From positions 1-27,901 of IMG/VR virus record IMGVR_UViG_3300009308_000106: 27,901 nt of DNA. One strand, given 5' to 3'. The translations under genes and the position numbers were made by a program. The notes below the pieces were generated by a model, which was not told the origin of the DNA, made no database searches, and saw nothing but the letters and a program-made list of their open reading frames with translations. Positions 1-27,901 of this stretch are shown in pieces (position 1 is the stretch's first letter; each line of letters starts with the position of its first letter). The stretch is from a virus.

Positions 1-1428
1 AAGATTGTTATAGCGAGCCGAATATTCGGTAAAAGCGTCTTCCAACTCATCGCGTACGTTTTCTTCTCTCAACGCGAAACTAGCCATGAGTTTCGTATAG
101 ACACCTTCATTGACTGTGCGTTCTTTTGAAAGTTGAGTCGCTTGTCCTTGAATGCGCTCTAGCTCTGCCTTCTCTTGAGCTCCTTCTGGAGTCTCTGCAC
201 CTATCTGTTCTGCACGCGTCGGTGTGATGGGAATCCATTCGCTACCGTTCCAGGTGTGCGCCACCTCGAAATCAGAACCTTCTTCCGTCTTGATCCAGAT
301 GATTTTAGAATCACCTGCTGGCGGAGTCGGTGACTTGATGACTCGGGTTCCATAAAACAGTTGAAGTCTACGGAAGGTGGACATGATTTCATCTTCACTA
401 TAAGTCACAACTTCGCCAATCTTATAGAATTTTGCGGATGTATCTGTTTTAGAGCCCTCGATACGAATGGCGCGCGCCTCTGCATAGAGTGGGGGCGAGA
501 ACTCTGGGTCCTTTATTCGCAATCTATCTCCTGTACGAACCTTCTCGTGAGGAAACAGTGTTTCAAGCGATGCAGCTGTGATGTAATAATCGACCACGGA
601 AGCAATCCTCTTTTTGAGTTCCGTATCCCCATACTGTTCAAGCTTTTCAAGTGTCATGTCACGGTCTGAAGATTGAGGCTCATAGATGTCTATCAGATGT
701 TTTCCATTTCTGTTCCATCGTTGAAATGCCTCTTCGTTCGTCACCATGAGTGTCAGGCGTGTGCCGTCATCACGCTCAGGTCCGACACAATAGAGCGCCG
801 TCACAATTCGCTCGTTGTTTACCTTCTTCTCTATGCTGATGAGGTCTTTGCCAAGCTCGATTTCTTTCTTGTTGTCAGCGCCGATACTTTCTAGGACATC
901 GACATATCTACCAGATATTTTGTTTCCTGACGTTTCCACTCTGAAACGAAGTTCTACATCAAATGCGCTGGCTATACGTAAGAGAAATGAGTAGGCCCCT
1001 ACCTCTTTCTCTACAACAATAGTGCGGATACCACTGTACTCAAGTTCTCCTTCTTGCCATTCTGTATCCGGAAGGACCAATGCAGCGAGTTCTTTGACTG
1101 TTCCCGAGTAAGTACCCGGTGCCAAGATGAACTGTTTCTCCATATCTGAGTAACTGGCTATTCCATAGATGGTCTTCTCGTCATCAATGGTATGAGACTC
1201 GAACACGATGAACTCTTCAAAGCCTATGTCCTCGGATGGGATAAGGAACCGTGCACGCTCATCGAAATACTTGGCTTCCTCGATCATGGATGACATCGTG
1301 AAATCAAAGCTATGCTCACCGGATAGATCATGTACGTAGGTATCATCCCAATACATCTTTACTCCTTCATTCGTCAAGAAGCCGACCAATTGATCAGTCT
1401 GATGGTGTAATGCGTGAATGATGTTCAT
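1..1428 (-). CDS. Phage tail-tip protein (Tal / prophage endopeptidase tail family), 3' end outside window
   Basis: Open frame from the ATG at 1428 to the window edge, 476 codons with no stop, so the C-terminus is missing. The start overlaps the stop of the upstream distal tail gene (ATGA), with an AGGGAGCG ribosome binding site. The N-terminus (MNIIHALHHQTDQLVGFLTN, then repeated FDFTM.., EEFIVFESHTIDDEKTIYGIAS and a stretch of about 370 residues rich in beta strands) fits the phage minor structural protein/endopeptidase-tail family that plugs the tail tube below Dit. The last visible residues (about 400-470) become helical and Glu-rich, typical of the linker toward a fibre or receptor-binding domain. 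Position directly after Dit supports the call. Whether a peptidase domain is present cannot be seen here. Confidence 0.85.
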   Translation of the reverse strand, partial: MNIIHALHHQTDQLVGFLTNEGVKMYWDDTYVHDLSGEHSFDFTMSSMIEEAKYFDERARFLIPSEDIGFEEFIVFESHTIDDEKTIYGIASYSDMEKQFILAPGTYSGTVKELAALVLPDTEWQEGELEYSGIRTIVVEKEVGAYSFLLRIASAFDVELRFRVETSGNKISGRYVDVLESIGADNKKEIELGKDLISIEKKVNNERIVTALYCVGPERDDGTRLTLMVTNEEAFQRWNRNGKHLIDIYEPQSSDRDMTLEKLEQYGDTELKKRIASVVDYYITAASLETLFPHEKVRTGDRLRIKDPEFSPPLYAEARAIRIEGSKTDTSAKFYKIGEVVTYSEDEIMSTFRRLQLFYGTRVIKSPTPPAGDSKIIWIKTEEGSDFEVAHTWNGSEWIPITPTRAEQIGAETPEGAQEKAELERIQGQATQLSKERTVNEGVYTKLMASFALREENVRDELEDAFTEYSARYNNL

Positions 1429-2876
1429 CGGCCTCGCTCCCTATACCTGACTCGTCCTGAAAGTTTGTTTGAAGGTTCCAGTAGAATCGTATTTATACCC
1501 TTTTTAAGCTTAAAAAAAGAGGCTCCGAAATCCTTTAGGGATTTCCGGTCCTCTCCATTGATACGTATTGAGCTGTCGTTCGTGTCGATAATGACCTTGT
1601 CACCTACAGAAGAGATTACCGGGATACCTTCAGGCTCACTGTTATAACGGTAAAACTTCAGATTTCTTGCAACCATACTCGCTGCTTGAGTCGTCGGCCA
1701 TATCCTCATTGCTATTACGACTTCTACGATTGGCGCTTGATATTCTTCAAGCTGATCGGTGTAGAGATAAGAGGAATATACCCAAACATGCTTGCCATCT
1801 GGTTGGACAATTGCGAAATATGGACGTATCCGATTCCCTACACGATGAAGCCTCAACGTTCCTTTGAAATCATTCCATGCAGACGCGGTAGAAGCTGATT
1901 GCATATGAGTCACTTTGCGGCCGCTCTGGTTGCCCAGTTGCAACTTAGCCTGCACCTTCGCAAGTGAAGACCAGATATCTTCAATCCCAATCTTGATGAC
2001 CGTGTTGCCTGCAGCATCCTTAAGATAGATCTCCAACATGCCCGTCTCAGAAGACTTGTTCAAGAGTTCTACATCGATGTCCATTCGGAAGTCTTGAAGA
2101 GAGGAGATTGACCTCCGTACAGCTGGTCCTTGGAACTTATGTGGTGTGATTGCTGCACCAAAGAGCTTCGGACGAAATCCTGAAGGGGTCGCCTCCATTT
2201 CCCCAGTTACATGTCCATCTTCCACTTGATTGGCTGTCGTCCATCCTACAAGTGACGTAAGAGGATAGTTACCTACCAGCGTCAACTGCTCATAGACGGG
2301 TTTATCAATCGGTTCCGGTTGTCCAATTCGAAAGTATCCGTCCTCTCCAATAATGTCAATATGTGTGACATTATCATTCACGTCTATCTCAAATATTGGA
2401 GATGCAGGAGCCTTACCTTGATTATTAAGAACCACAAGACCCGATTCAAAGTCTGCCGTCTTCTCAGGACCATAGATGAACGGATCAATCATAGTTAATT
2501 CAAAATTGATTTCACCGTCACTGTCTGTGATGTCTTCAGGCGTGTACACACCCTCATTGATGACTTTTATGAGCTCACCCGGATGACTATCTCGAACCAA
2601 AATCAAAGGTTCTGGTGAAAAGAAGATGTCGTAGACTTTACTGAAAAGAAGTTCATACTCTTCTTTTGTGTCCGATTCAAGTAGTAGCTCAATAGAGACA
2701 GTTCGTTCTGACTCAGTGTGGCCAGTGACTTGCGTTATCGGTGAAGATCTCACTTTTAACTTCTTATACTCAGAGTTAGGTGAACTGATGCGTAAGAAGT
2801 TCACCCAGATACCAAGAGAGTCCATATTGTAAGAAATACCATCTTTCACTATGGTGAAATTATGTTTGCTTATCAA
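1425..2876 (-). CDS. Distal tail protein (Dit, siphovirus tail family) with inserted domain
   Basis: 483 residues from a TTG start at 2876, with GGGGGAG five bases upstream. Residues 1-150 look like the N-terminal ring domain of Sipho_tail/Dit proteins (FTIVKDGISYNMDSLGI, then RTVSIELLLES and NFELTMIDPFIYGP). Residues about 415-483 resemble the usual C-terminal galectin-like end (NTILLEPSNKLSGRVRYRERGR). A roughly 215-residue beta-rich segment (about 195-410) separates them. Ordinary Dits are near 250 residues, so this is an enlarged ('evolved') Dit. In Lactobacillales phages such insertions are carbohydrate-binding modules; a host cell-wall binding role here is inference. The gene sits between tape measure and tail-tip genes, as expected for the hub between tail tube and adsorption apparatus. 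Confidence 0.85.
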   Translation of the reverse strand: MISKHNFTIVKDGISYNMDSLGIWVNFLRISSPNSEYKKLKVRSSPITQVTGHTESERTVSIELLLESDTKEEYELLFSKVYDIFFSPEPLILVRDSHPGELIKVINEGVYTPEDITDSDGEINFELTMIDPFIYGPEKTADFESGLVVLNNQGKAPASPIFEIDVNDNVTHIDIIGEDGYFRIGQPEPIDKPVYEQLTLVGNYPLTSLVGWTTANQVEDGHVTGEMEATPSGFRPKLFGAAITPHKFQGPAVRRSISSLQDFRMDIDVELLNKSSETGMLEIYLKDAAGNTVIKIGIEDIWSSLAKVQAKLQLGNQSGRKVTHMQSASTASAWNDFKGTLRLHRVGNRIRPYFAIVQPDGKHVWVYSSYLYTDQLEEYQAPIVEVVIAMRIWPTTQAASMVARNLKFYRYNSEPEGIPVISSVGDKVIIDTNDSSIRINGEDRKSLKDFGASFFKLKKGINTILLEPSNKLSGRVRYRERGR

Positions 2877-2877
2877 T

Positions 2878-5370
2878 TCAACTCCCCCTCATGTTATCTT
2901 TCATTCTCTTGTTCAAGTTCATTTTTTCTTGAATTGGCTGCCACATGATATTTCCTACTTTATTGCCGTCCAGATAAACGTCCCCTCCTTGAATAACAAT
3001 TGGTGGATTGTTTGTTCCGGTTAACTGATTTTGTGCACGAGCAATCAATTCAGCAATACGATCCGCATGCCTTCCCTGGAATGGAACAATTGCTTCTGCA
3101 ACATCTCCAAAACCTGCATTTCCCAAGATTGCTTTTTTATTAAATACTCCACTTACTCCACCTGTCTTAAACCATTTGATATCAAATTTAGGTACAGGAA
3201 TTTCAGCACCCATGAAACTTCTAGTCCCCATTGATACACTGACGCTAGGCAGCTTCGGTTTAGGGATTGTGATTTTCATATTTGAGAATGCATTTTTGAT
3301 TCGATCAATTATCCCAAGTACTGTTGATTTTGCCGTCTCAATCGGATTTGTTATAGCGGATTTCACACGGCTAAAAATTGAAGACGCTGTGCTATGAATC
3401 GACTCAAAGATTGATTGAATACGTGATTTCAAACTAGTAAATCGTGACACCCCATCTGATACGAGATTCGAGATGATAGAAACTACTGATGCTTTTGCAC
3501 TCGATGTGAGATTTGACATGATTGAACCCGCTGCCGAAAAAATTGCTTGAGCCTTCGCTCTAAATTCTCCGAACTTCGCAGCTGCTGAAGATACGAAATT
3601 GACAAATCCGACTTTCATGCTTGCCCACACCGCGGTAAAAAAAACGGAAATAGCTGAGAAAATTTGAATCGTTTTTGCTTTTATTGTGTCCCAGTTCTTA
3701 TAAATCACTACACCTAGAAGTGTGATGATTGCGATTGCAATACCTATCGGTCCGGTGAGTAGAGCAAGCGCTGTCCTTATTCCAGTAAAGATAGGACCTA
3801 GCTTTGCGAGAAATGGTATGGCCTTTCCAACTACTAAAACCATTCCACCTAGCGTACTCACTAACGTTCCTATCCACATGACGAGAGGTCCTATGGCGGC
3901 GACTATCGCCAAAACGATAATTATTGTTTGTTTCATACCGCTTGATAGTCCGCTGAACCACTCGACTGCCTGTTGCAACCAACCAATAAGCTGAATAGCC
4001 ACTGGCAATAACATTTCTTGTAATTGCCCGAACAGATCTGCTCCTGCTAACTTCAAATTGTTCATCATGATCGACACGTTATCGATAGGGTCTGCCATGC
4101 CATCAAACGTACTTTCTACTGACCCTGCTGCATTCGCAGATGCGTTTGAAAAATCATCAAAACTCATTGCGCCAGATTTTATGGCATCTACCATTCTCGG
4201 AGCGCCTTTAGTACCAAATACCTCAGCCGCCAACGCAAGGGCTTCTGTTTCACTTGAAGCGTTGGTTATTTTATCAATCGTAGTCTCTAACCCATCCTGC
4301 AGAGTGACGCCTTCTTTAGCGAATTGAACTTGCGCTCGTGTCATATAACTCATTGCAGTAGTTGAATCTATACCGGCTTTTTCGAAATTTCCAAGGACCT
4401 CAACTGACTGAGCAAAATCAAGCCCAAGGGCCTGCATCTGCGGTGCCCCTTTCATAACAGAATCGAAGAGCGCGTCTGTTGATTGTCCTGTGTTTTGTGC
4501 CGTTTTGGTAACACTGTCTAAAACGTAATCAAGTTGATCCGCTTCTAAGTTAAATAGACTCATCGCCTGTTTTGCTTTGATTGAAGAATCTGTAACATTC
4601 GCTCCATTGATGTCCGCAAACTTCAGCATCTTTGCGGATGCATCGTCTAGTGCCGGGCCTGTCAATCCAAACTGCGTATTGACCTCTCCGATTGCCTCTC
4701 CGATTGTGGCCATATCGAATTTTGTTGTTTTCGCGACATTGGTAAAACTACCTTCCAAGCTTGCTAACGCATCACCGGAGGCACCGGTTTTAGAAACGAT
4801 GGTATCCAAGCCTTCGTCCACTTCTTCCCAAGCGCTTCTAGCTGCTGCTGCTGCGCCTAAAATCGGAGCCGTTACGCCTGCGGTCATCCTTGCGCCGACA
4901 TCCGTCATAGCATCCCCGGCGTCTTTCATCTTGGTGCCTGCACCTTCTACACGTTCACCTAATTCTTTCATCTTGTCAGCGGATGTTTCTGTCTTCTTGC
5001 TGTGCTCGACAAGCTGGGTATTGACTGTACTAATATCGTTCGCAAGTTTCTGCTCTTCGATTTGCGCATCAAGGAGCTTCTTTGCTAGATCGTCTGCCGC
5101 TTTGGAATTCTCCCCAAACAGTTCGACGGCCTTATCATAGGATGATTGAGCGTTTTCGACACTTTGTTTCGCGAGGTCTTGTTTGTTCTTCAAAAATTCT
5201 AGTCGAGCCTCTAACTTCTCCGTTTCTGAGGCTGTAAGTTTCATTTGTTCTGACTGAAGTTTAAACTCTTTGCTCAGAAGTTTGGATTCATCCGTGAGTT
5301 CTTTAGCGCCTCTCTTGAACTCATCGTTGATCATCTTGACGGTGACTTTTGCTTCTGGATTGTTGCTCAT
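2878..5370 (-). CDS. Tail tape measure protein (TP901 family)
   Basis: 830 residues. Residues about 20-150 are strongly coiled coil (Lys/Glu/Gln-rich heptads). Residues about 165-420 match the TP901 tape-measure core (GASGDALASLEGSFTNVA, TKFDMATIGEAIGEVNTQFG, ALGLDFAQSVEVLGNFEKAG, EVFGTKGAPRMVDAI). Residues about 480-565 are hydrophobic, with several potential membrane segments (IIIVLAIVAAIGPLVMWIG, GPIGIAIAIITLLGVVIY). The C-terminal part carries the usual WFKTGG..AILGNAGFGDVAEAIVPFQG motif. These proteins set tail length and help DNA pass the membrane. By the usual rule of about 1.5 angstrom per residue the tail would be roughly 110-125 nm (inference). The start at 5370 has AGGGGTGATTGA before it and follows the stop of the frameshifted chaperone by 14 bases. 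Confidence 0.95.
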   Translation of the reverse strand: MSNNPEAKVTVKMINDEFKRGAKELTDESKLLSKEFKLQSEQMKLTASETEKLEARLEFLKNKQDLAKQSVENAQSSYDKAVELFGENSKAADDLAKKLLDAQIEEQKLANDISTVNTQLVEHSKKTETSADKMKELGERVEGAGTKMKDAGDAMTDVGARMTAGVTAPILGAAAAARSAWEEVDEGLDTIVSKTGASGDALASLEGSFTNVAKTTKFDMATIGEAIGEVNTQFGLTGPALDDASAKMLKFADINGANVTDSSIKAKQAMSLFNLEADQLDYVLDSVTKTAQNTGQSTDALFDSVMKGAPQMQALGLDFAQSVEVLGNFEKAGIDSTTAMSYMTRAQVQFAKEGVTLQDGLETTIDKITNASSETEALALAAEVFGTKGAPRMVDAIKSGAMSFDDFSNASANAAGSVESTFDGMADPIDNVSIMMNNLKLAGADLFGQLQEMLLPVAIQLIGWLQQAVEWFSGLSSGMKQTIIIVLAIVAAIGPLVMWIGTLVSTLGGMVLVVGKAIPFLAKLGPIFTGIRTALALLTGPIGIAIAIITLLGVVIYKNWDTIKAKTIQIFSAISVFFTAVWASMKVGFVNFVSSAAAKFGEFRAKAQAIFSAAGSIMSNLTSSAKASVVSIISNLVSDGVSRFTSLKSRIQSIFESIHSTASSIFSRVKSAITNPIETAKSTVLGIIDRIKNAFSNMKITIPKPKLPSVSVSMGTRSFMGAEIPVPKFDIKWFKTGGVSGVFNKKAILGNAGFGDVAEAIVPFQGRHADRIAELIARAQNQLTGTNNPPIVIQGGDVYLDGNKVGNIMWQPIQEKMNLNKRMKDNMRGS

Positions 5371-5384
5371 TCAATCACCCCTTT

Positions 5385-6052
5385 CTAAGTCGTCCTTGGG
5401 TTTCCTATCCATGACTTCGCCGCAATAAGACTTTCATACACACGGTTAAATTCAGGTAAAGAAAGCTCCCAAAATATAGGTTCTTCAATCTCCAAGACCA
5501 CTTTGCACCACGCATAGTAATCTTCGAGACATTCAAAACTAAGCTTGGGAGCTATTACTTTTTTTTGCCGGTCTTACTTTTGTTCTCGAACTTGTTCAAA
5601 TCGGCAGCAAATTTATTTTTTGGTTTCTCTTTACTCACTGACGATTGCAGGAGTGCGATAAACGTTTGTAGCGTTTCAGTAAAACCTACATCATAGAGTT
5701 CTTTAAATTCATCTCTGTCATGATGTTCTCCGTCGCGAATTGCACCGACGTACGCACACCAAATCAAATCCTTCATATGATCCAACGTGATAATAGCTGA
5801 TATTTTCAATACATCTGCCGCTCCTAAGTCATCATCTTCACTTTTGAGCACGTCCGGCCCTAAAGCATGAAGGATGAGAAATAGTTCTTGTTCTAGACCG
5901 GTTTCGAGAATACCCTCTCGCTTGGCTAACAATAAAGCGCGATGATTAAATAGCAGCGGACGCTTTTCTACAGAGAGTGTCACTTCTTGAAATTCACCAT
6001 TTGAGACTTCTTCGATGTCCGTCTCTTTTAATTCAATGACTTGCAACTTCAT
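5385..6052 (-). CDS. Tail assembly chaperone G-T fusion made by -1 ribosomal frameshift
   Basis: The short chaperone (165 aa) stops at 5555-5557 just after the run GGC AAA AAA AAG TAA. Slipping back one base on A AAA AAG and continuing with GTA ATA GCT opens 57 more codons to the stop at 5385-5387 (VIAPKLSFECLEDYYAWCKV...ESLIAAKSWIGNPRTT). That gives a fusion of 222 residues. The extension has no plausible independent start or ribosome binding site and fills the gap up to the tape-measure gene. This G/G-T layout is the rule in siphoviruses, where both products bind the tape measure protein and recruit tail-tube subunits. I read the slip site and extension directly; the efficiency of the shift is unknown. 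Confidence 0.85.
5555..6052 (-). CDS. Tail assembly chaperone, unshifted form (gpG-like)
   Basis: 165 residues starting MKLQVIELKETDIEEVSNGE. The start at 6052 is chosen over an upstream in-frame ATG because AGGAGG lies 8 bases before it and the upstream codons belong to a terminator hairpin. The middle (RPLLFNHRALLLAKREGIL, EQELFLILHALGPDVL, DVLKISAIITLDHMKDLIWC) resembles Firmicutes tail chaperones, and the last third is Lys-rich. It lies between the tail tube and tape measure genes, the fixed position of this gene. The protein ends KTGKKK at the slippery run, so most ribosomes should make this form. Confidence 0.85.
   Translation of the reverse strand: MKLQVIELKETDIEEVSNGEFQEVTLSVEKRPLLFNHRALLLAKREGILETGLEQELFLILHALGPDVLKSEDDDLGAADVLKISAIITLDHMKDLIWCAYVGAIRDGEHHDRDEFKELYDVGFTETLQTFIALLQSSVSKEKPKNKFAADLNKFENKSKTGKKK
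5558..5564 (-). promoter_or_regulatory. -1 programmed ribosomal frameshift site A AAA AAG
   Basis: On the minus strand eight A residues followed by G precede the zero-frame stop: GGC AAA AAA AAG TAA TAG. The heptamer A AAA AAG is the efficient slip site known from bacterial dnaX and many phage tail genes. Two zero-frame stops follow at once, so only shifted ribosomes continue. No clear stable downstream hairpin was worked out. Confidence 0.8.
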
Positions 6053-6074
6053 CGTTTTTCCTCCTATCCAAATG

Positions 6075-6104
6075 AAAAAAGCCCACATCAAATGTGAGCT
6101 TTTA
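6075..6104 (-). terminator. Intrinsic terminator overlapping the tail tube stop codon
   Basis: On the minus strand AAAGCTCACAT, a three-base loop, ATGTGGGCTTT and then a further T run form an 11-pair stem (one G-T) followed by uridines. It overlaps the TAA of the tail tube gene and precedes the chaperone ribosome binding site, so it should reduce transcription past the highly expressed tube gene. Confidence 0.8.
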
Positions 6105-6689
6105 CGGTGTATCGAGTGCTACGAGTTCCGGAGTGAATGCCGTGTGCCAAGATGTTTTGACCGCCTCATCAACAACCTCATCTTCAAATGCTTCGTAATA
6201 GAATTTGCCGTTCGCGTCTTTATGCGCGCGGAATTCGAATTCGAGCATAGCGACTTCTTCAATTCCATTTTCAATGACATTCACTTTAAATCCAGTCACG
6301 TTAGAACAGTTCGGGAACGCAATCAACTTACGTGTGTCTTCAAACTCATCTACCGCAGTGGCAGTCAAGATAAAATCTTTCCCTTGAAACTTTCGACCAG
6401 CTGCATATACGCCTGTCTTTAGACCTTCGTTTGTAAGACCCATGATACTCCGAGCAACTGAAACTGGAACGTGGGCTGTTGCCGTGACTGTTAAAAAGTT
6501 TGTCTTAACAATTGTTTTAACGATTTCGGTTCCGCAACGCTTTGTCACTTCCGTTGTGTCGGGTTCTGCACCGATTGTACCCATACAACCAAATGGCGTT
6601 CCTGGGTCGTAACCTGTACCCGATTCACTCTTAAGTTGAATGGACCCTTCTTCTATTGCAGTTGTATCGAATGTTGTTACTGGTGGCAT
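6102..6689 (-). CDS. Major tail tube protein
   Basis: 195 residues, MPPVTTFDTTAIEEGSIQLK at the start, with an excellent GAGGAGG 9 bases upstream. Length, beta-rich composition and place (after HK97 gp10-like and head-completion genes, before the chaperone) fit the phage major tail protein that stacks in rings to form the tube. Motifs such as TKRCGTEIVKTIVKTNFLTV and FEFRAHKDANGKFYYEAFED resemble Firmicutes siphovirus tube proteins. The terminator at its stop codon fits its need for high expression. Ig-like C-terminal decoration domains seen in some relatives are absent. Confidence 0.85.
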   Translation of the reverse strand: MPPVTTFDTTAIEEGSIQLKSESGTGYDPGTPFGCMGTIGAEPDTTEVTKRCGTEIVKTIVKTNFLTVTATAHVPVSVARSIMGLTNEGLKTGVYAAGRKFQGKDFILTATAVDEFEDTRKLIAFPNCSNVTGFKVNVIENGIEEVAMLEFEFRAHKDANGKFYYEAFEDEVVDEAVKTSWHTAFTPELVALDTP

Positions 6690-7109
6690 CTATAAAACCT
6701 CCTCTAATTTGTTTATCAATGCTAACTGTGTAACTTCCACTAGATGCGGAAGTTGTAAATCTCGACCTTTTTCAAAGAACCTTTGTTCTCTGGGATTGTG
6801 CTTCCCTCTACCTTCGTTAGGAAAAACCAGATACCCGAAGCTCCCAGGTTTGTTTGCGGCGCCACCACGAGCTTTGATTGAGAATTCCAAATTCCCCTTC
6901 TCAATCTTCGACCATTTGCTTGCCGCTGCGTGAACTCCCTCCTTTTTGCCTGAAACAGGAATAAGACCTGTTATCGAAGGGACGAATGCTTCTTTTGCTT
7001 CTTTAGCTAAAACTTCGTTTAAAACTTGCTCAGAAGAACCGCCTAGCTCAGTTATTTTTGAAATCAGCTTTTCAACTTCTTCATAATCGAACTCGTACTT
7101 AACAGCCAT
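6690..7109 (-). CDS. HK97 gp10-like tail completion protein
   Basis: 139 residues, MAVKYEFDYEEVEKLISKIT. The pattern of an N-terminal helix, then GLIPVSGKKEGVHAAASKW, a basic Gly-rich stretch (KARGGAANKPGSFGYLVFPN) and RGKHNPREQRFFEKG is typical of the HK97-gp10/minor tail family acting at the head-tail joint. It ends right at the tube gene and its start overlaps the previous gene by 11 bases, implying translational coupling. The exact role of this family in assembly is not settled. Confidence 0.85.
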   Translation of the reverse strand: MAVKYEFDYEEVEKLISKITELGGSSEQVLNEVLAKEAKEAFVPSITGLIPVSGKKEGVHAAASKWSKIEKGNLEFSIKARGGAANKPGSFGYLVFPNEGRGKHNPREQRFFEKGRDLQLPHLVEVTQLALINKLEEVL

Positions 7110-7509
7110 ACGGAATCATCTCCAAAAACTCCAAGGAATGGACATCTACATACCTGTCACTACTTGCGTGCCTAGCGATGATCTTATTGCTGTCACGTAA
7201 GCGCACCGCCTTGATAGCAGATAGCGCCATGATAGCCGTTAGAGCGTACTCATCGGAATGTTCATCATTCTCGGTATAGATGTCGACAAAAAACAAATGG
7301 TTAATGTTTTTTGCTTTTTCTTCATCTGACACTTCAAAGCCCTGGAAACGATAAATGATAAACCGATGAGGTTGGCCATCTTCATACTTCTTCGCTTCTG
7401 ATTGATCCATACGGTCTTCGTAGATTTCGAAGTCAGGAAAAATCCGTTCGATTTCACTGACAATTTCCCGCTTCTTTTTTCTCATGTATTGCTTCTGTTT
7501 TTCACTCAT
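7099..7509 (-). CDS. Probable tail terminator / head-tail joining protein
   Basis: 136 residues with a basic N-terminus (EKQKQYMRKKKREIV) followed by an alpha/beta core (FEIYEDRMDQ, HRFIIYRFQGFEV, INHLFFVDIYTENDEHSDEY, LTAIMALSAIKAVRLRD). The size, neighbours and the pattern of a strand (FFVDIYT) before a long helix suggest the tail terminator that caps the tail tube, but I do not recognise a family with certainty. In many phages this gene follows rather than precedes gp10. Overlaps both neighbours by 8-11 bases; start has GGAGGG 8 bases upstream. Confidence 0.6.
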   Translation of the reverse strand: MSEKQKQYMRKKKREIVSEIERIFPDFEIYEDRMDQSEAKKYEDGQPHRFIIYRFQGFEVSDEEKAKNINHLFFVDIYTENDEHSDEYALTAIMALSAIKAVRLRDSNKIIARHASSDRYVDVHSLEFLEMIPYGC

Positions 7510-7846
7510 TTAGCAAACCCTCCTTCTGTAAATACCAGAAGAGCGCAGGTTTGCTGCGGTCCCTGTCGACCTTTAAAACTGAATAGCGTACGTTACGGAT
7601 GCGCACCTCTTTGTTGGTAAAGTCTGTTTTTTCTAAATGCAGAGGATAAGGAGTCTCGATTTTAATATCGAGCGTACTAGTATTCGCCTCTACCAACTGA
7701 TAGTCTTGCTCACGCACGCTCTTTTCATCAAAGGCAAATCGTCCTTCCGGCACAAACGCTTCATCAACTTTACGCCTTGTGTCGTTATAAACAGGAGTGG
7801 TTGAGCCGAAACTCATAATACCGTCGTTGTATGGCGAACCTATCAT
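7502..7846 (-). CDS. Probable head closure (stopper) protein
   Basis: 114 residues, MIGSPYNDGIMSFGSTTPVY, with AAGGGG before the start. The small beta-rich protein with the ending TDFTNKEVRIRNVRYSVLKV..RSKPALFWYLQKEGLL resembles phage head-tail adaptors/stoppers of the SPP1 gp16 and HK97 gp7 kind. It follows the connector gene, as expected. Assignment rests largely on position and size. Confidence 0.6.
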   Translation of the reverse strand: MIGSPYNDGIMSFGSTTPVYNDTRRKVDEAFVPEGRFAFDEKSVREQDYQLVEANTSTLDIKIETPYPLHLEKTDFTNKEVRIRNVRYSVLKVDRDRSKPALFWYLQKEGLLNE

Positions 7847-7857
7847 ATAGCCACCCC

Positions 7858-8160
7858 TTACAAACTTTCTGTAGTATCTACTTCAATCGTGTAGTAACGG
7901 AATTGAAGATTGCGGATTTCCGAACCGAAGTTCTCTTCGAACTCTTCGACGGCATGATTTCTTACGTACCGGCAACGATCAAGGAGCAACTGGCGATTCT
8001 GTCCATCCTCTACGAAATCCACGTCTTGGCCGACGATTGATTTGAAATAAGAAATGGCGCGGTCGATCATCTTTTGGATGTCTTGGTCTTCCTCATCCCA
8101 GGTGATATGAAGGTAAGACTTCACCTCAATCAGAAGCCCTGATTTTTCTTCCTCAGTCAT
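7858..8160 (-). CDS. Head-tail connector (gp6-like adaptor)
   Basis: 100 residues starting MTEEEKSGLLIEVKSYLHIT; a longer in-frame version is possible, but AAGGAG lies 7 bases before this ATG at 8160. The all-helical pattern with SYLHITWDEEDQDIQKMIDRAISYF and a later helix (RQLLLDRCRYVRNHAVEEFE) is the hallmark of phage gp6-like head-tail connector proteins that dock under the portal. The ribosome binding site overlaps the upstream gene's stop. Confidence 0.85.
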   Translation of the reverse strand: MTEEEKSGLLIEVKSYLHITWDEEDQDIQKMIDRAISYFKSIVGQDVDFVEDGQNRQLLLDRCRYVRNHAVEEFEENFGSEIRNLQFRYYTIEVDTTESL

Positions 8161-8164
8161 ACAA

Positions 8165-8374
8165 TCACTCCTTATCTTGAGGAGTTTCTTTCGGTGCCAG
8201 ATATACTTTTCCGTAAGCGTTTTTCTTTGGATCAGATAGTTGTTCAATGCGTTCTTTGGTGGTCTTAAAACCTTTAGCTGGATAGTCGTCATTCACTTCA
8301 TAGACATGGCCTTCGTGCGCTTTTTCTTTGAATTGACGAACCACATTTTGAACCTCAACTTTTGTTACAGCCAT
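8165..8374 (-). CDS. Small conserved-looking phage protein of unknown function
   Basis: 69 residues (MAVTKVEVQNVVRQFKEKAH), charged, no membrane segment. It ends QDKE inside the ribosome binding site of the connector gene. Small proteins in this slot between capsid and connector are common in Firmicutes siphoviruses, sometimes annotated as Rho-N-like, but I see no decisive motif. AGAGGA precedes the ATG. Confidence 0.75.
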   Translation of the reverse strand: MAVTKVEVQNVVRQFKEKAHEGHVYEVNDDYPAKGFKTTKERIEQLSDPKKNAYGKVYLAPKETPQDKE

Positions 8375-8409
8375 TTAATATCGTCCTCTCTGATTAATAT
8401 TTATTCGAT

Positions 8410-8438
8410 AAAAAGAGACCCCTTATTAAGGAGTCTCT
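8410..8438 (-). terminator. Intrinsic terminator overlapping capsid stop codon
   Basis: On the minus strand AGAGACTCCTTA pairs with TAAGGGGTCTCT (one G-T), followed by TTTT. The TAA of the capsid gene lies in the loop region. Same architecture as at the tail tube gene: a strong stop directly behind a structural gene needed in many copies. Confidence 0.8.
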
Positions 8439-9601
8439 GGTGCCGGTGCCGGGAACGTAACATTTAAGTCATACACAAGTGCCGCTTTATTATCCATCGG
8501 CTTGCCGTTCGCAAAGCGCTTGATCGTGTAAAGCGTTGCATCTTCAATAGCAAGCGTCTGGTCGAATTTCTTCAAGCGATACGGCCCTGCTACCGCTGCC
8601 ATGTATTGACCTTTAACGAAGAACACGGCTTTTCCTGCTGGCACTTCCTCAGACTCTACCATTTGAATGTTGTACGGTAAAGATGTCACCCACTGGCCAT
8701 TTTGTGTTTGAATTGTATTGCGGAAAGTTACTGCGATTGCATCAATCGGATTAACGACCATGACAACTTTGTTCAGCACTTTACGCGATTTACCGGCAGC
8801 ATTTGTAGAAAGTGCACTGACAACTGCATAAAGCTCGCCTGCTACAATCTCACCACGTTCAGAAGGAGTGAAAGTTAAAGTGCCACTTGAAACTTTATCC
8901 GTCACCGCTCCTGTATCCGAATTAACATCTTTTAAAAGTCCCACAGGTTCGCTCTGCGCAGCGCCGCGACCATTTACATAACCAAACTCAAGCCCAGTTG
9001 CTAAAGATTCAACAAGTAACTCACGAACATAACGCTCGACCCACTCTGGCCCAAGTTCCAACATGTCGTTCGGAATAGCAGCAAGAGCAGTCAACTTTAA
9101 TTGCGTCATTGTCTCAGCACGGAATGCTGCATTTGCCTGACCTGTGATCGAACCGAAAAGTTCTTTCCACGCATATGCTTTGGTTGGATCAGAGTAAATG
9201 AACTTTGTTGCTGCACCTAGATCTTGAATGTCTAATGCGTCAAGCAAAGGATGCTCAGAAACTAAGTCTTCGAATACACGTTGCTGAGTCGTCTCAGGTA
9301 AAACAGAATCATCAGTGAATCCACCTTCTTCAACAACTACATTGTAGAATTTTCTTTCTTCGGATGTTAAGACATCCTGACCGCGGGCGAGAAGGATTTG
9401 AGTATCCATAGATTGGTTCGCTACATCTAAAGAAATTTCGTTTTTAAAATGTTCTTTGAGATCTTCAGCGTAAGCGTTCATCGCAACAGCAAAAGCTTCA
9501 TCGATTTGATCTTGTGTAGATTCTTCGTTGTCTCGGATTGTTTTGTATTCTTTTAACTTAGTTTGATAGTTTTCCATTGGGTTTTTCAACTTCATTGTCA
9601 T
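8426..9601 (-). CDS. Major capsid protein, HK97 fold
   Basis: 391 residues. The first about 105 residues are helical and charged (MENYQTKLKEYKTIRDNEES...), like the delta/scaffold domain removed by the prohead protease. Then follow the typical N-arm and E-loop (VVEEGGFTDDSVLPETTQQR, DIQDLGAATKFIYSDPTKAY) and P/A domains (ERYVRELLVESLATGLEFGY, GRGAAQSEPVGLLKD, PYRLKKFDQTLAIEDATLYTI). No separate scaffold gene is present, consistent with a built-in scaffold. It follows the protease gene, and a GGAGG lies 9 bases before the ATG at 9601; a second ATG two codons later is possible. Confidence 0.93.
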   Translation of the reverse strand: MTMKLKNPMENYQTKLKEYKTIRDNEESTQDQIDEAFAVAMNAYAEDLKEHFKNEISLDVANQSMDTQILLARGQDVLTSEERKFYNVVVEEGGFTDDSVLPETTQQRVFEDLVSEHPLLDALDIQDLGAATKFIYSDPTKAYAWKELFGSITGQANAAFRAETMTQLKLTALAAIPNDMLELGPEWVERYVRELLVESLATGLEFGYVNGRGAAQSEPVGLLKDVNSDTGAVTDKVSSGTLTFTPSERGEIVAGELYAVVSALSTNAAGKSRKVLNKVVMVVNPIDAIAVTFRNTIQTQNGQWVTSLPYNIQMVESEEVPAGKAVFFVKGQYMAAVAGPYRLKKFDQTLAIEDATLYTIKRFANGKPMDNKAALVYDLNVTFPAPAPETP

Positions 9602-9637
9602 AATGTGTAGCCTCCATTTGATTTATTTTGGGTAAAA

Positions 9638-10420
9638 CTAAAAGAACCCTTTCCGCTTTGCTCGCTCCGGAGTGGAGTTGTGAGGTACGGGAACTGGCTC
9701 TTGTTGATGGTTATTAGAATTTAAGATTCCTTGCAATTCATTTAAGATGCTCTGTTTTTCGTCGAAGCTTCGTAAAGTGTTCTGGGCTTCATTCGATTCT
9801 CGTGTGGATGAACCTATCGCCTTATCTGCAAAGCCAGCTGCCACCGCACTCGTTGCACTGAACCATGTCTCGGCATCCACCTTGGCGCGAACCTCCTCAC
9901 GACTAAGGTTAGTCTTCGTCATGTAAATATCGATAAGACCTTCTTCTAACTCTTGCAAGACGTCCGCTTCTTTACGCATATCTTGCTTGGTTCCCCAAAC
10001 AATATTGGATGCTTCGTGGATCATAAGCATAGCACCGAGCCCCATAATAAGTTCGTCCGCTGCCATAGCGATGATAGAAGCTGCAGAACAGGCCCATCCG
10101 TCCACTTGTATCGTCACATTACCCGGGTGGCGTTTTAGACGATTGAAAATCGATATCCCTCCGAACGCGTCTCCTCCGGGGCTGTTAAGGTTGATAAAGA
10201 TATCGTTGTTCCCAGCTTGGTTTAACGCGTCATCTAAGTCGTTTTCCGAAAAGGAGTCCGTCCACCAGGAGAAACCAATCACTCCATAAATCGTGATTTC
10301 TGTCGTCTTTTTTTCCTCGTCATGCACGACATTGAATCTTTGTGGAATCTGCTTCAATTGTTCGACATGGTTCTGGTTCTTAAATGAATTGAAGAAGTCT
10401 TCTCTAGTCAGTTGTCTCAT
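9638..10420 (-). CDS. ClpP-like prohead protease (peptidase S14)
   Basis: 260 residues from the ATG at 10420, preferred to an ATG 10 codons upstream because AAGGAGGTGAG lies about 9 bases before it. Visible ClpP features: NLNSPGGDAFGGISIFNRL (oxyanion region, about 78-95), the nucleophile region CSAASIIAMAAD with Ser115, MLMIHEAS with His135, and VDAETWFSATSA with probable Asp182. It should process the capsid N-terminal domain during prohead maturation. It overlaps the portal gene by 17 bases and lies before the capsid gene. Confidence 0.92.
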   Translation of the reverse strand: MRQLTREDFFNSFKNQNHVEQLKQIPQRFNVVHDEEKKTTEITIYGVIGFSWWTDSFSENDLDDALNQAGNNDIFINLNSPGGDAFGGISIFNRLKRHPGNVTIQVDGWACSAASIIAMAADELIMGLGAMLMIHEASNIVWGTKQDMRKEADVLQELEEGLIDIYMTKTNLSREEVRAKVDAETWFSATSAVAAGFADKAIGSSTRESNEAQNTLRSFDEKQSILNELQGILNSNNHQQEPVPVPHNSTPERAKRKGFF

Positions 10421-11552
10421 TCGTATTCTCACCTCCTTCAATTTGTCCACCGTAGTTTTTGGTCATTACATATTCTTCAAGCATTGGGTTTTCCACTGGC
10501 TCATCTCCTAGCATGATTCGAATATCGTTTCCGTTGTACACGCCGCTCGCTCGTAATTTATCAACAGCAGTAGCAAGTTCAAGGGCGTTCATTGTCGACA
10601 ATGCTCGTACTTGAATCCGATCACCATTCATATAGTCTTTTTTTTCTATGAGTTTGGCATTGAGCTCATCTGAAATCTTTTTGATGAGGGTGCCGTTACT
10701 AAACTTCATAAACGCCTTTATGGCCGTATCGAAATCCGATAAGTCTCCGTATAACAGTGAGACAGGTATACCCAGAATGACCGCAACTTCACTTACGAGG
10801 TCTCGTTTTAACTTGGCCAACTCTTCAACAGACTTCCCGTTATTGTCACCCTTTGCAACTTCGGTATAGCTGAACCCCTTTAACTTCGGTATGATCGCGA
10901 CAGTGTTATCACGGAAGGATTTAAAAAGCTTGTTGATAAAGTCTTGAAGCTTCTTTTGAGTATCTTCGTTTAGCGCCATGGTTGTATCGATATCTACTGT
11001 GCCACGTATCTGGTTGTTGCGCATGTTGATTTCAATCATTCGATTAAAAAGTTTGCTGTAATCTTCAAGCATGCCGTTCATGTAGACAGACAATTTTTCG
11101 TTATTGTAGGTGAGATGTATTACCTCATCCATACGAAAAGTTCGGTCGAATGTGAAATCTTTTACGGTCACCTTGCTAAACACATCGGGGTAGACTGCGT
11201 ATTCCGTCCTTTCGAAACTGTCCGCAATCAACAAGTCGTTGTTATTTGTAAGGACAACCAATACCTCGTTGTCATAAATCAATTTGAACGTGAAGTCCTG
11301 CCAAAAGTCTGCTGCGCTTTGATCTGTATTCGGCCGAACGTTCAACAGGTAGTCCCAGTCGTCGTATTGCCTGACCTTGTTTTTTAAGACTCGAAACTCC
11401 GATTGCGCGATGCTTCGTGCGATGAAATTGATACACGTTTCAAGCGCCATTTTTTTTAGATAAGCTCGATGTGTGGGTTCTCCCAATAAGTCAAAGTCCA
11501 TCATACTCGCAATCTCTTTATTCCTTCCCAATACCTCACTTAGCCATCCCAT
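10404..11552 (-). CDS. Phage portal protein, HK97 family
   Basis: 382 residues, MGWLSEVLGRNKEIASMMDF. Family signatures include ETCINFIARSIAQSEFRVL, YDDWDYLLNVRPNTDQSAAD, FWQDFTFKLIYDNEVLVVLT and VAVILGIPVSLLYGDLSDFD. Twelve copies form the ring at one capsid vertex through which DNA enters. It sits between terminase large subunit and protease. The start has both GGAGGT and a closer AGGAGG upstream. The length is slightly short for the family (380-420) but complete. Confidence 0.95.
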   Translation of the reverse strand: MGWLSEVLGRNKEIASMMDFDLLGEPTHRAYLKKMALETCINFIARSIAQSEFRVLKNKVRQYDDWDYLLNVRPNTDQSAADFWQDFTFKLIYDNEVLVVLTNNNDLLIADSFERTEYAVYPDVFSKVTVKDFTFDRTFRMDEVIHLTYNNEKLSVYMNGMLEDYSKLFNRMIEINMRNNQIRGTVDIDTTMALNEDTQKKLQDFINKLFKSFRDNTVAIIPKLKGFSYTEVAKGDNNGKSVEELAKLKRDLVSEVAVILGIPVSLLYGDLSDFDTAIKAFMKFSNGTLIKKISDELNAKLIEKKDYMNGDRIQVRALSTMNALELATAVDKLRASGVYNGNDIRIMLGDEPVENPMLEEYVMTKNYGGQIEGGENTNETTD

Positions 11553-11574
11553 TTCCTCCTCTCACCTCCTTCAA

Positions 11575-13254
11575 TTAGAAATCTAAACCGCTGAGTATAT
11601 CGAGCGCTTCTGCAGAGTCATATACTTCAATTTCGTCGATTCTGTACAATCCGCGCACAAACGCATCAAATCCATCCGTCTTTCTTCGGATGGGCTCTTT
11701 CTTTTGATATTCTTTGTTACCGTCTTTTTTGATCACGACAAGCACATTGTTTGTGTACCACCTCATGAGTGGGTTATCCCCAAAAATAATCTTCTTGTTC
11801 GCAAATGCCATCTCAATTCTTGGAGCCAACAAACTGTCGATTGCTTTTGGATTTCGTATAGATTCGATTTCAAAGCCCGCTTCTTCAAGTGGTTTTCTCA
11901 TCGCCTCTAAACGGAAATTATCGGCTACTATCTTTTTGATCTCATAATAGTTACGCATCTCTAGGAACCAGTCCAGAATGTATTGCGGGTTGAGTGTTGG
12001 TTCGTCGACCACTGTCAATAGCCCCATCTCTTCCCATTCCTTGATAGGAGCAAATCGTTGCTTCGTGTTCTCGTCGACTTCCCTTGAATATCCATAGTAG
12101 ATGTCGACAAACTCTTTTCTAACGAAAGAATGCGATTTGTGAACGTATTCATCATCAACTTTGAATGTAAGTCCTACAGCTGCAAAGTCACGTATACTTG
12201 CAAAATCCAATGAACCGATACATTCACGGTTTTGAATATCTGGGAATGGTCGATTTGTTGCTACGATTTCTTCCCACTTAGCAACCGAACGTGCAAGATC
12301 CACAACTGGACAGTTCATACGCTTAGTCATGAACTCTTCGCGGTTAGAAGGGTCTTCTTGTAAATCTTCATACTCTTCGTAGATGGTATCGAAAAGACCT
12401 TGAGCGTATTCGCTGCGCGGATGACTTAACATAGGATTTGCCTTTTCCCACAGGTCTGGTTTATCCACTTCACTTTCGTCATCCAGTTTGCAAATGAAAG
12501 GGAAAACAGCGTTCGAACGCGCTTCGCCTTGAAGAACCGCTAAAGCTTTTTCTTTCATCTTGTCCAGGAACCCATCACGAATGTATCCATCTGTACCGAT
12601 GTAAAATTCACGAGGATTGGGTTTCTTACCAAGACCAGAAATATGCACACGAACATCTTTGTTCGTTTCGAAATAGTGTATCTCATCAAACACTACAGCT
12701 CCGTCTCTTAATCCATCTTTCGTGTTACCGTTGGATGTACGAAACTTGAAGATGCTATTGGTGATTTTCCCAAGCACTTGGGTAGCGGTCGCCTTAAAAG
12801 CTTTCTGTAATGTGGCATGTTGTTTGACCACATTTCCAGCTTCTTCAACTGACGTCTTGGCCTGCTCTTCACTATTGGCCACAACTGATATGTTATATTC
12901 CCTTATACCGTGTAGCTCGCTGATCAAGAACGTGCAGATGACAGTAATCAAACCGTTCTTCCCGCCACCTCGACCGAGCATCCATAAAAACTTACGATAG
13001 AATACTCGATTGTTGGACTTGAAAAATAAAAAGACGAATGCAATCAAGAATCGTTGGAATGGCCCGAGAGGAAAGAACCACTTCTCTCCAAACCTGATAC
13101 AATCCTCTATCATTTCGTCATTGAAATATAAATCATCACGGCTCAATATATCACGCTTTAAATACTCGACCAGCAACTTTCGTTCTTCGTTGAACAACAC
13201 TTTGCCTTGCTCGTACAATTCGATGTATTCATCGACGTACTTTTGACTGATCAT
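11575..13254 (-). CDS. terL: Terminase large subunit
   Basis: 559 residues. Walker A GRGGGKNG at residues 94-101, Walker B VVFDEIHYFE with D190/E191, and a C-terminal nuclease beginning near residue 350 with SLDFASIRDFAAVGL (first metal-binding Asp). This is the ATPase motor that packages DNA and cuts the concatemer. It matches the Terminase_1 type usually paired with P27 small subunits. Its ATG overlaps the terS stop (ATGA) and has only a weak AAAAGTGA upstream, so translation is probably coupled to terS. Confidence 0.96.
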   Translation of the reverse strand: MISQKYVDEYIELYEQGKVLFNEERKLLVEYLKRDILSRDDLYFNDEMIEDCIRFGEKWFFPLGPFQRFLIAFVFLFFKSNNRVFYRKFLWMLGRGGGKNGLITVICTFLISELHGIREYNISVVANSEEQAKTSVEEAGNVVKQHATLQKAFKATATQVLGKITNSIFKFRTSNGNTKDGLRDGAVVFDEIHYFETNKDVRVHISGLGKKPNPREFYIGTDGYIRDGFLDKMKEKALAVLQGEARSNAVFPFICKLDDESEVDKPDLWEKANPMLSHPRSEYAQGLFDTIYEEYEDLQEDPSNREEFMTKRMNCPVVDLARSVAKWEEIVATNRPFPDIQNRECIGSLDFASIRDFAAVGLTFKVDDEYVHKSHSFVRKEFVDIYYGYSREVDENTKQRFAPIKEWEEMGLLTVVDEPTLNPQYILDWFLEMRNYYEIKKIVADNFRLEAMRKPLEEAGFEIESIRNPKAIDSLLAPRIEMAFANKKIIFGDNPLMRWYTNNVLVVIKKDGNKEYQKKEPIRRKTDGFDAFVRGLYRIDEIEVYDSAEALDILSGLDF

Positions 13255-13580
13255 GTGAGGTCACTTTTCGAGTAATTTGAGGGCGGTTCCCTTTCGGGTG
13301 CTGGGACATTTAAATTGAGCGCGTCTAAAATCTTAATCATTCGATCATTGGTCTTGTGTAAATCACCGATAGATGGATTCGATTTTGGCCCATGCATACC
13401 AGCGACTTTAATGCCGTTCTCTTGAATATCCTCAATCAAATCGCTCTTCAAATCCCAAAGTGCCATGTAGTCTTGCACAAGATCCGTCAAATAATTTCCT
13501 TTGATTTTGTTATCCTTCATCTGCTTCATCAGGTCTTTTTCGACCCGTTTCCGTAAGCTTGCTCTGCTAATGGTCGCCAT
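13251..13580 (-). CDS. terS: Terminase small subunit, P27 family
   Basis: 109 residues from the ATG at 13580 (MATISRASLRKRVEKDLMKQ); upstream codons of the longer frame carry the GGAAGGTGGTGG binding site. The pattern of a helical N-terminus, LTDLVQDYMALWDLKSDLIED, then NGIKV..GPKSNPSIGDLHKTNDRMIKILDALNL and a Pro/Ser tail is that of P27-type small terminases, which recognise the packaging site. It sits after HNH and before TerL, the standard order for cos phages with an HNH nuclease. Confidence 0.88.
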   Translation of the reverse strand: MATISRASLRKRVEKDLMKQMKDNKIKGNYLTDLVQDYMALWDLKSDLIEDIQENGIKVAGMHGPKSNPSIGDLHKTNDRMIKILDALNLNVPAPEREPPSNYSKSDLT

Positions 13581-13613
13581 CGAACCACCACCTTCCAATT
13601 TACACAAATTCCC

Positions 13614-13731
13614 AATTAACTATATCCGTGTGCGAGGCGCAAAAACTCGACAGTACACTCCCCCTACCGTTACCAGACCCCCCAATTTTTTTGCAAAATA
13701 TTTTGGTGGGGGGTGCTATAGCGGTTCAAAA
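13614..13731 (-). other. Candidate cos/packaging site between HNH and terS genes
   Basis: About 150 bases without a gene and with odd composition. C6 at 13678-13683 and G6 at 13708-13713 form an inverted repeat; a perfect 12-base palindrome CAAAATATTTTG lies at 13694-13705; another C5 tract is at 13660-13664. In phages with an HNH nuclease next to a P27 terminase, the cohesive-end site lies just here. The exact cut positions cannot be read from sequence alone. Confidence 0.5.
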
Positions 13732-14091
13732 TTACCATTTTTCATCATCCCATTTATTTTCTTGCTTCCCTTCAAAGCGATTGTGCCGAACGTTGTGGTG
13801 ATAGGTGCATAAAGTACGTAAGTTGTTTAAATCGATGGCTTGTTCATACGTGCAGTCTTCTAGCTCGATGATATGGTCAACTTCTAGCTTGTTGTCCTTA
13901 ACTTTTCTATTTGCCGCTTCGTCTTCAAACTTCTTTGTGTGCTTCGTCATAACTAAACCCTCAGCTTTGCACCATACGCATTCGTTGTTATCCATCTTTA
14001 CACGCTGATTACGAATGCCGTCCTTACCTCTCCATACATTAGACTTATAGAAACGAAATCTATCCGCCTTAAGCTTGAAGTTATACTGCAT
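13732..14091 (-). CDS. HNH endonuclease
   Basis: 119 residues from the ATG at 14091 (MQYNFKLKADRFRFYKSNVW) with AGGTGG upstream. A CVWC pair (C38, C41), LEVDHIIELEDC (D72, H73), and DLNNLRTLCTYHHNVRH (N89/N90, C95, H98/H99) make a complete HNH nuclease with zinc ligands. Phage HNH proteins beside the terminase genes (HK97 gp74-like) stimulate cos cleavage by terminase. That role here is inferred from position. Confidence 0.9.
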   Translation of the reverse strand: MQYNFKLKADRFRFYKSNVWRGKDGIRNQRVKMDNNECVWCKAEGLVMTKHTKKFEDEAANRKVKDNKLEVDHIIELEDCTYEQAIDLNNLRTLCTYHHNVRHNRFEGKQENKWDDEKW

Positions 14092-14109
14092 GTTAGTAGA
14101 CACCACCTA

Positions 14110-14184
14110 TCAGTCGATAACGTTGACCAAACGAGATGCAGGATCACACTCCATCACGCTTTGACATTTCGTTACTGTATCCAT
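14110..14184 (-). CDS. 24-residue microprotein, unknown
   Basis: Short frame MDTVTKCQSVMECDPASRLV ending at 14110, with AGGTGGTT before the ATG. It fills the gap between a zinc-ribbon gene and the HNH gene with tight spacing, which argues for translation. It contains two cysteines and no family I know. Confidence 0.45.
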   Translation of the reverse strand: MDTVTKCQSVMECDPASRLVNVID

Positions 14185-14194
14185 GTCAACCACC

Positions 14195-14326
14195 TCATTT
14201 AGATTTAACTTCACGTGATGTTGTCGGTCCTTTACAATCCGGACACTTTAAACCGTCTAATGCTTTGTGAGAAGTAACCTTCCACCCACATAAGAAACAT
14301 CTGAACTCTCTTAGCTTTTGCTTCAT
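14195..14326 (-). CDS. Small zinc-ribbon protein (43 aa)
   Basis: Frame starting MKQKLREFRCFLCGWKVTSH with AGGTGG upstream. CFLC at 10-13 and CPDC at 28-31 make a four-cysteine zinc ribbon similar in layout to Com-like phage proteins. It belongs to a run of tiny genes upstream of HNH; spacing to the neighbours is 10-20 bases. Function unknown; nucleic-acid binding is a reasonable inference. Confidence 0.65.
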   Translation of the reverse strand: MKQKLREFRCFLCGWKVTSHKALDGLKCPDCKGPTTSREVKSK

Positions 14327-14346
14327 GATTACCACCTCATTACTTA

Positions 14347-14592
14347 TTAATAAAATGTATAACCCACAATCTCCACTTCAGGATTGTTCTTTAACTTGAA
14401 GTCCTCATCATATGCTTCTTTGATGTATTCAACCTTACTAGGAATATTCATTGTGTTGGTGATCACTTCGATAGAATTCAACGGCGGAACCTTTACGAGT
14501 GTAACTAAAACATCACGACCTTTTATCGGCTTTCCGTTACCTGGACTAAACATATCTTTCATGAACTGTTCCTTTAATCTCAATCTACTCAC
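14347..14592 (-). CDS. Hypothetical protein (81 aa)
   Basis: MSRLRLKEQFMKDMFSPGNG, then a core with strands (GRDVLVTLVKVPPLNSIEVI, NPEVEIVGYTFY). AAGGAG lies 7 bases before the ATG. First protein gene of the late cluster after the tRNA. No recognised family. Confidence 0.7.
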   Translation of the reverse strand: MSRLRLKEQFMKDMFSPGNGKPIKGRDVLVTLVKVPPLNSIEVITNTMNIPSKVEYIKEAYDEDFKLKNNPEVEIVGYTFY

Positions 14593-14612
14593 TCCTTATC
14601 AATTTAAAATGA

Positions 14613-14686
14613 TGCCCCGTGAAGGACTCGAACCCTCAACCTTTGCGGTAGAAACGCCTTGCTCTATCCAGTTGAGCTAACGAGGC
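14613..14686 (-). tRNA. tRNA-Arg(UCU)-like gene with weakened anticodon stem
   Basis: 74 bases on the minus strand fold as a cloverleaf. The acceptor GCCTCGT/ACGGGGC has 7 pairs with one G-T; the D stem GCTC/GAGC has 4; the T stem GAGGG/CCTTC is complete around TTCGAGT; the variable loop has 5 bases. The anticodon loop TTTCTAC gives UCU with U33 and A37. Only three pairs (GCG/CGC) form in the anticodon stem; the outer two positions are A-A and G-A. No CCA is encoded. The 5' end touches the T run of the upstream terminator. Phage tRNAs are common; this one may be functional or decaying. Confidence 0.8.
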
Positions 14687-14715
14687 AAAAGAAAAAGACA
14701 GCCGCTTTGGCTGCC
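14687..14715 (-). terminator. Strong intrinsic terminator directly before the tRNA
   Basis: On the minus strand GGCAGCC AAAGC GGCTGTC forms a 7-pair GC-rich stem (one G-T) followed by TTTTTCTTTT. It closes the early operon or the candidate RNA described at 14687-14909. Because the tRNA begins at the next base, tRNA and late genes downstream need read-through or an internal promoter. Confidence 0.85.
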
Positions 14716-14909
14716 TTAGATGTTAGTGTATACCGCTCCTTGGATTGGCAGTGACACCAGACGGATAAGCTTTATCCGCCTTCAGAGGTTTGTTATTCAT
14801 TCGTATGTGATTGTAGTCAATTAGCGGTTGAGGAATACACTACTATTGCGTCAGTCGCTAATCTATTGATTTATGTATGTAGGCTCCGCTTCTACGAAAC
14901 CCCCACATG
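14687..14909 (-). ncRNA. Candidate structured noncoding RNA or late-operon leader
   Basis: No reading frame with a ribosome binding site is seen in this stretch, but pairings are dense (minus-strand sense). ATGTGGG/CCTACAT (14902-14908 with 14877-14883) gives a 5' hairpin. ATTAGCG/CGCTAAT (14856-14862 with 14820-14826) interleaves with GTAGT/ACTAC (14839-14843 with 14813-14817), a possible pseudoknot. AGTGTAT plus ACCGCT (14835-14841, 14823-14828) pairs with AGCGGTATACACT (14725-14737), enclosing a domain with the hairpin CGGATAA/TTATCCG at 14762-14778. A terminator ends it. I do not recognise a known RNA class. ROOL and GOLLD phage RNAs also sit near tRNAs but are much longer. Confidence 0.5.
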
Positions 14910-14915
14910 CCAATT

Positions 14916-14943
14916 ATCTTATAAAGATAGCTACGCCTGCAAA
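14916..14943 (-). promoter_or_regulatory. Possible sigma-A-like promoter for the structured RNA
   Basis: Minus-strand TTTGCA (4 of 6) and TAAGAT (4 of 6) separated by 16 bases, just behind the stop of the ArpU-like gene. The -10 overlaps the dyad TATCTT-TAT-AAGATA at 14915-14929, a possible activator or repressor site. Start of transcription would be near 14909. Weak match, supported by position. Confidence 0.35.
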
Positions 14944-14949
14944 AAATGG

Positions 14950-15402
14950 TTAAAGTGCGACATTGTGCCCTTTTTGTCCATTGTGTCCTTTCTGCCCCTT
15001 TTGGAAAGTGTCGATGATGTTATCGCGTATTCGCTGCACAGTCTTCCGATTCATGTTAAGATGCTTCGCTATTGCGTTTATACTCATGCCATCTAACATG
15101 CAGTCCAGTATAACCCGGTGCTGTTCATTTTCAACTAAGTGATAGCTGCCTCTAATAAAACCGATATATGCTTCATACTTACGTTTGCGATCATTCTTCA
15201 CTTCACGCCTCATCACTTCCGCTTCAATACGCTTTGATACTCCGTTTGGTGAACGCGGCTCATCAGAGTAACTGGCAACTCCTACAGTCTCCACTGACTG
15301 CATCTGTAAGTTCAATCGATTCACCTCTTTAACCATCCAGTGGTAATCAATTAATATATTTAAAATGTCATTGTATGTGTAGTGTCGCCCCACTCCATTC
15401 AC
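14950..15402 (-). CDS. ArpU / sigma-region-4-like phage late transcription regulator
   Basis: 150 residues. After a helical N-terminus and a basic middle (KRIEAEVMRREVKNDRKRKY) lies the segment EAYIGFIRGSYHLVENEQHR and a C-terminal helix-turn-helix (LDGMSINAIAKHLNMNRKTV, then QRIRDNIIDTF) like sigma region 4. Proteins of this type (ArpU/RinA-like autolysin regulators) sit last in the early operon and activate the late promoter just ahead of the terminase genes; here the structured region and late genes follow. The tail carries a duplicated GQKGHN. AGGGG lies close before the ATG. Confidence 0.7.
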   Translation of the reverse strand: MNGVGRHYTYNDILNILIDYHWMVKEVNRLNLQMQSVETVGVASYSDEPRSPNGVSKRIEAEVMRREVKNDRKRKYEAYIGFIRGSYHLVENEQHRVILDCMLDGMSINAIAKHLNMNRKTVQRIRDNIIDTFQKGQKGHNGQKGHNVAL

Positions 15403-15451
15403 CCCTCAATTGAATTTATGAAACTAAATACTGCTGCAAAAGTTCTGTGCT

Positions 15452-15832
15452 CTAAATAATTTTCCTAACTGGATGTAGAGGCATTCGATTAATCACTTGA
15501 TGATTCAGTTTCTTGACTGATCCATGTGGATGTTGTAATTTCACGCAAGAAAGTGAAGCAAATTGTTGACGTGTCCCTTTATTACTATCTTCTTTTCGTT
15601 TAATCTCGACTATCTCTTCATACATGACACTGAATGCGTCTCTAAATATTTGTGCGACATCCTTCAGTGATTCTCCTATTGCTGCTCCTATTTTCACCCA
15701 TGCTTTTGCAGCTTGAACAAATGGATCGTTGTAATGCTCTTGTTTCACATCTTGAGGTAGTGGAACAATCTGTTCAGGAACTATATGCTCGGGAAAAGGC
15801 AGTTTTTTTAAATCTGGTAAGTAGCTACTCAA
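15452..15832 (-). CDS. Hypothetical phage protein (126 aa)
   Basis: TTG start at 15832 with AAGGAG 9 bases upstream. The N-terminus is Pro-rich (LPFPEHIVPEQIVPLPQD), followed by an amphipathic helix (FVQAAKAWVKIGAAIGESLK, then DVAQIFRDAFSVMYEEIVEI) and a basic tail. No transmembrane segment is certain and no family is recognised. Lies between SSB and the late regulator. Confidence 0.7.
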   Translation of the reverse strand: MSSYLPDLKKLPFPEHIVPEQIVPLPQDVKQEHYNDPFVQAAKAWVKIGAAIGESLKDVAQIFRDAFSVMYEEIVEIKRKEDSNKGTRQQFASLSCVKLQHPHGSVKKLNHQVINRMPLHPVRKII

Positions 15833-15851
15833 TTAACAGCACTCCTTAAAA

Positions 15852-16382
15852 TTAGAATGGTAAATCATCATCAGATACTTCAATTGGTCCATTTCCTGCA
15901 AACGGATCATCATTGATGGTCGTATTGTTCTCTGGTCGATGTTGGCCATCGTCACGACCACGATAATTATTCTGTTGGCTCTGTTGAGGTTTCTGTTGCT
16001 CTTGATTTGAAGCAGCTGCTTCAGGGTGTGCATTTGGCGCACTCCCTTGTGAATTGCGAGGTTCTAAGAACTGAACACTATCTGCAACTACTTCTGTCGT
16101 ATAGACACGCTTACCGTCCTGTCCTTCATAACTGCCAGTCTGTATGCGTCCCTCAACGCCTGCAAGTGAACCTTTCTTTAAGAAGTTTGCACTGTTCTCA
16201 GCAGGTTTTCGCCACACGAGTATGTTGATGAAGTCTGCTTCACGTTCTCCTGATTGATTCGAGAATGTGCGATTGACCGCCAATGTGAAGCGGCACACGG
16301 CCACCCCACTCTGCGTATAACGTAACTCTGGGTCTTTTGTTAATCTTCCTACTAACACCACTCGATTGATCAATGAGTTCAC
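15852..16382 (-). CDS. ssb: Single-stranded DNA-binding protein
   Basis: 176 residues. OB fold at 1-105 with the classic [28 protein letters not shown] and [20 protein letters not shown] motifs, then a Gln/Asn/Gly-rich linker and the acidic tip DDDLPF that recruits replication and repair partners. Full length for Firmicutes SSBs, so probably functional. AAGGAG precedes the ATG by 8 bases. Phage copies coat single strands made during replication and recombination; RusA and the DnaD-like initiator are encoded in the same operon. Confidence 0.97.
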
Positions 16383-16394
16383 TCCTTCTCTTAT

Positions 16395-16592
16395 CTATTT
16401 GGTATCAACAATCGATGCAATACCGATGATGTCATCAATCTCCTCTGCGAGCGCTTGAGTGCGTTCCCCTTCGTCGAAACGTGCCTGCAGCTGCTCCAAG
16501 TTGAAGAGATGAAAATGATTGTTCTTCATGTATAGCTGGCGATAGTATTTCAATCTATCGTCTACTTCTTCCCAATCAATAGTTTTGTCCAT
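16395..16592 (-). CDS. Hypothetical small protein (65 aa)
   Basis: MDKTIDWEEVDDRLKYYRQL, acidic and mostly helical, with GGAGG 6 bases before the ATG. Spaced 12 bases from ssb. No motif recognised. Confidence 0.7.
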   Translation of the reverse strand: MDKTIDWEEVDDRLKYYRQLYMKNNHFHLFNLEQLQARFDEGERTQALAEEIDDIIGIASIVDTK

Positions 16593-16607
16593 GATGTACC
16601 TCCGTTT

Positions 16608-16823
16608 TTATAATTCGATGATTTTACCTCTTGTGATTTTGGCTAATGGTACCTTGAAAGTCATCGACTCGTAACTACTAGCTTTGCTTTGATAGCTCGG
16701 TGACGTGATGACCCTTGCATACTCTAGCTCGATACCTCTGAAGGCCGCAAACTCTGCTAGCGTGCCCTCAAAGATATAGTCGTCTCCCTTGTACCAGGCA
16801 TAGATTTTTAATGGCATAGGCAT
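16608..16823 (-). CDS. Small phage protein of the 'xxYKGDxxxxxGTxxE(L/F)A' type
   Basis: 71 residues. KIYAWYKGDDYIFEGTLAEF, then AAFRGIELEYARVITSPSYQ, shows a layout common in Firmicutes temperate phages: strand, 'GT..E.A' helix, then 'SPSY' and a polar segment. These proteins have no assigned role. AGGTG lies upstream of the first ATG; a second ATG two codons in is also possible. Confidence 0.7.
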   Translation of the reverse strand: MPMPLKIYAWYKGDDYIFEGTLAEFAAFRGIELEYARVITSPSYQSKASSYESMTFKVPLAKITRGKIIEL

Positions 16824-16840
16824 TAGATCACCTCAATCAT

Positions 16841-17113
16841 TTAGCCTTTGATATAAAATAATAGTGGCGCCTCTTTAAATTTGTATGGAAGTCCTGTTTG
16901 CTGCCAAAATTCTTTACTTGTTGAAATGCCTGTGATTATATTCGTCGAGACGCCCAATTTATCGTTATCGAACTCTACCCAAATCGAGGCAACTGTTAGA
17001 AGTGTTCCTATCCCTGTGATAGTTCCAGATACAAACTTGCCATCGACCCTCACTTGAATACGATCACCCTTTTTGAGCGCGGAGACTTCTTCGTAAGTTA
17101 GAAACTTATCCAT
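16841..17113 (-). CDS. Hypothetical protein with SH3-like barrel pattern (90 aa)
   Basis: MDKFLTYEEVSALKKGDRIQ, then VRVDGKFVSGTITGIGTLLT and VASIWVEFDNDKLGVSTNII. The short strand-turn pattern around 'KKGDRIQVRVDGKFVSGTI' suggests a small SH3/Tudor-like barrel, without a family match. ACGGAGG is 7 bases before the ATG. Confidence 0.65.
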   Translation of the reverse strand: MDKFLTYEEVSALKKGDRIQVRVDGKFVSGTITGIGTLLTVASIWVEFDNDKLGVSTNIITGISTSKEFWQQTGLPYKFKEAPLLFYIKG

Positions 17114-17139
17114 GCTTCAACCTCCGTATACTATTTCAA

Positions 17140-17760
17140 TTAAATCAACGAGCCGTCTATTACAAGCACTTGCGAATCTTCACTGTTCAATGTCGCCAAC
17201 ACTTCCATCTGATCAATCTCTTGACCGTCTTCAGACTTAGTTCTTGAGAAACGAATGACGGCATAATCTCGAGAGACCTCTTCGATTTCATCGATCAAAT
17301 CACCTTCATGGTCCTCAGCGACATTATCTGTGTATATTTCAATAGCTTCATCTTCATCCGTCGCCATAATGAGAGCGTAATATGGGTATTGAACCTCATA
17401 AAATTTCATCTTGAAACTCGGTTGTCCATCCCAATGGCCGTTCTCTTCCAGAACAGCAACAACATCTTTTATATAAGGTTCATCGATATTGACGACAACA
17501 TAATTATTGAATGCTGCTTTACCTTCATCTTTTCGTCCATTCTCGATTTGCTCACTGACACTATCCAGTGCAGCTTCGAATTCATTTAGAGTAGTGTCAT
17601 CTACATATCTATTTAGATCCCGTTGGTTGATTATTATATATCGACGTTCGCATCCCTCATTAATAGTGCCCTCAAAAGCAGGCTCGACTTCTTTTTGTCC
17701 TCGAGTTAGGATGTTTACAACTTCTTGATTAATATGTCGTTGGTTTGTATTAAGTTCCAT
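17140..17760 (-). CDS. Acidic hypothetical protein (206 aa)
   Basis: By my count about 47 Asp/Glu against roughly 18 Lys/Arg. The N-terminal half (INQRDLNRYVDDTTLNEFEA) is helical. The C-terminal half has YYALIMATDEDEAIEIYTDN, a pattern seen in short phage proteins of unknown role, and DYAVIRFSRTKSEDGQEID. The charge would suit a protein that mimics DNA, but that is only a thought. GGGAGAG precedes the ATG. Confidence 0.7.
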   Translation of the reverse strand: MELNTNQRHINQEVVNILTRGQKEVEPAFEGTINEGCERRYIIINQRDLNRYVDDTTLNEFEAALDSVSEQIENGRKDEGKAAFNNYVVVNIDEPYIKDVVAVLEENGHWDGQPSFKMKFYEVQYPYYALIMATDEDEAIEIYTDNVAEDHEGDLIDEIEEVSRDYAVIRFSRTKSEDGQEIDQMEVLATLNSEDSQVLVIDGSLI

Positions 17761-17823
17761 TGTGTTCTTCTCTCCCTTCTAATTTTCATTATTGGTTTTA
17801 TCTTCGTACTGAACATCGATTTA

Positions 17824-18225
17824 TTAATTGAGAATATTGCTAATCGGTTCCCTGATAATGCTATCGTCAGCAATCTCAATAGGCGGTTGCGGTGGAAATT
17901 CTTTTTTGACGGCCTTTCCTAATCTTTCGACTTCTTGTTTAAACACATCTAGCTGCACTAATTTAGATAACATCGGACCAATGTTTTTACGGTAGAACTC
18001 TAGCGTGTCCTCTCTTGTAACGGTTGATAGCAATAAAAGAGGATTCATTGGTATCTGTTTTACCTTTGCGCCAGTTGTGAGTTCCGAAATTAACATTCCT
18101 CCATCTTTTCCACCAACCACAAAACGGTGTTCTCCAACTTTGATTTCATGCCCATAAAACGGACGCCATTCATTTTTGTATGCAAGCCAAAACTTTTTAA
18201 ACTGTCCATCTACATAAGTCTCCAT
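17824..18225 (-). CDS. Hypothetical protein (133 aa)
   Basis: Start chosen at METYVDGQFKKFWLAYKNEW (18225) because GGAGG lies 10 bases before it; the longer frame would run through the upstream gene's spacer. The N-terminal half looks beta-rich (VGEHRFVVGGKDGGMLISEL), the C-terminal half helical, with a Pro-rich segment FPPQPPIEI. No family recognised. Confidence 0.65.
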   Translation of the reverse strand: METYVDGQFKKFWLAYKNEWRPFYGHEIKVGEHRFVVGGKDGGMLISELTTGAKVKQIPMNPLLLLSTVTREDTLEFYRKNIGPMLSKLVQLDVFKQEVERLGKAVKKEFPPQPPIEIADDSIIREPISNILN

Positions 18226-18268
18226 CTTCAACATTCCTCCTGCCGTGTAGTTTCTTCGTACTGACTGA

Positions 18269-18625
18269 TTATTTGAATGAATCAACAACCGCTTTAAATA
18301 AAGAATCCTTTGTACGTTGATACTTGGGTAATTCGTCATAACGCATGATACAAGGATGTGTCTTGACTTCTGGGTCTTTAACTTTTCCGTAAACCCATCC
18401 TTCTTCTAGCTTTTGCTTTAACCAATTTTCGTGGGACATTTCGGGCGTAACCTCGTTATTCAAGTGATATTCAACGCCATTCATCGCTGATTCCTTTTGC
18501 CAGTCAGGCGCATCTTCCCATGTCGGTTGACTAAAATCATTTTGACTTTCGCAATATGCTTTATTGACGTTGTGACATACCTTAGCAATGTCGATAATTT
18601 CTACATTTTTCATTTCAAGATTCAT
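18269..18625 (-). CDS. RyR-domain protein (118 aa)
   Basis: Start at MNLEMKNVEIIDIAKVCHNV with AGAGGA upstream. Residues about 35-118 match the RyR domain first described in ryanodine receptors: WEDAPDWQKESAMNGVEYHL, MSHENWLKQKLEEGWVYGKV, KDPEVKTHPCIMRYDELPKY and QRTKDSLFKAVV. The conserved HExW, GWxYG and HPxxxxYxxL elements are visible. RyR domains occur in many phages and prokaryotes; there the ligand is unknown. No other domain is attached here. Confidence 0.85.
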   Translation of the reverse strand: MNLEMKNVEIIDIAKVCHNVNKAYCESQNDFSQPTWEDAPDWQKESAMNGVEYHLNNEVTPEMSHENWLKQKLEEGWVYGKVKDPEVKTHPCIMRYDELPKYQRTKDSLFKAVVDSFK

Positions 18626-18704
18626 TTTGATTTCCTCTTTTCTGTTTTTTATTGAACATTTTGTGTCATTTGCCCGGTAACTAACTTGCCGGTAACTTGC
18701 ACTG

Positions 18705-18845
18705 TTATTGTCTGAGTCTATTTTTCCCTCTACGATAGCCAATTTTATAGGCACCCTTTAATTTGGCAATATCGACTGTAGAAGCAGCAAAAACACCGAC
18801 GATCAAACCTAGCATGACTGCTAATAACATAAATAGATTTATCAT
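18705..18845 (-). CDS. Single-membrane-span microprotein (46 aa)
   Basis: Frame MINLFMLLAVMLGLIVGVFA, then a basic C-terminus (YKIGYRRGKNRLRQ), so one N-terminal transmembrane helix with the tail probably inside. Its ATG overlaps the stop of the upstream gene (ATGA), and GAGGTG lies 7 bases upstream. Function unknown. Confidence 0.7.
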   Translation of the reverse strand: MINLFMLLAVMLGLIVGVFAASTVDIAKLKGAYKIGYRRGKNRLRQ

Positions 18846-19042
18846 GTATAGCACCTCGACTGTTTGACATAATCTTCAAGCTTTGCTGTGATTCTCATTC
18901 CACAACAGCATTCATGGCATACAAACACCTTATTCTCTTTAATCGATGAGTCGAGCATGTGAGGTACGATTATCGGTTCATTGCAAAGCGCATTGCTGCA
19001 GACAATGACTAATTGGCTTAAGTCCTTTCGATACTGGTCCAT
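18842..19042 (-). CDS. Small cysteine-rich protein, probable zinc binding (66 aa)
   Basis: MDQYRKDLSQLVIVCSNALC with a later CHECCCGMRI gives a CxxxxC...CxxC arrangement. The ATG at 19042 with AGGGGTG is preferred over a GTG three codons earlier. It follows rusA closely and overlaps the membrane microprotein. Confidence 0.7.
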   Translation of the reverse strand: MDQYRKDLSQLVIVCSNALCNEPIIVPHMLDSSIKENKVFVCHECCCGMRITAKLEDYVKQSRCYT

Positions 19043-19053
19043 ACCATTCACCC

Positions 19054-19476
19054 CTACCAGATGATTTTAACTACCACTTTCGGTTGTTCTGCATAATACT
19101 TGCGTACCGTGAGCTTCGTGATCTGTGAGTCGTCTTTGTACATGATGCCGTTGAGTGCATCTTTTATCCCTTTGGCGTAGTTGTCGACGTCTGGTCGCCC
19201 AATAGGCAAGATTTCTTGATTGATTGCCGCTTCTCGCTTCGCCTTGGAAAATGACTTCAGTAAAGGTTTGCAGACATCGATATACATCTCGATTGAGCCT
19301 TCTATAAGTTGCTTCGGTTTATGCTGCAATGCAGTGTGAGCAACCAACATCTTGTAATAACGTGAAGCAGGTGGGTCAATCGCTCGTTTCACTTTGTTTT
19401 TGGATGAGAAACGTGGCCTACCTTGTGCGACTGGTTCGCCGATTACCTCGAACAGTATTTCGTTTTTCATAGTCAT
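19054..19476 (-). CDS. rusA: RusA-family Holliday junction resolvase
   Basis: 140 residues. The signature GRPDVDNYAKGIKDALNGIM followed by YKDDSQITKLTVRKYY contains the conserved Asp residues of RusA that bind metal and cut junctions. The N-terminus FEVIGEPVAQGRPRFSSKN also fits. It resolves branched recombination intermediates before packaging. The start (19476) lies inside the upstream overlapping gene with only a distant GGGGAG, so coupling is likely; an ATG two codons downstream is an alternative. Confidence 0.93.
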   Translation of the reverse strand: MTMKNEILFEVIGEPVAQGRPRFSSKNKVKRAIDPPASRYYKMLVAHTALQHKPKQLIEGSIEMYIDVCKPLLKSFSKAKREAAINQEILPIGRPDVDNYAKGIKDALNGIMYKDDSQITKLTVRKYYAEQPKVVVKIIW

Positions 19477-19672
19477 CTCGATTTCTTCGCTCCCCTTGTA
19501 CTGGAATGCCGTTCTTGTTAGCTGGCGGTTTATTCGATTTGGTATTTGTTCTTTCGATATGGACCAGCTGATACCCGAACCGTTCAAGTTCTTTTATCTC
19601 TTGATCATTGAACATGCCAGTTGTAAAGATTCGTTGTCGCTCGACTCGTTTTGCAAATGTATGGATCCGCAT
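19418..19672 (-). CDS. Hypothetical basic protein overlapping rusA (84 aa)
   Basis: MRIHTFAKRVERQRIFTTGM with AAGGTGA 7 bases before the ATG. It ends 59 bases inside rusA in another frame; the last 30 residues are very basic and low in order (ERRNRDDYEKRNTVRGNRRT), probably shaped by the overlap. The good binding site and its role in bridging to rusA make translation likely. No family recognised. Confidence 0.6.
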   Translation of the reverse strand: MRIHTFAKRVERQRIFTTGMFNDQEIKELERFGYQLVHIERTNTKSNKPPANKNGIPVQGERRNRDDYEKRNTVRGNRRTSRTR

Positions 19673-19684
19673 ACTGCTTCACCT

Positions 19685-19939
19685 TCACTCTCGCACTTTG
19701 AATTCAGTTGGATAAGAAAATCTATTTTGATGTGTGTAAGTGGCATCATGAGTGCGTAAAATTTCTTCAAGCTCATGTTTTTGTAAAATCAAATCTTGTG
19801 AGAGCTTTTTATTAGCAGCAAGTTGTTCCTCGGTCCATTTGATATCCTCTTCTACTCCTGCTAATTTATTAATAGTTTTCTGCAACTCATTGTGAATGAG
19901 GGTATTCACCTGTTGATTTAGTGTCTTGTTTTCATTCAT
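19685..19939 (-). CDS. Coiled-coil hypothetical protein (84 aa)
   Basis: MNENKTLNQQVNTLIHNELQ, then KTINKLAGVEEDIKWTEEQL and LILQKHELEEILRTHDATYT give nearly continuous heptads for residues 5-60. GGGAGTG precedes the ATG. Likely a small oligomer; no role known. Confidence 0.7.
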   Translation of the reverse strand: MNENKTLNQQVNTLIHNELQKTINKLAGVEEDIKWTEEQLAANKKLSQDLILQKHELEEILRTHDATYTHQNRFSYPTEFKVRE

Positions 19940-19970
19940 TGCTTTTCACTCCCACTTAAATTTGATATAG

Positions 19971-19991
19971 AGAAAGGGGCGATCAAGCCCC
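19971..19991 (-). terminator. Weak hairpin/terminator after the 237-aa gene
   Basis: Minus-strand GGGGC TTGATC GCCCC followed by TTTCTCT. Short stem and imperfect T run, so probably a partial attenuator within the early operon. Confidence 0.4.
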
Positions 19992-19999
19992 CTCTTGCT

Positions 20000-20713
20000 T
20001 TAGTCGATAACGATAACCTTACCCGCTTCAATCTCTTGTTCTAGTGCTTTTTCAAGATACTCCGCAATGTTTGCCATCGCATTCAGTTCCCAAGCTCCTC
20101 CATCCGCTTCAAACAAGGCCACCCTTACTCCTTCACGAACACGAAGCAGGAAGCTTGATTCAGGTTGAGTCACTTCTGCAAACGTTCGGAACGGTTTTAG
20201 GTGCAATGGATTTGGTAACTCGATGTTCTCGACGGTCGCCACTCCTGCCTTTGCAGTCACACGCTGAGTGAGCCCGTCATCGGATTGCTTTACTGAAGTA
20301 TCCTCTACGAGATTGCTGATAACCTTAATTGCCAATGCTTTGTGATCGTTGTCGACGAAGCAGGCAGTGAGCATAATTTGGAACTGTTCGCGTTCCAAGA
20401 ATGAACCGAACTGAATATTTGGAAGCATCGCTTTAGCAGCTAGATAGTTTCGACGGTCATTATCTTTATTTAGTGCATCATAGACAAATACTCTTGTTGG
20501 AGATTCGACATGCACCATGAATTTTCGTTCTGTATCGAATTGGGACTGGACGTATTCAACGATTCCTGAAAGACTGCGAACGTTCAACGCTTCCACAGAG
20601 CTCTCTTTATCGATGCGAGCGAAGTGATTTTCAGTGACAAATGTTTTCCCTGCAGCTTCAAAACTCTCTGGGCGTTTCAAATCTAGTAAGTAATTGATAA
20701 ATTCTTTTAACAT
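20000..20713 (-). CDS. Conserved-looking phage protein, unknown (237 aa)
   Basis: MLKEFINYLLDLKRPESFEA. Alpha/beta layout with VRSLSGIVEYVQSQFDTERK, YLAAKAMLPNIQFGSFLERE and QPESSFLLRVREGVRVALFE. Its place next to the 131-aa gene and between the initiator and RusA suggests a role in DNA replication or recombination, but I do not recognise a Redbeta, Erf or Sak motif. AGAGGA precedes the ATG. Confidence 0.7.
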   Translation of the reverse strand: MLKEFINYLLDLKRPESFEAAGKTFVTENHFARIDKESSVEALNVRSLSGIVEYVQSQFDTERKFMVHVESPTRVFVYDALNKDNDRRNYLAAKAMLPNIQFGSFLEREQFQIMLTACFVDNDHKALAIKVISNLVEDTSVKQSDDGLTQRVTAKAGVATVENIELPNPLHLKPFRTFAEVTQPESSFLLRVREGVRVALFEADGGAWELNAMANIAEYLEKALEQEIEAGKVIVID

Positions 20714-20766
20714 GTGATTTCCTCTTTTCGTTTTGGTTTAGTTTTTATGTGATGGTCATGTGCTGA

Positions 20767-21162
20767 TTACTTGAATTTGACTACTTTGTTATCCGTAGCA
20801 TTTGTTTCTGCTTCATCCACCGGTTCACCAGTATCTGTCTTGACTGTCCCAGCATCATCAAAGAAAGATTGACCGGGAATGCCACTATGCAGCTCTTTTC
20901 CGATGATTTGTTTCCCTTGGTACCCAAGAAGAATTTGAGTCTCAACTGCTTTAGCAGGTGCTAATGTCGATTTTGCAGTTACGTGTGTAGTCACAACATC
21001 ACGCCCCTCATTCGGTTTCAGCTCGATTGTGATCGTGACCTTACGAGCTTTCTTGTGGTCCGTGTTTGGGTCTGTGATGTTCTCAAATACACGTTGCAGC
21101 TCCTTATTGGCTTTCTCAGCGAGTGCCCCTTGTGCGAATTGGTTAAAATCAATAGTTGTCAT
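20767..21162 (-). CDS. Phage protein of unknown function, partner of the 237-aa gene (131 aa)
   Basis: Start at MTTIDFNQFAQGALAEKANK (21162) with GGGAGA 8-9 bases upstream, preferred to an ATG 10 codons earlier that lies in the upstream gene. The middle holds strands (KARKVTITIELKPNEGRDVV), the C-terminus is acidic then ends VVKFK. No known domain. The two genes share direction and lie 53 bases apart, suggesting a functional pair. Confidence 0.7.
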   Translation of the reverse strand: MTTIDFNQFAQGALAEKANKELQRVFENITDPNTDHKKARKVTITIELKPNEGRDVVTTHVTAKSTLAPAKAVETQILLGYQGKQIIGKELHSGIPGQSFFDDAGTVKTDTGEPVDEAETNATDNKVVKFK

Positions 21163-21328
21163 GTCGTCTATCTCCCATCTTTGTGATTTCATTGGCTAGT
21201 GAGTTCTTTAATCGCTTGGCGTGGCAGTCATGGCATAAATAACTGTTCTTTTTTCGTAACGGCTTGCCTTTGTCCCGGCAGTCCACACAGTGATCAACCA
21301 ATACCGGTCGTATGTGCGCTTTTCGCAT
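21149..21328 (-). CDS. Zinc-finger microprotein (59 aa)
   Basis: Frame MRKAHIRPVLVDHCVDCRDK, then PLRKKNSYLCHDCHAKRLKN. CVDC and CHDCH form a treble-clef-like zinc site. A near-perfect GGAGG lies 7 bases before the ATG. It overlaps the next gene's start by 14 bases. Basic, so nucleic-acid binding is likely. Confidence 0.75.
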   Translation of the reverse strand: MRKAHIRPVLVDHCVDCRDKGKPLRKKNSYLCHDCHAKRLKNSLANEITKMGDRRHDNY

Positions 21329-21331
21329 CTG

Positions 21332-21463
21332 TCATCCTCCGATTCGTTTGACCAGTGAAGCAGTTATACCTCTTCCTTGCAGCCACTGGATGATGAGTGC
21401 CGGTCTCTTGTGTGCCGACTTGATGACTTGGCTGGATGTGAGTAGATCGATTTTGTTAGGCAT
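21332..21463 (-). CDS. DUF4224-like small protein (43 aa)
   Basis: Frame MPNKIDLLTSSQVIKSAHKR, then PALIIQWLQGRGITASLVKR. The layout 'LT..ev.......R...Q..WL...GI' recalls the short DUF4224 phage proteins, though the match is by eye only. AAAGGAG precedes the ATG; it overlaps the end of the initiator gene by 8 bases. Confidence 0.6.
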   Translation of the reverse strand: MPNKIDLLTSSQVIKSAHKRPALIIQWLQGRGITASLVKRIGG

Positions 21464-22430
21464 GTTTGAACTCCTTTGTAGCAGCAAGCTCTGCAATTAG
21501 CTTCTGGCGTTCCGCATCTAGATCTGCTTCTTCCTCAGCGCTCAACTTAGTTGTTTTGGCTTCTTGATTTCCAAGCCATTCCGGTACAGGTTCAGATTTT
21601 TTAATTTTTGAAGCTGCTATAAACCTTTTGTTAGCAGACACTACATCATCAATTGTTCTGTAGTTCTTTTCTTTCCAAATTCTCAAGATACCCTCGATGT
21701 AGTTGATTTTGGATGCCTCGCCTTTTTCAATGGCAACCTGTATAGCGTAGAAGGTAAGTTCAGCTCCGTATTCATCGACCATGTAACCAAGCCTTTGACC
21801 GATGTGCGGATTTAGATCACGCACATTTTCTTTGTAGAATGTTGCAACGTCTCCAAAACTATAAATCTTGGTTGTTTCATTTGGTTCTTCAATTTTTTCA
21901 TCAGCCCTGATAGAGTACGGACTCACTGACGAATCGTTTGCTTCTTCTGTTTGTTCTTCGTTCTGGTTATTGTTTTGGTTATTATTATTATTCTTGTTAT
22001 TATGTTTATTATTATTGCGGTTCGGTATCGATACAGTATCGATAGGGTATCCATAATTAATGCAAAGTCCGACTAAGGTATCACGAAAATCTTCATTTTT
22101 GATGGACTTGATTTCCCTATCGATCACCTTGGCGACCTTTGGTGATGTGGCTTTGTTATACTTCAACCAGTTGACCAACATGAGTTCTGAAGTGGTTTGG
22201 TCATAAAGTATCTTTCCGTATTCCACGAAGCGCTTCAGGAGCTTATTGACTTGTTCTCTGTCCCACCCCAGTTCAAACGCTGCAAGTTTCACATTGATTT
22301 GATAGACTCCGCATTGCGTTGTCTTGCTGTTTGTCAGCAAATAAATGAAGAAGTATCTGTCCTCTGCTGATAGATCCGTGACAAAGTCGTCCTGCCAAAA
22401 ATCAATCTGTATCTGTCTGTAAATTGCCAT
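21456..22430 (-). CDS. DnaD-domain replication initiation protein
   Basis: 324 residues from the ATG at 22430 (MAIYRQIQIDFWQDDFVTDL), with GGAGG 8 bases upstream; the track-length start would be 5 codons longer. Residues 1-105 form a winged-helix DNA-binding domain. Residues 138-158 are an Asn-rich linker (runs of AAT/AAC). Residues about 193-260 are a DnaD-type C-terminal domain (YGAELTFYAIQVAIEKGEAS, INYIEGILRIWKEKNYRTID) with the YxxxIL/W motif. Such proteins start phage replication and load helicase. No separate helicase loader or helicase gene is seen in the window, so host DnaC/DnaI-type helicase machinery is probably used. Confidence 0.88.
   Translation of the reverse strand: MAIYRQIQIDFWQDDFVTDLSAEDRYFFIYLLTNSKTTQCGVYQINVKLAAFELGWDREQVNKLLKRFVEYGKILYDQTTSELMLVNWLKYNKATSPKVAKVIDREIKSIKNEDFRDTLVGLCINYGYPIDTVSIPNRNNNKHNNKNNNNNQNNNQNEEQTEEANDSSVSPYSIRADEKIEEPNETTKIYSFGDVATFYKENVRDLNPHIGQRLGYMVDEYGAELTFYAIQVAIEKGEASKINYIEGILRIWKEKNYRTIDDVVSANKRFIAASKIKKSEPVPEWLGNQEAKTTKLSAEEEADLDAERQKLIAELAATKEFKHA
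21965..22044 (-). other. Candidate replication origin inside the initiator gene
   Basis: Two copies of the palindromic TATCGATA at 22026-22033 and 22037-22044, 11 bases (one helix turn) apart, border about 55 bases made almost only of A/T-rich triplets (21965-22019). A third TATCGAT is at 22118-22124. Iterons beside an AT-rich tract within the linker-coding part of a rep gene are where several phage and plasmid initiators bind. The AT-rich tract also encodes the Asn linker, so it could be only coding. Confidence 0.35.
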
Positions 22431-22449
22431 TATATATTCCTCCATTATT

Positions 22450-22479
22450 TTGATTAGGAGACACCTCTCGTGGTATACT
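22450..22479 (+). promoter_or_regulatory. Plus-strand promoter candidate with dyad
   Basis: TTGATT and TATACT with an 18-base spacer, facing away from the initiator gene. An 8-base perfect inverted repeat, GACACCTC (22460-22467) and GAGGTGTC (22481-22488), brackets the -10, so a regulator could bind here. On the other strand the same dyad forms a hairpin in the leader of the initiator mRNA. Confidence 0.5.
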
Positions 22480-22485
22480 TGAGGT

Positions 22486-22539
22486 GTCCTAAAATTAAAT
22501 TGTTTGTTTCTGAACTCCCTGCCTAAAGGGAGTTTTTTT
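22486..22539 (+). ncRNA. Candidate antisense small RNA (about 54 nt)
   Basis: Starts about 7 bases after TATACT and ends in a plus-strand terminator. It is complementary to the leader of the minus-strand mRNA between the 74-aa gene and the initiator gene, and to the last codon or so of the former. Plasmid initiator genes are often controlled by such antisense RNAs; that parallel is inference. Confidence 0.4.
22513..22539 (+). terminator. Plus-strand intrinsic terminator
   Basis: AACTCCCT, a 6-base loop, AGGGAGTT and T7: a perfect 8-pair stem followed by a T run. On the minus strand no T run follows the stem, so it is oriented against the surrounding genes, which supports a short plus-strand transcript. 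Confidence 0.75.
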
Positions 22540-22762
22540 ATTTGATGCGGAACAGGTTCTTACTAAAACTCGCATTTACCTCACATGTCTTTTCATTCAC
22601 TAGTTCTGGATAGTCCCTATTTAAAATCAGTACCCGACCTCCGTTAAACTCCACGACAGCTGCTACCGGTATTTCATTTCCAAAGTCTCCAGTGACTACT
22701 TTTAAAACCTCATGACGTTTCCCTCGAAACATAAACACGTATTTTGGTACAGTTCCTATCAA
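22538..22762 (-). CDS. Hypothetical protein (74 aa)
   Basis: MIGTVPKYVFMFRGKRHEVL, then VVTGDFGNEIPVAAVVEFNG and GRVLILNRDYPELVNEK: a small beta-rich protein. It starts 4 bases inside the upstream gene's end (overlap), suggesting coupling. No family known. Confidence 0.65.
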   Translation of the reverse strand: MIGTVPKYVFMFRGKRHEVLKVVTGDFGNEIPVAAVVEFNGGRVLILNRDYPELVNEKTCEVNASFSKNLFRIK

Positions 22763-23061
22763 TTCTTTTCAGCCCCTAACTCATAGATTGTAAATAGAGT
22801 GATATGATTGGCCGTCTGCATGCTCACACGCTTCACCAGTGGACCATCTGCTTCATTGTCCGACTGGAAGACGTTCTTCATGCTGACTTCTGTGAGACCT
22901 TCGAACACATTATTGGATACATGGATGTGCCACATGACCCCTTCATCTTCTTTAGTCGTCATATATAATTCTTTGACACCAATTAAAGGTGTTAAGTGCA
23001 AAGAACGACTGAGTAACGATTCCAATACCTTTAACGATTCTCTTTGCAACATGCGACTCAT
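22759..23061 (-). CDS. Hypothetical protein (100 aa)
   Basis: MSRMLQRESLKVLESLLSRS from the ATG at 23061, which overlaps the stop of the membrane microprotein (ATGA); a second ATG three codons on has better spacing from AGGGG. Beta strands follow (GVKELYMTTKEDEGVMWHIH). Unknown function. Confidence 0.65.
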   Translation of the reverse strand: MSRMLQRESLKVLESLLSRSLHLTPLIGVKELYMTTKEDEGVMWHIHVSNNVFEGLTEVSMKNVFQSDNEADGPLVKRVSMQTANHITLFTIYELGAEKN

Positions 23062-23213
23062 ACCCCTGTCACCAGCCTTGATAACATTACGATCATGACG
23101 ATGAACATCATCAACGCCATAGGGATGTAAAACCATAGCTCGTCATTTCGTGAGATTGATTCCGAGTCCTCTGCGATAAAGTAATGGTTGATTTTCGTGC
23201 GGAGCTGCTTCAT
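23058..23213 (-). CDS. Membrane microprotein (51 aa)
   Basis: Frame MKQLRTKINHYFIAEDSESI, then WFYIPMALMMFIVMIVMLSR: a polar N-terminus and one transmembrane helix at 28-46. The ATG overlaps the antirepressor stop and its own stop overlaps the next ATG, so three genes are chained by ATGA overlaps. Role unknown. Confidence 0.65.
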   Translation of the reverse strand: MKQLRTKINHYFIAEDSESISRNDELWFYIPMALMMFIVMIVMLSRLVTGV

Positions 23214-23977
23214 GCTTGGTTCTCCTTCTGTTGCAAGAACTTGTTGATGAAATAGACTTGTCCTTTACCTGTCACCTTTGTGGTTTTGGTGACTCGTGAA
23301 GAACCATCAGGATTACTGACAACACGTTTTTTGATGTCCATGATTCCAAGGTCCATGCTGTATTGAGTAGGGAGGTTAAACAATTCCCCTTGTTTCTTGA
23401 TTAGGTATCCGTTGTTGCGCAGCCAATCAAACAAACGATTCTGCCCTACATCAATTCCGTTTTGTTTAAGTAGCTTCGCTAGCTCTCCTACTAAAATAGA
23501 AGATTGAGAGGATTCGACTGCATCAGCGAACAGCACTTTAGGTTGTTGTTTCTGGATGACCACTTCTGCGGCCATACGCTTAGCGCGTTCTTCTTTTAAA
23601 GTAGTTGCAAGCTGAATGATTGTATCTGGATCTGATAAAGCTTTTTCGATAGTTTCAGGAGTCATATATGCTCCATGTTTACGAATAGAGGGCATAACTT
23701 CATGAGTGACCCAGCGTTTAAACTCTCTAGCTTCCTCTTTACGAGATTTCAAAATTACAGAGTATAAACCGGGTTCGTTTATAATTATTGCCCCACGTTT
23801 AAAACCGACTAATTGTAGGTTTTGTTTTTCGTCTTCATCTAAGTGCCTCGTCATAGCTTCTGCATCAGTGAAATTTAAAACCTTAGCAACATCTGCAGCA
23901 ATAAACCAATTTTCGTTATCCTTTTTCATCACTCGAATATCGTTAGACTCAAAGTTGAAGATTTGTAATTCACTCAT
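23210..23977 (-). CDS. Phage antirepressor (Bro-N plus KilAC)
   Basis: 255 residues. Residues 1-105 form a Bro-N domain (NWFIAADVAKVLNFTDAEAM, GLYSVILKSRKEEAREFKRW, VTHEVMPSIRKHGAYMT). Residues about 140-250 form an antirepressor KilAC domain (SSILVGELAKLLKQNGIDVG, LFDWLRNNGYLIKKQGELFN, KGQVYFINKFLQQ). Such proteins counter the lysogenic repressor or act as early DNA-binding regulators. Start overlaps the upstream stop (TAATG), with GGGAGG 10-12 bases upstream. Confidence 0.92.
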   Translation of the reverse strand: MSELQIFNFESNDIRVMKKDNENWFIAADVAKVLNFTDAEAMTRHLDEDEKQNLQLVGFKRGAIIINEPGLYSVILKSRKEEAREFKRWVTHEVMPSIRKHGAYMTPETIEKALSDPDTIIQLATTLKEERAKRMAAEVVIQKQQPKVLFADAVESSQSSILVGELAKLLKQNGIDVGQNRLFDWLRNNGYLIKKQGELFNLPTQYSMDLGIMDIKKRVVSNPDGSSRVTKTTKVTGKGQVYFINKFLQQKENQA

Positions 23978-24225
23978 TAAACTTGCTCCTCCCTTTGCTT
24001 CAGATAGTCTTCATAAGTATGTTTTTCTAGTACTTCAAGCTCTTCTTCTAATTCGCGTATCTTCCACCCAAGCACTAACATCACCTGGACGTGAACGGGG
24101 TTCTTTAGATCGAGCGAATTACAATGCGATGCAAGTTGTTCGATTTGCCTAACGTTCTCATTAGCGACCTGCGAAATTGCATATTCGAATTGCGCCCTCG
24201 TCCATTCGACAAGTTTTAAAGGCAT
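23977..24225 (-). CDS. Hypothetical helical protein (82 aa)
   Basis: MPLKLVEWTRAQFEYAISQV from the ATG at 24225, with AAGGAG 9 bases before it. Mostly helical, ending in an acidic coiled coil (KIRELEEELEVLEKHTYEDY). First minus-strand gene after the lone plus-strand gene. No family recognised. Confidence 0.65.
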   Translation of the reverse strand: MPLKLVEWTRAQFEYAISQVANENVRQIEQLASHCNSLDLKNPVHVQVMLVLGWKIRELEEELEVLEKHTYEDYLKQREEQV

Positions 24226-24293
24226 ATTCTTCAACTCCTTAAAGGGGTTTTCCCTCCAATGTCGAATTGTGGTATCGAAGGGAGGTGATATAT

Positions 24294-24608
24294 ATGGATA
24301 TGGTATTAAAAGTTTGTATTGCTGATGGTTCTGAAGTTATTCTAGATGGATTTGATACGCTTTCGTTCTACAACGATTTGCCCGCAGTCGAAGTATCTAA
24401 GTCGTGCTATTCCTGGCAGAAAGATCACTACTTGGAACTACTTAATGGACTAGGCAAGTTTAAATTCTTGGGCATTGAGAGAAATGATTCAAACCACACA
24501 ATGGAGTATCGCAATCACAGCTACGCTTTCAAGAACTCGCATTTTGAAGGAAACGAGCCTTTCTATCTCAATACAAGTACAATCACCACAATCATTAATA
24601 TGGCGTGA
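24294..24608 (+). CDS. Lone plus-strand hypothetical protein (104 aa)
   Basis: Start at MDMVLKVCIADGSEVILDGF (24294), with an excellent GGGAGGTGATAT just upstream; a longer frame starts 9 codons earlier without a site. Beta-rich N-terminus, then SCYSWQKDHYLELLNGLGKF and a polar C-terminal part ending TSTITTIINMA. It is opposite to all early genes and followed at once by a plus-strand terminator, so it is an independent unit that could be expressed in the lysogen. I saw no convincing promoter. No family recognised; it could be a small cargo (moron) gene. Confidence 0.75.
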   Translation: MDMVLKVCIADGSEVILDGFDTLSFYNDLPAVEVSKSCYSWQKDHYLELLNGLGKFKFLGIERNDSNHTMEYRNHSYAFKNSHFEGNEPFYLNTSTITTIINMA

Positions 24609-24612
24609 TATC

Positions 24613-24638
24613 AAAGGCAGGCATTAGTCTGCCTTTTT
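24613..24638 (+). terminator. Terminator of the lone plus-strand gene
   Basis: AAAGGCAG, an 8-base loop, CTGCCTTT then more T: perfect stem of 8 pairs with a T run, 4 bases after the stop codon. It overlaps the end of the convergent 159-aa gene, whose transcripts would meet only the weaker opposite side. Confidence 0.85.
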
Positions 24639-25103
24639 CTCTGAAGTGATATGAAAAGATCGCTCTAAAAAGGTGCTTTTGACTCCTTCTAAGATTTCAA
24701 TAACTTCCAAAACTGAAGGGTCTGCATTTCTCAACTGACCTGATAACCTAGCAATCAGTTCTTGTCTCTGTTCTACGGATAAGTAATACGGGTTGGCTGA
24801 ACGCTCTTTCGAAGACAGCTCCTCTTGTGATGAAATAGGGTGTGACAATCCACCCTCCAACAGTTGATTGATGGCTTCGTAAATTGTATTTTTTTCCTCT
24901 ACATATTTATACTCCTGCACTTTCCACTTGAGTTCTTGTTTCATCCCCGCAAGAAAATCAACTGCTTGTTTACGTGTAAATGAATTAGATATAGCGGTTT
25001 CAACAAGCCTTTTCACCGATTTCTCATTGTGGTACTGATTTGCATTGTTTAAATCATTTAGAAAAGACTTTTGAGCTTCATAAATCTCTTTTGGGTACTT
25101 CAT
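24624..25103 (-). CDS. Hypothetical helical protein (159 aa)
   Basis: MKYPKEIYEAQKSFLNDLNN. Largely alpha-helical, charged (VKRLVETAISNSFTRKQAVD, QELKWKVQEYKYVEEKNTIY, SVEQRQELIARLSGQLRNAD). Its ATG overlaps the upstream stop (ATGA). No recognised domain. It ends inside the terminator of the plus-strand gene. Confidence 0.7.
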   Translation of the reverse strand: MKYPKEIYEAQKSFLNDLNNANQYHNEKSVKRLVETAISNSFTRKQAVDFLAGMKQELKWKVQEYKYVEEKNTIYEAINQLLEGGLSHPISSQEELSSKERSANPYYLSVEQRQELIARLSGQLRNADPSVLEVIEILEGVKSTFLERSFHITSEKKAD

Positions 25104-25405
25104 TCCGCTTCCGCCTCTCTTATACTTGTCATGTTTTGCAATTCTTCATTTAGCTTGGGTAGCTCTAAATCGTCCGTGAAATTAAAAGTCAGTGTGTACT
25201 TGTTTCTCTTGCAGTAGTGTTCATAGCGTTTGACCTCTTCCCTATAACCATCTTTACTCATCGTGACGACCCGCTTTTCATCTGGTGTCTCGATATGGAC
25301 TTCTAGTAACCCGCTCGGCTTATCAAGCGGCGTGATGATAACTCTCGACACGTCTTCAACTCCTCTCGCATATCCAAATGCTGCTTCGATTTCTTCATAA
25401 CTCAA
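25100..25405 (-). CDS. Hypothetical protein (101 aa)
   Basis: Best start is a TTG at 25405 (MSYEEIEAAFGYARGVEDVS) with AGAAGGG 9 bases upstream, directly behind the stop of the preceding gene; another TTG at 25438 lacks a site. A beta-rich middle (GLLEVHIETPDEKRVVTMSK) precedes a polar end. Unknown role in the early operon. Confidence 0.65.
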   Translation of the reverse strand: MSYEEIEAAFGYARGVEDVSRVIITPLDKPSGLLEVHIETPDEKRVVTMSKDGYREEVKRYEHYCKRNKYTLTFNFTDDLELPKLNEELQNMTSIREAEAE

Positions 25406-25410
25406 AGTTA

Positions 25411-25680
25411 TCAACCCTTCTTTTTTCGTTGATACCAATCCAATAAAAATGCTTCTGCTTCACGAGCGGGAAAGTACCACTTACCACCTATTTTCACTTT
25501 TGGAAAATCAGGCTCATGAAAGAAGTTTTCATGCATCGTGTTCCAACTCATGCAAGTTCTGCGCTTTAATTCATTGCTATCCCAAAAGACAAATTCAGTG
25601 GATGTCTTCTCGACTTGCTCTTGAATTTTTTGGAGGAAGAGCTGCCGGATTTGCTCTTCGTCCAGTTGTACATGTAACAT
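25411..25680 (-). CDS. DUF771 / excisionase-like DNA-binding protein (89 aa)
   Basis: MLHVQLDEEQIRQLFLQKIQ, then ELKRRTCMSWNTMHENFFHE and KVKIGGKWYFPAREAEAFLL ending DWYQRKKKG. This is a winged-helix layout ('T.MSWNTM...F', 'iGgkWyFp..e...FL..W') like DUF771 and Xis-type phage proteins found just behind cro. It may be a directionality factor or early regulator. GGGGG precedes the ATG. Confidence 0.75.
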   Translation of the reverse strand: MLHVQLDEEQIRQLFLQKIQEQVEKTSTEFVFWDSNELKRRTCMSWNTMHENFFHEPDFPKVKIGGKWYFPAREAEAFLLDWYQRKKKG

Positions 25681-25682
25681 GA

Positions 25683-25919
25683 CTACACCCCCACTTCTTT
25701 GGTGTTGGTACAGAAATTCTGTAGTTGACCATCAAAAAAAATAATTTCGTTCATACTAATTCCCGTGAAATGTGAAAAATCGAATGCCTGTTTCATATCT
25801 AACACTTTTCTATATTTTTCATATTGAATATACGTTTTTTCGCTCACTCCTAACATTTCGGCAATTTGGCGTTGTGTTAATCCGCTGAGCATACGGGCTT
25901 GAGCCAATGTGAATTTCAT
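25683..25919 (-). CDS. Cro-like helix-turn-helix (XRE) repressor
   Basis: 78 residues from the ATG at 25919 (MKFTLAQARMLSGLTQRQIA) with AAAGGAG 8 bases upstream. The helix-turn-helix LTQRQIAEMLGVSEKTYIQY, then EKYRKVLDMKQAFDFSHFTG, is clear. Divergent from the CI gene and directly under the operator-covered promoter, as expected for Cro. Its 3' coding part contains another copy of the operator (25708-25724). Confidence 0.88.
   Translation of the reverse strand: MKFTLAQARMLSGLTQRQIAEMLGVSEKTYIQYEKYRKVLDMKQAFDFSHFTGISMNEIIFFDGQLQNFCTNTKEVGV
25708..25724. promoter_or_regulatory. Operator copy inside the 3' end of cro
   Basis: GTACAGAAATTCTGTAG differs from the main operator only at its outer left base. 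It lies about 240 bases downstream of the switch, close to the start of the DUF771-like gene. It could allow looping between repressor dimers or control entry into the early operon. Confidence 0.7.
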
Positions 25920-25943
25920 AGTATCAACTCCTTTCATAATTTC

Positions 25944-25972
25944 ACTTTACTACAGAAATTCTGTAGTTTCAA
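25944..25972 (-). promoter_or_regulatory. Promoter of cro and the early operon
   Basis: Minus-strand TTGAAA (25967-25972) and TAAAGT (25944-25949) with a 17-base spacer that is exactly the perfect operator at 25950-25966. Bound repressor would sit between -35 and -10. The -10 is a 4 of 6 match. Transcription would start about 10-25 bases before the cro binding site. Confidence 0.65.
25950..25966. promoter_or_regulatory. Repressor operator O1 (perfect)
   Basis: CTACAGAAATTCTGTAG, an inverted repeat of 8 bases about one central base. The strongest copy, located in the spacer of the cro promoter, so binding by CI shuts off lytic transcription. Confidence 0.85.
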
Positions 25973-25979
25973 CATATAA

Positions 25980-25996
25980 CTACAGAAATGATAAAA
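25980..25996. promoter_or_regulatory. Operator half-site O2
   Basis: CTACAGAAATGATAAAA: the left half is identical to O1, the right half is lost. Centre 30 bases from O1, about three helix turns. Possibly a weak cooperative site. Confidence 0.5.
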
Positions 25997-26021
25997 CTAT
26001 TTTCATGTATTAGTATTTTTT

Positions 26022-26038
26022 GTACATATTATCTGTAC
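26022..26038. promoter_or_regulatory. Degenerate operator O3
   Basis: GTACATATTATCTGTAC keeps TACA and TCTGTA at the O1 spacing. Centre 21 bases from O4, two helix turns. Lies upstream of the CI gene. Confidence 0.5.
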
Positions 26039-26062
26039 TTCACTACAGTTATATTGTAGAAT
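26034..26062 (+). promoter_or_regulatory. Possible promoter of the CI repressor gene
   Basis: TAGAAT at 26057-26062 (5 of 6) with a poor -35 (TGTACT) 17 bases upstream. It overlaps operators O3 and O4, which would allow positive or negative autoregulation. An alternative is TTGTAC (26020-26025) with TACAGT (26044-26049), 18 bases apart. Confidence 0.4.
26043..26059. promoter_or_regulatory. Operator O4
   Basis: CTACAGTTATATTGTAG: both outer halves CTACA/TGTAG are kept, the centre differs. It overlaps the probable -10 of the CI promoter, so it fits autorepression. Confidence 0.65.
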
Positions 26063-26084
26063 ACAGATGAAAGGATGTGCAGTT

Positions 26085-26681
26085 ATGAAGGTAGGCGACA
26101 AAATCAAGACATTACGTAAAGCCAATAAAATGACTCAAGATCAGTTAGCTAAAAAATTAAACGTAGCTCCAACTTCCGTGTCCGCATGGGAGAGGAATGC
26201 AAATAAACCTATGATGGATAAACTTTCGCAAATAGCAGAACTATTCGATGTTCAAATCACATATTTCTATGAAAACGAACTTATTGATAGACCTTCTTTT
26301 AGAAGAATTCCTATAATCGGTAAAATAGCTTGTGGTGACCCAATTGATCGAGAAGAAAATATAGAAGGATACCGCTATGAATTGGCACAAGGCTTACCTT
26401 CTGGTGACCTTGTATCATTAGTGGCAGATGGTGATAGCATGTCCCCCACTATCCAGCATGGCAGTTTTGTAACTATTAAGAAGCAGACGACTGCAGATGA
26501 TGGTCAGATGGCTGCTGTAAGATTCAGAGAAACTGGCGAGGTTACTTTAAAGCGCATCAAGAGACAAGGACAAATGTTACTTTTAATTCCTGACAATAGT
26601 GACTATGACACGATAGTAGTAACGCATGAAAACCCCGCGGATATAGTAGGTAGAGTTATAAGAGTTACTGTGGATTTTTAA
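26085..26681 (+). CDS. CI-type repressor with S24 (LexA-like) self-cleavage domain
   Basis: 198 residues from the ATG at 26085 with AAAGGA 9 bases upstream. N-terminal helix-turn-helix at about 15-40 (MTQDQLAKKLNVAPTSVSAW). Then the cleavage segment IGKIACGDPI with Cys83-Gly84, as in many Firmicutes phage repressors, followed by the active-site Ser118 (DGDSMSP) and Lys156 (EVTLKRI). RecA on single strands should trigger cleavage and induction. Divergent from cro across five operator sequences, followed by the integrase on the same strand, the standard lysogeny module. Confidence 0.95.
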   Translation: MKVGDKIKTLRKANKMTQDQLAKKLNVAPTSVSAWERNANKPMMDKLSQIAELFDVQITYFYENELIDRPSFRRIPIIGKIACGDPIDREENIEGYRYELAQGLPSGDLVSLVADGDSMSPTIQHGSFVTIKKQTTADDGQMAAVRFRETGEVTLKRIKRQGQMLLLIPDNSDYDTIVVTHENPADIVGRVIRVTVDF

Positions 26682-26725
26682 ATTAGTGGCTTCTTTTATC
26701 TTTCTTCTTGAAAGGAGGTGAAATC

Positions 26726-27901
26726 ATGGCATCAGTCAGAAAATTGCCTAGTGGGAAGTATCAAGCGAGGGTGACAGTCGATGGTAAGCCAAAGAGCTTA
26801 GGTACATTTAAAACAAAAAAAGAAGCGCAGATGGCCGCTTCCAAAGCTGATGAACGAATATTAAACAATCAAGCATTAGGTGACCGGCATATCACTTTTG
26901 ATGAAGTAGCACACAAATGGCTGCACGATTATAAAAAGAAACGAATGCGTAACTCTACATTCGAGAACAATGAAGTGGCTTTGAGACTGCACATATTACC
27001 TTATTTCACTGGTCGTAAACTGATACAAATCAAACGATACGATGTGGCCCAGTTCGCAGAGCACCTTAGTATGAAAAGAAAAAAGAACGGCAAAAAATAT
27101 GATCATGAATCGCTTGAATCCATTTTATCTAAGACAAAAAGTATCTTTTACTATGCGCATCATGAGTTGGAATTAATCGAAAAGAATCCAGCTGATAGAA
27201 TGAAAGTACCTAAATTGAGTGAATTGGCACCAATTGAAAAAGAAGTGAAGTTTTATACTTATGAGGAACTGCAAGTAATACTTGAGTTTATGGAGAAATA
27301 TCGGCATCAGCGATTTCCCGAATATAGGATTTATCATGCTCTGATGTATTTTTTAAGCGAAACAGGCCTACGCATAAGTGAAGCGGCTGCCATTTCTAAA
27401 GATGACTTGGATGGTGACATTTTGACAGTTGAAAGACAGGTAGACACTAAAAAACCAGTACCTTCACCTTTCATCCCACTTAAAACGGAAGCATCCTACA
27501 GAAAGATTAAGCTCTGTCCTGAATTGATTGCTTATCTGAAGGACTACTTTAATATCCAACGCAAGTTGATACTAAAATATCCGACATTTCAAAAAAGCCC
27601 TGACAATTTAATGTTTCAGAACTTCAAAGGACAGTATATACATCCAGCTGTTATTAGGGATATGTTTAGTAACTATTGTGATAAGGCGGGAGTTGATTAT
27701 AGGGGAACACACTGTTTTCGTCATACACATGCAGTAATGTTACTTGAAGCAGGAGCTAGTCCGAAGTATATTGCAGAGCGTCTGGGGCATAAATCAGTTA
27801 AGACTACGATGGACACATACATGCACATCTCGGCAAAAATGGAAGAAGACGAGCTGGGTAAGCTCGCCTCCTACAAACAAAGAAAAAACAACATGGCATA
27901 A
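26726..27901 (+). CDS. int: Tyrosine recombinase integrase
   Basis: 391 residues from the ATG at 26726, with AAAGGAGGTG just upstream (better than the ATG six codons before it). Residues 1-45 form the arm-binding AP2-like domain (RKLPSGKYQARVTVDGKPKS, LGTFKTKKEA); 57-160 the SAM-like core-binding domain; 175-385 the catalytic domain with R216 (TGLRISE), K253, H329 and R332 (HCFRHTH), H355 (LGHKS) and nucleophile Y365 (TYMHIS). All catalytic residues are present. It ends at the window edge, and attP/attR must lie beyond. Confidence 0.97.
   Translation: MASVRKLPSGKYQARVTVDGKPKSLGTFKTKKEAQMAASKADERILNNQALGDRHITFDEVAHKWLHDYKKKRMRNSTFENNEVALRLHILPYFTGRKLIQIKRYDVAQFAEHLSMKRKKNGKKYDHESLESILSKTKSIFYYAHHELELIEKNPADRMKVPKLSELAPIEKEVKFYTYEELQVILEFMEKYRHQRFPEYRIYHALMYFLSETGLRISEAAAISKDDLDGDILTVERQVDTKKPVPSPFIPLKTEASYRKIKLCPELIAYLKDYFNIQRKLILKYPTFQKSPDNLMFQNFKGQYIHPAVIRDMFSNYCDKAGVDYRGTHCFRHTHAVMLLEAGASPKYIAERLGHKSVKTTMDTYMHISAKMEEDELGKLASYKQRKNNMA

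Follow-up and report, generated by a model that had tools for sequence, protein, structure and literature searches.

The window analysed here, a 27,901-nucleotide stretch of viral DNA (IMG/VR virus record IMGVR_UViG_3300009308_000106, positions 1 to 27,901), carries on its minus strand a gene-free block between an ArpU/Ltr-type activator gene and the late genes (Table 1). A preliminary description of this DNA had reported a promoter-like sequence (TTTGCA-16-TAAGAT), a block without a credible reading frame, a 5′ hairpin and a strong terminator adjoining a tRNA, and all four were recovered in our analysis. The promoter-like sequence is present on the minus strand, the longest minus-strand reading frame within the block spans 25 codons' worth of amino acids (25 aa), and the 5′ hairpin has a z-score of -3.9. 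The terminator stem (-13.7 kcal/mol) has the same z-score, and the tRNA-Arg gene starts 8 nt past this stem, so that the tRNA and the late genes can be reached only by read-through.

Table 1 Features of the activator-to-late-gene interval of the window, in the order in which the minus strand is read.
Feature	Position	Strand	Details
ArpU/Ltr-type late transcription activator gene	14950-15402	-	150 aa, C-terminal HTH; closes the early cluster
Four 9-bp direct repeats	14962-14997	-	GGGCAGAAA GGACACAAT GGACAAAAA GGGCACAAT; putative Ltr-binding sites at the activator gene's 3′ end
Late promoter (proposed)	14916-14943	-	TTTGCA 14943-14938, 16-nt spacer, TAAGAT 14921-14916
5′-terminal hairpin of the leader RNA	14876-14907	-	-14.5 kcal/mol, z -3.9
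Local stem 1	14861-14856 with 14826-14821	-	TTAGCG/CGCTAA, 6 bp, up to 8
Possible second pseudoknot stem	14843-14839 with 14817-14813	-	GTAGT/ACTAC
Distal helix, 13 pairs	14841-14835 and 14828-14823 with 14737-14725	-	AGTGTAT + ACCGCT; encloses hairpin 14781-14759
Intrinsic terminator	14687-14717	-	stem 14717-14695, 9 bp; U-rich tract 14696-14687
tRNA-Arg, anticodon TCT	14611-14687	-	ARAGORN; Rfam tRNA 52.7 bits
p81, first late gene	14347-14592	-	phrog_3915
HNH endonuclease	13732-14106	-	early in the late operon
TerS	13251-13607	-	
TerL	11575-13254	-	after TerS

The activator protein belongs to phrog_1058 (E 2.6e-20) and also matches phrog_36, annotated 'transcriptional regulator' (1.8e-12), and the Pfam family HTH_23. 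As a lone query it retrieved no close relative from IMG/VR or GTDB contigs, and the relatives assembled around it are distant, with identities of at most 41%. A profile (A1) built from 16 aligned sequences, those of the window protein and these relatives, matched the Ltr protein of phage phi13 with a probability of 98.6% and an E value of 1.1e-15. The phi13 Ltr matches phi55 ORF034 according to a 2026 study (PMC13123087). We identified phi13_25, itself a phrog_1058 protein (2.5e-59), as this Ltr because it immediately precedes the mapped phi13 promoter interval and matches phi55 ORF034; its gene holds the position in phi13 that the activator gene has in the window, and the identification was made in the present analysis. 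Together, the phrog_1058 assignment and the profile match to phi13 Ltr place the window protein in the family of Ltr/ArpU-type late activators.

None of 500 shuffled sequences scored as high as the repeat array in the 3′-terminal part of the activator gene, 9 was the sole outstanding period, and arrays of such repeats were found in 52 of 80 nonredundant loci. Relative to the expected transcript start near 14909, the repeats would occupy about -88 to -53, and the TAAGAT box begins 39 nt past the array. The TTTGCA/TAAGAT pair agrees with the consensus at 8 of 12 positions, and the promoter scanner therefore leaves it unlisted. An inverted repeat, TATCTTTATAAGATA (14929-14915), spans the -10 box. 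Relatives carry a -10-like hexamer at a similar distance past their repeats, identical TAAGAT in the case of L160, the hexamer pattern being loose and frequent by chance. The spacing of repeats and -10 box resembles that of characterised Ltr promoters: the phi13 late promoter needs a TATA box and the direct repeats, four in number, in which the 3′ end of ltr lies, the reporter used there extending 50 bp past the start, and the Alt protein of TP901-1 binds four repeats from -76 to -32 (PMC13123087).

Downstream of these elements, the terminator of the block is the only strong one on the minus strand between 14600 and 26100. When a strict finder was applied to the 450 nt following the stop codon of the activator gene, an intrinsic terminator was detected in 35 of the 80 nonredundant loci, the window included, compared to a mean of 0.4 loci in shuffles and 10 loci on the opposite strand (both this finder and the repeat finder were home-made scripts). 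The terminator lies downstream of the array in every one of the 24 loci, again including the window, that have both, and a -10-like hexamer falls between the two in 23 of them, some of these by chance given the looseness of the pattern. A terminator also separates the activator gene from the first late gene in phi11, phi13, TP901-1, phiSP15-1, BE21, StB12 and CBP1; no intrinsic terminator was found in this interval of phiETA. Terminators adjoining a tRNA gene recur in L109 (tRNA-Asn), L192 (tRNA-Phe) and L095 (tRNA-Lys).

These arrangements bear on whether the block could be the 3′ untranslated tail of the early operon, ending in its terminator, with the true late promoter further downstream. 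The proposed -35 and -10 elements are weak by consensus, as such a reading would have it, but no space for a promoter exists between the terminator and the tRNA, and the repeats stand upstream of the terminator in the window and 23 other loci. Moreover, the mapped late start of phi13 falls between ltr and the next gene, where the phi13 terminator also sits. We accordingly regard an early-operon tail as decidedly unlikely.

Given that the activator family, the repeats, the -10 box, the order of the parts and their recurrence agree, we read the block as what is probably the untranslated 5′ leader of a late operon of the Ltr/RinA/Alt kind, and the gene-free interval would be explained as the region from which an Ltr-type phage controls its late genes. 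Ltr binding at the repeats would activate the promoter late, and late transcription would begin near 14909. Within about its first 190 nt, the transcript would form the 5′-terminal hairpin and a domain closed by the long-range helix, followed by the terminator. The latter would halt early transcripts running through the activator gene and so insulate the late genes; its place past the promoter may be explained by the binding sites overlapping the activator gene, which leaves no room before the promoter. Late complexes would pass the terminator to reach tRNA-Arg and then the late genes, and leaky termination is the simplest account of this passage. The preliminary description had already offered, as one of its options, a leader under an ArpU-like protein with a read-through terminator, and this option is now supported by the repeats, the -10 box, the phrog_1058 assignment and the order of parts in relatives and three model phages.

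Thermodynamic prediction, on which every statement about folding here is based, indicated that the block (14687-14909) is more stable than its shuffles, with z-scores between -3.3 and -3.9. Removing the terminator gave z -2.7, removing both the terminator and the 5′ hairpin gave z -2.6, and the sub-region of the long-range helix on its own gave z -3.0; the hairpin and the terminator carry much, not all, of the folding signal. Across 30 leaders with terminators, the mean z was -1.0, compared to -0.18 in the 3′ ends of activator genes (p 0.009), indicating that leaders of such loci are in general mildly structured; the leader of the window is among the more structured ones. The individual helices proposed in the preliminary description were present as well. 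Both stems of the interleaved pseudoknot exist in the sequence, the 5-bp stem taken alone being at chance level, and the 13-pair long-range helix is predicted with a pair probability of about 0.95 as part of the minimum free energy fold (-51.0 kcal/mol). The two mutually exclusive folds are energetically plausible, since forcing the local stem gave -48.4 kcal/mol, 2.6 kcal/mol from the distal fold.

The same description had further suggested that the choice between these folds decides read-through, which would make the block an attenuator or riboswitch in which the local pseudoknot and the distal helix set whether the terminator forms. In folding of growing fragments, the local stem was preferred until about 14736 had been made and the distal helix had formed by 14724, so the predicted switch falls just before the terminator is made; this speaks for an attenuator, as do the mutual exclusion of the folds and their small energy difference. 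Neither fold, however, pairs with the terminator, whose stem probability is about 1 beside both; the best fold obtained with the terminator forbidden contains no antiterminator, and no riboswitch was matched in Rfam. With no alternative fold sequestering a terminator arm, we rejected fold-choice attenuation, which we consider highly improbable.

Relatives of the RNA itself were sought in several sets. The Infernal/Rfam search proposed earlier (Rfam 15, at the gathering score and at E values up to 10) matched nothing in the block apart from the adjoining tRNA, and neither blastn against phages and plasmids nor an exact 22-mer of the block in IMG/VR revealed a homolog. The block is absent from 158 TerL-related loci (L001-L158), and a single-sequence covariance model of it (R1) matched none of 92 loci. 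Among 399 Bacilli genomes, the top R1 hit (E 3.8e-4, in one genome) falls within an unrelated coding frame of 301 aa resembling comFC and was dismissed as chance. A common RNA fold between the block and the leaders of its relatives was sought and not found. The predicted fold is an orphan with no known relative in phages, plasmids, the 92 loci or the 399 genomes. The earlier statement that the block matches no known class holds for the RNA fold, for which neither an Rfam family nor a homolog was found in these sets, and fails for the locus, which resembles an Ltr-type late promoter region.

This lack of conservation weighs on a further reading, in which the block encodes a free-standing phage small RNA of about 215 nt, acting in trans or arising as a by-product. 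A promoter, a structured body and a strong terminator would give a discrete transcript, and pR′-6S-tR′ of lambda has the same form. Unlike the surrounding order of parts, however, the RNA is unconserved in every set searched, and in related phages the slot holds unrelated leaders of differing length. A free-standing small RNA is therefore unlikely in our estimate, and the late leader remains our preferred reading of the block.

Among characterised systems, the late promoter P23 of the Staphylococcus phage phi13, controlled by an Ltr of the LtrC family, resembles the window in having repeats at the activator 3′ end, then a TATA box, and a terminator ahead of the late genes (MazG/HNH/ter in phi13). 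It differs in its short leader, its 18-bp repeats and the absence of a tRNA and of a long structured domain. The late promoter region of the Lactococcus phage TP901-1, controlled by Alt, is similar to the window in its gene-free gap between activator gene and terS, about 580 nt long in TP901-1, in the tRNA of its leader and in the terminator before terS; in contrast, Alt is not detectably homologous to the window protein (hhalign probability 0.1%), the TP901-1 tRNA precedes the terminator, and the leader sequence is unrelated. Within this alt-terS gap (L272) we observed two elements, at 1635-1709 and 1789-1876: a tRNA-Lys and a further one that is tRNA-like, the latter called as tRNA-Ala CGC with a weak tRNA-Sec match and followed by the terminator before terS. 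Phi11 has an activator gene, repeats, a -10-like box, a terminator and terS in common with the window, whereas RinA comes from another activator family and no tRNA is present. A terminator therefore separates the late promoter region from the late genes under three activator families, including those of phi11, phi13 and TP901-1.

In the late region of phage lambda, the regulator Q is followed by the promoter pR′, a roughly 200-nt untranslated leader (6S RNA), the terminator tR′ and the late genes. The window shows the same order and, as in a Q-type arrangement, an intrinsic terminator that lies close to the promoter and precedes every late gene. It differs from lambda in having no Q homolog and in carrying repeats upstream of the promoter, and antitermination in the window is a proposal. 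By this proposal, the leader would be a cis-acting processive antiterminator comparable to HK022 put, EAR, conAn2 or canT of Tn916, or Ltr would itself be a Q-like antiterminator, and late complexes would thereby pass this terminator and later ones. With these systems the window has in common a terminator, presumably an insulator, close to where a large operon of a mobile element begins, and a candidate cis RNA.

The terminator does stand between the promoter and all late genes, and the late operon contains another two strong intrinsic terminators on the minus strand: that at 8438-8414 is found where the predicted major capsid gene ends, and that at 6103-6077 comes after the gene at 6102-6689. 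Terminators within an operon have been described as a good sign of an antitermination system (PMC8955417), and the combination of a terminator with an antiterminator RNA is established for mobile elements of Gram-positive bacteria, as exemplified by canT of Tn916 (PMC11658703) and conAn of pLS20 (PMC8955417). Nevertheless, the window RNA matched no antiterminator RNA in Rfam, through which the comparison was made, the leaders of relatives have no common fold, and a leaky terminator would also serve. We consider antitermination by the leader or by Ltr possible, if doubtful. Slightly more doubtful is the general form of the idea, namely that late operons of Gram-positive phages under Ltr, RinA or Alt commonly have an intrinsic terminator between the activated promoter and the first late gene, which late transcription passes by processive antitermination, the leader of the window being an undescribed RNA that gates the tRNA; with the same reserve, the activator might act in a Q-like manner, or the structured leader in a put/canT-like one. 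If passage of the terminator is regulated, the 'activators' or the leaders would govern elongation besides initiation, and late control in Gram-positive phages would be nearer to lambda Q than the literature consulted here describes.

Several smaller observations were made in the course of these comparisons. In the window, the gap between the HNH and terS genes contains, at 13660-13720, C-rich and G-rich runs (ACCCCCCAATTTTTTTGC...GGTGGGGGGTGC) that could represent a cos site or a hairpin. In 35 of the 80 loci, the leader begins with a motif like TAAAATGGRAGGCAGGACGG (for example in L178, L200, L204, L218, L230 and L261), followed by hairpins with differing stem sequences and matching no Rfam family. 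This start, absent from the window leader, is possibly an undescribed leader element. A separate conserved leader containing TTGTCCGAAATGACGTTAAACTA is common to the Ltr slots of L206, L211, L215 and L222, and the Ltr slot of another related phage (L238, 3486-3548) holds a DUF3800-VIII RNA (RF03075). Finally, small hairpins with the loop CGGAAA occur near the expected late start in L188, L189, L192, L195, L199, L201 and L280.
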